57,296 bases of DNA, taken from positions 1 to 57,296 of the forward strand of contig JACQAK010000144.1 of NCBI GenBank assembly GCA_016194985.1, read 5' to 3'. Source of the stretch: Bacteroidota bacterium. Lineage in GTDB: Bacteria; Bacteroidota; Bacteroidia; B-17B0; Aurantibacillaceae. Below, one piece after another: positions 1 through 57,296 of this stretch; position 1 is the stretch's first letter; every line of letters starts with the position of its first letter. The notes under the pieces were generated by a model that had not been told where the DNA came from, searched no databases, and was given only the letters and a program-made list of their open reading frames with translations. Position numbers and translations under genes: made by a program.

Positions 1-99
1 ATTTATAATTGTTTTAGTTTTTATTAACTATTTAAAGACCGTAAACTCTCGATTTCAAACATATAAAAATAATCCGAATTAATGTGTTTGATTTTTTTG

Positions 100-981
100 T
101 TAAATCTCAGCCCTTGCAAAACCTACGGTGTCTCTATAAATTTGTGGGGAAATTTCCGCATTCTTTTTAAAGAATCTACTAAAATAGTGTTCGTCATTAA
201 ATCCTAAGTCATAGGCTATTTGTTTCACCGCTTTTGATGTAAGATATAATTCGCGTTTTGCTTCAATAATAATTCTCTCTGATATTAAGTCTGTGAGTGT
301 TTTATTAAAATGTGTTTTACTTATTTTTGCTAAAGCACTGGGAGATATATTTAATAATTCTGCATAATCACTGGCACTATGTTTTTCTTTATAATGCTGT
401 TCAATAGCATTTTTCAAGTTTTGTAATATAAAAGGCTCTGCGCCAACATCAAGGCTACTACTTATGTTTGGATGCTCAGCTACTTTTATTCGAGAGGCAT
501 TAATTAAAAATATTTTTAAATAGGAAATTAATAATTCATATTGAGCAAGGGCAACCTTTTGTGTTTCCACTTTCATTTGATCTATTAATAGCAAAAAACT
601 GTTTACTTGACTTTCATTTAAGTTTACAAATGGCGGTTGATATATATTATTAAATAACACCCCGTTGCAGGCAACTTCTTTGTGATGTTTATGAATGCAA
701 AAAAAGTCAGGATGAAAATGGACAACCACGCCTTGTAATTTGTTCGATTCAGAAACCATAAATGGCTGATAAGGCGAAAAACAAAGTAAACTAGGATTTG
801 ATATTTGATAATCTGAAAAGTCGGCTTTTAGTTGAACTGTGCCATTTATCACTAAAATCATCGAATAATAATTTAACCTTTGTAAATGGTCAAAGGAACT
901 GGCATCGTCAAAGGCATATATCTTAAACGCAAGATTGCCATTTTGAGGATTTATAAGTGTAAATACGGTATGTTCTGTCAT
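100..981 (-). CDS. AraC family transcriptional regulator
   Basis: A 293-residue DNA-binding regulator. The C-terminal ~100 residues (about 185-287) form the double helix-turn-helix of AraC/XylS proteins, including the second-HTH signature region around IAYDLGFNDEHYFSRFFKK. The N-terminal ~170 residues look like the cupin-type ligand-binding half of AraC proteins; the ligand is unknown. The gene lies 9 nt downstream of the DUF1348 gene on the same strand and is probably co-transcribed with it and with the AhpD-like gene before it, as the last gene of a three-gene unit. Family assignment is secure; target genes are inference, most likely its own operon. Confidence 0.9.
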   Translation of the reverse strand: MTEHTVFTLINPQNGNLAFKIYAFDDASSFDHLQRLNYYSMILVINGTVQLKADFSDYQISNPSLLCFSPYQPFMVSESNKLQGVVVHFHPDFFCIHKHHKEVACNGVLFNNIYQPPFVNLNESQVNSFLLLIDQMKVETQKVALAQYELLISYLKIFLINASRIKVAEHPNISSSLDVGAEPFILQNLKNAIEQHYKEKHSASDYAELLNISPSALAKISKTHFNKTLTDLISERIIIEAKRELYLTSKAVKQIAYDLGFNDEHYFSRFFKKNAEISPQIYRDTVGFARAEI

Positions 982-990
982 TGTAAATAG

Positions 991-1404
991 TTAGAGTAAT
1001 ATACGTTCAGATTCTTTAATTTGCAAATCATTGATGCTGGCAAATCTTTTTTGCATCAAACCCTGTTCATTAAATTCCCAAAGTTCATTTCCATAACTTC
1101 TAAACCATTGCCCCGCTTTATTATGCCATTCGTATTCAAATCTAACAGCCATTCTGTTTTCTTTAAAGCCCCACAATTCTTTTTTAAGTTTGTAATTGAG
1201 TTCATTTTCCCATTTACGCTTTAGGAATTGTTTTACTTTTTCTCTACCATTAATAAACTCCGTTCTATTTCTCCATTCGGCATCGATAGTGTAGGCTAAA
1301 CAAACTTTTTCCGGATCTTTTGTATTCCATGCATCCTCTGCTAATTGCACTTTTTGCAAGGCAGTTTCCACATTAAATGGTGGTATTGGCAATTTAATTT
1401 CCAT
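991..1404 (-). CDS. DUF1348 / NTF2-like family protein
   Basis: A 137-residue protein of the SnoaL/NTF2-like fold, matching the DUF1348 family along its whole length: PPF near the N-terminus, then [41 protein letters not shown] and ASINDL. Proteins of this fold are small cone-shaped dimers that bind or isomerise small hydrophobic molecules; no specific reaction is established for this family. It sits between the AhpD-like gene (61 nt upstream) and the AraC regulator (9 nt downstream), which suggests a small stress or detoxification operon. The start is an ATG that gives the family's usual N-terminus. Confidence 0.88.
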
Positions 1405-1465
1405 GTGTTGGAGTCGTTTTAAAAGGAATGGATAAGCAAATTAACTTATCCATTCTAATAATTAA

Positions 1466-2020
1466 TTATACTACTGCTGTTTCTATTAATTCTACCGCTG
1501 GAAAATCAACTGCCACTTCGGTTGCATTATTAAAGTAGTTTGTGAAAATGTTTAAAGCAACGTGAGCAATTATTTCAGTAATAGCTGATTCACTGTAGCC
1601 AGCATTTTTCAGTACATCAACATCACTTGCGCTTACTCTTCCTTTTTTTGCAACCAATGTCCTTGCAAATGTAAGAGCCACTTGAATTTTTGTATCATTT
1701 GATTTTCCTTCTTTAGCTAATTGAATACTTGCTGCATCAATGTGTACTAACTTTTCGCCAATAAAACTGTGAGCAGCGTTGCAATAGTCACAACTATTTG
1801 CATTTGCCACAGTTAATGCTAAGAGTTCTCCTAATTTTGCACCAATAGAACTTTCTCCCAGAGCTCCGCTAAATGATAAATAACCATTTAATACTGCAGG
1901 AGAATTCCCCATTGTTCTCATCATATTAGGAACCATTCCTAATTTACTTTGAACAGCATTAAATAATTCTTTTGATTTTCCTGTTGTTGTTTCAGGGTTA
2001 AGTGCGATAATTCTTTGCAT
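1466..2020 (-). CDS. Carboxymuconolactone decarboxylase (AhpD-like) family protein
   Basis: A 184-residue all-alpha protein of the CMD/AhpD family. The redox motif CDYCNAAH (CxxC followed by a histidine) is intact near residue 90, so an alkylhydroperoxidase-like thiol peroxidase or reductase role is plausible; the substrate is unknown. The ATG at 2020 is preferred because the product then starts MQRIIALNPE, as family members do. A TTG nine codons further upstream would add a non-conserved leader. It is the first gene of a minus-strand set with the DUF1348 and AraC genes. Confidence 0.9.
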   Translation of the reverse strand: MQRIIALNPETTTGKSKELFNAVQSKLGMVPNMMRTMGNSPAVLNGYLSFSGALGESSIGAKLGELLALTVANANSCDYCNAAHSFIGEKLVHIDAASIQLAKEGKSNDTKIQVALTFARTLVAKKGRVSASDVDVLKNAGYSESAITEIIAHVALNIFTNYFNNATEVAVDFPAVELIETAVV

Positions 2021-2305
2021 TTTATTAAGTTTTAAATTGTTTGTCAATATTGACGATGCAAAGATGTAGCAAGAAGCGCTGTTTTAAAATGGATGATTAT
2101 GGCTAAGCGATGGACAATTTTTGTGCTTTAAGCGCATTTTCATTTGAACAGCTGAAAATTCACGTTCCTAATCTAGAATTTATGCCTTAGTTTATAAAAG
2201 TTAGGTTATGATTCTTTGGATTATAGGATAGATTTCCAACTACGGGAGTTCATTAATGTTCTAACCGCTTGAAATCATCCAAAAAGTTCGATAAATCCAA
2301 CTCGC

Positions 2306-2343
2306 AAAAACCCCTGATAAAGCCTTATTTATCAGGGGTTTTT
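2306..2343 (+). terminator. Strong intrinsic terminator without an obvious upstream gene
   Basis: A perfect 16-bp hairpin (arms 2306-2321 and 2328-2343, loop GCCTTA). It is flanked by A5 and T5, so it could work on either strand. No plus-strand gene ends before it, and the minus-strand gene at 1466-2020 starts downstream of it. The rest of the 2021-2454 gap shows no open frame or recognisable RNA. Confidence 0.8.
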
Positions 2344-2432
2344 GGTTCGAATTCTTACAATAAATACAATAAGTAAACATCCATTTCATCTTTGTTCGAG
2401 CACCACCAGGTTAAAATAAAGAATTAGTTCCT

Positions 2433-2440
2433 TAAGTTTG
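2433..2440 (+). promoter_or_regulatory. -7 box (TAAGTTTG) of the Crp/Fnr gene
   Basis: Matches the Bacteroidota -7 consensus TAnnTTTG and lies 14 nt upstream of the ATG at 2455, which implies a leader of only a few nucleotides. No clear -33 TTG was found at the standard spacing. Confidence 0.5.
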
Positions 2441-2454
2441 CAACTATATTATAC

Positions 2455-3027
2455 ATGGAAGCGAAAAATAACCTCCGACAACTCATACAAATGTTCTCCC
2501 CCTTTGATGCGCGGGAACTCGACAAGATCATTGATTGTTTTGAACCAAGATTAATTAAAAAAAATGCCATACTATTGGCTGAAGGGGAGATCTCAAAGGA
2601 GTTTTACTTCATTAATAGAGGATGTATTCGCACTTATTTTATCACAAAACAGGGGCATGAAAAATCCAGATACTTAATGATTGAACCGTCCATCGGAACT
2701 GCGCTTACAAGTTTCATTTCTCAAAAACCATCTTTCGAATTTATTGATGCTTTGGAAGAAACAGAACTCTTAGCGATTAGTCATAAAGACTTTTACCGCC
2801 TGGTTGATGAAATTCCTCAGTGGAAGAATTTCTATTTAAAAATAATGGAAATGGCTTATTCATTTCAAAATAGAAAAATTGAAAGTTTAGTTACCTTATC
2901 GGCAAAAGAAAGGTATGACCAGTTAATTAAAGAAAATCCCAAAGTCGTACAACGCCTTTCCAATAAAATCATAGCCTCTTATCTTGACATCAAACAGGAA
3001 ACCTTAAGCAGATTGAAATCAAAATGA
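2455..3027 (+). CDS. Crp/Fnr family transcriptional regulator
   Basis: A 190-residue regulator with an N-terminal cyclic-nucleotide-binding-type beta barrel (about residues 15-115) and a short C-terminal helix-turn-helix ending in SNKIIASYLDIKQETLSRLKSK. The length is normal for the short Crp-like proteins that are numerous in Bacteroidota, in which the effector is usually unknown. It lies 60 nt upstream of a RibD-C reductase on the same strand, and this pairing suggests local control of that enzyme. Confidence 0.9.
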   Translation: MEAKNNLRQLIQMFSPFDARELDKIIDCFEPRLIKKNAILLAEGEISKEFYFINRGCIRTYFITKQGHEKSRYLMIEPSIGTALTSFISQKPSFEFIDALEETELLAISHKDFYRLVDEIPQWKNFYLKIMEMAYSFQNRKIESLVTLSAKERYDQLIKENPKVVQRLSNKIIASYLDIKQETLSRLKSK

Positions 3028-3087
3028 TTTTTTGACTCAGGTCAATGTTTTTTAAAAATTACCGTTGTTCCTTTGCTAAAAAAACAA

Positions 3088-3645
3088 ATGAGCAAACTAA
3101 CTTCTTTCACATTTATTACCGTTAATGGTTTTTTTAAAGGCCAAAACGAGGACACAAGCTGGCATCCCCACGGTGGCGAAGCTGCTAAATTTGCAAACGA
3201 TGCTTCAAGTGCCGATAACATATTGCTTTTCGGACGAAAAACATTTGAAATGATGGCCAGTTTTTGGCCATCACCCATGGCTGCAGAGTTATTTCCAATA
3301 GTTGCAGAAAACATGAATAAGTCTCAAAAAATTGTCTGTTCAAATACGTTGAAAGAAACGGATTGGAAAAATACAACCATCATGAGCGGAGAAATTATAG
3401 AACAAATCAAGCAGTTAAAACAGTCCACAACAAAGAACATAACTATTTTGGGCAGTGGAAGTCTTCTCACTCAGCTTTCTGATGCCCGCCTTATCGATAA
3501 CTACACCATTATGCTCGATCCGATTGCTTTAGGCAAAGGCACTTCTATTTTTGAAGGGATAAAAAGCAACTTGGAATTAAAACTACTATCAAGCCGGGTG
3601 TTCGAGAAAGACGGTATTGTATTGCTGAATTATGAAAGAAAATAA
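3088..3645 (+). CDS. Dihydrofolate reductase family (RibD C-terminal-like) protein
   Basis: A 185-residue Rossmann-like reductase of the bacterial RibD C-terminal/DHFR superfamily. Supporting segments are FITVNGFF at the N-terminus, LLFGRKTFEMM near residue 55, ITILGSGSLLTQL near 125 and DPIALGKGTSIF near 150. In this stand-alone family the substrate is not folate with any certainty; an NADPH-dependent reduction of an unknown small molecule is the safe description. The ATG at 3088 gives MSKLTSFTFITV, the usual start; a TTG at 3073 would add five residues. Probably co-regulated with the upstream Crp/Fnr gene. Confidence 0.88.
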   Translation: MSKLTSFTFITVNGFFKGQNEDTSWHPHGGEAAKFANDASSADNILLFGRKTFEMMASFWPSPMAAELFPIVAENMNKSQKIVCSNTLKETDWKNTTIMSGEIIEQIKQLKQSTTKNITILGSGSLLTQLSDARLIDNYTIMLDPIALGKGTSIFEGIKSNLELKLLSSRVFEKDGIVLLNYERK

Positions 3646-3703
3646 TAATACGTTCAGCCTGTATTAAGAAATTTTGAGTCCGGAAGGTGACTATTAGCTA
3701 GTA

Positions 3704-4030
3704 TTAAATATTTTTCTTACCCCAAATTTTAATTTGGTTTAAAAGAGGCTCAAGTTCTTTTCCCTTTTCGGTTAAAGAATACTCTACTGTAGGAGGAACT
3801 GTTGCGTAAGCTTTTCTGTTTATAATTTTATTTGCTTCAAGCATTTTTAGTTCTTTAACCAACATACGCGTATTAATGCCTTCAATAGATCTTTCTAATT
3901 CTTTGAATCTTTTTTTTCCATTTAATAAAATGTAAATAATTGAAAAAGTCCATTTACCACCTATCAATTCAATGGTATTTCTGATTGGGCAGGTTGTGTT
4001 TGTAATTTTTTTTAATTTATTTATACTCAT
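3704..4030 (-). CDS. HxlR family transcriptional regulator
   Basis: A 108-residue winged-helix protein matching HxlR: CPIRNTIELIGGKWTFSIIYIL, then NTRMLVKELKMLE and YSLTEKGKELEPLL. The N-terminal cysteine (residue 14) corresponds to the redox- or electrophile-sensing cysteine of HypR/YodB-type members, so thiol sensing is plausible. It is divergent from the Old Yellow Enzyme gene at 4141, a typical target of thiol-sensing HxlR proteins. Its own -7 box reads TACCTTTG on the minus strand at 4094-4101. Confidence 0.92.
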   Translation of the reverse strand: MSINKLKKITNTTCPIRNTIELIGGKWTFSIIYILLNGKKRFKELERSIEGINTRMLVKELKMLEANKIINRKAYATVPPTVEYSLTEKGKELEPLLNQIKIWGKKNI

Positions 4031-4062
4031 TATGTGTTGATTTCAGGCATTACTTTACTTTT

Positions 4063-4101
4063 AGTCACTACTTCACATTTCAGTAACTACTTGCAAAGGT
4101 A
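4063..4101. promoter_or_regulatory. Divergent control region with direct repeats, likely HxlR operator
   Basis: Two direct repeats, AGTCACTACTT (4063-4073) and AGTAACTACTT (4082-4092), lie 19 bp apart next to the minus-strand -7 box (CAAAGGTA, 4094-4101). Direct repeats of GTAACTAC type resemble operators of HxlR proteins. A plus-strand -7 box TAACTTTG (4114-4121) serves the Old Yellow Enzyme gene. Binding by the adjacent HxlR protein is inference. Confidence 0.5.
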
Positions 4102-4140
4102 GAAATAGTAAAATAACTTTGATCCAAAATTACATATTAT

Positions 4141-5247
4141 ATGTCAAAATTATTTTCACCACTTCCGCTCAATTCGAAGATCATCAGAAACCGATTAGCG
4201 GTTGCTCCAATGACAACGCAACAAAGCAGTCCGGATGGAACAGTTAGTATAGAAGAATCTGCATGGCTTGAACGACTTGCGGAAGACGGCTATGGCTTAA
4301 TTATTAGTTGTGCTTCTGCCATCTCCAGTACTTCAACTGCGTTTCATAATCAGCTAAGTGTGGGGAACGACAATATGATTGTTGGGTTGACTCAACTTTC
4401 AAAACGAATGAAAATTCACAACAGTATTCATCTCATTCAGTTGTGTCATGGAGGATCAAGGGCTATTGAATCATTGACCGGAGTTAAACCGCATAGTGCC
4501 AGTAGTTATGCGATGCCAATGATTGCAGACTTTGTTCCTCCGGAAACGCTATCCGTTAAACAGATTGAAGATATTATTTCTGATTTTGCCAATGCCTGTG
4601 AGCGTGTTTCAAAAGCAGGATTTGATGGGGTTGAACTTCACGGGGCAAACGGATATTTATTTACTCAGTTCATTAGCAAAATGACAAACCTGAGAAACGA
4701 CAACTACGGAGGAGATCTCGAAAATCGTGCCCGCTTTGCGCGTGAAGTTGTTCAAGCCTGTCGTAAAAAAGTACCAAAAGATTTTATAATTGGCTTTCGA
4801 ATGAGTTTTGAAAGTATGGGATTAGAAACCGGATTAGACATTGATGAGAACATTCAAATAATAAACTGGCTTGCCGAAGATGGTATTGATTATGTTCATA
4901 CTTCACACATGAGTTATGCTGCAAACACCAGCAAATATCCTGACAAAATTGCTCTGTCCTATTTGCGAAGTAAAATTACCTCAACCTTACCCCTTATTGG
5001 AGTTGGTGGGATTTTAAGTAGCGTAGACGCTGAAAAAGCAATGGAATATGGGGCAGATATTGTTGCCATAGGACGTGCCGCTATTGGTAATAAACAATTG
5101 CCAAAATATTTCAAGGAAGGAAAAACTCTTCCAAACCACACTCCTTATTCAGAATCTGTACTAAAAGAGATAGGTATCAGCGATAACTTTATTGATTATC
5201 TAAAAAATGCACCGCCTCTGGCCAGTCTTAAAATAATAGCAGAATAA
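4141..5247 (+). CDS. NADH:flavin oxidoreductase, Old Yellow Enzyme family
   Basis: A 368-residue FMN-dependent TIM-barrel ene-reductase. Visible signatures are RNRLAVAPMTT near residue 18, the active-site block GVELHGANGYLFTQFIS (about 163-180), NLRNDNYGGDLENRARF, and the phosphate-binding end GVGGILSS followed by VAIGRAAIGN. Such enzymes reduce alpha,beta-unsaturated carbonyl and other electrophiles with NAD(P)H. The gene faces an HxlR regulator across 110 bp and is followed 19 nt later by a DinB gene, so this looks like an electrophile-response unit. Confidence 0.93.
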   Translation: MSKLFSPLPLNSKIIRNRLAVAPMTTQQSSPDGTVSIEESAWLERLAEDGYGLIISCASAISSTSTAFHNQLSVGNDNMIVGLTQLSKRMKIHNSIHLIQLCHGGSRAIESLTGVKPHSASSYAMPMIADFVPPETLSVKQIEDIISDFANACERVSKAGFDGVELHGANGYLFTQFISKMTNLRNDNYGGDLENRARFAREVVQACRKKVPKDFIIGFRMSFESMGLETGLDIDENIQIINWLAEDGIDYVHTSHMSYAANTSKYPDKIALSYLRSKITSTLPLIGVGGILSSVDAEKAMEYGADIVAIGRAAIGNKQLPKYFKEGKTLPNHTPYSESVLKEIGISDNFIDYLKNAPPLASLKIIAE

Positions 5248-5266
5248 CATTTCCAAATTTATATTT

Positions 5267-5722
5267 ATGAATACATCTATTACCATAGCTCAATTTGAAT
5301 TACAAACCAATTGGTTTTTAAATGAATTAGTCTCTATCTCTGATGAACAATCTAATAAGAAAGCAGCGGATAATTTAAATCCTATAAAATGGGTGGCCGG
5401 TCATATTCTAAATACACGAATGACTTTATTGAGTATTTTGACCGGAGATGCCTCAAATCAGGAGTTTAATAGCCTATTTGGGAAAGGCTCTTCCAACAAA
5501 ATAACATCATTGTTTCCTACCATAGATGAGATCAAACTTAAATGGGGTGTGGTATCTTCCGAATTATCCGAATGTTTGAAAACTATTTCAAACGAAACAT
5601 TAGAATCTCCCCCACCGTTTCAAACATCCATCCCGGATAAAACGTTGCACGGCTTAATTACTTATATGGCATCCCATGAGGCATTTCATTTAGGTCAATT
5701 ATCCATATTAAAGAAGTTTTGA
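5267..5722 (+). CDS. DinB family protein (first copy)
   Basis: A 151-residue four-helix DinB/YfiT-type protein. Histidines in KWVAGHIL (about residue 46) and SHEAFHLGQL (about 137 and 141) form the expected metal triad. Members include thiol S-transferases acting with mycothiol or bacillithiol, and many of unknown function. It lies 19 nt after the Old Yellow Enzyme gene and is probably co-transcribed with it, which fits a role in electrophile handling. A second, divergent DinB gene lies at 10617-11099. Confidence 0.9.
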   Translation: MNTSITIAQFELQTNWFLNELVSISDEQSNKKAADNLNPIKWVAGHILNTRMTLLSILTGDASNQEFNSLFGKGSSNKITSLFPTIDEIKLKWGVVSSELSECLKTISNETLESPPPFQTSIPDKTLHGLITYMASHEAFHLGQLSILKKF

Positions 5723-5732
5723 AATTGCGAAG

Positions 5733-5822
5733 CAAAGGTTGTACCTTTGAGTACTCATTCCATAGATGAGTCCCTGTAGGTTTTCATGGAAATGAACAGG
5801 GTAACATGATGGCAATCACAAA
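5733..5822 (+). promoter_or_regulatory. Promoter and structured leader upstream of the ICMT-like gene
   Basis: The segment holds a palindrome CAAAGGT-TGT-ACCTTTG (5733-5749) containing a -7 box TACCTTTG (5742-5749). It is followed by a small hairpin ACTCAT/ATGAGT (5753-5758 with 5766-5771) and an inverted pair CCCTGT/ACAGGG (from 5772 to about 5801). It resembles a structured 5-prime leader, but no known riboswitch class was recognised. Confidence 0.4.
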
Positions 5823-6494
5823 ATGGAAAAAATAAAACTACTCTTAAGAGCCTTCGGTTCAACCGTATTTTTTACAACATTACTATTTGTTTGTGCCGGC
5901 AAACTAAACTATATACCAGGCTGGATTTATTTTTCAACGACTGTTATGACAACACTAATGACATTTATAGTAACACAGCACAACGATGATCTTTTAAAAG
6001 AACGCTCAAACGCTGCCCAAGGGGCATCCTGGGATAAATTAATACTAGGGCTGTCAGCTATTGTTTTTGTTATCTCCATAGTGCTTTCAGGACTCGACTC
6101 CGGAAGGTTTGAATGGTCGCCTAAAGTTAATTGGCAGATAAATAGTCTGGGAGCATTCATAACAATGGCAGGTCATGGCATTTTTTTAACCGCACAAAAA
6201 CAAAACAAGTTTTTCTCTGCTGTGTATCGTATACAAGCAGACAGAGGGCATGCGGTTTGTGATACCGGCATATATAAAATAGTTCGACATCCCGGTTATT
6301 TAGGCATGATCATCTCATTAATAGGCTTTCCGGTTTTAACAGGGTCATTATGGAGTTCGATCCCTATAGTTGTTGCCATTATTATCTTAGTGATAAGAAC
6401 AACGATCGAAGACAAATCATTAATTAAAGAATTGCATGGGTATTTGGACTACACGAAACGTACTCCTTATAGGCTCATACCATATATTTGGTAA
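5823..6494 (+). CDS. Isoprenylcysteine methyltransferase (ICMT)-like membrane protein
   Basis: A 223-residue integral membrane protein with about five hydrophobic helices. The C-terminal half has the ICMT/PEMT signature: GIYKIVRHPGYLGMII (RHPxYxG) and later an acidic EDKSLIKELHGYLDYTKRTPYRLIPYIW-type end. In eukaryotes this fold methylates prenylcysteine with S-adenosylmethionine; bacterial homologues have mostly unknown acceptors, possibly isoprenoid or lipid. It is preceded by its own promoter and a structured leader and converges on the hydrolase gene at 6540. Confidence 0.85.
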   Translation: MEKIKLLLRAFGSTVFFTTLLFVCAGKLNYIPGWIYFSTTVMTTLMTFIVTQHNDDLLKERSNAAQGASWDKLILGLSAIVFVISIVLSGLDSGRFEWSPKVNWQINSLGAFITMAGHGIFLTAQKQNKFFSAVYRIQADRGHAVCDTGIYKIVRHPGYLGMIISLIGFPVLTGSLWSSIPIVVAIIILVIRTTIEDKSLIKELHGYLDYTKRTPYRLIPYIW

Positions 6495-6539
6495 GCAAAA
6501 ACCTTTTCATACCTCCGAAGGAAATAAGAAATTAAACCA

Positions 6540-7562
6540 TCAATATCGCCTTCCGCAAATCCTTTCCCACAAATCAATAAAGCTTTCTTTAAAATTCATG
6601 TTCTTTTCATTGGCCTGTTCCATTCCCATCATTTCAACGCCATTGGCCTGATAGAGTTTGTAATGAAATACAATTGATTTTTGTAGTTCGCTCTCCTGCA
6701 TATTGGTTCTTCCAAATTTTGCGGCATACATATTTAATGTGTCTCCGTTGGCTTGTGCAATGGTGTAAGGGTCGCTAAACCATCTCAATACTTCTACATC
6801 TTTTTTGCTTTTGCATTGCTGCATTAAATGCTGATTGCGCGGATAGCTATGCCAGGTAACAGGGTTTTGCTTGTGCCATAAACTAAATTCTCCAATAAAA
6901 ACAGTACTATCATTACTCCCTACTCCATACCACAATACATTATTAAGCATGGTAGGATTGGTCATATAATTAGTTGCAGAAATATTATTTTTTGCAAGCG
7001 ATTCTTCCACCAAACTATTGGCTTGTACTTTATTAATAAAGGTCAGGCCCAAATACGCAAAGCAATATATGAGCGTCACCCGAGCCAATTTGTTTCTTCG
7101 TTGTGCATTTTTTTTGTAAAAAACAGCCATCAATACCATAACGAACATCGGCAATGTAAATAACAGATCCACAATGGCCAGAGTATTGAGTGAATAGTTT
7201 TCGTTGGTAAAAGGCAACAGTAGCTGAGTTCCAAAATTAGTACACCAATCCAACAGAGAATGACCCCATAAACATGCCAGCATAAACAAAAGCATGCGTT
7301 TAAAAGACACTTTTTGTTTAAATAGTTTGGCCAACAGCCAGGCGATAGGTATAGCATAAAGCGCCTCAATAAACAACGAATGAGTGTGTGCCCTATGATC
7401 ACACATATAGGCTCGGGGGTCACTTAAGCCGGTAAAAAACAGATCGAAATCAGGGATACTTTTGGCAATGGCGCCCAATAACATGCCCCATCGTCCTATT
7501 TTCTTTCCAAGACATACTTCGCCAATGGCGGCGCCAATAATAATATGTGATAACGAATCCAT
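6540..7562 (-). CDS. YdjM/DUF457-type membrane metal-dependent hydrolase
   Basis: A 340-residue membrane protein. It starts MDSLSHIIIGAAIGEV and carries the histidine/aspartate motifs DHRAHTHSLF (about 54-63) and WGHSLLDWCTNFG (about 99-111), diagnostic of the YdjM/YfhO-adjacent inner-membrane metal-dependent hydrolase family (DUF457). There are about five membrane helices in the first 190 residues and then a ~150-residue soluble domain with no clear match. Substrate unknown. It is transcribed away from the ArsR gene at 7738. Confidence 0.85.
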   Translation of the reverse strand: MDSLSHIIIGAAIGEVCLGKKIGRWGMLLGAIAKSIPDFDLFFTGLSDPRAYMCDHRAHTHSLFIEALYAIPIAWLLAKLFKQKVSFKRMLLFMLACLWGHSLLDWCTNFGTQLLLPFTNENYSLNTLAIVDLLFTLPMFVMVLMAVFYKKNAQRRNKLARVTLIYCFAYLGLTFINKVQANSLVEESLAKNNISATNYMTNPTMLNNVLWYGVGSNDSTVFIGEFSLWHKQNPVTWHSYPRNQHLMQQCKSKKDVEVLRWFSDPYTIAQANGDTLNMYAAKFGRTNMQESELQKSIVFHYKLYQANGVEMMGMEQANEKNMNFKESFIDLWERICGRRY

Positions 7563-7692
7563 CTACTGTTTAATCTGCGTAAGTTTTCAAAGTTTAAATA
7601 TCAGAAAAACTCTCTACAAATTTGAAGAATCCGGTAAAAAGCTATTACTTATCATTAACTATAAAAAATAAAAAAACAGTTAAACTGTTTGC

Positions 7693-7734
7693 GTAGTTAA
7701 ATAACTACATGTATATTTGTAGCCAAATAACTAC
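7693..7734 (+). promoter_or_regulatory. Twin operators and -7 box of ArsR-SRPBCC module 1
   Basis: Two near-palindromes, GTAGTTAAATAACTAC (7693-7708) and GTAGCCAAATAACTAC (7719-7734), lie 26 bp apart. Between them, overlapping the second, is the -7 box TATATTTG (7712-7719), 18 nt before the ArsR ATG. A repressor bound to both would cover the promoter. The same arrangement occurs at 30130-30171. Confidence 0.75.
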
Positions 7735-7737
7735 GCA

Positions 7738-8055
7738 ATGAACTTAAGACGAGACGTATTTCAAGCTATTGCCGACCCAACCAGACGAACTATCCTCCTT
7801 TTGGTAGCTTCTCAATCGATGACTGCCGGCGCTATTGCTTCCAACTTTGATACGGCAAGACCCACCGTATCAAAACATTTACAAATTCTGACTGAGTGCG
7901 AGCTTCTTACACAGGAACAACAGGGAAGAGAAATGTATTATCACTTCAATCCTAAAAAGATGAAAGAGGTTGCTGATTTTATCCAGCCATTTCAAAAAAT
8001 GTGGGACGATCGATTCAACAAATTAGAAAGTATCATGAAAAAACATAAAAAGTAA
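7738..8055 (+). CDS. ArsR family regulator of an SRPBCC module (module 1)
   Basis: A 105-residue winged-helix repressor starting [22 protein letters not shown], with recognition helix [17 protein letters not shown]. It lacks the cysteine pairs of metal-sensing ArsR proteins. This sub-family is regularly found directly before AHSA1/SRPBCC genes, as here (stop to start 3 nt). It is closely similar in its N-terminus to the ArsR at 29756-30127. Autoregulation through the twin operators just upstream is likely. Confidence 0.92.
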
Positions 8056-8058
8056 ACG

Positions 8059-8523
8059 ATGGAACTTAAAACAAAAGTCAACGCCGAAGAAGGCAAACAG
8101 GATCTGGTAATTACCAGAGAATTTGAATTGCCACTGGAATTACTATTCAAAGCCTATGTTGAACCCGAAATTATAGAGCAATGGATGGGAACAACCGTTT
8201 TACATTTGGATAATAAAAAACATGGCAGTTACTTATTTGAAACTACCGACCCAAAAGGCAATAAGTATCGATTTAACGGGACAATCCATGAATTCATCCC
8301 GGATCAAACAATCATACGGACATTTGAGTTCGAGAACACCCAACATGGAGTACAACTCGAATTTCTGGAATTTGAAAAACTCACCAACCATACAAGCAAA
8401 CTGACCATTCATTCTATTTATCAGTCTCCGGAACACAGAACTCAGGCTCTGAAAATGCCTTTTGCTTATGGCTTGAGTATGGCACACGACAGGCTTCAAA
8501 CAATTGTAACCAATTTAAAATAA
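8059..8523 (+). CDS. SRPBCC (AHSA1-like) domain protein
   Basis: A 154-residue START-like protein of the AHSA1/SRPBCC group: VITREFELPLELLFKAYVEPEIIEQWMG near the N-terminus, GTIHEFIPDQTIIRTFEF in the middle and a C-terminal helix GLSMAHDRLQTIV. These small proteins enclose a hydrophobic ligand cavity; the ligand is unknown. It follows the ArsR gene by 3 nt and precedes DoxX by 6 nt, in an operon of four genes up to 9480. Confidence 0.9.
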   Translation: MELKTKVNAEEGKQDLVITREFELPLELLFKAYVEPEIIEQWMGTTVLHLDNKKHGSYLFETTDPKGNKYRFNGTIHEFIPDQTIIRTFEFENTQHGVQLEFLEFEKLTNHTSKLTIHSIYQSPEHRTQALKMPFAYGLSMAHDRLQTIVTNLK

Positions 8524-8529
8524 TATAAC

Positions 8530-8910
8530 ATGACAAAGAGCCATAACATAATTTACTGGATTGCTACCGCCTTGCTAAGCTTTGGAATGCTGGCAAGCGG
8601 CATCTCACAACTGCTGCATGTAAAAGAAATGGATGACCTTCTGACACATATTGGCTATCCCTTGTATCTGCTGTATATCATTGGTATTTGGAAAATACTG
8701 GGCGTTATTGCTATTTTACTTCCCAAATTTAAATTGCTTAAAGAGTGGGCTTATGCCGGTTTCTTTTTTTTATTGACGGGCGCCTTCATCTCTCATTTAG
8801 CAGTGGGCGACAGTGGGAAAGCCATTTTAGGTCCTTTGTTTCAAACTGCCTTTGTAATCATCTCCTGGTATTTCAGACCTGCCGATCGAAAAATCACCTC
8901 AACCATTTAA
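8530..8910 (+). CDS. DoxX family membrane protein
   Basis: A 126-residue protein with four hydrophobic helices, of the DoxX-like type (GMLASGISQLLH; LGVIAILLPKFKLLKEWAYAGFFFLLTGAFISH). DoxX proteins are membrane subunits linked to quinone or thiol redox reactions in a few studied cases; the role here is unknown. It is third in the ArsR-SRPBCC-DoxX-DUF4256 operon. Confidence 0.87.
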   Translation: MTKSHNIIYWIATALLSFGMLASGISQLLHVKEMDDLLTHIGYPLYLLYIIGIWKILGVIAILLPKFKLLKEWAYAGFFFLLTGAFISHLAVGDSGKAILGPLFQTAFVIISWYFRPADRKITSTI

Positions 8911-8922
8911 TCAATTATTATT

Positions 8923-9480
8923 ATGAAAAAAGAACTCTCCTTAAAACAACGCGAAGAACTATTGAACGTACTGAAGTTGCGCTTCGAAAAAAACACGAAT
9001 CGTCACAAAGGCCTTGAATGGTCTAAAATACAGGCAAAGTTAGAATCCAAACCTGAAAAACTATGGTCGTTGAATGAAATGGAAAAATCAGGTGGAGAAC
9101 CGGATGTTGTGTCTTATGATAAATCCTCTAACGAATATATTTTTTATGATTGTTCTGCCGAGAGTCCGACAGGAAGACGAAGCCTTTGCTACGATCAGGA
9201 AGCACTCGATTCAAGAAAGGAAAACAAACCCAAAAGCAGTGCTGTTACGATGGCCAACAATATGGGAATTGATCTGTTAACAGAGGAACAATATCGCAGC
9301 TTACAACAACTGGGAAGCTTCGATCTCAAAACTTCAAGCTGGATAAAAACACCCGAATCTATCCGAAAACTTAAAGGTGCGGTTTTTTGCGATCGCCGAT
9401 ACGATACCGTTTTCATGTATCATAACGGTGCAGAATCTTACTACGCCGCCAGAGGATTTCGAGGGTTATTAAACGTTTAA
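8923..9480 (+). CDS. DUF4256 domain-containing protein
   Basis: A 185-residue soluble protein matching DUF4256 over its full length: LLNVLKLRFEKNTNRHKGLEW, then MEKSGGEPDVV, IFYDCSAESPTGRRSLCYD, and the C-terminal FCDRRYDTVFMYHNGAESYYAARGFRG. Function unknown. It ends the module-1 operon, 12 nt after DoxX. Members of this family often travel with SRPBCC or DinB genes, and the context here agrees. Confidence 0.87.
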   Translation: MKKELSLKQREELLNVLKLRFEKNTNRHKGLEWSKIQAKLESKPEKLWSLNEMEKSGGEPDVVSYDKSSNEYIFYDCSAESPTGRRSLCYDQEALDSRKENKPKSSAVTMANNMGIDLLTEEQYRSLQQLGSFDLKTSSWIKTPESIRKLKGAVFCDRRYDTVFMYHNGAESYYAARGFRGLLNV

Positions 9481-9502
9481 AAAGTCTCAGGCAATAAGCC
9501 TT

Positions 9503-10486
9503 TTACAACTTCATCGCTTCCTTGTTATATTTATTTCTATATTCCAAAGGCGACAAGCCGGTAACTCTTTTAAACACTGTTCGAAAAGCCTTATTATCTG
9601 AATAGCTCACGCTATACATGATCTCATCCACACTTTCACGACTGGTTTCCAGCTTACGTTTGGCAGCTTCCACCTTTACCTTTTGCATATATTCAACCGG
9701 AGTGTTGGAGGTGGCTTTAATGAAACGCCTATCAAAATTTCTGCGGCCAATAAAAAACTGACTGGCAAGATCTTCGATCGAAATTTTTTCACTCACATGT
9801 TTCTCAATAAATAATTGTGCCTTTTTGATTTCTTCATCCCTGTGATCTTTTAGTCCTGAAAATATAGTAAAGGGCGATTGTGTCTCACGATCGATATCAA
9901 TTTCAAACACTTTAGAGCAATGAATCGCTGTTTCCCTGTCGCAATATTTTTCTACCAAATACAAGAGCAAATGAAGAAATGAATAAGCCCCGCCATTAGT
10001 ATAAATTCCTCGCTCATCGGTAATCACTTTATCCGTTACAACATTCACATCCGGAAATAGTTTCTTAAATGAATCAGCCGCTATCCAATGGGTTGAACAA
10101 TTCTTTCCTTTCAATAAACCTGTAGATGCCAGCAAAAATGCACCGGTACACATACTGGCCACTTCTGCCCCTTTCTTGTAATGATCTGCTATCCAAGGAA
10201 AAAACTGTTTATTAGCGGTAATAGAAGCCTTGTAATTTGGTTTAATGGCAGGAATAATGATCAGGTCTGTTTGTCGCACCTGCTTTAATGTTGCATTGGG
10301 ATGTATTGAAAATAATCCGTCATGTACATCCACATGTTTGGAAGTTCCTACCAGCTGAATTGAAAAAACCGGTCGTTTGCCCTGATCAGTCCAATATTTA
10401 TTGGCTCTCATTAATACTTTATAAGACCCAACTATGCTGCTTAAATTTGGATCTGCTTCGGGAATAAGTATAGAAACATGTTTCAT
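9503..10486 (-). CDS. GlxA family regulator (DJ-1/PfpI domain + AraC HTH)
   Basis: A 327-residue two-domain regulator. Residues ~1-190 form a DJ-1/PfpI-like domain with the nucleophile-elbow segment ASMCTGAFLLASTGLLKGKNCSTHW (the cysteine is present). Residues ~225-320 form an AraC helix-turn-helix pair (IEDLASQFFIGRRNFDRRFIKAT; YSDNKAFRTVFKRVTGLSPLEYR). The signal is unknown. It is divergent from DinB/DUF2798/SRPBCC, its likely targets. Its -7 box (TACATTTG on the minus strand, 10494-10501) is only 7 nt from the ATG, so the transcript is probably leaderless. Confidence 0.92.
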   Translation of the reverse strand: MKHVSILIPEADPNLSSIVGSYKVLMRANKYWTDQGKRPVFSIQLVGTSKHVDVHDGLFSIHPNATLKQVRQTDLIIIPAIKPNYKASITANKQFFPWIADHYKKGAEVASMCTGAFLLASTGLLKGKNCSTHWIAADSFKKLFPDVNVVTDKVITDERGIYTNGGAYSFLHLLLYLVEKYCDRETAIHCSKVFEIDIDRETQSPFTIFSGLKDHRDEEIKKAQLFIEKHVSEKISIEDLASQFFIGRRNFDRRFIKATSNTPVEYMQKVKVEAAKRKLETSRESVDEIMYSVSYSDNKAFRTVFKRVTGLSPLEYRNKYNKEAMKL

Positions 10487-10493
10487 AATGCCA

Positions 10494-10580
10494 CAAATGT
10501 ATGTTATTTATATGTCCAAATCAACCCTTTATAATGTCTATTTTACACACTTCTAATTGCCTGATATAGTCATACATTTG
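10494..10580. promoter_or_regulatory. Divergent promoters of the GlxA-like and DinB genes
   Basis: The same octamer, TACATTTG, occurs on the minus strand at 10494-10501 (for the GlxA-type regulator) and on the plus strand at 10573-10580 (for the DinB operon, 36 nt before its ATG). Both match the Bacteroidota -7 consensus; -33 TTG elements are not clear. Confidence 0.5.
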
Positions 10581-10616
10581 TTACTATATTTCTATCACAC
10601 TCTAAAAACAAAACAC

Positions 10617-11099
10617 ATGGAAGCAAAACAAGTCATGGTAAAATCTGTACTCGATGCCTGGAATGCAAGAATGGAAGCCGCTAACAAATTATTAGATTCG
10701 TTCAGTGATGACGATCTGTTAAAGGAAGTCGCTCCCGGCAGAAACAGAGGTATCTATTTAGTAGGGCACCTAGCATTGGTACACGACAGAATGTTGCCAC
10801 TATTAAACTTAGAAGAACAAACGTATGCACATCTGGAAGATACTTTTTTGAATAAACCGGACAAATCTGTTTCTGACATGCCTTCTGTAAAAGAAGTACG
10901 TGCTATCTGGAAAGAGGTGAACGAAAAATTAGCCAAACACTTTGCCAGCCTGAGCACTGATGAATGGTTTCAAAAACACAGTGCTGTGTCGGCTGAAGAT
11001 TTTATGAAAGAACCGCACCGAAACAGATTAAATGTAGTGATTGGCCGTACCAATCATATGCAATATCATATCGGTCAGGTAGCTCTTATAAAAAAATAA
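10617..11099 (+). CDS. DinB family protein (second copy)
   Basis: A 160-residue DinB-type four-helix protein with metal-ligand histidines in GIYLVGHLALVHDRM (about residue 48) and RTNHMQYHIGQVALIKK near the C-terminus. The ATG at 10617 is chosen; an in-frame TTG 20 codons earlier overlaps the promoter and is unlikely. First gene of a plus-strand set with DUF2798 (4-nt gap) and an SRPBCC gene, divergent from the GlxA-like regulator. Confidence 0.9.
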   Translation: MEAKQVMVKSVLDAWNARMEAANKLLDSFSDDDLLKEVAPGRNRGIYLVGHLALVHDRMLPLLNLEEQTYAHLEDTFLNKPDKSVSDMPSVKEVRAIWKEVNEKLAKHFASLSTDEWFQKHSAVSAEDFMKEPHRNRLNVVIGRTNHMQYHIGQVALIKK

Positions 11100-11103
11100 G
11101 CAC

Positions 11104-11331
11104 ATGAAACATAAAATAGCGTTTGCTCTTTTAATGGGTATAGTAACTACAGGGATTATTTCCTTTACGTTGATCTCCATAAATATCGGTTATACCAACA
11201 TGTTTTGGAAGATCTGGCTACGCTCGTGGGGAATAGCCTATCTGGTAGCCATTCCTGCTATTTTAGTGATTGGACCAAGGATACAACAATTAGTAGATGC
11301 CCTGTTCAAAGAAAAAGAAACGAATACTTAG
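11104..11331 (+). CDS. DUF2798 family small membrane protein
   Basis: A 75-residue protein made of two hydrophobic helices, with the DUF2798 pattern (FALLMGIVTTGIISFTLI; then WLRSWGIAYLVAIPAILVIGPRIQQLVDALF). Function unknown. It sits 4 nt after the DinB gene and 14 nt before the SRPBCC gene, so it is part of the same unit. Confidence 0.85.
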   Translation: MKHKIAFALLMGIVTTGIISFTLISINIGYTNMFWKIWLRSWGIAYLVAIPAILVIGPRIQQLVDALFKEKETNT

Positions 11332-11345
11332 TCACTCATTTCATT

Positions 11346-11774
11346 ATGAAAAAAGAAAATTTCACTTACAGCTTTCAGTCGTCACAAACACCAGAAGCCA
11401 TTTTTAAACTATTACTGAACATTGAACAATGGTGGTCGGGATTATATGAAGAACATATCTTAGGAAAAAGTCATGCAGTAAATGATGAATTTTCTTTCAA
11501 AGCAGGTGGCGGGATGCATTACTCCAAACAAAAACTGGTAGAGCTTATTCCGGATAAAAAAATTGTTTGGTTGGTAACAGATAGCAATCTTAGCTTTCTG
11601 AATAAGCCCGACGAATGGACCAATACAAAAATCTGCTTTGATATTTCAAAAGATAAAGTTAATACTCTTATTACATTTACACACGAGGGGCTCATTCCTC
11701 AGATCGAATGCTATGACAACTGTTCAACAGCCTGGGCAAAATACTTAGAAAATCTGAAACAAAAATTAAGCTAA
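11346..11774 (+). CDS. SRPBCC/START-like domain protein
   Basis: A 142-residue START-like fold protein: TYSFQSSQTPEAIFKLLLNIEQWWSG at the N-terminus, AGGGMHYSKQKLVELIPDKKIVWLVTDS in the middle and TFTHEGLIP before the last helix. The ATG at 11346 gives the usual SRPBCC start. A longer frame going back to 11205 overlaps the DUF2798 gene out of frame and is rejected. Ligand unknown. Last gene of the DinB unit. Confidence 0.88.
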   Translation: MKKENFTYSFQSSQTPEAIFKLLLNIEQWWSGLYEEHILGKSHAVNDEFSFKAGGGMHYSKQKLVELIPDKKIVWLVTDSNLSFLNKPDEWTNTKICFDISKDKVNTLITFTHEGLIPQIECYDNCSTAWAKYLENLKQKLS

Positions 11775-11837
11775 AACTGCATCCAAAAGAATCTTAACTA
11801 AAAAATTTCCCGTAAATTCGTTTTATACATTTATAAA

Positions 11838-12239
11838 ATGACTATGCGTAAAAAAGCAGTTTTGATCATCGGAATAGATCCTCAATGGCTCGATTTCTCT
11901 TCGCCTGAATTTGCACCAATGCCAGGAATTAATGCAGAAAAGGTTCTTAACGGTATTACAGGATCGGCGAATGCCCTCAACGATATTGGTTATGATGCCG
12001 AAGTATGCTGGATAGATCTTGGAAAAACGGCAATAGAGGTTATCATTGCACATTTACAGAAAAAAGAATTTGATGGCGTGATGATTGGCGCAGGCATCAG
12101 AAAAATGGATTCCAATTTTATGTTGTTCGAAAATATGATCAACGCCATACACGAACATGCTCCAAAAGCTAAAATCTGTTTCAATACAAATCCTATGGAC
12201 ACTTTGCAGGCTGTTCAACGTCGTGTACCTTTGTCGTAA
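11838..12239 (+). CDS. Conserved hypothetical protein, Rossmann-like
   Basis: A 133-residue soluble protein that was not recognised. It begins with a beta strand and loop (KAVLIIGIDPQWLDFSSPEF), has alternating alpha/beta segments (DIGYDAEVCWIDLG; FDGVMIGAGIRK; KAKICFNTNP) and looks like a flavodoxin- or receiver-like alpha/beta fold. A -7-like box TACATTTA lies at 11826-11833, 4 nt from the ATG. A second in-frame ATG is two codons later. It stands alone between the SRPBCC unit and a bidirectional terminator. Confidence 0.7.
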   Translation: MTMRKKAVLIIGIDPQWLDFSSPEFAPMPGINAEKVLNGITGSANALNDIGYDAEVCWIDLGKTAIEVIIAHLQKKEFDGVMIGAGIRKMDSNFMLFENMINAIHEHAPKAKICFNTNPMDTLQAVQRRVPLS

Positions 12240-12248
12240 TAAAAATAA

Positions 12249-12277
12249 AAAACCTCTACCTTAGCGGCAGAGGTTTT
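12249..12277. terminator. Bidirectional intrinsic terminator between convergent genes
   Basis: Hairpin with arms 12249-12260 and 12266-12277 (AAAACCTCT..., one A/C mismatch) and loop TTAGC, with A- and T-runs on each side. It lies between the ends of the genes at 12239 (+) and 12305 (-). Confidence 0.8.
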
Positions 12278-12304
12278 AAACTAAGCATTTCAATCAAACT
12301 CTGA

Positions 12305-12946
12305 TTAGTTTTTACTATTAGCTATGTGTACGCCTGTAGGTGTATGCATTGTTAAATTGTAAATTTGAGTCATTGTAGCCTGAAAGCTTCCGCTAATTGT
12401 AGCTGCATTGCCGGTTGTATTTTGAACACCCGTTAATGTGAACGAGAAGTTCCCTGTAAATAACCCCGTACTGGCGTTATAGATCAACCCGGTGATGGTT
12501 GTGGTAGCATTATTATTCAACATAAACTCAAACTTTTTATTTGTTCCAAGTGATTTGGTAAATGAAAAGTTGCTTAAGGTGATGCTGCCTGTAGAGGCAT
12601 TTTTCGATGTGGTAGTTACCGAAAGCATAGCACTATTATCTCCTAACATATCTGTTCCTCCACGAGAAATTGAGAATTTATAGTTTGCAACAGTTACACT
12701 ATCCAATGTACCCGATGGTCCACCCCAATAATTCTGATAATTAAATGCTTCGTTAAAAGCCGTACCATCCTGACGTGTACCTGAAACATTTCCTTTAATA
12801 AATCCATCTGTAGACATAGCCACTACGCCATTTGCACCATTTGCGCCATTATTACCCGCAGGGCCATCATCTCCTTTTTTACAAGATGCTAATAGAAATA
12901 CAGAAGCAACTATACCTGTTGCAAAGGTTTTGATTGTGATTTTCAT
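12305..12946 (-). CDS. Lipoprotein with short collagen-like segment
   Basis: A 213-residue predicted lipoprotein. The signal peptide ends in the lipobox FLLASC (lipidated Cys22), followed directly by KK and then a short Gly-rich collagen-like run (GDDGPAGNNGANGANG, about residues 25-40). The remainder is beta-rich, Thr/Ser/Asn-rich and has no recognised domain. Many Bacteroidota surface lipoproteins place such a spacer between the anchor and a beta-sandwich. No clear partner; it is divergent from the HipA-like gene. Confidence 0.8.
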   Translation of the reverse strand: MKITIKTFATGIVASVFLLASCKKGDDGPAGNNGANGANGVVAMSTDGFIKGNVSGTRQDGTAFNEAFNYQNYWGGPSGTLDSVTVANYKFSISRGGTDMLGDNSAMLSVTTTSKNASTGSITLSNFSFTKSLGTNKKFEFMLNNNATTTITGLIYNASTGLFTGNFSFTLTGVQNTTGNAATISGSFQATMTQIYNLTMHTPTGVHIANSKN

Positions 12947-13096
12947 TTGTATGTTTTTTAAGTAATTAATTTATGATACAAAAGTGCCCTTCTTTAAAAC
13001 GAAAATGTTACACAGTTTTGTAAATAAGTTACATAATTATAGCTTTCCTGCTTTTGACTAATCAAGCCGATAAAGCGGTCATTCTTAAAAAATAAC

Positions 13097-13104
13097 TAAA
13101 TTTG
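13097..13104 (+). promoter_or_regulatory. -7 box (TAAATTTG) of the HipA-like/DUF3037 pair
   Basis: Matches TAnnTTTG, 25 nt before the ATG at 13130. No -33 TTG at standard spacing. Confidence 0.4.
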
Positions 13105-13129
13105 ATCAAAAAAACTCAGCACCCGTAAT

Positions 13130-13924
13130 ATGCCATCAACTCTCTCTTTAAGAACCGTTAATGTAACACGTTACATACAGCCATTGCGTGAAGGCGGTTC
13201 TCTGCCTGCTTTAGCAGAAGCAGATGACGGCTTCAAATATGTATTAAAGTTTAAAGGAAACGGGCATGGCACCAAAGCATTGATTGCTGAACTCATTGGA
13301 GGAGAAATAGCGAGAAGCCTGGGTTTAAAAATTCCGGAATTAGTGTTTGCCAATCTGGATGAGGCATTTGGAAGAACCGAAGGAGACGAAGAAATACAGG
13401 ACCTTCTGAAAGGAAGTAAAGGATTAAATCTGGCGCTTCACTTTTTATCAGGAGCTATTACATTTGACCCTGTTGTTACAACCGTTGATGCTAAACTCGC
13501 TTCGCGGATTGTATGGCTGGATGCCTATATTACCAATATTGACCGCACTTTCAGAAATACCAATATGCTGATGTGGAATAAAGAACTCTGGCTCATCGAT
13601 CACGGAGCCTGCTTATCCTTTCAGCATTCATGGAGCGATATAGAAACCAGCGCCAAAAGCCCTTTTGCTTACATCAAAGAACATGTATTATTGCCTCAGG
13701 CTACCTTATTGGCAGAAACCGATAAGGAATACAGGGCAATACTAACTACAGAGAAAATAAGGGCTATTGTTAACCTCATTCCTGATGAGTGGTTACAATG
13801 GAGAGAAACGGAAGAAAGTCCCGAATCTCTTCGGGAATCCTACTTCCGGTTTTTGAGCATCCGATTAAATCATTCAGACATTTTTTTAAAAGAAGCGCAA
13901 CATGCAAGAGAAACACTTATATGA
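13130..13924 (+). CDS. HipA-like kinase family protein
   Basis: A 264-residue protein of the stand-alone HipA-like kinase family. Expected kinase elements are visible: lysine in YVLKFKGN (K40), catalytic loop TNIDRTFRNTNML (D138, N143/N145) and metal-binding LIDHGACLSF (D157). Unlike classical HipA (~440 residues) it lacks the N-terminal HipB-contact domain, and no HipB antitoxin is nearby. It overlaps the DUF3037 gene by 23 nt, a pairing known widely in bacteria, so the two proteins probably act together. The substrate is unknown. Confidence 0.85.
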   Translation: MPSTLSLRTVNVTRYIQPLREGGSLPALAEADDGFKYVLKFKGNGHGTKALIAELIGGEIARSLGLKIPELVFANLDEAFGRTEGDEEIQDLLKGSKGLNLALHFLSGAITFDPVVTTVDAKLASRIVWLDAYITNIDRTFRNTNMLMWNKELWLIDHGACLSFQHSWSDIETSAKSPFAYIKEHVLLPQATLLAETDKEYRAILTTEKIRAIVNLIPDEWLQWRETEESPESLRESYFRFLSIRLNHSDIFLKEAQHARETLI

Positions 13925-14285
13925 ATATGCGGTTATCCGGGTGTTACCGTTGGTAGAGCGTGAGGAATTTCTTAATGTAGGAGTGATCGTGTTTTGTAAA
14001 CACGCCCGGTTTATTAAAGTACTCTTTACGATCCATGAAGAAAAACTGCGCCTGTTCTCCAAAGAGCTGGATGTTGATCAGATAAAACTGAATTTACAAT
14101 CGTTCGAAAAAATTGCTCTGGGTACTAAAAATTGCGGTCCCATTGCCTTAATGGATATGGCTTCCCGATTCAGATGGTTAACGGCCGTAAGGAGCTCGGT
14201 TGTTCAAACATCAAGGCCTCACCCAGGCTTATCAGATGACTTAGAGAAAACAACCCTGAGATTATTTGAAGAATTAGTATTGTAA
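13902..14285 (+). CDS. DUF3037 domain-containing protein
   Basis: A 127-residue protein matching DUF3037: YEYAVIRVLPLVEREEFLNVGVIVFCKHARFI at the N-terminus and a terminal RFRWLTAVRSSVVQTSRPHPGLSDDLEKTTLRLFEELV block. Function unknown. The ATG lies inside the last codons of the HipA-like kinase (23-nt overlap), implying translational coupling. It converges on the nitrilase gene with only 3 nt between stop codons. Confidence 0.88.
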   Translation: MQEKHLYEYAVIRVLPLVEREEFLNVGVIVFCKHARFIKVLFTIHEEKLRLFSKELDVDQIKLNLQSFEKIALGTKNCGPIALMDMASRFRWLTAVRSSVVQTSRPHPGLSDDLEKTTLRLFEELVL

Positions 14286-14288
14286 TCT

Positions 14289-15071
14289 TTACACCAAATC
14301 AAATTCATCTGCATCCATCATAACAGGAAATACTTTTCTGAATTCCTGTAAATAATCATAAGACAATCTAACGGTTTCTGTTCTGTCCTCATGAGCTTTT
14401 GTGGTACTGATCCATTCGCCTCGGGGATTTATTATACCGGTATCGCCTGAATGTCTGATATTATTATAATCTTCCCCTATGCGATTCACTCCTGCAACAT
14501 AAGACTGGTTTTCAATCGCTCTGGCGATTAATAATTGTTTCCATGGATAAGAACGTACTTCCGGCCAGTTAGCCACGTAGATCAACACATCATAAGTCTG
14601 ACTCTTTCTGTTTCTGCTCCACACCGGAAAGCGAAGATCATAACAAATCAAGGGACAAATTTTCCAGCCTTTATAATCGATGATCAGCTTTTTGGAGCCT
14701 GCTGCGTAGTGCTGATGTTCTCCGCCCATTTGAAACAGATGTCGTTTATCATAAAACAAATACGTTCCATCCGGACTGGCCCAATACAACCGATTGTAAA
14801 ATTGTTCTTTATCTTTTACAGAAATACTTCCAACAAGGACACAGTTTTTTTCCTTAGCCTTTTTTAGCATCCACTGCAAGCCTCTTCCTTCATGTTCTTC
14901 AGCCAGTTTTGAAGGATTCATGGTAAAGCCCGTGGTAAACATTTCAGGCAATACAATGATATCCGTTGGTTCAGCAACAGCGTCTATCTTTGCATCCAAA
15001 TGCATCAAATTCTTATCAGCATCTTCCCAAAACAAATGGGTCTGAATAGTTGTAATGATTAAATCCTCCAT
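14289..15071 (-). CDS. Omega-amidase (YafV-like) nitrilase family hydrolase
   Basis: A 260-residue carbon-nitrogen hydrolase with the Glu-Lys-Cys triad visible: LPEMFTTGF (E43), FYDKRHLF (K109) and LICYDLRFPVW (C143). MFTTGF and the YDLRFP block are typical of the YafV/omega-amidase branch, which hydrolyses alpha-ketoglutaramate and alpha-ketosuccinamate or the methionine-cycle analogue. Its start shares one A with the stop of the preceding gene (TGATG), so translation is coupled. An aminotransferase of the partner type lies at the head of the same operon. Confidence 0.9.
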   Translation of the reverse strand: MEDLIITTIQTHLFWEDADKNLMHLDAKIDAVAEPTDIIVLPEMFTTGFTMNPSKLAEEHEGRGLQWMLKKAKEKNCVLVGSISVKDKEQFYNRLYWASPDGTYLFYDKRHLFQMGGEHQHYAAGSKKLIIDYKGWKICPLICYDLRFPVWSRNRKSQTYDVLIYVANWPEVRSYPWKQLLIARAIENQSYVAGVNRIGEDYNNIRHSGDTGIINPRGEWISTTKAHEDRTETVRLSYDYLQEFRKVFPVMMDADEFDLV

Positions 15072-15757
15072 CAGTTTTTGGATAGTTGGTTATATAATTC
15101 TGCAACTTTATCTGTATGCTTTATTCTCTTCATTTTATAGGCATAGGAAACAATTTGAGAGGAGATCAGAATTCCTAAAAACGTAGTTCCCACAGCGGCT
15201 ACGGTAAAATTGTCACCAGGGTTTGAACTAAAACTGGTTGCAATTAAACTACCATAAATACCTGCACCCCCAACTCCGGCTCCGGCAAAACCTATGGCGC
15301 ATTGCAAAGCCTTATTACGTTTGGCAGCTGCAATATTTAAATCGATATCCCTATTTTGCCATAGTAGATTTCTTTCCATTGCCATAAACAATACTTTTTT
15401 ATCTGAAATCTGATGCTCACGATATTCATATACTCCTTTTCGCAAAGAAGCGTGAATTAAGTTGTTATCCTGATAAATAGAAGCCGGTTGATTTACCAAA
15501 ACCTGACGTGGCGGTTCCGGTTTTACAATTGCAAAAGAATCGAGCATTCCGGGAGCATATTTTATTTTTCTGATATCGTTCTTATTCACGATGATCAAGG
15601 GACCATCCGGTAAATCAGCTCTTTTATAAGACACCTCTTTGACAGAGATCTCCAATACTTTAGCAGCCACAACTTCTCCGGTTCTTTTATAAATCGTATC
15701 CTGAGCGCTAAGGATCAACTGCCATAAACAACAAATCAAACAAGCTATAGTTTTCAT
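15071..15757 (-). CDS. Secreted paralog of unknown function, copy 4 of 4
   Basis: A 228-residue protein not assignable to a named family. A signal peptide (residues 1-18, ending ILSAQ) is followed by the shared block DTIYKRTGEVVAAKVLEI..EVSYKRADLPDGPLIIV.K.DI.KI.Y (about 19-68), a variable linker, a predicted helical part with two hydrophobic segments (about 150-205) and the shared ending AELYN. All four copies have this plan. Encoded between copy 3 (23-nt gap) and the omega-amidase (1-nt overlap). Probably exported and membrane-associated; function unknown. Confidence 0.75.
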   Translation of the reverse strand: MKTIACLICCLWQLILSAQDTIYKRTGEVVAAKVLEISVKEVSYKRADLPDGPLIIVNKNDIRKIKYAPGMLDSFAIVKPEPPRQVLVNQPASIYQDNNLIHASLRKGVYEYREHQISDKKVLFMAMERNLLWQNRDIDLNIAAAKRNKALQCAIGFAGAGVGGAGIYGSLIATSFSSNPGDNFTVAAVGTTFLGILISSQIVSYAYKMKRIKHTDKVAELYNQLSKN

Positions 15758-15780
15758 ACGATCTGTTTTATTAAATATAC

Positions 15781-16443
15781 TTATAAAATGTCATTATTGT
15801 ACAATAAGGCTGCTTTGCGAATATGTTTGTTTTTAACGGCTTTATAAATTTGTGCCGTTACTATCGATACCACGCAGGCACTCAGTCCGCTTAAAAAATA
15901 GGTTTTTGCTTTCATTCTTTCCTTAGGATCATTATACCGGTGTTGCCGTGCCAAATAAATGCCTGCCACCGCACAGGCAGGTGCCGCAATATTAAAGGCG
16001 ATCTGGCCATTTTTTTTACTATCCGCAATCACCAGTTCCTCGTTTAGTTCTTCTGAGTTTGACTGAGAATCTTTTTTAAGCATGATCTTAAAAGCGGCCT
16101 TATGTGAAATATCTGTATTGTTTAACGCTATATGTTTGCCTTCTACTACAAATAACTGAAGCGGAGAAACACTCCCGGATGTTTTTTGTTTTAACTGAAA
16201 TCTGGATTCTGTTTTTCCGTTCTCGTATACGATCCTTACTACCTGATCATTAGCGATCTTTCTGATGATTCCATCAGGATTATAAAAATTCTTATAAGAT
16301 ACTTCTGCACTCGAAATTTCCAGAACCCTCACTAACAGAGTCTCCGGAACGGCAGTAAAAATAGTGTCCTGCGAGAAACAGGATATATTTACCAAAAGTA
16401 AACATAATACACCGAAGTATTTATTGGTTATATAAGTTAACAA
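15781..16443 (-). CDS. Secreted paralog of unknown function, copy 3 of 4
   Basis: A 220-residue member of the four-copy array. Signal peptide ending CFSQ, then the shared motif TLLVRVLEISSAEVSYKNFYNPDGIIRKI..DQVVRIVYENG, a diverged middle, hydrophobic segments near 150-200 and the terminal ALLYNND. No ATG precedes the signal peptide; the best start is TTG at 16443, inside the last codons of copy 2 (23-nt overlap). The overlap falls exactly on the conserved NLYN C-terminal motif of the upstream copy. Confidence 0.72.
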   Translation of the reverse strand: MLTYITNKYFGVLCLLLVNISCFSQDTIFTAVPETLLVRVLEISSAEVSYKNFYNPDGIIRKIANDQVVRIVYENGKTESRFQLKQKTSGSVSPLQLFVVEGKHIALNNTDISHKAAFKIMLKKDSQSNSEELNEELVIADSKKNGQIAFNIAAPACAVAGIYLARQHRYNDPKERMKAKTYFLSGLSACVVSIVTAQIYKAVKNKHIRKAALLYNNDIL

Positions 16444-17113
16444 ACTCGTGTCGTTTTTTCTTTAAGTTAATCGTAACAGCCACCGATACACTTCCCAAAA
16501 TAACAGCCGCAGTGCCAAACACCAGAGGCGAAGCTGCAAATAAAGCGCCATCACCTGAAGGATAATCAAATGCACCTACCGAGCTTAAAAGTCCATAAAC
16601 AGCTGCTCCTGCAAGAGCAACACCGCCAAATGCAATAGCACCTGTTCGTGTTCCATTCTGATGCCTCTTTAACGATTTGATCGAAGAAGCCAGTGTTGTC
16701 AGACTTTCTCTCCGGCTCTGATCAGGATGTCTGTCTATCAGTGATGTCATATGATAATACCGTTTTTTAGTATCACTATAGGTGATCTTCGAAAGGTATG
16801 GATCCAGTGTTGTAGCACTCTGAACGGTAAATACCTGTGTGGATGGAGCTGGTTCCGAAGCAGCCACAGAAGATTGAAACGTTTCTGTATAACCGTTTTT
16901 GTAGATGATCTTTTCAATATCCCTTTTGCTTACAATATACATAGGTCCATCAGGCATTTCGGCTTTTTTATACTGAACCTCTGTTGGCGATACTTCTTTA
17001 ACAATGGCAATGATCCGTTGTTTGTCTTTAAAAAGGATCGTATCCTGAGATAAAGCGCATATATGGATCAAAGCAGTGAACAAAACAAACAAAACAAACT
17101 TTATGCTTTTCAT
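16421..17113 (-). CDS. Secreted paralog of unknown function, copy 2 of 4
   Basis: A 230-residue member of the array. Signal peptide to about residue 22 (ALSQ), shared block DTILFKDKQRIIAIVKEVSPTEVQYKKAEMPDGPMYIVSKRDIEKIIYKNG, linker, a Gly/Ala-rich pair of hydrophobic segments (about 155-215) and terminal VNLYNQ. Starts 4 nt after copy 1. The shared block has the rhythm of a small beta-rich domain repeatedly seen in Bacteroidota secreted proteins; no biochemical role is known to me. Confidence 0.75.
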   Translation of the reverse strand: MKSIKFVLFVLFTALIHICALSQDTILFKDKQRIIAIVKEVSPTEVQYKKAEMPDGPMYIVSKRDIEKIIYKNGYTETFQSSVAASEPAPSTQVFTVQSATTLDPYLSKITYSDTKKRYYHMTSLIDRHPDQSRRESLTTLASSIKSLKRHQNGTRTGAIAFGGVALAGAAVYGLLSSVGAFDYPSGDGALFAASPLVFGTAAVILGSVSVAVTINLKKKRHEFVNLYNQ

Positions 17114-17117
17114 AGTA

Positions 17118-17780
17118 TTAGTTATTATATAGATTAGCTATTTCGATTCTTTTTTTGGCACGTTTGTTTTTATTGACAGAGGAAATAACAGCTCCTGTAA
17201 TTCCCAGTGTTAAGCCTCCCGCAACACCAATAAAAATAGGTGTTGCGTCTTCCAGAATAAAAGCAGACATTAAACCGATATACGGCAATGCCAGCCCCAC
17301 TCCTAATCCAACAAACCCAAACAAGTATTGTTTTTTCTTGTAAGATTTCATAACAAGATAATCTTTATTCAAGGCGGCCTTTTTTTCCTGATTGGGAACA
17401 TTATTAATGAGGCGAAGTAAACGAGACTCTCCTACCGGTTTTCCATGTTGGCTGATTTTTTTTCCATCAATCACTAATTTTTCGTCACTGCTTATTGGAG
17501 TTGCATTGCTCACCACAAAATCCGGGGCAAGCGGTTGAACCTTTTTCAACGTTATAGAATCAACCTGCCCGTTTGCAAATTTGATGTATTCGATTTCGCG
17601 TTTATCAGAAATATAAAGCGGACCCGACAGGTTATCAGCTTTGTTATACTTTATTTCGTTGATACCAATCTCCTGAACCTTCACTACCAAAACCGTTTTA
17701 TTGATAAATCTGATCGTGTCCTGAGAATAAACCGAAGTAAAGCAGGCAACAAAAAACAAAACAGCTGAAAGTAATTTCAT
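17118..17780 (-). CDS. Secreted paralog of unknown function, copy 1 of 4
   Basis: A 220-residue member of the array and the first after the aminotransferase (31-nt gap). Signal peptide ending VYSQ, shared block DTIRFINKTVLVVKVQEIGINEIKYNKADNLSGPLYISDKREIEYIKFANG, linker, two hydrophobic segments (about 150-205) and ending IEIANLYNN. Members share about the first 70 residues after the signal and the C-terminal tag, while the middle has diverged strongly. Confidence 0.75.
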   Translation of the reverse strand: MKLLSAVLFFVACFTSVYSQDTIRFINKTVLVVKVQEIGINEIKYNKADNLSGPLYISDKREIEYIKFANGQVDSITLKKVQPLAPDFVVSNATPISSDEKLVIDGKKISQHGKPVGESRLLRLINNVPNQEKKAALNKDYLVMKSYKKKQYLFGFVGLGVGLALPYIGLMSAFILEDATPIFIGVAGGLTLGITGAVISSVNKNKRAKKRIEIANLYNN

Positions 17781-17811
17781 AAAAGAAGCATTAGTGTAGT
17801 AAATATAATCA

Positions 17812-18954
17812 TTAAATCTTACATAAAATTTCTGCTGCTTTCTCTAAAGTATCTTCTTTTTTAGCAAAACAAAATCGCAATAATTGCTGCTGCTGTTGAT
17901 CCGAATAAAAAACGGATAAAGGAATAGAAGCCAGACCTTTTTCTTTAGTTAAGCGAATCGCAAAATCAGTATCCTTCTCATCCGTAATTTTTTTATAATT
18001 CAATAATTGAAAATACGTGCCGGTACATGGTTCCAGCTCAAAACGAGAAGTGGCAATCAATCCTTTAAAATAATCCCTCTTAGCCTGATAGAACTGATGA
18101 AGGCCCTTATAGGTTGTTTCGTCCTTTAAATAATCTGCCAATGCTAATTGAAACGGATGATTTACGCAAAACACCAAAAACTGATGCACTTTACGGAATT
18201 CTGTCATTAACTCTTTTGGTGCTGCCACATATCCTATTTTCCAGCCGGTGGCATGAATTGTTTTTCCAAACGACGAGACGATAATGGATTGAGAAACCAG
18301 TCCTTTAAATCGGGCCACACTTTGATGGGCTTTACCATCAAATACCATATGCTCATATACCTCATCACTTACCACCATCACATTTGTTCCCGAAACCAGC
18401 TTTTCCAGCTCCAGTAAATCATGTTCGGAAAGAGTTGTTCCACTTGGATTATGAGGTGAGTTAATAATGATCATTTTTGTTTTATCCGTCATCGCGTTTT
18501 TGACCTTAGTCCAGTTAATTGTAAAACCCGGATACTCCAAAGCAATAGGTTTTACAACACCTCCATGCACTTCAATGGCCGGGATATAGCAATCATAAGC
18601 CGGTTCAAACACAATCACTTCATCCCCCTTGTGAATAAAAGCCGCAATACTTGTGTAAATACCTTGTGTGGCTCCGGCAGTAATCGTAATTTCTGTATCC
18701 GGATGATACTCCGCACCATAACAATTTTGTATAAGTGCACTTATTTGCTCCCTCAGAGCCAGTGCCCCCTGCATAGGAGCATATTGATTGAAGCCTTCGC
18801 TCGTGTATTTTTGAGTTAATTCGAGTAACTTCGGACTACATCCAAAATCCGGAAATCCCTGAGACAGGTTAATAGCATTGTGTTCTTTGGCCAAACCACT
18901 CATAATTGTAAAAATAGTGGTGCCAACCTGGGGTAATTTTGAATGAATCTGCAT
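17812..18954 (-). CDS. Methionine-type PLP-dependent aminotransferase (YbdL-like)
   Basis: A 380-residue class I/II aminotransferase. Visible are INLSQGFPDF, the NSPHNPSG loop (N168), DEVYEH (D197), the PLP lysine in SSFGKT (K231) and a C-terminal LLRFCFAKKEDTL with the carboxylate arginine. The start IHSKLPQVGTTIFTIMSGLAKEHNAINLSQGFPDF is the pattern of YbdL-type enzymes that transaminate methionine and related substrates using glutamine. An omega-amidase, the usual partner that hydrolyses the product of glutamine transamination, ends the same operon. Confidence 0.9.
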   Translation of the reverse strand: MQIHSKLPQVGTTIFTIMSGLAKEHNAINLSQGFPDFGCSPKLLELTQKYTSEGFNQYAPMQGALALREQISALIQNCYGAEYHPDTEITITAGATQGIYTSIAAFIHKGDEVIVFEPAYDCYIPAIEVHGGVVKPIALEYPGFTINWTKVKNAMTDKTKMIIINSPHNPSGTTLSEHDLLELEKLVSGTNVMVVSDEVYEHMVFDGKAHQSVARFKGLVSQSIIVSSFGKTIHATGWKIGYVAAPKELMTEFRKVHQFLVFCVNHPFQLALADYLKDETTYKGLHQFYQAKRDYFKGLIATSRFELEPCTGTYFQLLNYKKITDEKDTDFAIRLTKEKGLASIPLSVFYSDQQQQQLLRFCFAKKEDTLEKAAEILCKI

Positions 18955-18993
18955 TTTTTTTATAATAATTAGACTAAGTTGCTAAAAAAATCT

Positions 18994-19001
18994 TATTTTT
19001 G
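18994..19001 (+). promoter_or_regulatory. -7 box (TATTTTTG) upstream of tRNA-Cys
   Basis: Good match to TAnnTTTG on the plus strand. A transcript starting near 19008 would include the tRNA-like remnant at 19046-19095 and tRNA-Cys. No -33 TTG at the standard spacing. Confidence 0.45.
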
Positions 19002-19045
19002 CTACCCGTTCTTGGATTTTGATAGAAAATATTAAAATTTGACTT

Positions 19046-19095
19046 AATGGTCCTGCGTCAGTCAGCTGACTGATAAGGCTGAGCAGCAAAAGCTC
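19046..19095 (+). pseudogene. Possible decayed 5-prime half of a tRNA-Cys
   Basis: The decamer AATGGTCCTG occurs at 19046-19055 and again at 19111-19120, where it contains the start of tRNA-Cys. GCAAAAGCTC occurs at 19086-19095 and at 19146-19155, the anticodon loop and stem. The upstream copy is 5 nt longer between these blocks, carries a 16-bp palindrome (19058-19073) and has no T arm, so it cannot make a tRNA. Could be a coincidence of short matches. Confidence 0.35.
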
Positions 19096-19113
19096 ATTAA
19101 AAAATAAATAAAT

Positions 19114-19187
19114 GGTCCTGTGGCCGAGCGGCTAGGCAGAGCTCTGCAAAAGCTCGTACAGCGGTTCGAATCCGCTCGGGACCTCCA
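19114..19187 (+). tRNA. tRNA-Cys (anticodon GCA)
   Basis: Full cloverleaf: acceptor GGTCCTG with CGGGACC (one G-U pair), D stem GCC/GGC, anticodon stem GAGCT/AGCTC with loop CTGCAAA (anticodon GCA at 19146-19148), T stem AGCGG/CCGCT with loop TTCGAAT, discriminator U (a cysteine identity base) and an encoded CCA end (19185-19187). Confidence 0.95.
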
Positions 19188-19192
19188 ATAAG

Positions 19193-19222
19193 CCCCTTAT
19201 ATTAATTTATAAGGGGTTTTTT
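19193..19222 (+). terminator. Intrinsic terminator of tRNA-Cys
   Basis: Nine-bp stem CCCCTTATA/TATAAGGGG (19193-19201 and 19208-19216) with a 6-nt loop followed by T6, starting 6 nt after the tRNA CCA end. Confidence 0.88.
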
Positions 19223-19330
19223 GTTTATCTCTGGGCATTCTTATATCCATTGCTTCTCACAAAAAAGCTTATTCCAATTGCAGTTTTCATTTTTTGAATT
19301 TAATATTGTTATCCAAATAAACACCTGATC

Positions 19331-19915
19331 ATGTCCAAACTTAAAGCTTCTTATTACTCAAATCCTGATGTTGTTTTTTTGGCCAGAGATTTGATTGGCA
19401 AAACGCTTTGCACACGCATCAACAATACATTAACCTGTGGCATCATTACAGAAACGGAGGCTTATGCCGGCATCATTGATAAAGCATCACATGCCTATGA
19501 TGGAAGAAGAACAAGCAGAACAGAAACCATGTACAGCAAAGGAGGTGTAAGCTATGTGTATTTATGCTATGGAATTCACCGCCTTTTTAATATAGTTACA
19601 AATACCATCAATATTCCGCATGCTATCCTGATCCGTGCCATTTATCCAACAATAGGTATTGAAGAAATTGTAAAACGTCGCAATAATAAATTTTCTCCTA
19701 ATTTATGTGTTGGTCCCGGCAAAGTCACACAAGCTTTAAGTATAGATCTTATTCATAATAATATATCACTCACAGGGCAAGACATCTGGGTACAGGACGA
19801 TCATGTAAACATACATGAAAACGACATTCGTGTCGGTCCAAGAATAGGGATTGATTATGCAGGGAAAGATGCCCAATTACCCTACCGTTTTTGGACAACC
19901 AACTATAATTTCTAA
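19331..19915 (+). CDS. DNA-3-methyladenine glycosylase (AAG/Mpg family)
   Basis: A 194-residue base-excision-repair enzyme of the alkyladenine glycosylase type: LARDLIGKTLC near the start, the catalytic ITETEAYAG (Glu about residue 43), DKASHAYDGRRTSRTETMYSKGGVSYVYLCYGIHRLFNIVT, and LCVGPGKVTQALSI. It removes alkylated purines. Length is normal. It stands alone between the tRNA terminator and its own hairpin at 19936. An AlkB-type repair gene lies elsewhere in the window (30209). Confidence 0.93.
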   Translation: MSKLKASYYSNPDVVFLARDLIGKTLCTRINNTLTCGIITETEAYAGIIDKASHAYDGRRTSRTETMYSKGGVSYVYLCYGIHRLFNIVTNTINIPHAILIRAIYPTIGIEEIVKRRNNKFSPNLCVGPGKVTQALSIDLIHNNISLTGQDIWVQDDHVNIHENDIRVGPRIGIDYAGKDAQLPYRFWTTNYNF

Positions 19916-19935
19916 TTACTCTTATTAAAAAAGTT

Positions 19936-19980
19936 GGGCGTGTCCGCCTCGGGTTTTCCCTCCAACTGGCGGACACGCCC
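19936..19980. repeat. Long G+C-rich hairpin, terminator or REP-like unit
   Basis: A perfect 13-bp stem GGGCGTGTCCGCC/GGCGGACACGCCC (19936-19948 and 19968-19980) with a 19-nt loop holding CGGG-TTTT-CCC. It is far more G+C-rich than its surroundings. The start GGGCGTGTCC followed by CGGGTTTTCCC resembles intergenic repeats common in this phylum. It may terminate the glycosylase gene, though it has no T-run. Confidence 0.6.
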
Positions 19981-20051
19981 AAATAAACCTACATTATTCT
20001 AAGACAACAGTTCAAAAAATAACACAATTCATATGGAGGTTTTATTATTTA

Positions 20052-20067
20052 ATCGTAATTTTACGAT
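20052..20067. promoter_or_regulatory. ArsR operator 1, upstream of arsR
   Basis: ATCGTAATTTTACGAT, with 7-bp arms ATCGTAA/TTACGAT, lies 26 bp before the arsR start codon. It matches the palindrome before the DUF6428 gene (ATCGTwA-wT-TwACGAT). Confidence 0.75.
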
Positions 20068-20093
20068 ATATTAATAGCCGCGACTTCGTCAAC

Positions 20094-20423
20094 ATGGGAA
20101 CCACAAAAACAGAAGAGTTTACAGTACGGGATAACAAAATTGCCAGGTATGCCAAAGCATTGGCGCACCCTGCCCGCGTTGCCATCCTACAATTATTGAT
20201 TAAAAAACAAGCCTGCATTTGTGGTGACATCGTAGAAGAGTTACCACTTTCTCAAAGCACCGTATCCCAACATTTAAAAGAACTAAAGGATGCCGGTCTG
20301 ATCAAAGGAGACATCGAGGGTGTGAAAATTTGCTATTGTATTGATGAAAAAGAGTGGGAAAATGCCAAATCGTATATGACATCCCTTTTTACTTCCTACA
20401 CCAACAAATCCAAATGCTGCTAA
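20094..20423 (+). CDS. arsR: Arsenic-responsive ArsR repressor
   Basis: A 109-residue winged-helix repressor. Helix 3 carries a vicinal cysteine pair, QACICGDIV (C41, C43), and the recognition helix is LSQSTVSQHLKELKDAGLI. A second Cys pair, C108-C109, ends the protein. CxC in this position is the As(III) site of classical ArsR. It heads an arsenic island and has a palindromic operator just upstream; a copy of that operator lies before the next gene, so it probably represses both units. Confidence 0.93.
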   Translation: MGTTKTEEFTVRDNKIARYAKALAHPARVAILQLLIKKQACICGDIVEELPLSQSTVSQHLKELKDAGLIKGDIEGVKICYCIDEKEWENAKSYMTSLFTSYTNKSKCC

Positions 20424-20462
20424 TGATTCCATCCATTTTCAATTTAAAAAATTATAATAATA

Positions 20463-20480
20463 GATCGTTATATAACGATC
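20463..20480. promoter_or_regulatory. ArsR operator 2, upstream of the DUF6428-arsC-aquaporin operon
   Basis: GATCGTTATATAACGATC is a perfect 18-bp palindrome in the 79-bp gap after arsR, 22 bp before the next ATG. It shares the ATCGTwA...TwACGAT form with operator 1. Confidence 0.82.
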
Positions 20481-20502
20481 ATAACAATTCAACCCAGGCA
20501 AC

Positions 20503-20976
20503 ATGAAATTATCAGACGTTAAAACGCACTTAAGCACTGCTGAATCAGTCAACTTCCGGTTACCAAACGGAACATATGTTCCTGAACACTTTCATGTAAC
20601 GGAAGTGGGGCAGATCACGAAGAAGTTTATTGATTGCGGCGGCACAGTACGCCATGAAATACTAGCCGGTTTCCAGTTGTGGAATGCCAACGATACCGAT
20701 CATCGGTTAAAACCTCAAAAATTATTGAATATTATTGCCTTATCTGAGAAGGTGCTGGGCATCGGGGATTCGGAAGTAGAAGTAGAATACCAATCAGATA
20801 CCATCGGTAAATATGGCCTGGAATTTAACGGGAAAGATTTTGTACTGATCGCCAAACAAACCAACTGCCTGGCACAGGACCAATGCGGTATCCCAACAGA
20901 AAAACAAAAACTAAATTTAAAAGATTTGTCAAAGAGTGAACAAAGTTGCTGCACTCCCGGAGGAAACTGTTGCTAA
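20503..20976 (+). CDS. DUF6428 family protein of arsenic operon
   Basis: A 157-residue soluble protein matching DUF6428: FRLPNGTYVPEHFHVTEVGQITKKFIDCGGTVR, then LWNANDTDHRLKPQKLLNII and YGLEFNGKDFVL. The C-terminal tail is cysteine-rich (NCLAQDQCG, and SCCTPGGNCC at the end). Such genes are regularly found between arsR and arsC in Bacteroidota. The Cys-rich tail could bind As(III) thiolates; that is inference. Followed 16 nt later by arsC. Confidence 0.82.
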   Translation: MKLSDVKTHLSTAESVNFRLPNGTYVPEHFHVTEVGQITKKFIDCGGTVRHEILAGFQLWNANDTDHRLKPQKLLNIIALSEKVLGIGDSEVEVEYQSDTIGKYGLEFNGKDFVLIAKQTNCLAQDQCGIPTEKQKLNLKDLSKSEQSCCTPGGNCC

Positions 20977-20992
20977 TTACAAAACCCAATCC

Positions 20993-21406
20993 ATGAAAAA
21001 AATACTTGTATTATGTACCGGCAATAGCTGCCGAAGCCAGATGGCAGAAGGTTATTTAAGATATTTCGCAAAAGACAAAGCCCTGGTGTATAGCGCCGGT
21101 ATTGAAACTCACGGCGTTAATCCCAAAGCCATTGCCACCATGAAAGATGACGGCATTGATATTTCAAATCACACATCAAACAATGTGAATGAATATAGCG
21201 CTATTGATTTTGATTATGTGATTACCGTATGTGACAATGCCAAAGAGAACTGCCCTTACTTTCCCACAAAAGCAAAAAAATATCACTACAACTTTCCGGA
21301 TCCGGCTAAAGCAACAGGAACAGAAGAAGACATCCGAAAAGAATTTGAAAGAGTACGTGATATGATCAGGAAATACTGTCAAAACTTTGTGAACGAAACA
21401 TTATGA
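20993..21406 (+). CDS. arsC: Arsenate reductase, thioredoxin-coupled LMW-phosphatase type
   Basis: A 137-residue arsenate reductase. The phosphatase-like P-loop CTGNSCR starts at C8, and the relay cysteines C80 (VITVCDNAKE) and C87 (NCPYF) are present, the arrangement of the thioredoxin-dependent ArsC of Gram-positive type, followed by FPDPAKATG. It reduces As(V) to As(III). The ATG at 20993 gives a canonical MKKILVLCTGNSCRSQ start. It overlaps the channel gene by 4 nt (ATGA), so the two are translationally coupled. Confidence 0.95.
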   Translation: MKKILVLCTGNSCRSQMAEGYLRYFAKDKALVYSAGIETHGVNPKAIATMKDDGIDISNHTSNNVNEYSAIDFDYVITVCDNAKENCPYFPTKAKKYHYNFPDPAKATGTEEDIRKEFERVRDMIRKYCQNFVNETL

Positions 21407-22050
21407 GAAAATATCTGTCTGAAATCATCGGCACATTTGCGCTTGTATTTTGTGGAACCGGTGCCATTGTTATTGATCAGGAAACAGCCGGAGCTGTAAG
21501 TCATGTCGGTGTTGCCATTACCTTCGGATTAATTGTTACAGCCATGATCTATACAATTGGTGATATTTCAGGCGCACACCTGAATCCTGCCGTAACCATT
21601 GCTTTTTGGGTAGCTAAAACATTTCCTGCCAAAGACATCATTCCTTATATCATCAGTCAGGGAATAGGCGCCTTTATGGCCAGCTTTGCATTACACTTGC
21701 TATTTCCGGGCAATACTACCTTAGGTGCCACATTACCTTCGGGGTCTTCTACTCAATCCTTTATTCTGGAATTGATTCTGAGCTTTATCTTAATGTTCGT
21801 CATTCTGCATGCCGCTAAAGGAAGTAAAGAACAAGGGATGTTTGCAGGACTTGTTATTGGCGGAGTTGTATTATTAGAAGCCATGTTTGCCGGCCCTGTT
21901 TGTGGAGCCTCTATGAATCCCATTCGCTCCCTTGCACCGGCTGTTATTTCAGGGCATACAGAACATTTATGGGTATACATTCTGGCACCTGTATCCGGAG
22001 CTATCCTGGCAGTAGTTAGCTGGCAGATCCTGAAAAAGGAAGGAAAATAA
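21403..22050 (+). CDS. Aquaglyceroporin-like channel of arsenic operon (AqpS-type context)
   Basis: A 215-residue MIP-family channel with six membrane helices. The first selectivity motif is a normal NPA (GAHLNPAVT, N61). The second is NPI (SMNPIRS, N172-P173-I174), with the conserved arginine of the filter at R175. Coupled to arsC in an arsR operon, it probably lets As(III) leave the cell after arsenate reduction, as reported for AqpS of Sinorhizobium meliloti. No ArsB or Acr3 pump is present in the island. Confidence 0.9.
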   Translation: MRKYLSEIIGTFALVFCGTGAIVIDQETAGAVSHVGVAITFGLIVTAMIYTIGDISGAHLNPAVTIAFWVAKTFPAKDIIPYIISQGIGAFMASFALHLLFPGNTTLGATLPSGSSTQSFILELILSFILMFVILHAAKGSKEQGMFAGLVIGGVVLLEAMFAGPVCGASMNPIRSLAPAVISGHTEHLWVYILAPVSGAILAVVSWQILKKEGK

Positions 22051-22084
22051 TTCAATAAAACTTGAAAGGCTAATGTACTTTCCT

Positions 22085-22120
22085 TAGTTTTACAATTCTA
22101 TTCGGGCTATTACCCGAATA
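22085..22120 (+). promoter_or_regulatory. Promoter and 5-prime-terminal hairpin of the sulfatase-like gene
   Basis: A -7-like box TAGTTTTA (22085-22092) is followed directly by an 8-bp hairpin TATTCGGG/CCCGAATA (22099-22106 and 22113-22120). Transcription from this box would begin at the hairpin, 11 nt before the ATG. Confidence 0.4.
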
Positions 22121-22130
22121 CTTTGTTACT

Positions 22131-24026
22131 ATGAATGTATATAAACATCAGTTAAAGAATTTATTGACGCAAATAGTATTCGTGTTTTTACTATATGCCG
22201 TTTGTCGCTTACTGTTCTTTTACTTCAACCGATCCTATTTTTCAGATCTTTCTTTTTTTGAATTATTAAAACTGCTATTCTTTGGTTTGCGCTTTGATGC
22301 CTTTAGTATTGCGGCCACCAATGCCTTATACATTTTATTATGTGTTACGCCTTTTAAATATTACCACAGTAAATTGTATCAGGGTATTCTGTCTTTTATT
22401 TTTGTTATCACCAACGCTCTGGCCATTTTACTGAATTTTATTGATTTTGCGTTCTTTCCCTTCAACCAAAAACGAATGACCTTTGATATGTTCAACGCCA
22501 TTTTTGGCGGTCAAACGGAATTCATGAAACTACTGCCCCATTTCTTAACACAGTACTGGTATCTGGTTATCCTTTATGCACTTTTCATATATGTATTGAT
22601 CAAAGGCCACAAACGAATCAATAAAACAGAAGAAAGAACAAGCACTGATGTTACCTTAAAAAATGCCATTATTTATTTCATATACTTTGTATTAAGTGCA
22701 GGCTTCACTGTATTAGGCATAAGAGGCGGACTACAAAAAATTCCTATTGTACTGGTAGATGCGGCCGCATATACCTCCGCCAAATTTATTCCGGTGGTTA
22801 TAAATACGCCTTTCTCTGTCTTAAAATCAGCAGACCTCACTGAAATGAAACCATTGACATTGATGCCCGAAGAAGAGATGAAAAAGTATTACAACCCTAT
22901 TCATTTGCCGGATACAGGAACATTTAAGAACGTCAATGTTTGTGTAATCATCCTCGAAAGCTTTTCCAAAGAATTTACAGGTATCAGTAATCGCAAGAGC
23001 TATACACCGTTTCTGGATAGCCTGATGTCTAAATCCATGCTCTTTACCAATGCCATATCCAATGGAAAAACCTCTATCAATGGGATACCGGCCGTTGTTG
23101 CTTCAATGCCCTGTTTTCTGGATAATCAGTATTTAAATTCCATGTACAGCAATAACACCCTGCAAACATTGCCCAATCTTTTAAAAGAAAAAGGATACTC
23201 TTCCGTTTTTTATCATGGTGGAACGAATGGTACCATGAACTTTAATTCCTTTGCGCAATTAGCGGGTTATGACGCCTATTATGGCCGCACTGAATTCAAC
23301 AATGATGAGGAGTATGACGGACAATGGGGCATTTGGGATGAACCCTTCCTAAAAAAAACAGCTGCAGAAATAAGCACATTAAAACAACCGTTCTTTGCCT
23401 CGATCTTTACGCTAAGTTCTCACAACCCCTATAAGGTTCCTGAAAAATATCAGGGGAAATTCCCCAAAGGCAATTACGAAATTACCGAATCCATTGGCTA
23501 TGCTGATTATTCGCTCAGACAATTTTTTGCAGAGGCACGTAAACAACCCTGGTTCGATAACACATTGTTTGTTGTGACTGCCGATCACACAAGCGTTTCG
23601 GATGATCCTTTTTATTCAAATGCTATCGGACAACATTCTATTCCGTTACTGATCTATAAAAAAGATTGGACTCCTTTAGTAGAACACAAAACAATTCAGC
23701 ATATAGATATACTACCTACTATACTGGATTATTTGAATTATGACAAGCCTTACTATTCCTTTGGGCAAAGCGCATTCTCGGCAAACACGCAACCGGTAAT
23801 ATACTATACCGGCTCCAATTACTACTGTGTGCAGGATAGTTTTTTATATACCTTAAGTAATTACGACTTTGTAGAAAAATTCAATTTTAAAAAAGACAGT
23901 CTCCTGACGGTTAATTTAGCCGACCCGAAAAAAGACAGAGAACTGTTGAATTTTTGCAGAGCCTATATACAAAATTACAATAGAGATGTTATAGGAAACA
24001 AAACCTATTATCAGCCATCGAAATAA
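22131..24026 (+). CDS. LTA synthase family (sulfatase-fold) membrane protein
   Basis: A 631-residue protein with five N-terminal membrane helices (residues ~10-205) and a periplasmic alkaline-phosphatase/sulfatase-fold domain (about 265-560). Metal and nucleophile elements are visible: VIILESFSKEF (E276), SNGKTSINGIP (T314 as the nucleophile), VTADHTS near 485 and IGQHSIPLLIY. In Gram-negatives such proteins transfer phosphoglycerol, phosphoethanolamine or similar groups to envelope glycans or lipids; the donor and acceptor are not predictable here. Confidence 0.9.
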   Translation: MNVYKHQLKNLLTQIVFVFLLYAVCRLLFFYFNRSYFSDLSFFELLKLLFFGLRFDAFSIAATNALYILLCVTPFKYYHSKLYQGILSFIFVITNALAILLNFIDFAFFPFNQKRMTFDMFNAIFGGQTEFMKLLPHFLTQYWYLVILYALFIYVLIKGHKRINKTEERTSTDVTLKNAIIYFIYFVLSAGFTVLGIRGGLQKIPIVLVDAAAYTSAKFIPVVINTPFSVLKSADLTEMKPLTLMPEEEMKKYYNPIHLPDTGTFKNVNVCVIILESFSKEFTGISNRKSYTPFLDSLMSKSMLFTNAISNGKTSINGIPAVVASMPCFLDNQYLNSMYSNNTLQTLPNLLKEKGYSSVFYHGGTNGTMNFNSFAQLAGYDAYYGRTEFNNDEEYDGQWGIWDEPFLKKTAAEISTLKQPFFASIFTLSSHNPYKVPEKYQGKFPKGNYEITESIGYADYSLRQFFAEARKQPWFDNTLFVVTADHTSVSDDPFYSNAIGQHSIPLLIYKKDWTPLVEHKTIQHIDILPTILDYLNYDKPYYSFGQSAFSANTQPVIYYTGSNYYCVQDSFLYTLSNYDFVEKFNFKKDSLLTVNLADPKKDRELLNFCRAYIQNYNRDVIGNKTYYQPSK

Positions 24027-24052
24027 GATCATAAACTCTTTTGCCAATAAAG

Positions 24053-24187
24053 AAGAGGTTCTCTTAAAAGTCAATTGTAAAGTCATTCTGAACTTGTTTC
24101 AGAATCTCATAGATAGTAAAATTACACATCTGGCAGATGCCGAATCAAGTTCGGCATGACGGTTTAAGACTTTTAAGGAACCCTCTT
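24053..24187. repeat. MITE-like nested inverted-repeat element (135 bp)
   Basis: Outer 20-bp terminal inverted repeats (24053-24072 and 24168-24187, 17/20 identical) enclose two hairpins, ATTCTGAA...TTCAGAAT (from 24085) and ATGCCGAA...TTCGGCAT (to 24157), which are also inverted relative to each other. There is no coding capacity. Sequences of the form GTCATTCTGAACTTG are a familiar dispersed intergenic palindrome in bacteria. The element follows the LTA-synthase-like gene and may also act as its terminator. Confidence 0.7.
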
Positions 24188-24212
24188 ATTACTTTTTAAA
24201 TAAAGTGATTAC

Positions 24213-24380
24213 TTAGCTCGAACAAAATTCGCAATGATCATCGCTTTCAGGATTAGCCATTTCTGCTAATTTTCGTTGAACTTCAGCATCTATTTGTTCA
24301 GCTGTCCATTCAGGATTAGCAATCCTGATCATCGATCTGATAAAATTGCTGTTTACCGGAGGGGTTTGTGTAGTTTGCAT
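24213..24380 (-). CDS. Small protein with C-terminal HCEFC motif
   Basis: A 55-residue protein, MQTTQTPPVNSNFIRSMIRI..., with a predicted helix-forming middle (PEWTAEQIDAEVQRKLAEM) and a C-terminal HCEFCSS, a possible CxxC metal or thiol site. No known family was recognised. It follows another small gene by 25 nt, downstream of an ArsR gene and two operator-like repeats on the same strand. The ATG at 24380 is chosen because the longer frame begins inside the upstream gene's 3-prime end. Confidence 0.55.
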   Translation of the reverse strand: MQTTQTPPVNSNFIRSMIRIANPEWTAEQIDAEVQRKLAEMANPESDDHCEFCSS

Positions 24381-24405
24381 AATGATGAGTGTTAGGGTTA
24401 AATTC

Positions 24406-24588
24406 TTAAATCCAATACAAGCCTTCAAATACCGACCATGGCTGTTTAGTTCCGTTATCCAGTTTATTTTGTCGATCTCTATCGGATGTTTCTTTACCAG
24501 CGTCTTTCACTTCTGAATGCTCGCGTGATGGCCTTATGCTTTCTTTGCAATAGCACACCGTGTTTGTTTTAGTATCCTGATCTTTCAT
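24406..24588 (-). CDS. Small hydrophilic protein with CYC motif
   Basis: A 60-residue charged protein with a CYC pair near the N-terminus (NTVCYCKESI) and a C-terminal KQPWSVFEGLYWI. No family recognised. It lies directly after an operator-like repeat (24617-24643) and before the HCEFC micro-gene. The shared orientation with the ArsR gene at 24760 and the Cys motif suggest a metal- or thiol-stress role; that is inference. It could be a chance frame. Confidence 0.45.
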   Translation of the reverse strand: MKDQDTKTNTVCYCKESIRPSREHSEVKDAGKETSDRDRQNKLDNGTKQPWSVFEGLYWI

Positions 24589-24616
24589 AACATGATGGGT
24601 TGATGGTTTAAATTAT

Positions 24617-24643
24617 CTATATATTCAAATATTTCGATTTATT
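24617..24643. promoter_or_regulatory. ArsR-type operator, proximal to the micro-genes
   Basis: Contains ATATTCAAATATTTCGATTTAT, 22 of 24 positions identical to the site at 24721-24746 when ATATAT is included. Lies 29 bp upstream of the micro-gene start at 24588. Confidence 0.55.
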
Positions 24644-24717
24644 TTCCCAAATGCTTATGCTCGATTATTTTGTTTTTCATAAGTAATTTGGGATTTGATC
24701 ACAAAGAACTGCTATTA

Positions 24718-24750
24718 AATCGATATATCCAAATATTTCGATATATAAAT
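24718..24750. promoter_or_regulatory. ArsR-type operator between arsR-like gene and micro-genes
   Basis: Contains ATATATCCAAATATTTCG followed by ATATAT, flanked by ATCGATATAT, so CGATATAT half-sites are repeated around the CAAATATTT core. A weaker related stretch (AAATTTATCGATTTAT) lies at 25054-25069, next to the ArsR start codon. Confidence 0.6.
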
Positions 24751-24759
24751 TAAATTTTT

Positions 24760-25047
24760 TTAACAACCGAAGCTGTTTAAATACTTTATATAAGATGCAA
24801 ATACCTCTTTGTTTACCTGATAGCTGGCGTTCCTGCCGTCTTTTTCAGCAATTAACAAATCCGCATCAATCAATTGTTTCACATGATGTGAAATAGTGGA
24901 TTGTGATAATTCAAACTTATCAATAATAGTGGCGCATTGTAAGGCACACTTTTCTTTATTGATCAGTTCCATAATTTTCAGGCGGTAAGGATCGCCCAAT
25001 GCCTTTGATATTTTTTCAATCTTCTTCAGGTCTAACTTCGTATTCAT
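24760..25047 (-). CDS. ArsR/SmtB family regulator with Cys pair
   Basis: A 95-residue winged-helix repressor: KALGDPYRLKIMELINKEKCALQCATIIDKFELSQSTISHHVKQLIDADLLI. Cysteines C34 and C38 lie at the start of helix 3 and C95 ends the protein, so a thiolate metal or metalloid site is likely but differs from the CxC of the ars-island ArsR. It is divergent from ltrA, and two copies of a long AT-rich operator-like sequence lie downstream before two micro-genes. Confidence 0.9.
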   Translation of the reverse strand: MNTKLDLKKIEKISKALGDPYRLKIMELINKEKCALQCATIIDKFELSQSTISHHVKQLIDADLLIAEKDGRNASYQVNKEVFASYIKYLNSFGC

Positions 25048-25127
25048 GGATGCAAATTTATCGATTTATTTATCATCCCTCATGTTAAAATCACAAAAAA
25101 CAATCATTTCCTTTTTAAGGCATTTGC

Positions 25128-25153
25128 TATCTTTATCCTGTTTGTTTAAACAA
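25128..25153 (+). promoter_or_regulatory. -7-like box and palindrome before ltrA
   Basis: TATCTTTA (25128-25135) resembles TAnnTTTG and is followed by a perfect 12-bp palindrome TTGTTTAAACAA (25142-25153), 7 nt before the ATG. Confidence 0.35.
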
Positions 25154-25159
25154 CATTAA

Positions 25160-26359
25160 ATGGCAAAGCATTATAATATTTGGTGGGGGCCTCCTAAAAA
25201 ATTCTCCACAGAGTTCGAAGAACGAAAAATAAGCTGGCTCGAGCTTTTTTACGATCTGGTGTATGTTATTGTTATTTCCAAAATAACCCACCGCTTGGCG
25301 CATCATCAGGAATGGATTGATATTGTTGATTATGCCTATTTGTTTGCTATGACTTTTTGGGGTTGGTATAACGGTAGCCAATATCACGACTTACATGGTT
25401 CTCCCGGCATCCGCACCCGGTTTATGACGCTTTGGCAAATGGTAGCTGTAGGTGCTCTGGCCGTTACGTTGGATAGCCCTGCGGAAAATATGGTTCAGTA
25501 TACAACCATCAGTATTTTGGTTTTACAATTATTTATTACCTATCTGTGGTGGAGCGTAGGCATTTACGACAAAGAACACCGTCAACTCAATATGCCTTAT
25601 TCGGTTTGTTATATTGCAGCATTCCTGCTTCTGATGATCACATTATATATTCCTCAACCCCATAAACGAATTGTATTCTGGATCGCGCTTGTTTTAAATT
25701 ATGCTCCTTCCTTTTTTACCGCATTTCGCTTAAAAGAAAAAAGAGCCGAATTTACACTGTCATCCAGTATGACCGAACGATTAGGCCTGTTAACCATTAT
25801 TGTTTTTGGAGAAGCCATCCTCGGCGTTATTAATGGCATTGGTCAACTCTCAGATCTCAACATGCACACATGGATTTCTTTTGGACTGGGTATATTAATT
25901 GTATTTGCGCTATGGTGGATCTTCTTTTCCCTGATTGCAGACAGAAACAGTAAAAAGGGGATGCTGGCAGGAAGCACCATGTCTCTGGTGTATATTCCAA
26001 CATTGGCCTCTCTCGGGATGGTTGGAGCAGCATTTCCGGCTTTATTGAAAACTGCCGGGCAACAGGCCGATTACAATATCCATGCTTTACAAATCATCTA
26101 CGGCGTAAGCATTGCTCTCTTTCTTTCATCCATCGTCATCATCAGCCGTTTTTTGATCTATCCAAAAGAATATGAGCGTCCGAAACGCTTGTTGCAGCCC
26201 TTGCTCATAGCAGTGGGGATGCTGAATATCCTATTGGTTCTGTTTTTCCCGGCATTATCTGTTATTCCCTACCTTCTTTGTGTATTTATAAGCCTCCTTT
26301 TTATCATTATTGTTATTACGCGAAGCTGGTTTCGGGTCGAACTGAGCCACCTGGCATAA
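25160..26359 (+). CDS. ltrA: Low temperature requirement protein LtrA family
   Basis: A 399-residue membrane protein with about ten to eleven hydrophobic helices. The N-terminal signature KISWLELFYDLVYVIVISKITHRLAHH, then MTFWGWYNGSQYHDLHGS and the middle SMTERLGLLTIIVFGEAILGVI, match the LtrA family. The family name comes from a Listeria growth phenotype; molecular function is unknown. The gene is divergent from an ArsR/SmtB-type regulator and could be its target. Confidence 0.9.
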   Translation: MAKHYNIWWGPPKKFSTEFEERKISWLELFYDLVYVIVISKITHRLAHHQEWIDIVDYAYLFAMTFWGWYNGSQYHDLHGSPGIRTRFMTLWQMVAVGALAVTLDSPAENMVQYTTISILVLQLFITYLWWSVGIYDKEHRQLNMPYSVCYIAAFLLLMITLYIPQPHKRIVFWIALVLNYAPSFFTAFRLKEKRAEFTLSSSMTERLGLLTIIVFGEAILGVINGIGQLSDLNMHTWISFGLGILIVFALWWIFFSLIADRNSKKGMLAGSTMSLVYIPTLASLGMVGAAFPALLKTAGQQADYNIHALQIIYGVSIALFLSSIVIISRFLIYPKEYERPKRLLQPLLIAVGMLNILLVLFFPALSVIPYLLCVFISLLFIIIVITRSWFRVELSHLA

Positions 26360-26426
26360 ATACCTCTGTTTATTATGGTATATCTGAAACAAAAAAAATC
26401 CTTTTTCGTATAAAGAGGAAACATCC

Positions 26427-26476
26427 GATGAATGTATTGAAAGATCTTACAGATGAATGTATTGAAAGATCTTACA
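26427..26476. repeat. Perfect 25-bp tandem duplication
   Basis: Positions 26427-26451 and 26452-26476 are identical (starting GATGAATGTATTG and ending AGATCTTACA). It lies just before a -7-like box (TACATTTG, 26473-26480) of the universal stress protein gene. Confidence 0.9.
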
Positions 26477-26480
26477 TTTG
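26473..26480 (+). promoter_or_regulatory. -7 box (TACATTTG) of the universal stress protein gene
   Basis: Exact TAnnTTTG match, 41 nt before the ATG at 26522. It is created at the end of the second copy of the 25-bp tandem repeat; the first copy reads TACAGATG instead. Confidence 0.45.
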
Positions 26481-26521
26481 ATGTTTAATCCACTATTATA
26501 CACATCCATACTTACCACGTC

Positions 26522-27352
26522 ATGAACAAGATTTTAATCCCCTGCGACTTTTCCGATACATCTGAGAATGCGCTCAATTATGCCGTAGAACTTGCCAAAT
26601 ATTTAAACTACGATTTAGTATTGCTGCATGTGAATCAAATTCCGGCAATGAACTCGGAGTTTGGAATTACCTCATACGAAATAGCGGATGCCATTCCTAA
26701 TAGCCAGGAATCATTGAAAGAGCTGGCAGATAAGATCTTACAAAATGAACCCCTCATTTCCGGTGTTACCTATTATTCCGAAATTGGTAATGCAACAGAT
26801 ACTATTATCGATTACGCTAAAAGAAATGACATTGCTATAATTGTGATGGGCATTAGTGGCCATGGTAATAAACTCATGAAAGCCTTTTTGGGAAGTACAG
26901 CCGTTAATGTATCCAAAAAAACAGAAACCCCTTTAATTATTGTTCCCCCCGACGTTAAGTACAAAAAAAACCAAAACATTGCTTATGCCTGTGATTATGA
27001 CGAACATATAGAAAGTAATTTGTCGCTTATTCAGGTAAGATATATCAATATGCTTTTAGGCGCCAACTTACATGTATTACATGTAGTTCCCGAAAACCAT
27101 CATTTGAATACAAAAGAATCACATCTCGATTCTTACGTTGAACACTCTCTTGAAAATGCCGCTCATAAAACATATATCATTACTGATAATAATGTGAGTG
27201 AAGGCTTATTATCCTTTATAGAAAATCATGACATTGATTTGATAGTTATAGAACCAAAAAAACATTCTATCTTTCATAATATCTTTTATCCAAGTGTTAC
27301 AAATGAAGTTGCTTTTTTTAGCCCCGTTCCAGTATTAACTATTCACGGCTAA
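26522..27352 (+). CDS. Universal stress protein, two UspA domains
   Basis: A 276-residue tandem UspA protein. Domain 1 (about 1-140) starts KILIPCDFSDTSENALNYAVELAK and has the ATP-binding pattern GISGHGNKLMKAFLGSTAVN followed by PLIIVPP. Domain 2 (about 150-275) starts QNIAYACDYDEHIESNLS and ends PVPVLTIHG, but its nucleotide motif is degraded (SIFHNIFYPSVTNEVA). This one-good, one-degenerate arrangement is common in Bacteroidota. Cytoplasmic; role in general stress. Confidence 0.92.
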   Translation: MNKILIPCDFSDTSENALNYAVELAKYLNYDLVLLHVNQIPAMNSEFGITSYEIADAIPNSQESLKELADKILQNEPLISGVTYYSEIGNATDTIIDYAKRNDIAIIVMGISGHGNKLMKAFLGSTAVNVSKKTETPLIIVPPDVKYKKNQNIAYACDYDEHIESNLSLIQVRYINMLLGANLHVLHVVPENHHLNTKESHLDSYVEHSLENAAHKTYIITDNNVSEGLLSFIENHDIDLIVIEPKKHSIFHNIFYPSVTNEVAFFSPVPVLTIHG

Positions 27353-27413
27353 ACGATTGTTATTTTTTTCTGTTACTTTTTTTGACTTTATTCCTTATAG
27401 TTAAAAAAAGTGT

Positions 27414-28289
27414 ATGAGAATTTACAAAACGTGGTTTCTGGTGTTTGTGATCACATTACAAACACTATCCTGCAAAAAAGTGGAGCAACTTCAGGAAAAA
27501 GTATTAGATCCTGATAAAAAGCAAACCCTTTACGATGTTCCTTACGGCGATCATATAAGAAACAATATGGACATTGCCTTACCAAAGAACAGAACAACCA
27601 ATACACCGGTGGTTATTTTTATTCATGGAGGCGCCTGGGTAATGGGACAAAAAGGAGTCTTTCTGAAAGAAATTGATATGTTTGCGGATGCGGGATTTGC
27701 CTGTGCAACGATTAACTATCGCTTCGCTTCTGAAATTAATCATCTCCATCATACCGAATTAATGCAGGACATCCGAAAAGCGGTAGATTATATTGCTTCC
27801 AAATCGGAAAAGTGGCAGGTATCTCCAAACAATTTTGGGTTAGTAGGTCAAAGTGCCGGAGGACATTTATCTATGATGGCTGCTTATACTTACAATCCTG
27901 ACCATATCATCAAAGCCTGTGCCTCCTGGGCAGGGCCAGTAAATTTTACAGATGCTGAGCAACTGGCTATTAACGGCGCTCACCAGATATTTGAAGTGTA
28001 TGTTGGTTGTTCGTTACATTCGCATCAGGATACCGTGTCATACAAAGCTTCCAGTCCCTACTGGAATACACAGAATGCCGTACCCACATTACTGATTCAC
28101 GGCACCAACGATATTGGAGTTCCATACTCTAATCTTCCTGTATTTAAAGAACAATTAGACGCTTCAGGAATAAAAAATTCTTTTGTAACCTTTGATAGCG
28201 AAGGACATTTATGGTATGGCAGCAAATTAAATGAGGCCCGGAACTTAACGCTGGATTGGTTTAAACAAGAATTGTACAACACTAATTAA
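27414..28289 (+). CDS. Alpha/beta-hydrolase (BD-FAE/esterase-type) lipoprotein
   Basis: A 291-residue secreted esterase-like protein. A lipobox TLSC (C20) directs lipidation. The hydrolase elements are HGGAW (71-75, oxyanion hole), nucleophile S147 in GQSAGG, acid D233 in HGTNDIGVP and H265 in SEGHLW. This is the carboxylesterase or feruloyl-esterase-like branch; the substrate is unknown. It stands alone. Confidence 0.9.
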   Translation: MRIYKTWFLVFVITLQTLSCKKVEQLQEKVLDPDKKQTLYDVPYGDHIRNNMDIALPKNRTTNTPVVIFIHGGAWVMGQKGVFLKEIDMFADAGFACATINYRFASEINHLHHTELMQDIRKAVDYIASKSEKWQVSPNNFGLVGQSAGGHLSMMAAYTYNPDHIIKACASWAGPVNFTDAEQLAINGAHQIFEVYVGCSLHSHQDTVSYKASSPYWNTQNAVPTLLIHGTNDIGVPYSNLPVFKEQLDASGIKNSFVTFDSEGHLWYGSKLNEARNLTLDWFKQELYNTN

Positions 28290-28366
28290 TAAGTTTTTGG
28301 GCATAGCGGAAACAAACCGAAATATTTCAGGATACCTCTCCACTATGTCGGAAGTACAAAAAACAA

Positions 28367-28792
28367 TTACTTCTCCAGATACTCTTTTAGTGATGTTCCG
28401 ATAATCGTATTCCAACCGGCTTCAAAATTTTCTTTAGCGAAATCTTTATTAGCAGATGGGAATGTATGGAGCCCTTCGTGTGTTAATTTTAAGCGTGTTG
28501 AGCTGCCCTCTTCAAACAATTCAAATGTTACAACCGAATAACCCTCATAGCCAACATAGCTCCAGCTATATGCCAGTTTTCTGTTTTCAATAACTTCTAC
28601 TATTTCACAATGATGGGTATACATCCTGTCTTCAGGTCCACCTTCAAATTCAAATGTAAACCCAACTTCCGGTTTAAATTCAGCCAGATCAAAATACCAT
28701 TGCTTCATGTGATCTTTATCGGAAATGGCTTTCCAGACAAGCGCTATAGGCGCAGAATAGATTCGTTCTATAACAAACGGCTGTGACGTCAT
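28367..28792 (-). CDS. SRPBCC (AHSA1-like) protein, third of module 2
   Basis: A 141-residue START-like protein: FVIERIYSAPIALVWKAISDKDHMKQWYFDLAEF, then GPEDRMYTHHCEIVEVIENRKLAYSWSY and VTFELFEEGSSTRLKLTHEGL. It is the last gene of an ArsR-SRPBCC-SRPBCC-SRPBCC operon (10 nt after the previous one). Ligand unknown. Confidence 0.9.
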   Translation of the reverse strand: MTSQPFVIERIYSAPIALVWKAISDKDHMKQWYFDLAEFKPEVGFTFEFEGGPEDRMYTHHCEIVEVIENRKLAYSWSYVGYEGYSVVTFELFEEGSSTRLKLTHEGLHTFPSANKDFAKENFEAGWNTIIGTSLKEYLEK

Positions 28793-28802
28793 GATTTTTA
28801 AT

Positions 28803-29255
28803 TTAGTGTTTCGTTAAATAGTCTTCCAGTCGGGTGATATTTTGTTTCAAGCCCTCGTCTGCTTTAAACACTTTGATCACTTGTTCCAGTTGTTCAGCCG
28901 ATTCAAATAACATGTGCCAGTGAAGTGTGGTTTGTTTGTTTTTGGCCGTAAAGGTGATCGTGGTTGTATGCTTTGGGGTACTCACATGCTCAAATACAAT
29001 ACGTTGATGTTTGACAACTTCTTTAAAGGTATTTTTATTTTTATAATCTGTTCCATCAGGTCCATGCATAACAAACTCCCATATGCCACCCGGTTTTACT
29101 TCCATTGTATCAATGGTATTGGTAAATCCGTTGGGGCCCCACCAGTTTTTAATATGCTCAGGATTAGTAAATACTTCCCACACCAATTCGACAGGAGCAT
29201 TTAACAAGCGGGTAATTACCAATTCGCGGTTTGTAGTATGATTCTGCTGATTCAT
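28803..29255 (-). CDS. SRPBCC (AHSA1-like) protein, second of module 2
   Basis: A 150-residue START-like protein: LVITRLLNAPVELVWEVFTNPEHIKNWWGPNGF, then VKPGGIWEFVMHGPDGTDY and LHWHMLFESAEQLEQVIKVF. It is more similar to the gene at 29269 than to the third copy. It begins 13 nt after that gene, consistent with a tandem duplication. Confidence 0.9.
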   Translation of the reverse strand: MNQQNHTTNRELVITRLLNAPVELVWEVFTNPEHIKNWWGPNGFTNTIDTMEVKPGGIWEFVMHGPDGTDYKNKNTFKEVVKHQRIVFEHVSTPKHTTTITFTAKNKQTTLHWHMLFESAEQLEQVIKVFKADEGLKQNITRLEDYLTKH

Positions 29256-29268
29256 GATCTTTGATTTT

Positions 29269-29775
29269 TTATGATTGAAGTTTTAATAAATAAGATTCCA
29301 ACTGATTGAATGTGCCATTGAATCCCTGATTCATATTATCTTTCATCGCACTGAAGAAATCGTTTTCTTCTTCTGTAGCATTATAAGGAGTGCCTTTCAT
29401 TGTTAAGATTGTTTTTCCGGCCTTTTCTGTAAATGTCCACGTATTCAACACTTCTACAGGGAATAAGGGAGAAAAAGGAGCTCTGATAACGTTACCGTCC
29501 TTATCGGCAAAACCATTAGTAAAGACAAGCTTTTCGTTTACCTCAACTTCTCTATAATTAAATACACCAAACATTTCAGTCCCATTTTCCAGTGTCATGG
29601 AATAATGAAATTTACCTCCCGAACGAACATCTAATGTTATTACTTCCAATTTAAACCCTACCGGTCCCCACCAGTGAGCTAAATGTTTGGCCTCTGTAAA
29701 TACCTTAAATACCAATTCTTTTGGCGCGTTAAATTCGCGCGTAATAATAAGCTCCTTAGCGTTTTTTGATTCCAT
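29269..29775 (-). CDS. SRPBCC (AHSA1-like) protein, first of module 2
   Basis: A 168-residue START-like protein: LIITREFNAPKELVFKVFTEAKHLAHWWGPVGF, then VRSGGKFHYSMTLENGTEMFGVFNYREVEVNEKLVF and a C-terminal DNMNQGFNGTFNQLESYL. The WWGP motif marks the AHSA1 sub-family. It overlaps the upstream ArsR gene by 20 nt. Confidence 0.9.
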   Translation of the reverse strand: MESKNAKELIITREFNAPKELVFKVFTEAKHLAHWWGPVGFKLEVITLDVRSGGKFHYSMTLENGTEMFGVFNYREVEVNEKLVFTNGFADKDGNVIRAPFSPLFPVEVLNTWTFTEKAGKTILTMKGTPYNATEEENDFFSAMKDNMNQGFNGTFNQLESYLLKLQS

Positions 29776-30127
29776 GTTTTTTCTTTTTTGACGTTATTGT
29801 TTTGGTTGGTTTTTTTTGAAGTTCATTTAAATATAGTTCCAAGGCATCGAGCTTAGTTGTCCAGAATTGACGATACTGCTCTACCCAATCCGATACTTCA
29901 TTTAATTTTTCCAGTTTGGCTTCACAGTATCGTTCACGGCCACTTTGTTCAATAGTGATCAACCCACATTCGGTTAAAATTTTAATGTGTTTTGAAATGG
30001 CAGGGCGACTTACATCAAAATGTTCGGCCACACCATTTAAGGTTAATCGTTTTTGTGCAATTAAATGAATAATAGCTCTTCTGTTCGGGTCGGCTATTGC
30101 CTGAAATACATCTCTTCTGATTTCCAT
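29756..30127 (-). CDS. ArsR family regulator of an SRPBCC module (module 2)
   Basis: A 123-residue winged-helix repressor starting [23 protein letters not shown] with recognition helix RPAISKHIKILTECGLI, without metal-binding cysteines, and a lysine-rich tail (KPTKTITSKKKKHGIKKR). It is closely related to the ArsR at 7738 ([11 protein letters not shown] identical) and, like it, precedes SRPBCC genes. The twin operators just upstream have the same sequence pattern and spacing as in module 1. Confidence 0.92.
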   Translation of the reverse strand: MEIRRDVFQAIADPNRRAIIHLIAQKRLTLNGVAEHFDVSRPAISKHIKILTECGLITIEQSGRERYCEAKLEKLNEVSDWVEQYRQFWTTKLDALELYLNELQKKPTKTITSKKKKHGIKKR

Positions 30128-30129
30128 CT

Positions 30130-30171
30130 GTAACTATTTGGTTACAAATATAAATGTAACCATTTGATTAC
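30130..30171 (-). promoter_or_regulatory. Twin operators and -7 box of ArsR-SRPBCC module 2
   Basis: GTAACTATTTGGTTAC (30130-30145) and GTAACCATTTGATTAC (30156-30171) lie 26 bp apart, with the minus-strand -7 box TATATTTG (30145-30152) between them, 17 nt before the ArsR start codon. This repeats the layout of 7693-7734 in reverse orientation. The outer site is 23 bp from the -7 box of alkB. Confidence 0.75.
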
Positions 30172-30194
30172 GCAAATTTATTTTACAATTTTTA

Positions 30195-30202
30195 TACATT
30201 TG
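30195..30202 (+). promoter_or_regulatory. -7 box (TACATTTG) of the AlkB gene
   Basis: Exact TAnnTTTG match ending 6 nt before the ATG at 30209, which predicts a leaderless or nearly leaderless transcript. Confidence 0.55.
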
Positions 30203-30208
30203 CCAAAG

Positions 30209-30811
30209 ATGGATCTCTTTAGCGATAATCAAATTACCAATATTTTGCCGTATGGCGGAACCGTTTTATACTATGGAATGATTATTCCTTTGGCAGAAGC
30301 GAACCGGTATTTTAATGAATTATATAATACGATTGAGTGGAGAAACGACGAGGCGGTGATTTTCGGGAAACACATCATCACCAACAGAAAAGTAGGCTGG
30401 TATGGCGACAAGCCCTATCAGTATACGTATTCCAATACTACCAAAAAAGCATTGCCATGGACAAAGGAATTGCTATTGTTGAAACAATTAGCCGAAGAAA
30501 AAACAGAAGCCTCTTATAATTCCTGCTTATTGAATCTGTATCACGATGGAAACGAAGGCATGGCCTGGCACAGCGACGGGGAAAAGATGTTACAAAAAAA
30601 CGGCGCCATTGCTTCATTTACATTTGGAGCGGAACGCAAATTTTCCTTTAAACATAAAGAAACCAAAGAAAGTACGTCTCTGATTTTAGAACATGGCAGT
30701 TTACTGGTGATGAAGGATGAAACCCAAAGCAACTGGTTACACCGCTTGCCTCCGAGTACCCTGATTAAACGCCCAAGAATCAATCTCACGTTCAGAACCA
30801 TTGTAGAATAA
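30209..30811 (+). CDS. alkB: AlkB-like alpha-ketoglutarate-dependent dioxygenase
   Basis: A 200-residue Fe(II)/2-oxoglutarate oxygenase. The metal triad is H121-x-D123 (GMAWHSDGEKML) and H178 (NWLHRLP), and the 2-oxoglutarate arginine pattern R190-x5-R196 lies in RPRINLTFR. NLYHDGNEGMAWHSD is the pattern of the ALKBH2/3-like bacterial branch that demethylates DNA or RNA bases. The ATG at 30209 fits both the family N-terminus and the promoter; a GTG/ATG further upstream overlaps the -7 box. Confidence 0.92.
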   Translation: MDLFSDNQITNILPYGGTVLYYGMIIPLAEANRYFNELYNTIEWRNDEAVIFGKHIITNRKVGWYGDKPYQYTYSNTTKKALPWTKELLLLKQLAEEKTEASYNSCLLNLYHDGNEGMAWHSDGEKMLQKNGAIASFTFGAERKFSFKHKETKESTSLILEHGSLLVMKDETQSNWLHRLPPSTLIKRPRINLTFRTIVE

Positions 30812-30988
30812 AGATTCTTAGTTAATCATTGCAGCTAGTGTACTCTTTTCTGCTGTAATCCTTCAGGACAAAACTACCATTTTATTTCCCGTAAATTTAG
30901 AACAATTCCAAATAAGCTGAATTTGGTCTGTTTGTAAACCTAATTGGGCTTAATCTTGTTATTAAGTTGATAAAAGCATGAAATTTTA

Positions 30989-31019
30989 TTGGATTAAATG
31001 CTTCACAATTATACATTTG
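30989..31019 (+). promoter_or_regulatory. Promoter of the sdh operon
   Basis: TTG (30989-30991), then 20 bp, then TACATTTG (31012-31019): a full match to the Bacteroidota promoter (TTG-N19..21-TAnnTTTG). It leaves a leader of about 22 nt before the sdhC ATG. It is the best promoter in the window. Confidence 0.75.
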
Positions 31020-31047
31020 CCATGTAAAATTAAACACATTATCTCTT

Positions 31048-31722
31048 ATGAGTAAAGGATTCTTAAAAACATCGATTGGAAAAAAAGTAGTGATGGGCCT
31101 TACAGGTTTATTTCTTATTTCTTTCCTTGTAGTACATTGCTTCATTAACAGCCTTATCTTTTTTAATGATGGTGGCTTAACCTTTAACATTGGTGCCGAT
31201 TTTATGGCCCACAACTGGATCATCCGCGCCGGCGAATTGGTATTGTTTGCAGGACTCTTGATTCATATTTTTCAGGCCCTGATCCTAACTTTAGAAAATA
31301 AAAAAGCCCGTCCTGTTGCATACGCTAAAGTAGATGGGGCTGCTAACTCTTCATGGTATAGCCGCTCAATGGGTTTATTAGGAACGTTATTGTTGATTTT
31401 CTTAATTATCCACTTAACCCATTTCTGGGTAAAATCACGTTTCACCGGCTTACCGGGCGAAGATGCCAATGGTAATGAGAATTTATATGCTGTTATGCAA
31501 ACTACCTTTCAAATGCTTTGGGTAGTAGTGGTATATGCCTTATCTATGATCTCATTGGCATACCATTTATTACATGGCTTTCAATCTGCCTTCCAGACTT
31601 TAGGGTTAAATCACAAAACCTATACGCCTATTATTAAAAAAGCAGGTATTGCATTTTCCATCATCATTCCATTCATCTTTGCATTAATGCCAATATTAAT
31701 GTACGTAGGTGTTATCAAATAA
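31048..31722 (+). CDS. sdhC: Succinate dehydrogenase cytochrome b subunit
   Basis: A 224-residue membrane anchor with five hydrophobic helices and heme-ligand histidines in VVHCFINSLIFF, LIHIFQALI, LIIHLTHFW and AYHLLHGFQSAF. This is the single-subunit, di-heme type B anchor of Bacteroidota (no sdhD). It carries electrons from SdhB to menaquinone. First gene of sdhC-sdhA-(insert)-sdhB; the gap to sdhA is 30 nt. Confidence 0.95.
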   Translation: MSKGFLKTSIGKKVVMGLTGLFLISFLVVHCFINSLIFFNDGGLTFNIGADFMAHNWIIRAGELVLFAGLLIHIFQALILTLENKKARPVAYAKVDGAANSSWYSRSMGLLGTLLLIFLIIHLTHFWVKSRFTGLPGEDANGNENLYAVMQTTFQMLWVVVVYALSMISLAYHLLHGFQSAFQTLGLNHKTYTPIIKKAGIAFSIIIPFIFALMPILMYVGVIK

Positions 31723-31752
31723 TTTAAAAAATTACATTCTTAATTTTTCGAT

Positions 31753-33765
31753 ATGAGTAAATTAGATTCAAAGATCCCTGAAGGGCCAATAGACCAAAAA
31801 TGGACAAAGTACCGTTCCACGATTCCTTTGGTAAACCCTGCCAATAAACGTAGTTTAGAGGTTTTAGTTGTAGGTTCCGGTTTAGCAGGTGCTTCGGCAG
31901 CAGCTACATTAGCCGAAATGGGATATAAAGTAAAAGTATTTTGTTTTCAGGATTCTCCACGCCGTGCGCACTCTATTGCGGCTCAGGGTGGTATCAATGC
32001 GGCAAAGAATTATCAAAACGATGGGGATTCGACCTACCGTTTATTTTATGATACGATCAAAGGTGGCGATTACCGTGCCCGTGAAGGAAACGTTCATCGT
32101 TTGGCAGAAGTTTCGGCTAATATCATCGATCAGTGTGTGGCTCAGGGTGTGCCTTTGGCGCGTGAATATGGTGGCTTATTAAGTAACCGTTCATTTGGTG
32201 GTACTCAGGTGCAACGTACCTTTTATGCGGCAGGTCAAACCGGCCAGCAATTATTATTAGGTGCTTATTCTGCTTTGCAACGCCAGGTTGGTATGGGAGC
32301 TGTGGAATTATGTTCCCGTCACGAAATGCTGGATGTGGTTACCATTGATGGTAAAGCACGCGGTATCATTGCCCGTAACTTAATCACCGGCGAAATGGAA
32401 AAACATTTCGGTCATGCGGTATTATTGTGTACAGGTGGATACGGAAACGTATTCTACTTATCTACCAATGCCATGGGAAGTAACGTAACAGCTGCATGGA
32501 AAGCTCATAAAAAAGGCGCCTTCTTTGGAAATCCTTGTTACACACAAATTCACCCAACCTGTATTCCGGTATCCGGCGATCATCAGTCAAAATTAACCCT
32601 GATGTCGGAGTCTTTAAGAAATGACGGACGTATCTGGGTTCCTAAAAAGAAAGATGATACCCGTAAACCAACTGATATTCCTGAGGAAGAAAGAGATTAT
32701 TATTTAGAGCGTCGTTATCCTGCATTTGGTAACTTAGTGCCCCGTGACGTGGCATCCCGTGCTGCCAAAGAGCGTTGTGATGCAGGTTATGGTGTTGGTG
32801 CTTCTAAAAAAGCGGTATACCTTGATTTTGCCTTTAATACGGCACGTTACGGAAGAACAGAAGCAGCCAAGCAAAACATTCATAACCCAAGTCAGGAAGT
32901 GATTATGAAATTGGGTAAAGAAGTGGTAAAAGAAAAATACGGTAACTTATTTGATATGTATCAACAAATTACCGGCGAAAATCCATACGAAGTACCAATG
33001 CGTATCTATCCTGCTGTTCACTACACGATGGGTGGTTTATGGGTGGATTATAACTTAATGACCACTGTTCCGGGCTTATATGCTTTAGGTGAAGCTAACT
33101 TCTCTGATCACGGAGCTAACCGTTTGGGAGCTTCTGCTTTAATGCAGGGGTTAGCTGACGGTTATTTTGTGATACCTTACACAATTGGTGTTTATTTATC
33201 TACTGAAGTATCCCGAATGAGTGCTGAAAAAGATAAAGCTGACTCTATTGATAAAGTAAAAACAAAACATCCTGAGTTTGATAAAGCCTTAAAAGAACAA
33301 ACGGATCTGATCAATAAATTCTTAAATATCAAAGGAACCAAATCTGTTGAAAGTTTCCATAAACGCTTAGGCTTGATTATGTGGGACAAATGCGGCATGG
33401 CTCGTAACAGACAAGGTTTAACAGAAGCGATCAGCGAAATTCAGGCATTACGTAAAGAATTTTGGAGCGACGTGCGTGTATTAGGAAGTGCCGATGAGTT
33501 TAATCCGGATTTGGAAAAAGCAGGCCGTGTGGCTGACTTTATAGAATTAGGCGAGTTAATGTGTAAAGATGCCTTAAACCGCGAAGAGAGCTGTGGAGGC
33601 CATTTCCGTGAAGAGCACCAAACTGAAGAAGGTGAAGCAAAACGTGATGATGAAAACTTTGCGTATGTAGCTGCCTGGGAATACAAAGGCGAAAGTAACT
33701 TTGAATTACACAAAGAAGAATTAAAATACGAGAATATTAAAATTGCACAACGTTCTTACAAATAG
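31753..33765 (+). CDS. sdhA: Succinate dehydrogenase/fumarate reductase flavoprotein subunit
   Basis: A 670-residue flavoprotein. FAD-binding [22 protein letters not shown] near residue 38, the covalent-FAD histidine region [44 protein letters not shown], and the substrate arginine block [14 protein letters not shown] are all present. It oxidises succinate to fumarate in the TCA cycle. Length fits the Bacteroidota type. The operon is interrupted after this gene by a 456-bp segment before sdhB. Confidence 0.96.
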
Positions 33766-34215
33766 TGATTAGTGAATAGAGTTTAGTGATGGGTAAGATT
33801 AACTCTTTTGAAGATTTATTAGTTTGGCAAAAAGCTATCAATATTGCTGTTGAAGTTTATAAGCTGACAAGTAAATTTCCTAAAGAAGAAGTTTTTGGAC
33901 TGACATCGCAGCTGAGAAGAGCATCAACCTCTATTTCACTAAATATTTCCGAAGGGTCGGTTAAATCAACTGCGACTTTCATTTTGCAACTAGGTCATGC
34001 AAAAGGAAGTTCCGGTGAATTACTCTCAGGATTTATTTTATCGCAAAAGCTTGGATTCGTTACTCAATAAGAACTCTCTAAAATAAGAGTCCTTATTGAA
34101 GAAGAATCTAAAATGATTAATAGTTTAATGACTGCAATAAAAAATAAGAATAAATAAAAAATTGATAAGTGGCTAGCTTTATATCTAACCACTTGCCACT
34201 AATAACTAATCACTA
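33763..34215. mobile_element. Inserted IVP-type segment with inverted repeats between sdhA and sdhB
   Basis: The 11-mer TAGTGATTAGT begins exactly at the sdhA stop codon (33763-33773), and its reverse complement lies at 34205-34215 just before sdhB; the match extends imperfectly to 16/19 positions. A second hairpin, AAGTGG.TA/TA.CCACTT, lies at 34167-34194. Between them is a decayed four-helix-bundle gene. The arrangement recalls intervening sequences of 23S rRNA that carry the same protein family. Confidence 0.5.
33789..34157 (+). pseudogene. Four-helix-bundle (S23/IVP family) protein, broken by in-frame stop
   Basis: The frame encodes SFEDLLVWQKAINIAVEVYKLTSKFPKEEVFGLTSQLRRASTSISLNISEG, the clear signature of the 23S rRNA intervening-sequence/four-helix-bundle family (~115-120 residues). 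A TAA at 34068-34070 stops it after 93 residues. The same frame then continues for 28 codons (ELSKIRVLIEEESKMINSLM...) to a second TAA at 34155-34157, giving the family's normal length if the first stop is ignored. It is therefore probably a pseudogene by one nonsense change. Function of the family is unknown. Confidence 0.8.
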
Positions 34216-34221
34216 AATACT

Positions 34222-34986
34222 ATGGGATCAGGACACGGAACAGAATTGAATCTAACACTTAAAGTGTGGAGACAAAAAAACAGCAAAGCTGCAGGTAAAT
34301 TTGAAACACATCAGTTAACAGGCATTTCTACAGATATGTCGTTTTTAGAAATGTTTGATGTATTGAACGAAAAATTGATACACGAAGGCAAAGAAGCTAT
34401 TGCTTTTGACCATGATTGCCGTGAAGGGATTTGTGGTATGTGCAGTATGTATATCAATGGCCGTCCGCACGGACCAAAACAAGGTGTAACAACTTGTCAA
34501 TTACACATGCGCTCATTTAAAAATGGCGATACCATTGTTGTAGAACCATGGAGAAGTGCTGCATTTCCGGTAATTAAAGATTTAGCGGTTGACCGTGGTG
34601 CTTTTGACAGAATCATTGCCAGTGGTGGTTACATCTCTGTAAACACCGGTAACGCTAAAGATGCTAATAATATTTTAATTCCAAAAACAGATGCAGATGA
34701 AGCATTTGCAGCAGCAGCCTGTATTGGTTGTGGTGCTTGTGTAGCCGCTTGTAAAAACGGTTCTGCCATGTTATTTGTTTCTGCTAAAGTATCTCAGTTA
34801 GCATTATTACCTCAGGGACAAGTTGAGCGCAAAGAGCGTGTATTGAAAATGGTAGCAGCTATGGATGAAGAAGGATTTGGTAACTGTACCAATACAGGTG
34901 CCTGCGAAGCAGAATGCCCTAAAGGAATTTCTTTAGAAAACATTGCGCGCATGAACCGCGAGTTAACTGCAGCGAGTTTTAAATAG
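34222..34986 (+). CDS. sdhB: Succinate dehydrogenase iron-sulfur subunit
   Basis: A 254-residue iron-sulfur protein. [2Fe-2S] ligands are in CREGICGMC with a later VTTCQLH; the cubane clusters are in [13 protein letters not shown] and [14 protein letters not shown]. Expected length and order. It passes electrons from the SdhA flavin to the SdhC hemes. It is separated from sdhA by an inserted pseudogene, so its expression depends on read-through of that segment or on a local promoter. Confidence 0.95.
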
Positions 34987-35011
34987 TTTCCGTTTATAAA
35001 AAATAAAAAAA

Positions 35012-35042
35012 GTGCTTCATGATGATGAAGCACTTTTTTTTA
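35012..35042. terminator. Bidirectional terminator between sdhB and holB
   Basis: Stem GTGCTTCAT/ATGAAGCAC (35012-35020 and 35025-35033) with loop GATG, an A-run before and T8-9 after, between convergent genes. Confidence 0.88.
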
Positions 35043-35055
35043 TGTCTCTATCGTT

Positions 35056-36183
35056 CTACTTAGCAGGAAGATTAATCAACTCATTTGTTTTCATGATCAG
35101 ATCCATGAATAAAATTTTGGGATTGGCATTACGCTCCACATGGTAAAATGCCGAATTAAATTCTTCGAGTAAACGTTCGTAATTACGTTGATGAACAAAG
35201 CGGGCAAACTTGGTAATGAATTCTTTTTCATCGCCCGAATGTCTTACAAGGTCAACACTTCCAAAATTAAACATTAAACAATCCCTGAAGATTTCTAAAC
35301 CGTATTGCAGGAATTGTTTTTGTTTTTCACGTCCTATACGTGCATTTTCATCTATCCAGGCAACTGCCTTAAAGGCATCGAACTTTAAAGCAATCAGCAT
35401 GAAGGCTCTGAAATTCTGAAGGTAAGCAACTCCCCCATCGAGGTGTTGTAATAATAATTGCGCTTCTCTGTAACTGCCATCGCTTAACAAAGCAGCCTGT
35501 TTGGCGGCCTGTGGCTGACAACTGAATTCCTCTACCAACCCTTTGGCAATATCCTCCGTGTCTATTTTATAAAACGGTAATTGCTGTACACGTGAAATAA
35601 TAGTAGCCAGCAATTGTTCAGGGTGGTTGCACACTAACAAAAATAAGGTCTGTTCAGGTGGTTCTTCCAGTATCTTCAAAAGTTTGTTGGCAGAAGAAGC
35701 ATTCATTTTTTCGGGCTGCCAGATGACCATAATCTTATAGCCACCTTCGTAACTGGTATACGACAATTTTTTTAAAATATCATTGGCTTCATCCGTGGGT
35801 ATAATAGGTTGCTTATTCTCTGCATCCAAACTATTGAACCAATCGTGAACGGTTGTGTAAGGCGTTTCAATGAATATTTCTCTGAATTCAGGAAGCAAGT
35901 CATTACTGGTTCTCACCGCTTTACTCACGGGAATAGGAAATACCAAATGCAAATCGGGGTGAATCAATTTACTCACCTTTAAGCAGGAAGAACAAACCCC
36001 GCAGGAATCCTGTGGCTGCTTATTCTGACAAAACAGATACTGCACAAATGCAAAGGCAGCCGGTAAATTCCCACTTCCTTCAGGCCCTGTAAACATCAAA
36101 GCATGTGGCACACGACCATCCTGCAACATGTGTAACAGTTTTTCCTTTACCGGTTGTTGTCCTATGATATGTTTAAAAAGCAC
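35056..36183 (-). CDS. holB: DNA polymerase III subunit delta-prime
   Basis: A 375-residue clamp-loader subunit of the AAA+ family. VKEKLLHMLQDGRVPHALMFTGPEGSGN, then the zinc module C52..C61xxC64xxC67, KIMVIWQPEKMNASSANKLLKILEEPPEQTLFLLVC (sensor/SRC region) and ISRVQQLPF. The Walker A site reads GPEGSGNL, with Asn in place of the catalytic lysine, as expected for a subunit that does not hydrolyse ATP. The start codon is GTG at 36183; no better ATG precedes the conserved region. Confidence 0.92.
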   Translation of the reverse strand: MLFKHIIGQQPVKEKLLHMLQDGRVPHALMFTGPEGSGNLPAAFAFVQYLFCQNKQPQDSCGVCSSCLKVSKLIHPDLHLVFPIPVSKAVRTSNDLLPEFREIFIETPYTTVHDWFNSLDAENKQPIIPTDEANDILKKLSYTSYEGGYKIMVIWQPEKMNASSANKLLKILEEPPEQTLFLLVCNHPEQLLATIISRVQQLPFYKIDTEDIAKGLVEEFSCQPQAAKQAALLSDGSYREAQLLLQHLDGGVAYLQNFRAFMLIALKFDAFKAVAWIDENARIGREKQKQFLQYGLEIFRDCLMFNFGSVDLVRHSGDEKEFITKFARFVHQRNYERLLEEFNSAFYHVERNANPKILFMDLIMKTNELINLPAK

Positions 36184-36215
36184 AGGCTAATTTACATATT
36201 TTTTGGAAGAAGCAT

Positions 36216-38309
36216 TTAAATTTTAATCCCCATTACACAAACATCATCGGTTTGTTCTGTGGTTCCCCTCCATGCTTCGAAACAAGTGTCTAAATAGTTT
36301 TTCTGAAGATTCATAGGCATTTCGGATGCATTTGCGAGAATCTCTTTAAATCGTTTGTAATTCAATTTCTTGTCCTTCTCTCCACCAAACTGATCGGCAT
36401 AACCATCGGAGAACAAATAGATCGTATCGCCTGCCTGTATGTTTACCGTTTTTAATTCGTAGCTTTTAACATGATCGGCTACAGAGCCTATGGCCTGTTT
36501 GGTAGGCTCCAGTACAGTTAATTCAGGCTTATCATCTGTTTTCCGATAAATATAAACGGAGTTATTGGCGCCTGAATAATATAATTTGTTTGCAGAATAA
36601 TCGATCGCTATTAAAGAAACATCCATTCCATCTCTCACAATCGTTTCTGTTTTGGAGGTTTGATTTAATGTGGCAATAACTTTTTCATTGAGGAAATCCA
36701 ATGCTTCGGCAGTGTTATTGACTGATTTTTCGGTAAGCGATTGTTTTAAAAAATTACTGGCTACAATGCTTAAGAACGCTCCCGGAACTCCATGCCCTGT
36801 ACAATCCACAACAGCGGCCAGCGACAAGCGGTGTGGATTATCGCCGCTGGTAGTAACCGGCGCCGCCCAATAAAAATCACCGCTCACAATATCCTTTGGT
36901 TTGTAGTAGGTAAAATAATTTTCATCAAAGAGTTCGTTCAATATTTCTTCGGCCGGTAACAGAGAATCCTGTATACGCTTGGCATAACGTATGCTACTTT
37001 TTATTTCATTATTTTGCCCTTCCAGCAATGCATTTTGTTCATTCACCTGCTTAGTACGTTCTTCTACTTTTATTTCCAACTCCACATTGGCTCTGGTTTT
37101 CAATTCATTTACTTCCTGCAATCTGTTTATGGAATCTATTCTGAATTCATTGAATTTATCTATAACCGCCAGTGTTAACAGCAATACTTCCAGCGCGCTT
37201 CCTATTTGCAGCCCATAATTGGTAATAGCATTGCTTGGAAGCACACCGGCATTTTTTAATACGAATAAGAGTACGGAAATAATGAGTACAATAAAGGCTG
37301 TAATGAAAAAACGGGCCGGTTTAAAATTCTGTTTTAAAATATAAATCGCGGTAGGAATAAATACAAAAATGCAAATCACTACCAAGCCATTAATGGATAA
37401 TACTGAAAACAGATACACTTCATTGATATCAATCCAGGATGTAATAATAACCAGAAGTAAATAATACTTCACGGCATTTACCCATTTATTTAACTTGGGC
37501 AAATACCCTTTGATATTTAAGAAGTTTTGTGCAAATACCAATAGGAAGAATCCGGAAATGGAGGCGAAAATAGGATTAGCATGGTTGGCCAGAAATACTG
37601 AGTTTGGCCAGAAATACTTGAAACCGAAACCGGTGAGGGATAACTGCAAAAACAACAAAGCGGCCAGATAGCCAATATACAAAAGGGCTGCTTTATCTTT
37701 TAATACATAATAAAAAAAGACATTGAGCAATAGCACAAATAAAATAAAGCCGAAGTAAACACCAAATATTAATTGCTCATTGCTTTCCGATTCCTGAAAA
37801 TAAGCGGCTGTACCAATCTGCATAGGTACGTGAAATTGTTCGCCGGAATTCTGAACGTTTAATACAAATTGCAAGGTGTCGTGCGGTAATAACTGCAAAT
37901 TAAAATGGTAGTACTTGTTCTTATTTCCTCTGGCGGCAAAGGGCACGAGGTCGCCCATGTTTTTTTTATGTCGCCCTGTTTTTTTACTAAACACATATAA
38001 ATTAACGGCATCGAGATTAGGGTTAGCTACTTCTATAACCGGAGATTGCCATTGGGAAGAGTTATTGATCACTGTTCCTTTAAACCAATAGGAAGAATTA
38101 CTGAACCCAAAATTGGGGACTTTTTGTTCTACCGGTGTATACGTAAGTGCCAGCGCTTTTTCAAGAGACAGGGATTTTGATTTATCCTCTGCCACAACCA
38201 ACTGAGTAGATAACTCCGCCCAATGAAAAGAATCTGAAACAACAATTGGCTTTTGCCCAAGAACAAGTTTGGAAAAAACAATCAGTATAACGCAAAAACA
38301 AAACCTCAT
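36216..38309 (-). CDS. 7TM-DISM sensor with SpoIIE-type protein phosphatase output
   Basis: A 697-residue signalling protein. In order: signal peptide (to about 18), extracellular 7TMR-DISM type 2 beta domain (about 25-165), seven membrane helices (about 175-390), a coiled coil (about 395-450) and a PP2C/SpoIIE phosphatase (about 460-697). The phosphatase metal residues are in VSGDFYWAAP, VVDCTGHGVPGAFLSI and FSDGYADQFGG. It probably dephosphorylates a serine/threonine anti-sigma-antagonist-type partner upon an external carbohydrate-like signal; no partner is in this window. Confidence 0.92.
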   Translation of the reverse strand: MRFCFCVILIVFSKLVLGQKPIVVSDSFHWAELSTQLVVAEDKSKSLSLEKALALTYTPVEQKVPNFGFSNSSYWFKGTVINNSSQWQSPVIEVANPNLDAVNLYVFSKKTGRHKKNMGDLVPFAARGNKNKYYHFNLQLLPHDTLQFVLNVQNSGEQFHVPMQIGTAAYFQESESNEQLIFGVYFGFILFVLLLNVFFYYVLKDKAALLYIGYLAALLFLQLSLTGFGFKYFWPNSVFLANHANPIFASISGFFLLVFAQNFLNIKGYLPKLNKWVNAVKYYLLLVIITSWIDINEVYLFSVLSINGLVVICIFVFIPTAIYILKQNFKPARFFITAFIVLIISVLLFVLKNAGVLPSNAITNYGLQIGSALEVLLLTLAVIDKFNEFRIDSINRLQEVNELKTRANVELEIKVEERTKQVNEQNALLEGQNNEIKSSIRYAKRIQDSLLPAEEILNELFDENYFTYYKPKDIVSGDFYWAAPVTTSGDNPHRLSLAAVVDCTGHGVPGAFLSIVASNFLKQSLTEKSVNNTAEALDFLNEKVIATLNQTSKTETIVRDGMDVSLIAIDYSANKLYYSGANNSVYIYRKTDDKPELTVLEPTKQAIGSVADHVKSYELKTVNIQAGDTIYLFSDGYADQFGGEKDKKLNYKRFKEILANASEMPMNLQKNYLDTCFEAWRGTTEQTDDVCVMGIKI

Positions 38310-38404
38310 GGTGTCAGTTTAAAAACAGCTGTCGAATCAAATAGTTTAGAGCTAAAAAAACAGAATGATTGTATTTACTGTATCAAAAATACAAAAATGA
38401 TGTT

Positions 38405-38412
38405 TAACTTTA
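38405..38412 (+). promoter_or_regulatory. -7-like box (TAACTTTA) of nadD
   Basis: Seven of eight positions compatible with TAnnTTTG, ending 4 nt before the ATG at 38417. Confidence 0.35.
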
Positions 38413-38416
38413 CTGT

Positions 38417-38992
38417 ATGCACATCGGCTTATTTTTTGGTTCATTTAATCCTGTTCATGTAGGGCACATGGTTTTAGCAAACTATATGGCCTCATTTACG
38501 GATATTGAACAAGTATGGTTTGTGGTATCGCCTCACAATCCATTGAAAGAAAAGTCCTCTCTGTTAAATCAAAACCAACGCCTCCACATGGTTAATTTAG
38601 CCATCGATGACAGCACCCTGTTAAAAAGCAGCAATATAGAGTTTGGACTGCCCCAACCATCGTACACTATAAACACATTGGCCCATTTAAAAGAAAAATA
38701 TCCTCAGCACCACTTTTCTTTAATTATAGGGGAAGATAACTTAGAGTCTTTTACCCGTTGGAAAAATTATGAGGAAATCCTGAAACAGCATTTATTATAC
38801 GTGTATCCCCGTCCTCATAGCAATGCCGGCGATTTAAAGCATCACAAAAGCGTGATTATGACAGAAGCTCCAGTCATAGACATATCTTCGACCATGATCC
38901 GGCAAGCCATCAAGGATAAGAAAAATGTATCCTACTTTGTACCTCCTGCTGTCTGGCAGTATTTAGATGAGATGAATTTTTACAAAAAGTAG
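38417..38992 (+). CDS. nadD: Nicotinate-nucleotide adenylyltransferase
   Basis: A 191-residue nucleotidyltransferase. HIGLFFGSFNPVHVGHMVLAN holds the GxFxPxHxGH motif and DISSTMIRQAIKDKK the ISSTxIR motif. It adenylates nicotinate mononucleotide in NAD synthesis. The ATG at 38417 puts the first motif at residue 4, as in the family. A 70-residue frame upstream (38253-38462) is in another frame and not real. Confidence 0.95.
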   Translation: MHIGLFFGSFNPVHVGHMVLANYMASFTDIEQVWFVVSPHNPLKEKSSLLNQNQRLHMVNLAIDDSTLLKSSNIEFGLPQPSYTINTLAHLKEKYPQHHFSLIIGEDNLESFTRWKNYEEILKQHLLYVYPRPHSNAGDLKHHKSVIMTEAPVIDISSTMIRQAIKDKKNVSYFVPPAVWQYLDEMNFYKK

Positions 38993-39079
38993 TTTTTTGG
39001 ATAATTGTGCCTGACAGGTATCTATTCTTTGGGATTTTTAACTAAAAATGGCATTATAAGACCCAAAATACCGATGCTT

Positions 39080-39138
39080 AAACACGTGTTTTAATTAAAA
39101 ACCCTATTTTTGTGGTAGGTTGGTACCAAATACCAACC
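39080..39138 (+). promoter_or_regulatory. Palindrome, -7 box and 5-prime hairpin before the Omp28-like T9SS gene
   Basis: A perfect palindrome AAACACGTGTTT (39080-39091), then -7 box TATTTTTG (39105-39112), then an 8-bp hairpin GGTTGGTA/TACCAACC (39118-39125 and 39131-39138) that would form the very start of the transcript, 17 nt before the ATG. Confidence 0.45.
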
Positions 39139-39155
39139 TTCTATTATTTCAAGCT

Positions 39156-41249
39156 ATGCTAAAAAAATTACTTTACGTCCTGATCATGTCATGTACCATT
39201 AACGCCTTGGTTTCTCAGGTGTTATATAATGAACGATTCAATACATTGACCTTAAACACAGGCACTTATACGGCTAACAGTTCTACACAAACCTATTTAT
39301 ATAATGATGTGGCCAATGGCATGTCTGCCATAAAAGGGGATACTATCAGTGCGCAAATCTCCAACGGCAATTATCCCTTTAAGGCCTCAGGACAAGAAAA
39401 AAAAGCATGGTTAGCCTATGTTGCCCCGGGTGGGATTGATACCTTTGCGGTATCCACTTCATGGCTAAATCCTATTGGTACTGCTAACGCATGGCTGATA
39501 ACCCCTACAATTATTGGTATTACGGCAAACTCGGTATTAACCTGGGATGCCATGGCACCGGATATCAATAATACAGATGGTTATGAAGTGTATATCACAA
39601 CCAATACATCTACCACACCTGTTATTGGAGATTTTAGTACAATTGTATTTAATACGACCGCCGAAAGTAATACCTGGAAAAATCATGGGGTTTCGTTAGC
39701 GGCATATGCCGGACAAAATATCCGTATTGCATTTAAGAATACTTCTTATGATAAATACCAGTTATGGGTGGATAATATTAAAGTGCAAAATGTAACTAAC
39801 GGTTTTGATGCTTCCACTGAATCACATAGCGTATACAAATACTCTTCGGTGGGCTCTCCTAATACTATAACGGCTGTATTTAAAAATAATGGCTTTGCTC
39901 CTATTACCAACCTTACTATCAATTACAAAGTAGGTAATGATCCAACTGTTACCGAAATTAAAATATTATCTCCATCCCTGAATTATCAGGAAAGCACAAG
40001 TCTTAGTTTCGCTATTCCTTATACATCGTTTACACCCGCTTACAATACCATTAAAATATGGACAAGTACCATCAACGGACAGAATGATCAGGTAAGCAAC
40101 AATGATACGATAACAGGAGCCATTACAATCTCTGCTTCTATTCCTGGCAAAAAAGTTTTAGTGGAAGAATTTACAGGTGCTTCCTATGGCTGGTGTCCTG
40201 ACGGGTATACCATTTTAAATTCTATTGTAACAACAAATACAAATGTGATTGCCGCAGCCATTCATAACAATGACCAAATGTCTAGCCCCGAAGGGGATGT
40301 TTTGACAGCAGACTATGCCGCAACGTTTCCAAGCGCCGCAATCGATCAGTATTATTTTTCAGATACTAAAAAAGTATCGCTGGATCGCTGGAGCTGGAAT
40401 ACATATATCACCCAACGTGCTGCCATGCAGGTACCGGCAACCGTTACAGTTACAAATGTAAACTACAACAACACAACTCAGGAGATTGACGCGACTGTTT
40501 CTTCTACGTTTGTAGGAGATGTGAAAGGTGATTATCGTTTAAATTTATATATTAAAGAAAACAACATCTATGGTCCCATGGCCGATAGCCTTATAGATAA
40601 CCAATGGAACCAGCATAGTTATTTATTCAACACAAATCCCTCCCCGTATTATCAGGCAGGAAACAGCTTAGATGCGTCTACTAATTTGTTAAGTCCGGTT
40701 CAGTACAAACATCAGTATGTTGTCAATAAAATGTTAGACGGTGCTTATGGTGCTTCGGGTATTATTCCTACTAACGGATCAACCAACGGCCAAACCTATT
40801 CTAAGAATTATTCTTATGTATTACCTGCTCCTTTATCAGGAGAGTTCAGATACAATGCCGATAATATTTATTTAATTGGTGTATTAAGCGAATATAATGC
40901 TGACACAAAGAGTCGCAGTATTTTAAATGTAGCAGAAGTAAAATTAAATGGCAATCCTGAAGCTGTGGTTGGCATCAGGGAATTAAATGCCAATACGATC
41001 CAACTGAATGTATTTCCTAATCCCGCGTCGGATGTTTGTCATTTAACTTATACATTAAAAAATGATGAATACGTAACAGTAAACGTATATAATACATTAG
41101 GAGAGTTAGTATACATCGAAACAAAAAATGCAAGTGCGGGACATGTTATTCATACATTGAATTTACATGAATTACGCCCGGGAAATTATAGTGTTCAAAT
41201 CTCCTTTAAGAATACGACCATTACTAAAAAATTAATTGTCATTAAATAA
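39156..41249 (+). CDS. T9SS-exported protein with choice-of-anchor and Omp28-like domains
   Basis: A 697-residue secreted protein. Signal peptide (to about 22), a cleaved-adhesin/choice-of-anchor J domain (about 25-185, LTWDAMAPDINNTDGYEVYI..., WKNHGVSLAAYAGQNIRIAFKN), a CARDB-like beta domain (about 205-325), an Omp28-like thioredoxin-fold region (from about 330, KVLVEEFTGASYGWCPDGY) and a C-terminal type A sorting domain (about 610-697, VFPNPASDVCHLTYTL...ITKKLIVIK). Only one Cys is kept at the CxxC position. Exported by T9SS to the surface or medium. Confidence 0.88.
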   Translation: MLKKLLYVLIMSCTINALVSQVLYNERFNTLTLNTGTYTANSSTQTYLYNDVANGMSAIKGDTISAQISNGNYPFKASGQEKKAWLAYVAPGGIDTFAVSTSWLNPIGTANAWLITPTIIGITANSVLTWDAMAPDINNTDGYEVYITTNTSTTPVIGDFSTIVFNTTAESNTWKNHGVSLAAYAGQNIRIAFKNTSYDKYQLWVDNIKVQNVTNGFDASTESHSVYKYSSVGSPNTITAVFKNNGFAPITNLTINYKVGNDPTVTEIKILSPSLNYQESTSLSFAIPYTSFTPAYNTIKIWTSTINGQNDQVSNNDTITGAITISASIPGKKVLVEEFTGASYGWCPDGYTILNSIVTTNTNVIAAAIHNNDQMSSPEGDVLTADYAATFPSAAIDQYYFSDTKKVSLDRWSWNTYITQRAAMQVPATVTVTNVNYNNTTQEIDATVSSTFVGDVKGDYRLNLYIKENNIYGPMADSLIDNQWNQHSYLFNTNPSPYYQAGNSLDASTNLLSPVQYKHQYVVNKMLDGAYGASGIIPTNGSTNGQTYSKNYSYVLPAPLSGEFRYNADNIYLIGVLSEYNADTKSRSILNVAEVKLNGNPEAVVGIRELNANTIQLNVFPNPASDVCHLTYTLKNDEYVTVNVYNTLGELVYIETKNASAGHVIHTLNLHELRPGNYSVQISFKNTTITKKLIVIK

Positions 41250-41253
41250 TACC

Positions 41254-42219
41254 ATGATTGTCATTACAGGTGCCGCCGGGTTTATAGGAAGTTGTTTAAT
41301 TAGTAAATTAAACGCCGAAGGGCATGAAAACATTATGCTGGTAGATGATTTCACTCAGCTTCAAAAAATTGATAATTTTCACACGAAGAGTTTTGTTCAC
41401 AAAACAGAACGCTCACAATTTTTGGGCTGGTTTGAGGAACATGCGCCTGAAGTTAGTTTTGTATTTCATATTGGTGCCCGAACAGATACTACGGAATTTA
41501 ATGTGGAATTATTTAATGAGTTGAATTTGAACTACACTAAATCTATCTGGACAACATGCGCCAAACATTTTATTCCGATGGTATATGCTTCTTCGGCTGC
41601 TACCTATGGTTTAGGCGAGTTTGGCTATGACGATGATGAAACAAAGATCAACCTTTTAAAGCCTTTGAATCCATACGGAGACAGTAAAAATGATTTTGAT
41701 AAATGGGCCATTACACAAAAAACGTCCCCACCAAAATGGGCCGGGTTCAAATTTTTTAATGTATACGGGCCAAACGAATATCATAAAGGGAGAATGGCTT
41801 CTGTGATCTTTCATTCCTTTAACCAGATCAATGAAAAAGGTCAGGTGAAATTATTTCGTTCGCATAATCCAAACTATACGGATGGCGGTCAATTAAGAGA
41901 CTTTGTGTATGTGAAGGATCTGGTGGATGTATTGTATTTTGCTTTTTCGGAGCCATTAAAAAACGGCATCTACAACTTAGGAAGTGGTAAAGCCCGTACG
42001 TTTCTGGATTTAGCTAAGGCTACATTTAAAGCGCTTGGTAAAGAACCGAATATCGAATTTATTGATACGCCAATTGATATCAGAGATAAGTACCAGTACT
42101 TTACCGAAGCTAATATGAATAAACTGATTCAGCAGGGCTACACCAAACCATTTACCAGCCTGGAAGATGGCGTGCATGATTACGTAACCAATTATTTAGT
42201 TGGGAAGCGTTTTCTTTAA
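41254..42219 (+). CDS. hldD: ADP-glyceromanno-heptose 6-epimerase
   Basis: A 321-residue extended SDR. NADP loop TGAAGFIGS (residues 5-13), S114 in YASSAATYG and the YxxxK pair Y141/K145 in NPYGDSKNDFD, followed by KFFNVYGPNEYHKGRMASVIFH typical of HldD/RfaD. It epimerises ADP-D-glycero-manno-heptose for the LPS inner core. The ATG at 41254 gives the standard MIVITGAAG start. Other heptose genes are not in the window. Confidence 0.9.
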   Translation: MIVITGAAGFIGSCLISKLNAEGHENIMLVDDFTQLQKIDNFHTKSFVHKTERSQFLGWFEEHAPEVSFVFHIGARTDTTEFNVELFNELNLNYTKSIWTTCAKHFIPMVYASSAATYGLGEFGYDDDETKINLLKPLNPYGDSKNDFDKWAITQKTSPPKWAGFKFFNVYGPNEYHKGRMASVIFHSFNQINEKGQVKLFRSHNPNYTDGGQLRDFVYVKDLVDVLYFAFSEPLKNGIYNLGSGKARTFLDLAKATFKALGKEPNIEFIDTPIDIRDKYQYFTEANMNKLIQQGYTKPFTSLEDGVHDYVTNYLVGKRFL

Positions 42220-42286
42220 AAAAATATTTATTTCCTTTTCTGTTACATTAGACTACTTTTCCCTATAACTATTAATCGATGCATTA

Positions 42287-42359
42287 TTCGACCCCGAAGG
42301 GGTCGTACATTAACAGTCAAATAATAGTTTTATTGACATACGACCCCTTCGGGGTCGAA
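42287..42359. repeat. REP-like double hairpin (perfect inverted repeat)
   Basis: A perfect 21-bp inverted repeat (42287-42307 and 42339-42359). Each arm is itself a hairpin with stem CGACCCC/GGGGTCG around GAA or TTC. It is G+C-rich in an A+T-rich gap between convergent genes and is typical in form of REP/BIME units mobilised by REP-associated transposases; it may also terminate transcription both ways. Confidence 0.8.
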
Positions 42360-42397
42360 CAAAACATCAGTAATGCAGGATTAAATAAACGAACAAC

Positions 42398-42745
42398 CTA
42401 AAGATTCGTATCCATCTTGCGGTAATGGATCAAAAAGAAAATGATAAAAAGAAGGGAATAGAAGATATTAAAGTAAAAGCGAAAGGTGTACATGTCTAAA
42501 AACATAAAGGTGATCACTCTGACGCAAAACATGATGATGAATAGCTGAACGCCCCATTGTTTCATGTGCCATACACCAATTAAAGACACAAATTGTAAGG
42601 TGATGATGATACCCAATATCATCGGAATAAAATCGCCCATGCGTTTAATAGAAGGCATGAAGAGCATAGGAAACGCCAGCAATACCAATACAATGGCTAT
42701 CACGGTAACTATACTGATGGATCTTGGGCGCTGTATCAATGCCAT
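42398..42745 (-). CDS. Small membrane protein downstream of MacB-like permease
   Basis: A 115-residue protein with about three to four hydrophobic helices (IVTVIAIVLVLLAFPMLFMP; FIPMILGIIITLQFVSLIGVW; MFCVRVITFMFLDMYTFRFYFNIFYSLLFIIFFLI). No family recognised. It starts 1 nt after the permease stop, so it is translated from the same message. Confidence 0.75.
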   Translation of the reverse strand: MALIQRPRSISIVTVIAIVLVLLAFPMLFMPSIKRMGDFIPMILGIIITLQFVSLIGVWHMKQWGVQLFIIMFCVRVITFMFLDMYTFRFYFNIFYSLLFIIFFLIHYRKMDTNL

Positions 42746-42746
42746 A

Positions 42747-44009
42747 CTAATTTGTTCTGATTGCTTCTACCGGATCTAATTGCGAGGCACCATAGGCAGG
42801 AATAAATCCGCTGATGATTCCAATTAATACCGAGATCGTTAATCCTAAAATAATGTTGGAACGCGTTAAGGTAATTTCCATATCTATAACACCATCAGCG
42901 GCAAAAGTGAGCCCATAAATGAGTAAGAGTCCTATGATCCCTCCGATTAAAGATAAAAACACGGCTTCAAATAAGAACTGCGCCAGAATAAAATAATTTT
43001 TTGCTCCCAATGATTTTTGAATTCCAATTAAATTGGTGCGCTCACGAACGGATACAAACATAATATTGGCAATACCAAACCCGCCTACCAAAATAGAAAA
43101 GCCACCGATGATCGCGCCGGCTATTCCTACAATATCAAATAAACTATCAAAATTCTGACTCAATAAATTGGTTTCGTTCAATGCAAAATCATCATCAGCC
43201 ATGGGTTTCAATCCTCTTACACTGCGCATGATCCCGGTGAGTTCATCTTTTAACTGTTCGTTGGTTACACCTGGTTTGGCTTTTGCAGCAATAAAGGGCT
43301 CATTATTTTCTGATTTCACATCCATGAATAAACGCGCAAAATTATAAGGTACAATGGCCTGATTATCCATACTGTTACCCAACATACTTTCCCCTTCTTT
43401 TTTAAACAGTCCGATCACCTTACAGTTTCTGCCGGCTACTTTAATGGTTTTTCCAATAGGGTATTCATTATTAGGGAACAATCCTTCTGCTAAAGTACTT
43501 CCCAGTAATACCACATTATATCCGCCTTCTGCCTCATCTTCCCTGAAATAACGGCCATCGGTGATCTCAAATGATTTCACCTGTCCGTAGCCATACGACC
43601 AACCCGATACCAGGGCATTTTCGATGGTATTATTATTATGTTTTAAAATTTTACGGGATCCGATCCTGAAACCCACCGCTTCAATTCCTTTTGCCTTACG
43701 CTCTACCTCTGCCAATTCGCTGTATTCAGGAACCGGACGATTCATGTATTTCCACCATGGATAATCAGGTCCAAAGGTCCATGGCCATTTCATAACAAAC
43801 ACCACATTATCCCCAAGGCTTTGAACACTGCCTCTGATGTTTCTTTCTAAACTATCAACAATGGTAAACACTGTAATGATGGCAAAAATACCAATGGTAA
43901 TCCCCAACAAACTAAGGAAAGTCCTTAATTTATTAGCCACCAGCGCTCCCCACGCAAACACAATGCTTTCTTTTAAGAGGGTTAATACCATACTGTAAAT
44001 ATAATTCAT
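42747..44009 (-). CDS. MacB/FtsX-type ABC transporter permease
   Basis: A 420-residue permease. One N-terminal membrane helix (about 28-50, LRTFLSLLGITIGIFAIITVF), a ~230-residue periplasmic MacB-type domain and three C-terminal helices (from about 295) with the FtsX pattern SILVGGFGIANIMFVSVRERTNLIGIQKSLGAK and DPVEAIRTN. MacB-like systems export or work mechanically on lipoproteins and envelope. No ATPase gene is next to it, so the partner must be encoded elsewhere. A GTG or ATG six codons later is an alternative start. Confidence 0.9.
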   Translation of the reverse strand: MNYIYSMVLTLLKESIVFAWGALVANKLRTFLSLLGITIGIFAIITVFTIVDSLERNIRGSVQSLGDNVVFVMKWPWTFGPDYPWWKYMNRPVPEYSELAEVERKAKGIEAVGFRIGSRKILKHNNNTIENALVSGWSYGYGQVKSFEITDGRYFREDEAEGGYNVVLLGSTLAEGLFPNNEYPIGKTIKVAGRNCKVIGLFKKEGESMLGNSMDNQAIVPYNFARLFMDVKSENNEPFIAAKAKPGVTNEQLKDELTGIMRSVRGLKPMADDDFALNETNLLSQNFDSLFDIVGIAGAIIGGFSILVGGFGIANIMFVSVRERTNLIGIQKSLGAKNYFILAQFLFEAVFLSLIGGIIGLLLIYGLTFAADGVIDMEITLTRSNIILGLTISVLIGIISGFIPAYGASQLDPVEAIRTN

Positions 44010-44187
44010 AATCTCATGTCTTGGCTGCTTTTTGTTTTAGCGGTTTTGTAATAGGATGGAGGGGATTAAAAAGAACACAGGTAACGTTAAATGTTTGAGA
44101 TGTTCAACTCAAAAATCACCTTTCATTCTAACACTCTTCGTCATTCGTGTTCCATTAATTTAAGAATGATGATATGCAGATAAATGC

Positions 44188-44195
44188 TATTTTTG
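44188..44195 (+). promoter_or_regulatory. -7 box (TATTTTTG) of the MFS gene
   Basis: Exact TAnnTTTG match ending 5 nt before the ATG at 44201. It lies inside a longer frame that begins at 44174, which argues against the longer protein. Confidence 0.55.
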
Positions 44196-44200
44196 AAATC

Positions 44201-45415
44201 ATGAAAAATCAAAAAAACGCTTTACTGTTCATCTTTATCACCTTGCTGATTGATTGCACGGGCATTGGTATTATCATTCCGGTAACACCAAAGCTGATAC
44301 AGGAACTAATAGGAGGAGATATCAGTCTGGCTTCCAAATATGGCGGATGGCTGGCATTTGCTTACGGTATCATGCAATTTTTATTTTCGAGCGTATTGGG
44401 CGGGCTAAGCGACCGATATGGCAGAAGGCCCATTTTACTGCTTTCGTTGCTGGGCTTAGGAGTTGACTATGTGTTTTTGGCTTTAGCTCCTACCATTATA
44501 TGGTTGTTTGTAGGACGTATGATTGCGGGCATTTCGGGTGCTAGTTTTACAACTGCTTCGGCTTATATAGCAGATATCAGCGAACCTGAAAAACGCGCTC
44601 AGAATTTCGGTATGGTTGGTGCCGCCTTTGGTTTGGGCTTTATTTTAGGGCCCTTAATTGGTGGGTTATTTGCCGATTTTGGATCAAGAGTACCATTTTT
44701 GGTAGCCGCCGGCTTATCGCTTTTAAATGCGCTGTATGGTTTTTTCGTTTTACCGGAATCTTTATCTCAGGAACACCGGAGAGCATTTGATTGGAAACGC
44801 GCCAATCCAATAGGAACTTTTATCAATCTAAAAAGACATAAAGAAATTATATGGTTGATTGTTGTTATATTTTTATTAAACATTGCAGGTCAGTCGCCTC
44901 AATCAACCTGGACATATTACACCATATTAAAGTTCGACTGGTCAACACGTATGGTTGGAGCATCTTTAGCCTTTGTCGGGTTATCTATTGCCATTGTACA
45001 AGGAGGGTTGATACGGGTTATTGTTCCAAAATTAGGTCAGGAAAAATCAGTTTATTTAGGGTTTGCATTTTCGCTTTTGGGATACATTTTATTTGCTTTT
45101 GCAACCCAGGGCTGGATGATGTTTGCCTTTATGATTCCGTTTGCATTAGGCGGAATAGCAATGCCCGCTATTCAAGGAGTTATTTCTAACAGAGTACCGG
45201 ATAATGAACAGGGAGAAATGCAAGGTGCCATTACCAGTTTAATAAGCATAACCTCTATCATTGGACCTGTATTAATGACAGAGTTATTTTATTCATTTAC
45301 ACAAAATAATGCTGCCTTGTATTTTCCGGGAGCTCCATTTATGATGAGTGCCATTTTGGTGGCTATCAGCTTGTTTATTGCGGCATTTACCATTAAAAAA
45401 ATATTGCCGCGTTAA
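44201..45415 (+). CDS. Tet/TCR-type MFS efflux transporter
   Basis: A 404-residue 12-helix drug:H+ antiporter. [24 protein letters not shown] at the start, the loop motif [24 protein letters not shown], then [51 protein letters not shown] match the TetA/TCR branch. Many chromosomal members do not confer tetracycline resistance; the substrate is not predictable. The ATG at 44201 is selected by the promoter position. Stand-alone gene. Confidence 0.92.
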
Positions 45416-45463
45416 TTTAAGATTTATTATAGGTCACGATTATTAAAATTGACCAATAACACT

Positions 45464-45471
45464 TAAATTTG
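45464..45471 (+). promoter_or_regulatory. -7 box (TAAATTTG) of the lipoprotein-TPR operon
   Basis: Exact TAnnTTTG match ending 7 nt before the ATG at 45479, consistent with a leaderless message. Confidence 0.5.
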
Positions 45472-45478
45472 GTTATTG

Positions 45479-46075
45479 ATGAAGTTTTTATTGCCCATTA
45501 TAATTACTGCTGCCTGCCTGAGTTTTCTCTCATGTAAAAATACTCATGCTTATGATAAATATATAAAAGAATTAGACAGCTTAAAAATAGTTGTGCAACA
45601 ATCGGTGGATAATTTTAAAACGGTAGACAGTGCCTCCTGCGTATTGGCTTATGCCAGACAATATACCTACTCTCAATTTATTACCACACATTTAAAAGAT
45701 ACGGTTTCGAAAACACTGGCCGAAAATTTACAAAACTTTCAATCAGTTGAAAAAGGATTGCATGACTACCTGGCGTTTCGATCAGAATGGTTAGCCAAAT
45801 CCCAATTATCCATTACCCAGTTGCAAAACCTGGCACACGACCTAAAGAACGGCAGCATTAACGAAGAAGAAGCTGTAGAATTTATTAATACAGAAAAGAA
45901 ACAAGCCGAAACCATCATTGAAGAATTGAAACTAAACACCGAGCTTATCCGAAAACATTTAGACGTTTTCAACCAATCGCTGCCTGCATGTGAAGAACTG
46001 GTGAAACAGCTAAATTCAGGTACTTTGCCTGAACTATTAAAACCCGAAGTCAAACACTTATCAGAAACTCATTAA
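45479..46075 (+). CDS. Lipoprotein with coiled-coil, function unknown
   Basis: A 198-residue predicted lipoprotein: signal peptide to the lipobox LSFLSC (C19), then helical, charged segments (YIKELDSLKIVVQQSVDNF; ALAENLQNFQSVEKGLHDYL; AEEAVEFINTEKKQAETIIEELKLNTELIRKHL-like region) predicted to form coiled coils. No family recognised. It is followed after 1 nt by the TPR protein gene, and they probably act together at the envelope. Confidence 0.75.
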   Translation: MKFLLPIIITAACLSFLSCKNTHAYDKYIKELDSLKIVVQQSVDNFKTVDSASCVLAYARQYTYSQFITTHLKDTVSKTLAENLQNFQSVEKGLHDYLAFRSEWLAKSQLSITQLQNLAHDLKNGSINEEEAVEFINTEKKQAETIIEELKLNTELIRKHLDVFNQSLPACEELVKQLNSGTLPELLKPEVKHLSETH

Positions 46076-46076
46076 T

Positions 46077-47897
46077 TTGAACCGCTTTGTTATATGCATC
46101 TTATGTTTGTTGTCGTTGACGGTTGTTCACGCTCAAAAGATTACTGACGATAAACTGGCGATGCAATATTATGAGCAAAAACAATATGATAAAGCAGTAG
46201 TATATTTTGAGAAATTATATGATAAACTTCCGGACGCTTACTATACCTATTACTTCAAATGTTTAGTTGAAACCAAGGATTATAAAGCCGCTGAAAAGAT
46301 CACCAAAAAACAGATCAAGCGCAGCGAAAGTAATTCGTATTTATATGTGAAGTTAGGCCTTGTATATAAACTCATGAATAATCCTGATAAGGAAAAAGAG
46401 CAGTACACTAAAGCCATCAAAGAACTGATCCCTGAACAAAGCAACATCTTTACCCTTGCTCATGCTTTTGAAGAAATGGAGCTGTATGATTATGCTATTG
46501 AGGTATATAAAAAAGGAAGGAAACAAACACCTAACAGCTATCCGTATTACTATGAAATAGCCGACCTCTATAAAAAGAAAGGCGACTTAAAAGCCATGGT
46601 AAATGAATACCTGGATGCTATTGAGTTTAGGGAAAGCGAGTTGTACACCGCTCAGGCCAATCTTCAACAGTCGTTAGGATATGATGATAAAAACGGTGGT
46701 TTCAATAACCCTATTTTAAAACAGGAACTTCAAAAACGTATCCAGCAAAAACCGGATAAATCTGTTTTTTCGGAGTTCTTAATTTTTCTGCTCAACCAGC
46801 AAAAAGACTTTGAGGGATCCTTTGTCCAATCCAGAGCTCTTGATAAACGACAAAAATCAGACGGCACCCGGTTAATGGATCTGGCAAAGCTATGTGTGAG
46901 TAACGAAAATTATGTTGTAGCCGAAAAATGTTACCAGTACGTCATCAGCAAAGGAAAAGATAATCCTTATTATGACGTGGCCAACATCGAAAAACTAAAT
47001 GCCAACTATTTGCAAATTACCAATCAACCATCTCCGGCCACCGCAGACGTTGTACTTCTGAATGCCAATATGGAAGCTACCATTAAGGCTTATGGCATTA
47101 GTAACTTAACCCTGCCGCTCATTAAAAAATCGGCACTTTTAAAAGCTTATTATTTAAATAAACCACAGGAAGCCATTCAGTCGCTGGAAGATGTGATCAG
47201 CCAATACACCTTTGATAAAAATATCCTGGCGGAGATCAAACTGGATCTGGGGGATATGAATTTATTAGTGGGTAATATCTGGGATGCTTCCCTGCTTTAC
47301 TCACAGGTAGAAAAGGATTTCAAATATGAAACCGTTGGTCAGGCAGCCAAATTCAGAAATGCCAAACTCAGTTACTATGCGTCCGATTTTAAATGGGCCA
47401 AATCCCAGTGCGATGTGTTAAAAGGCGCTACCACTAAAACCATTGCCAACGATGCTTTAGACTTATCCCTTGTGATTACAGACGCTATCGGGATCGACAC
47501 AAACGCCGTTCCTTTAAGCATGTTTGCCTCTGCGGAATTATTGATACTGCAACATCAATACGATAAAGCACTGGCTCGTTTGGACAGCATTAATTCGTTG
47601 TTTAGCGAACACACCTTAGGCGACGACATCTATTATAAAAAAGCAGAAATATACAAGTTAACGAACCGTTATGCAGAAGCAGCAAAGATGTATGAAAACA
47701 TTTTAGAATTTTACCCTACCGAATTATATGGCGATGATGCCTTATTTAAAGAAGCGGAATTATACGAGCGGTATTTGAACGACAAAGAAAAAGCCAAACA
47801 ATTGTATCAGGATATGCTGGTAAAATATCCGGGAAGTATTTATGTGGTTGAAGCCCGTAAACGTTATCGTGATTTAAGAGGAGATATAGTTAACTAA
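46077..47897 (+). CDS. Secreted tetratricopeptide-repeat protein
   Basis: A 606-residue protein with a signal peptide (MNRFVICILCLLSLTVVHAQ) and TPR helices from about residue 25 to 200 and again from about 480 to 600 (YYEQKQYDKAVVYFEKLY; AKMYENILEFYPTELYGDDALFKEAELYERYLNDKEKAKQLYQDML). Probably a periplasmic scaffold. The start codon is TTG at 46077, 1 nt after the lipoprotein stop; any later ATG would remove the signal peptide. Same operon as DUF4139 (18-nt gap). Confidence 0.85.
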   Translation: MNRFVICILCLLSLTVVHAQKITDDKLAMQYYEQKQYDKAVVYFEKLYDKLPDAYYTYYFKCLVETKDYKAAEKITKKQIKRSESNSYLYVKLGLVYKLMNNPDKEKEQYTKAIKELIPEQSNIFTLAHAFEEMELYDYAIEVYKKGRKQTPNSYPYYYEIADLYKKKGDLKAMVNEYLDAIEFRESELYTAQANLQQSLGYDDKNGGFNNPILKQELQKRIQQKPDKSVFSEFLIFLLNQQKDFEGSFVQSRALDKRQKSDGTRLMDLAKLCVSNENYVVAEKCYQYVISKGKDNPYYDVANIEKLNANYLQITNQPSPATADVVLLNANMEATIKAYGISNLTLPLIKKSALLKAYYLNKPQEAIQSLEDVISQYTFDKNILAEIKLDLGDMNLLVGNIWDASLLYSQVEKDFKYETVGQAAKFRNAKLSYYASDFKWAKSQCDVLKGATTKTIANDALDLSLVITDAIGIDTNAVPLSMFASAELLILQHQYDKALARLDSINSLFSEHTLGDDIYYKKAEIYKLTNRYAEAAKMYENILEFYPTELYGDDALFKEAELYERYLNDKEKAKQLYQDMLVKYPGSIYVVEARKRYRDLRGDIVN

Positions 47898-47915
47898 TAT
47901 TTTAAACTAAACAAC

Positions 47916-49643
47916 ATGAAACATCTGTTTTACATTTTATGGCTTCCGGTGTTTGGATTTGCGCAAATTCAAAATCCTGAACAAAGAGTTGAAACTCCTG
48001 CAAAAGCAGTAACACTCTATTTAGATGGTGCTGAAATTAATCAGCAAAAACAAATTACGCTAAATCCTGGCATGACATCAGTGGTTTTTACAAACCTGTC
48101 TTCCAAGCTCATTCCAAAAAGCATACAGGTAAACGCCGGAGAAAACATCAGCGTATTAAGCGTAACTGAAAAACTAAATTTCTTAAACTCCACAACAGAA
48201 ACCCTAAAAATAAAACAATTAAGAGATTCTCTGAAGGATCACGAATATAAAAATCAGCAGATGATTAATGATCGTGAAGCCTATGAAAAAGAGAAAGAAC
48301 TACTCTCCAAAAATATGAGCATTGGCGGAAACGACAAAGGCGTTGCGGTAGCAGAATTAAAACTAGCCGCTGATTTTTACAGAGCCCGTATTAAAGAAAT
48401 AAATGCTGAAATACTAAAACTGAATACCAAACTGAATAGTGATGATGCGATTACCGTTCGTTTGCAAAACGAATTAGAGGAGCTGAATGCCGACGAAAAA
48501 AAACCAAGCGGTGAAATTATTATTTTATTACAAACTGATACCAGAATCTCTACCACAATTGATTTAAAATATGTTGTTTCAGATGCCGGCTGGGCGCCAT
48601 ATTACGAATTAAAAGCCGAAGACATTGGTAAACCTATTACACTGGTATACAGAGCCAGAGTATTTAATAACACAGGTGTAAACTGGTCGGACGTGAAATT
48701 GAAACTCTCTACCTCTGATCCAACAAGAAGTGCATCAAAACCAAACATTGACCCTTGGTATTTAAATTTTAATTCAGGAATCACTTCTTATCAAAACGCC
48801 CGTTTTTTAGATGGTGATGGGTCCAATAACGTGGCACAAAATCAAGCCTATTATCAACAGTCACAAATCAGAACAGAGAATCTTGAAAATCAGGCCGCTT
48901 ATCAATCTTTAAATGAAAGGGATCTGAAATCTTACAACAGTTTTAAACAAAAAGAAAAAACCCAAACCGGCAAAAAAATTGTATATGAAGAAGTGCAGGT
49001 ATCGGAGTTGAGTGCAGAATTTGAAATTAAAAAACCATATTCTATTCCATCAGATGCCAAACCATATATTGTTGAAGTAACTACTTACAGTTTAGATGCT
49101 ACCTATAAACATTACTCCATTCCTAAAGTTGAAAAAGATGCTTTCTTACTGGCAAGGATAACCGGATGGGAAGATCTTGACCTGATAGAAGGCCCTGCTA
49201 ATGTATATTTTGGAGGCACGTATGTCGGGCAATCTTATGTAAATCCCAAAAGCGTAAATGATACACTTGACTTATCTTTTGGGAGAGATAGTAAAGTAAT
49301 TGTTACCAGAACAAAGCTTAAAGATTTTAATACAGAACGATTAATTGGCAATAACCGAAAAGTAAGTTATACCTACGAAATGGTTGTTAAAAACAACAGA
49401 AAAAGCGCCATACAGATAGATCTGGAAGACCAGATCCCTATTTCGCAAAATAGCGAAATTACTGTGGAAGTTCAGGAAGTCTCCAAAGGAACAATTAATA
49501 AAGATGATGGGAAAGTGAACTGGAAATTTTTAATCCCAAGCGGAGAAACACAAAAGGTTATCATTTCCTATACTATCAAATATCCACGGAACAGAAATTT
49601 AGAAATAGATAAAAAATACAGAAAAGTAAGGGCAAAATTTTAA
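47916..49643 (+). CDS. DUF4139 (MuiA-like) domain protein
   Basis: A 575-residue secreted protein. Signal peptide (about 17), an N-terminal DUF4140-like segment (about 25-130: AVTLYLDGAEINQQKQITLNPGMTSVVFTNLSSKL) with a coiled coil, and the DUF4139 beta domain (about 210-575: KYVVSDAGWAPYYELKAEDIGKPITLVYRARVFNNTGVNWSDVKLKLSTSDPT). Homologous to MuiA, named for inhibition of mucoidy; mechanism unknown. Next to a TPR protein and DUF4286. Confidence 0.9.
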   Translation: MKHLFYILWLPVFGFAQIQNPEQRVETPAKAVTLYLDGAEINQQKQITLNPGMTSVVFTNLSSKLIPKSIQVNAGENISVLSVTEKLNFLNSTTETLKIKQLRDSLKDHEYKNQQMINDREAYEKEKELLSKNMSIGGNDKGVAVAELKLAADFYRARIKEINAEILKLNTKLNSDDAITVRLQNELEELNADEKKPSGEIIILLQTDTRISTTIDLKYVVSDAGWAPYYELKAEDIGKPITLVYRARVFNNTGVNWSDVKLKLSTSDPTRSASKPNIDPWYLNFNSGITSYQNARFLDGDGSNNVAQNQAYYQQSQIRTENLENQAAYQSLNERDLKSYNSFKQKEKTQTGKKIVYEEVQVSELSAEFEIKKPYSIPSDAKPYIVEVTTYSLDATYKHYSIPKVEKDAFLLARITGWEDLDLIEGPANVYFGGTYVGQSYVNPKSVNDTLDLSFGRDSKVIVTRTKLKDFNTERLIGNNRKVSYTYEMVVKNNRKSAIQIDLEDQIPISQNSEITVEVQEVSKGTINKDDGKVNWKFLIPSGETQKVIISYTIKYPRNRNLEIDKKYRKVRAKF

Positions 49644-49647
49644 TCAT

Positions 49648-49950
49648 ATGTATATCTACAACGTCACTGTCAGTATCGACAGATCATTAGCCGAAGACTG
49701 GCTCCACTGGATGAAAACCGTTCATATACCCGACGTACTAAAAACGGGTCATTTCACAGGTAATAAGATCTGCAAAGTATTAAATGTAAATGATGAAGGC
49801 GAAACATTTTCGGTGCAGTATTCCTTTGAAAAAATGGAAGATATAGAGGCTTATCAGAAACATCATGCCCCACGGCTACAAGCCGAACATAGCAGCCGCT
49901 ATGAAGGAAAATATGCCGCCTTCAGAACTCTGTTGGAAATTGTATCATGA
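49648..49950 (+). CDS. DUF4286 family protein
   Basis: A 100-residue alpha/beta (dimeric ferredoxin-like) protein: YIYNVTVSIDRSLAEDWLHWMKTVHIPDVLKTGHFTGNKICKVL and a C-terminal YQKHHAPRLQAEHSSRYEGKYAAFRTLLEIV, matching DUF4286 across its length. Function unknown. It overlaps the next gene by 4 nt (ATGA). Confidence 0.9.
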   Translation: MYIYNVTVSIDRSLAEDWLHWMKTVHIPDVLKTGHFTGNKICKVLNVNDEGETFSVQYSFEKMEDIEAYQKHHAPRLQAEHSSRYEGKYAAFRTLLEIVS

Positions 49951-50453
49951 AATACCTGCTACTGATATTCTTTTGCACCCTGTTAAGCTCCGGTTTTTCG
50001 CAAAAGATATTGGAAATAGATATCACTCATTTCAATCATTTTAAATCCGTACAATTATTTAATGACTCGTACCTGGAATATAAACTCAAAGGTGAACACA
50101 GATACAGGATCAACAAAATGGTGAATATGAAAGATAGCCTGATTATTTTTAGTAACGATTCGAGTATTGCCCTTGGTGACATCAAGCGTATCAAATTAAG
50201 GGATGCCAATCACCTGTACCGGTTATTCAGCCGTTTCTTTTACACAGGAGGTGTTTTATTTGTGAGCCTCGATACGTTCAATAATCTGATCAATAACGAT
50301 ACACCTTATATAAAACAAACCGCGGTGATAGCCAGCGCAGGCCTGATTACTATGGGATTCCTTATTCACCAGCTTTCCATCAAACGCATTACAATTAACA
50401 AACATCATTCTCTAAGAATCCTGGAGACAGATTATCAACATTTAAATAAATAG
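49947..50453 (+). CDS. Hypothetical secreted protein
   Basis: A 168-residue protein with a signal peptide (to about 18, SSGFSQ), a beta-rich part (ILEIDITHFNHFKSVQLFNDSYLEYKLKGEHRYRINKMVNMKDSLIIFSN) and a hydrophobic stretch near 130-150. No family recognised. Its start overlaps DUF4286, and its stop lies 1 nt from that of the convergent T9SS paralog, leaving no room for a terminator. Confidence 0.7.
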   Translation: MKYLLLIFFCTLLSSGFSQKILEIDITHFNHFKSVQLFNDSYLEYKLKGEHRYRINKMVNMKDSLIIFSNDSSIALGDIKRIKLRDANHLYRLFSRFFYTGGVLFVSLDTFNNLINNDTPYIKQTAVIASAGLITMGFLIHQLSIKRITINKHHSLRILETDYQHLNK

Positions 50454-50454
50454 G

Positions 50455-51456
50455 TCATTTAATGATAACAATTTTATCAGTTTTAATAGACTTTCCTTCT
50501 ACTAAGATATGATAAAAATAGATGCCGTTCTGCAATGTCTGCTCATTCATTTGCAAAGCTCCCTTAGCTGATGGGAGTTTATAAACAGTCAATAATTTTC
50601 CCGTTACATCATATAGGTTCATGGTTGCTTCATTCATGTTTCCTAAATCATATTCCAGTGTCATTACTCCTTTGTTAGGATTTGGATATATATTGCATTT
50701 CAATTTATTTTCATGCGACTTAATATTCGTTACATAATCTAAGCTATCATATAAACTTACGCTATCAATGTAATAATACGCGCTCCCGTCATCAAAGGGG
50801 ATTGGATTAGTAGTGCCAACATATGTCGTATCACTATTTATATTTGAATTAAAATTACCAATCGTTATATACTCCTCTCCGCCCTGCGCTGTAAAATATC
50901 CATCTATTTTCGTCCAACTAATTGTATCGGTTAAATATCCTGACTGGTTTTCTACTTGTGGATTAGCTGCTATCCATGTATTACTGGAAGCCACAGACGG
51001 TTGACTAACAGAAAAATATACTCCTACTTTTTTTATTGCATATTCTATTCTGTCTGCTCGTGAGATATAAAAACTAGTATAATAAGATTTACCTGAAATT
51101 AAAGGGGTACTTAAATGCTGGTATATATATTCTTTTACTTCGAGTGTTTTATAAAAACAAACTATTCCTACATAAGAATTACCATTTATTGGATAAGCAA
51201 TTCCATTACGATTTGAGGGGACTCCAAAATGATTGCTGAACGTACAAGATGAAACATATACATCAGGTGATTGAATTTGTTGCCAATTAAACATGGATGA
51301 AAAATTCGTCACGCAATGAGAAGTCCCCGCATCCTCGGTATAACTTTCAAAACTGCCATTTCGGATTAAATTCTGAGCTATATTACTTTTAAATAAAACC
51401 ATACCAACTAATACAAGTAGTTGGTATGGTTTTAAATATTTATTTAATAATAACAA
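50455..51456 (-). CDS. T9SS cargo paralog, copy 3 of 3
   Basis: A 333-residue secreted protein: N-terminal signal peptide, a galactose-binding-like beta-sandwich (about 30-240, QNLIRNGSFESYTEDAGTSHCVTNFSSMFNWQ..., SYYTSFYISRADR, YFTAQGGEEYITIGNFNSN) and a C-terminal type A sorting domain (about 255-333, NPNKGVMTLEYDLGNM...). The best start is TTG at 51456, inside the end of copy 2; the only ATG nearby (51402) would cut the signal peptide. Ligand unknown. Confidence 0.8.
   Translation of the reverse strand: MLLLNKYLKPYQLLVLVGMVLFKSNIAQNLIRNGSFESYTEDAGTSHCVTNFSSMFNWQQIQSPDVYVSSCTFSNHFGVPSNRNGIAYPINGNSYVGIVCFYKTLEVKEYIYQHLSTPLISGKSYYTSFYISRADRIEYAIKKVGVYFSVSQPSVASSNTWIAANPQVENQSGYLTDTISWTKIDGYFTAQGGEEYITIGNFNSNINSDTTYVGTTNPIPFDDGSAYYYIDSVSLYDSLDYVTNIKSHENKLKCNIYPNPNKGVMTLEYDLGNMNEATMNLYDVTGKLLTVYKLPSAKGALQMNEQTLQNGIYFYHILVEGKSIKTDKIVIIK
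51395..51433. other. Junction hairpin between T9SS paralog copies 2 and 3 (16-bp stem)
   Basis: Perfect inverted repeat AAAACCATACCAACTA / TAGTTGGTATGGTTTT (51395-51410 and 51418-51433), 7-nt loop. It lies within the signal-peptide codons of copy 3, 6 nt after the stop codon of copy 2 (minus strand). It could be a terminator, an attenuator or a processing site. Confidence 0.85.
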
Positions 51457-52438
51457 TTTTATCAGTTTTAATAGATTTTCCTTCTACTAAGATATGATAA
51501 AAATAAATGCCATTCTCTAATGTTTGCTCATTCATTTGCAACATTCCCTTGTTAGATTGAAGCTTATAAGTACTCATTAATTTACCAGTTACATCATATA
51601 AATTCATGGTTGCTTCATTCGTGTTTCCTAAATCATATTCCAGTGTCATGACTCCTTTGTTAGGATTAGGATATAGACTGCATTTCAATTTATTTTCATG
51701 CGACTTAATATTAGTTACATAATCTAAACTATCATATAAACTTACACTGTCTATGTAGTAGTATGACATTCCTGAATCAAATGGGATTGGATTGGTTGTC
51801 CCAGAGTTTAAGGTATCTGTATCAGCATTTGAATTAAAATTGCCAATAGTTATATATTCCTCTCCCCCCTGTGCAGTAAAATAACCTTCTATTTTTGTCC
51901 ATCCAACAGTATCTGTTAAATAGCCTGATTGACTTTCTACCTGAGGGATTGCGGAAACATAAGCATTCGCTACTGCTGTAGGTTGTGCTACTGATAGATA
52001 TAGGCCTATGTTTTTTATGGCATATTTAGATCTATCCGCTTTAGATATATAAAAACTAGTATAATAAGATTTACCTGAAATTAAGGGGGAGCTTAAATGT
52101 TGAAAAATATATTCTTTGGTTTCATAAGGAAGATTGAGTACTCCTATTCCTACATACGCGTTACCATGTTTAGGATAAGAAACTCCCAAGTTGTTATTTG
52201 GAACTCCAAAATGATTGCTGAACGTGCAGGAAGAAACAAATACATCGGGGGATTGTATTTGTTCCCAATTAAACATTAACGAAAAATTCGTCACGCAATG
52301 AGAAGTCCCCGCATCCTCGGTATAACTTTCAAAACTGCCATTTCGGATTAAATTCTGAGCTATGTTACTTTTAAATAAAACCATACAAACTACTATAAGC
52401 AGTTTGTATGAGTTAAAATATTTATTTAATAACAACAA
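51440..52438 (-). CDS. T9SS cargo paralog, copy 2 of 3
   Basis: A 332-residue paralog with the same plan as copies 1 and 3. The 5-prime third is almost identical at the DNA level to copy 3 (51299-51404 against 52281-52386, offset 982 bp), so this pair is the youngest. Start TTG at 52438 or at the next codon, also TTG (52435), inside the end of copy 1 (17-nt overlap); the sole internal ATG (VCMVLF) would leave too short a signal peptide. Sorting domain at about 255-332. Confidence 0.8.
   Translation of the reverse strand: MLLLNKYFNSYKLLIVVCMVLFKSNIAQNLIRNGSFESYTEDAGTSHCVTNFSLMFNWEQIQSPDVFVSSCTFSNHFGVPNNNLGVSYPKHGNAYVGIGVLNLPYETKEYIFQHLSSPLISGKSYYTSFYISKADRSKYAIKNIGLYLSVAQPTAVANAYVSAIPQVESQSGYLTDTVGWTKIEGYFTAQGGEEYITIGNFNSNADTDTLNSGTTNPIPFDSGMSYYYIDSVSLYDSLDYVTNIKSHENKLKCSLYPNPNKGVMTLEYDLGNTNEATMNLYDVTGKLMSTYKLQSNKGMLQMNEQTLENGIYFYHILVEGKSIKTDKIVIIK
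52382..52410. other. Junction hairpin between T9SS paralog copies 1 and 2
   Basis: Inverted repeat CATACAAACT / AGTTTGTATG (52382-52391 and 52401-52410), 9-nt loop, at the same relative place as the hairpin at 51395-51433. One base pair is changed on both sides relative to that hairpin (C:G there, A:T here). Confidence 0.75.
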
Positions 52439-53444
52439 TTTTATCAGTTTTAATAGATTTTCCTTCTACTAAGATATGATAAAAATAAATACCGTTCTGT
52501 AATATTTGCTCATTCATTTGCAACATTCCCTTGTTAGATGGAAGCTTATAAGTATTCATTAATTTACCAGTAACATCGTACAAATTCATAGTGGCTTCGC
52601 TTACATCACCCAAATCATATTCCAGTGTCATTACTCCTTTGTTTGGATTTGGATATAGGTTCCATTTCAATTTATTTTCATACGATTTAATATTAGTTAC
52701 ATAGTCTAAGCTGTCATATAGACTTACGCTGTCTAAATAATAGTAAGCAGTTCCAGTATCAAAAGGAATAGGATTTGTTGTGCCAGAATTTAATGTGTCA
52801 GTATTTGCATTGCTATTAAAATTACCAATGGTAATATATTGTTCCCCTCCTTGTGCGGTAAAGTAACCTTCAATTTTGACCCAATTAACTGTGTCGGTTA
52901 AAAAACCATTTTGATTTTCAACTTGTGGTATTGCTTGAATATATGGATTGGAAACTACAGTTGGCTGATTAATCGAAAAATAAGCACCCACATTTTTTAT
53001 GGAATAAGAAGCTTTATCAGCTTTTGAAATGAAAAAACTTGTAAAATAAGTTTTACCTCCAATAAGAGGATTGATTAAGTGTTGATAGATATATTCTTTT
53101 GTTTCATTTGGTAAATTTATGAGCCCTAATCCAACATAAGCAATTCCATTTTTTGGGTTTGAATTTCCAAATGTATTACTTGGAACTCCATAATGATTTG
53201 AAAATGTACATGGTTTTACAAAAACATCAGGAGAAAATATCTGTTGCCAATTAAACATGGATGAAAAATTAGTTACACAATGAGAAGTCCCTGCATCCTC
53301 CGTATAATTTTCAAAACTTCCATTAACAATTAAATTTTGAGCAATATTGTTTTTTAATAAAAGCAGTAGGGCTAATAGCTCTACTGCTTTTAAAGCTTTA
53401 TTATTTGATGACAATAATTTTATCAGTTTTAGAAACATTTCCAT
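52422..53444 (-). CDS. T9SS cargo paralog, copy 1 of 3
   Basis: A 340-residue paralog, more diverged than copies 2 and 3 (QNLIVNGSFENYTEDAGTSHCVTNFSSMFNWQQIFSPDVFVKPCTFSNHYG). Signal peptide, beta-sandwich domain, and sorting domain with NPNKGVMTLEYDLGDVSE. The ATG at 53444 lies 44 nt inside the adhesin gene. By homology with the other copies the start may instead be TTG at 53414. The four genes 57296-50455 are one minus-strand unit with overlapping ends. Confidence 0.8.
   Translation of the reverse strand: MEMFLKLIKLLSSNNKALKAVELLALLLLLKNNIAQNLIVNGSFENYTEDAGTSHCVTNFSSMFNWQQIFSPDVFVKPCTFSNHYGVPSNTFGNSNPKNGIAYVGLGLINLPNETKEYIYQHLINPLIGGKTYFTSFFISKADKASYSIKNVGAYFSINQPTVVSNPYIQAIPQVENQNGFLTDTVNWVKIEGYFTAQGGEQYITIGNFNSNANTDTLNSGTTNPIPFDTGTAYYYLDSVSLYDSLDYVTNIKSYENKLKWNLYPNPNKGVMTLEYDLGDVSEATMNLYDVTGKLMNTYKLPSNKGMLQMNEQILQNGIYFYHILVEGKSIKTDKIVVIK
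53359..53391. other. Junction hairpin between adhesin and T9SS paralog copy 1
   Basis: Inverted repeat AAAAGCAGTAG / CTACTGCTTTT (53359-53369 and 53381-53391) with an 11-nt loop, again inside the signal-peptide codons of the next protein and 9 nt after the upstream stop. The sequence is unrelated to the other two junction hairpins, but the position is the same. Confidence 0.75.
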
Positions 53445-56400
53445 TCAATATAATACTGTAATAATAAACGCCGTTGGTTAGATGTTGTTGATTAATTTCT
53501 AATTTACCAATAGAACTTTGTAAACTATAAACATTGACCAATTTACCGTTTATATCAAAGATACGCATTTCTCCTTTCGGTTCTGCACCTAAATCATATT
53601 CCAGTGTCATGACTCCTTTATTAGGATTAGGAAATAAACGAACATTTACAGTCGTATTATTGTTAACTGTTTTAGTAGTGGCTGCTTTCCGTTGATTATA
53701 CTCCGGATTACAATTTTCTTCAAACTCCACAATCCTGTTGCTTACATTATTTACCAATACCCTTGCCTGTGTAATCACATTGCCGTATTTATCCAAACAG
53801 CTATTCGCAATAGTCATTAAATCTGCTAATTCAGTACCATCAAATACAGGATTTTTTGCTATCGGCATCACCTGCGTGGTATCGTATTGAGGCTGATAGC
53901 TTAAATATTTCAATAGCAATTCGTTCACTCGTTTTTGATATACTTCAATAGTGTTATTAGCCGTTAAACCACTATTGATACTTTGAGCTGTTTGATAATC
54001 CTGACCGGCTATCGCTTCATTGATAGTAACTATTGCCTGATAATTGCTATTTTGATTGGCATTATAAAACTCATTTAAGGCATTGGTTGTATCAATGCTT
54101 TGTTTACTGAGTAATTCATATACCAGCTGTTTATTACGGTATTGGGTCTCGTTTTGGTATAACTCATAAAATGTGGTATCGGATGCTAAAGCTTCGTATA
54201 AGGTAGCATTAGTACCGTCATGTTCCTGTGCTGTCCTCATGGTCATAGCTTCATTATTATCTCCTCCCATCATTCTTAAGGACAAACAACTTTCTCCTGA
54301 AAGACCTGTCTGTACATCTATTCCTAAATTTAGCCCTGTATTATAAGGGAATCCATTACTTGAATAATTCTGTGTAGGTTGATAAGGACTGCCCGATTTG
54401 ACATAAAATCTGGAATTTGTATTGGCCGTGCTGGAACTTTCTGTATAAGTTTCCGCATATTGTACGGATCCTCCTGTAAACCCACTCCACTCATTATCAT
54501 GAGTTGTATTAGTCGTACGTCCCTGATCTCCAATTTGCCCATTCACACTTAATACAAAGCCCTGATAGGTGCCGTTCATAACGTTTTTAACTACTTTGTT
54601 AAGGCTGGTGCCTGTAAACTGCAAACAGCGCCCCATGTTGCTCATGGTATTGCAATTAACCTGTCCGGCTGTTCCACTGCTTGTATTAAACCAAATACCC
54701 TTTACGGCAGTATAATAACTTGAGTTGATAGTGCCATTACTGGTTATGTTGGGGTTATTAGCCACTACTGCATCTGTGCAGCTTTGCACATAAATACCGG
54801 TGCGAGCATAATTATTAATTTGTGATGATGTAACACCCGGTACTCCTATCATTTTAGCAGCCGATAAATTAATGGTTGGATTACTGTTTATTTGCAAACC
54901 ACCTTTTACATTATAGGCTTTAATACCATTATACACATTTTGTATGGTATTGTTTTTTACGGTTAACAATCCTGTTCCCAAATTGGTAGTACTTGTTGGT
55001 TGGTCTACCTGTATGGCCTGTCGGCAATAACCGTTTGTGGCAGGAGCCTCAATTAAATTATCTTCTATTTTTATAAAAGTGGCATAACCATAGCTCGTAT
55101 TAATGTTATGAGATGTGTATATCCCTGTAGCCTGATTAAGTATATAGTTGTTTTTAACCGTGGCATTAGATGCAATGTCTTTTATATAAACAGCACTTTG
55201 AGCTTTGTAATAGCTATATAACGAAGACGGTGTTACGGTAGGAGGAACATCTGTTTCGGCGGCTGTAAATACATTACCTTTTACATAAGGCTCCTGATAG
55301 CTGGTAATAGCAATGCCCTTACCACAGTTCTCAAACTTATTACCTCCCGGAAACGGATTACCACCTGTAGGTGTAGAGGCACTTACTTTTCCCACACGTG
55401 TGTAGTATACCTGATTGGTAGCAGTTATAATGGCGCTAAACGCAACGCCTATTTCGTCAGGTCCGGCTGGAGGTGGTGGCGGTGGAAAACCAATAAGCGC
55501 TACCTGTTTGGCACTACCTGTAATATTAATAAAATGGTTATTAAAGGCTTTAGGAGAAGCATTTTCGGCATACACACCAAAGTCAAGGTTCTCAAAACGG
55601 TTAGTACCACCTGTGCCTGTACTATCGCCTATAATTACCGGAATTTCTTCAAGGTTATATAAATAAATCCCTACAGCACCTCTTGGAAAATTAGTGTATG
55701 TGATGCTTGTATTATTAATGTTGTTATAAGCATACGCATATACCGTGCTTGTTTTTAAGGTTAGTTGTGGTGAGGTTGAACTCGGCTGGCTTGTAATGGT
55801 AGTGCCTGTCACCGATAATCCTTCTCTTCCATTGGAACTATTAGCCCTTGCGTAATTTCTTAAATGGATAGAAATGTAGTTATTATTTAAAACCGAATTG
55901 GTCACATTAATAAAGTTTGCAGATCCTGTAGAGGAACCATTCGCTCCGGCATGAGTAATTCCCATATACATGTCTTCGATGCGTGAATTGGTTACATTCA
56001 CAATGCCCGGTACGCCAACACCATCATTAATAAAAATACCTCCCCATAAATCGGTGCAGGAATAAATGGTACAATTACTGAAAGTAACGGTTACCCCAGT
56101 ATTGATATTGATAGAAGCGGTGGGTGCCATTCTTAAAATGTAATTAGTCATGCTGCTGTTAGCTGTAAATGTGATACTACCCAATACATCAACCACAGCT
56201 CCTGAACCATTAGAGTTGTTGGAATAGTTGGTTGTTGTTGTGGCACTTCCTATAGAAAAACTGGCCGACTGGCAGCAGTATTGGCCTTTTACATCAACCT
56301 GAACAGTTCTTGTTGTTGTACATCCGCTTCCCGTTCCGGTTACGGTATAAACGGTAGTGATGGTTGGTGATACAGATATGGAGGCGGTTGTTGGGCCTGT

Positions 56401-57296
56401 ATTCCAACTATAGGTTGTAGCCCCACTGGCAGTTAAGGTTACGCTTTGGCTATAGCAAATAGCTGTAGAGGCAGTGACACTTAATGGTGGACTTACAATA
56501 GCAGTAACGATTTTAGTATTACTGCATCCCGTCACAGTACTTGTACCTGTAACAGTGTACGTAGTCGTAATAGTTGGGGTTACTGTCGTAACTGATGTTG
56601 TAGGGCCTGTACTCCACGTATAAGTATTAGCACCACCCGCGGTAAGCATTACGGTCTGAGACGGGCATACTGCCGTTGGACTGGCTACTGCCGTTACTGT
56701 AGGAGAAGCTATAACCGTTACACTAACAGTTTTTGTATTACTGCAACCATTTGTAGTGCCTGTTACGGCATAAACAGTAGTGGACGAAGGAGATACTGAA
56801 ATAGTACTGGTTGTAGAGCCTGTATTCCAACTATAAGTTGTTGCTCCGCTGGCGGTTAATACGGTAGATGTTCCTGAACAAATAGTGGCATTACTTACTG
56901 CTACAGTTGGCGTTGCATTTACTGTAACACTCACAGTTTTCGTATTACTGCAGCCATTGGTAATCCCCGTTACAGTATAAACAGTAGTTGATGTTGGTGA
57001 TACTGAAACAGTATTGGTTGTGACTCCCGTACTCCAACTATAGGTTGTTGCTCCGCTGGCGGTTAATACGGTGGATGTTCCTGAACAAATAGTGGCATTA
57101 TTGACGGCTACAGTTGGCGTTGCATTTACTGTAACACTCACAGTTTTCGTATTACTACAGCCATTGGTAATCCCCGTTACAGTATAAACAGTAGTTGATG
57201 TTGGTGATACTGAAACAGTATTGGTTGTGGCTCCCGTACTCCAACTATAGGTTGTTGCTCCGCTGGCGGTTAATACGGTGGATGTTCCTGAACAAA
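53401..57296 (-). CDS. Giant T9SS adhesin, Ig-like repeats and beta-helix (5-prime end cut by window)
   Basis: An open frame runs through the right window edge, so at least 1298 codons are present and the true start is outside. From N- to C-terminus: Ig/PKD-like repeats of about 69 residues, each with paired cysteines (ICSGTSTVLTASGATTYSW... and NGCSNTKTVSVTV), then a right-handed beta-helix region rich in VTNS.., N and T, then a helical stretch and a type A sorting domain (VRLFPNPNKGVMTLEYDLG...KTDKIIVIK). Probably a surface adhesin or sugar-binding protein. The apparent ATG at 57141 is internal. Confidence 0.85.
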   Translation of the reverse strand, partial: CSGTSTVLTASGATTYSWSTGATTNTVSVSPTSTTVYTVTGITNGCSNTKTVSVTVNATPTVAVNNATICSGTSTVLTASGATTYSWSTGVTTNTVSVSPTSTTVYTVTGITNGCSNTKTVSVTVNATPTVAVSNATICSGTSTVLTASGATTYSWNTGSTTSTISVSPSSTTVYAVTGTTNGCSNTKTVSVTVIASPTVTAVASPTAVCPSQTVMLTAGGANTYTWSTGPTTSVTTVTPTITTTYTVTGTSTVTGCSNTKIVTAIVSPPLSVTASTAICYSQSVTLTASGATTYSWNTGPTTASISVSPTITTVYTVTGTGSGCTTTRTVQVDVKGQYCCQSASFSIGSATTTTNYSNNSNGSGAVVDVLGSITFTANSSMTNYILRMAPTASININTGVTVTFSNCTIYSCTDLWGGIFINDGVGVPGIVNVTNSRIEDMYMGITHAGANGSSTGSANFINVTNSVLNNNYISIHLRNYARANSSNGREGLSVTGTTITSQPSSTSPQLTLKTSTVYAYAYNNINNTSITYTNFPRGAVGIYLYNLEEIPVIIGDSTGTGGTNRFENLDFGVYAENASPKAFNNHFINITGSAKQVALIGFPPPPPPAGPDEIGVAFSAIITATNQVYYTRVGKVSASTPTGGNPFPGGNKFENCGKGIAITSYQEPYVKGNVFTAAETDVPPTVTPSSLYSYYKAQSAVYIKDIASNATVKNNYILNQATGIYTSHNINTSYGYATFIKIEDNLIEAPATNGYCRQAIQVDQPTSTTNLGTGLLTVKNNTIQNVYNGIKAYNVKGGLQINSNPTINLSAAKMIGVPGVTSSQINNYARTGIYVQSCTDAVVANNPNITSNGTINSSYYTAVKGIWFNTSSGTAGQVNCNTMSNMGRCLQFTGTSLNKVVKNVMNGTYQGFVLSVNGQIGDQGRTTNTTHDNEWSGFTGGSVQYAETYTESSSTANTNSRFYVKSGSPYQPTQNYSSNGFPYNTGLNLGIDVQTGLSGESCLSLRMMGGDNNEAMTMRTAQEHDGTNATLYEALASDTTFYELYQNETQYRNKQLVYELLSKQSIDTTNALNEFYNANQNSNYQAIVTINEAIAGQDYQTAQSINSGLTANNTIEVYQKRVNELLLKYLSYQPQYDTTQVMPIAKNPVFDGTELADLMTIANSCLDKYGNVITQARVLVNNVSNRIVEFEENCNPEYNQRKAATTKTVNNNTTVNVRLFPNPNKGVMTLEYDLGAEPKGEMRIFDINGKLVNVYSLQSSIGKLEINQQHLTNGVYYYSIILNGNVSKTDKIIVIK
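56697..57296 (-). repeat. 207-bp tandem repeats in the adhesin (69-residue Ig-like units)
   Basis: The unit starting at 56904 and the one starting at 57111 differ at only 2 of 186 compared positions. The unit at about 56697 is clearly related but more diverged. The array continues past the window edge. Confidence 0.9.

Follow-up and report, generated by a model that had tools for sequence, protein, structure and literature searches.

The window, i.e., the whole stretch of 57,296 nt analysed here, contains a minus-strand array of four T9SS genes, in which a large gene is followed by three small paralogues (Table 1). PF18962 (Por_Secre_tail) was detected above the Pfam cut-off at the C terminus of all four array proteins. 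TIGR04183 was above cut-off in the three small proteins, and the large protein as given had no NCBIfam match. The N-termini of all three small proteins, read from inferred starts, were judged by eye to be signal-peptide-like. Purifying selection acts on the mature parts of the paralogues (dN/dS 0.08-0.15). Positions 56720-57296 of the large T9SS frame, up to the window end, consist of a 207-bp tandem repeat (2.8 copies, 91% matches). At the other end of the array (50453-50455), the last gene converges on a plus-strand frame whose final base is 50453; the two tails are one base apart, and a stem is absent between them.

Table 1. Genes, hairpins and short motifs of the T9SS array in the window.
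Feature	Positions	Strand	Remarks
Large T9SS protein, upstream-most of the array	53401-57296	minus	at least 1297 aa, open at the window end; stop TAA 53401-53403; Por_Secre_tail over cut-off
Small T9SS paralogue 1	52422-53444	minus	340 aa if the start is ATG 53444 (alternative TTG 53414); stop 52422-52424
Small T9SS paralogue 2	51440-52438	minus	332 aa from TTG 52438; stop TAA 51440-51442
Small T9SS paralogue 3, last of the array	50455-51456	minus	333 aa from TTG 51456; no stem after the gene
Junction 1 hairpin	51395-51433	minus	16 bp, A-tract paired with U-tract, TTTTATTT; within signal-peptide codons of paralogue 3
Junction 2 hairpin	52382-52410	minus	10 bp (14 with G-U), then GTTTTATTT; within signal-peptide codons of paralogue 2
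Junction 3 hairpin	53359-53391	minus	11 bp, then TTTTATTA; within signal-peptide codons of paralogue 1
Direct repeat TATTTAAAA, copy before the stem	51430-51438	minus	read from sequence
Direct repeat TATTTAAAA, copy after the stem	51387-51395	minus	read from sequence
TATCTTAG, candidate internal promoter box resembling the TAnnTTTG -7 box	51487-51494	minus	about 38 nt before TTG; coincides with conserved ILV codons

The three window hairpins

A preliminary description of this DNA had placed an inverted repeat over the signal-peptide codons at each junction of the array, 6-12 nt past the upstream stop. All three stems are present where it had put them, and they are far above chance: RNA folding z-scores were -6.5, -6.3, and -5.0, with none of 200 shuffles as good in each case. 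For comparison, the z-score was +0.59 where paralogue 3 closes the array (50455). The distance from the upstream stop to the stem is 6, 11, and 9 nt for junctions 1, 2, and 3, respectively. The stem at junction 1 comprises 16 perfect pairs and a loop of 7 nt, the 10 pairs at junction 2 are Watson-Crick and become 14 once G-U is counted, and the 11 pairs at junction 3 enclose an 11-nt loop that is partly able to pair again. It is their length that makes the stems unusual; a terminator-consensus scan of the region, which found four sites against a shuffle mean of 4.2, would not by itself have flagged them. A search of positions 50300-57296 yielded no matches to Rfam family models at E up to 1.

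The first two stems had been described as homologous and distinguished by a paired C:G to A:T change. Over 16 aligned pairs, we found that one double-sided change, along with two one-sided changes that still allow G-U pairing; two outer A:T pairs are broken in stem 2. The paired change recodes both arms (Q/K and G/C). The third stem, by contrast with its earlier description as unrelated in sequence, turned out to be the same homologous element: its stem has diverged to another sequence, yet it aligns in register with the first two. Each downstream frame had also been proposed to begin inside the end of the upstream gene, and an overlap with the stop was found at all three junctions, as judged from the inferred start codons (Table 1).

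Homologous junctions and conservation of pairing

Homologues of the junctions were collected by a protein search of the window's own genome and 59 relatives (60 in all), a flank pattern applied to 20 genomes of the genus, and inspection. Together, these sources added five intact junctions, of which G018 and G016 each had two and G012 had one; the flank-pattern matches were mostly AT-rich and scattered. A covariance model built from the eight junctions and run over 87 family genomes recovered all eight, a ninth junction in another genus (G098, E 2e-9), and four weak matches (L258-L261, E 0.03-0.04). The weak matches were dropped for their ordinary-terminator look in contig orientation. In total, 13 homologous junctions were available. 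Nine were intact and came from five genomes, with three in the window and six elsewhere, including the one in another genus. The stem of one G019 junction is interrupted by a contig end, and another G019 junction has a different stem, closer to the cleavage site. In the remaining two, the second junction of G018 and that of G009, the stem and the signal peptide were lost together, seemingly when a deletion joined the TTTAAAA repeats on either side. In G018 (L091, contig C241, 2436-3192), the two small genes are separated by a fragment like the 3' end of the large gene, including its sorting domain, which suggests that the large-gene end and a small gene were duplicated as a unit.

When the nine intact junctions were aligned over 16 stem pairs, 97.1% of the cells were paired. 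Changes on both sides were seen at nine of the 16 pairs, and as many were reached in two of 500 shuffles. Doubly changed cells, which count sequences among related copies and not independent events, numbered 28, compared to a shuffled mean of 7.1, and no shuffle out of 500 was as high. Sliding the partner by 1-3 columns as a control lowered the paired cells to 36-49%, and eight sequences gave the same picture as nine. The letters of the stem vary freely; the columns of the A-tract and the U-tract are nearly invariant. The distance from stop to stem in the relatives is similar to the 6-11 nt in the window. The preliminary description had asked for conserved pairing in related genomes, and pairing is indeed kept in the homologous loci, the two stems lost among 13 junctions having gone with their signal peptides. 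It had counted ATG starts downstream of the hairpins as evidence against it; we found no ATG inside or after the stem that is common to the intact junctions.

At all nine intact junctions, the frame of the small protein runs across the stem without meeting a stop codon. TTG stands at -14 from the upstream stop in eight of them, and junction 3 has ATG 53444 plus TTG 53414 at -11. Conservation of the TTG is no proof of its use as a start, because it lies in the conserved KIVIIK tail codons. In 3000 trials of synonymous recoding per junction, the stem was never matched for seven junctions, including junctions 1 and 2 of the window, and was matched once for another. The value for junction 3 (723 of 3000) is not a fair score, as the script allowed loops of up to 10 nt and this loop has 11. 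For the paralogues starting at 52438 and 51456, the synonymous difference (pS) was 0.18 over the 28 signal-peptide codons and 0.56 over the mature protein, in keeping with constraint on silent sites or homogenisation of the junction; the contrast was weaker in the other two paralogue comparisons (0.50 vs. 0.67 and 0.63 vs. 0.70).

Stems after T9SS genes and their likeness to terminators

We scored 366 signal-peptide genes in 1.40 Mb of sequence from G000 and relatives for stems. The resulting rates and p-values are inflated, since many regions were picked for array homologues and the copies are related: a stem score of at least 24 was found in 12 of 35 signal peptides ending within 80 nt of the stop of a T9SS gene and in 0 of 38 at the same distance after non-T9SS genes (p = 4.5e-5; also 0 of 38 at a score of at least 20), and a score of at least 28 in 11 of 35 after a T9SS stop and in four of 331 among all others (p = 1.3e-9). 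In three of these four exceptions (L219; L233 at 7175; L216 at 112), inspection revealed a preceding T9SS-like end that the script had missed. Junction 3 scored just 14.5, owing to the loop limit.

Among T9SS gene ends, stems scoring at least 24 were equally common whether the end was nested in the next signal peptide (11/35), lay before another codirectional frame (16/50), or was free (29/90, a count that includes the G012 junction, which is close to the end of its contig). Ends of non-T9SS genes had such stems in 0/38, 11/325, and 94/545 cases, respectively. These rates suggest that the stem belongs to the upstream gene and forms its 3' end.

An independent sample was taken from regions of G031, G026, and G043, picked by eye according to how their sorting domains are spaced and blind to stems. 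Its 38 tight T9SS junctions contained four stems scoring at least 28, three of them inside the next signal peptide and one (L263) before the next ATG. The rate of 3/38 exceeded that of other signal peptides (4/331, p = 0.026), a comparison set that is a different sample with a slightly different stretch and shorter loops, and was far under the 11/35 of the discovery set. None of the 38 junctions had a window-type stem.

No comparable stem followed any of four array-terminal genes (that of the window and, by eye in 100 nt, those of L091, L092, and L095). The stem therefore goes with the junction and not with every gene copy, which argues against a terminator of every gene. Generic signal-peptide hairpins were rejected as an explanation. 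In G000, the 5% recoding level was reached by 15 of 256 signal-peptide genes and by 7.9% of 1518 internal windows; in a stricter set, the proportions reaching it were 11.1% for signal peptides (n = 135), 3.4% for internal windows (n = 675), and 7.5% for other gene starts (n = 371). On the two surveys together, hairpins are not a general feature of signal peptides. Strong stems (score of at least 20) were commoner in signal peptides of G000 (6/256 genes) than in internal windows (6/1518).

Window-type stems share with ordinary T9SS terminators of the same genomes an A-tract, a near-perfect stem of similar energy, and a U-tract, located in the ordinary terminators 12-54 nt after the stop. The ordinary terminators lie outside the frame of the next gene, whereas window-type stems lie in codons with the frame kept. 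Median core energies were -14.4 and -14.0 kcal/mol, and median U-tract scores -4.88 and -5.30, for window-type stems and ordinary T9SS terminators, respectively (10 and 28 rows). The U-tract score placed eight of 10 window-type tails in the best 0.5% of background; the two poor tails (6.7% and 13.7% of background) belong to junctions 2 and 3, where the script trimmed a different stem. An A-tract before and a U-tract after the stem, as TTTTATTT or TTTTATTA, were present at all nine intact junctions, and the U-tract of window-type stems is interrupted (TTTTATTT). A cruder count of at least five U in the eight bases after the whole stem was positive for two of 13 nested T9SS stems, compared to 10/17 and 12/35 elsewhere, but is unfair where the U-tract is paired and also reflects nested stems truly lacking one. 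The stems have the stable stem-loop of an intrinsic terminator (z -5.0 to -6.5, 97.1% paired), and the upstream stop lies within ribosome reach of the stem, as in the rph-pyrE type of attenuation (6-11 nt in the window). In G005 (L223, contig C3, about 11439), a signal-peptide-like frame also contains a terminator-like stem, whose tail is long and T-rich; no ATG, GTG, or TTG precedes the hydrophobic stretch of this frame.

A second class of stems was found at tight T9SS junctions of G045, G049, G005, and G029 (L244), and elsewhere in G000. These stems are uninterrupted, some with several G-U pairs, and lie toward the cleavage end of the signal peptide. None of the 10 scored reached the 5% background level of the U-tract score. 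In several of them, the start abuts or overlaps the upstream stop, as GTGA (L219), TAATG (L112), TAATATG (L209), or a TTG right after TAA (L224). The L245 junction of G029 is of the window type, with both A- and U-tracts. In a check of a multicopper-oxidase-like family for stems without a U-tract, 25 of 30 loci plus L113 were tabulated. Stems scoring at least 22 occurred in five of the 26, which rules out the stem as a conserved element of this family, and the general claim made below is therefore kept modest. Three of the seven junctions of up to 80 nt had a stem (L302, L303, and L113; not L307, L308, L310, and L319), as did two of the 19 loci beyond that set (L309 and L328). At L113 and L114 (G000, contigs C64 and C206) and L274 (G026, contig C2), i.e., in two genera, a T9SS multicopper-oxidase-like gene and its next neighbour carry signal-peptide stems; some of the differences between these stems are paired, and the genes were named by motif.

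Interpretation of the hairpins

With slightly better than even confidence, we interpret each hairpin as a leaky intrinsic terminator (a transcriptional attenuator), probably ribosome-gated, which belongs to the 3' end of the upstream T9SS gene and is placed in the signal-peptide codons of the next. Since the next gene starts within the region of the upstream stop, its signal-peptide codons would be where the terminator falls, and these encode the part of a protein most tolerant of sequence change. RNA polymerase would halt at the hairpin with some probability. A ribosome ending the upstream gene, or translating the overlapping frame from TTG, could cover or melt the stem and let the polymerase pass. 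The large first protein would be expressed most and the small paralogues less, in steps that depend on translation. A free stem sequence between nearly invariant A- and U-tracts fits the needs of a terminator and not those of a sequence-specific binding site, and since the mature downstream proteins are under purifying selection, the stems must be read through. The preliminary description had left the choice between a translation-coupled attenuator, a terminator with occasional read-through, and an RNase site setting cargo ratios. A terminator or attenuator with read-through fits best, given the tracts around the freely varying stem and the selection on the downstream genes.

An RNase has its place in another reading, which we consider unlikely: the stem may be a 3'-end protector or processing site, with ends made downstream by Rho or RNase and trimmed back to the stem by exonucleases, leaving the upstream mRNA more stable than the downstream one. 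Such a site would allow a free stem sequence, and the second set of T9SS junctions does have long stems without a U-tract (0/10 at the 5% background level), but it has no need for the nearly invariant A- and U-tracts of the window-type stems. We are more doubtful of an element acting on translation, in which the stem would slow or hold ribosomes near a weak TTG start, or as the signal peptide emerges, and so tune reinitiation or export. The stem is well placed for this, as the frame in whose first codons it lies is TTG-led and overlaps the upstream stop in eight of nine junctions, and starts abut the upstream stop in other genomes too; however, a role in start or export should also show behind non-T9SS genes, where strong stems are absent (0/38 at a score of at least 20), and the conserved U-tract would be left without explanation.

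Mutation could keep the arms paired without selection: quasi-palindrome correction would template one arm from the other, duplication would spread the junction, and pairing would persist without a function. Paired differences outnumber one-sided ones by 168 to 18 over all sequence pairs outside the AAAA:UUUU part, and the flanking direct repeats with the two collapsed copies point to a slippage-prone site. We nevertheless give this a small probability, as the reading frame and the A/U tracts are also kept and strong stems follow T9SS stops but not other genes at the same distance (12/35 vs. 0/38). Least probable, and very unlikely in our judgement, is that each small gene has its own promoter within the upstream sorting domain, the stem terminating upstream transcripts only or being a promoter-proximal attenuator: TAnnTTTG is enriched 10-49 nt before ATG in the genus (31 vs. 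about 4.6 expected, 162 genes) and TATCTTAG is at the matching place in five of the six class-A junctions listed, but its letters also encode the conserved ILV of the sorting domain, junction 3 has no motif at that place, and a -33 element was not seen by eye. A programmed frameshift into the next frame was not favoured, as it would need +1 and bury the sorting domain in a fusion, and the near-perfect pairing of the stems, together with their differing sequences, led us to set aside integron attC and REP elements.

A leaky terminator of this kind has partial parallels in E. coli. The pyrE attenuator sits in an intercistronic gap, and the pyrBI leader attenuator is a terminator within an open frame, that of the leader peptide, whose translation can block its formation. 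The window stems resemble that of pyrBI in lying inside an open frame, but their frame encodes a signal peptide, and the secreted protein that carries it is under selection. The closest known case is that of rph-pyrE, where a terminator-like stem likewise follows the upstream stop and the distance between stop and attenuator is described as governing read-through via translation-transcription coupling (PMC2784333). Unlike there, the window stems are inside the codons of the next gene and recur at successive paralogue junctions. The 3' ends mapped by experiment inside E. coli ORFs are described as lying mostly deep in genes, a few of them being formed by intrinsic terminators (PMC7815308), whereas the window sites, known from sequence alone, are at gene starts after a T9SS gene. 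For Flavobacterium psychrophilum, short leaders (median 24 bp) and initiation not reliant on Shine-Dalgarno are described (PMC9723704). Our literature search, which covered open-licence papers, found no description of terminators in signal-peptide codons.

More tentatively, and with the odds in our view against it, tight tandem T9SS cargo genes across Bacteroidia may keep a hairpin of the upstream 3' end in the next signal-peptide codons, recurrently and convergently, with or without a U-tract. The signal peptide would then carry two codes, and the array would be a translation-gated expression ladder. If our interpretation is right, one short stretch of DNA would serve as upstream terminator, gene overlap, and export signal, and terminator searches that skip coding DNA would overlook such sites. 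This would explain how tandem secreted paralogues can be packed without intergenic space and yet possibly be expressed unequally, and would give Bacteroidota, in which initiation is not reliant on Shine-Dalgarno, a simple system for testing how transcription and translation are coupled.
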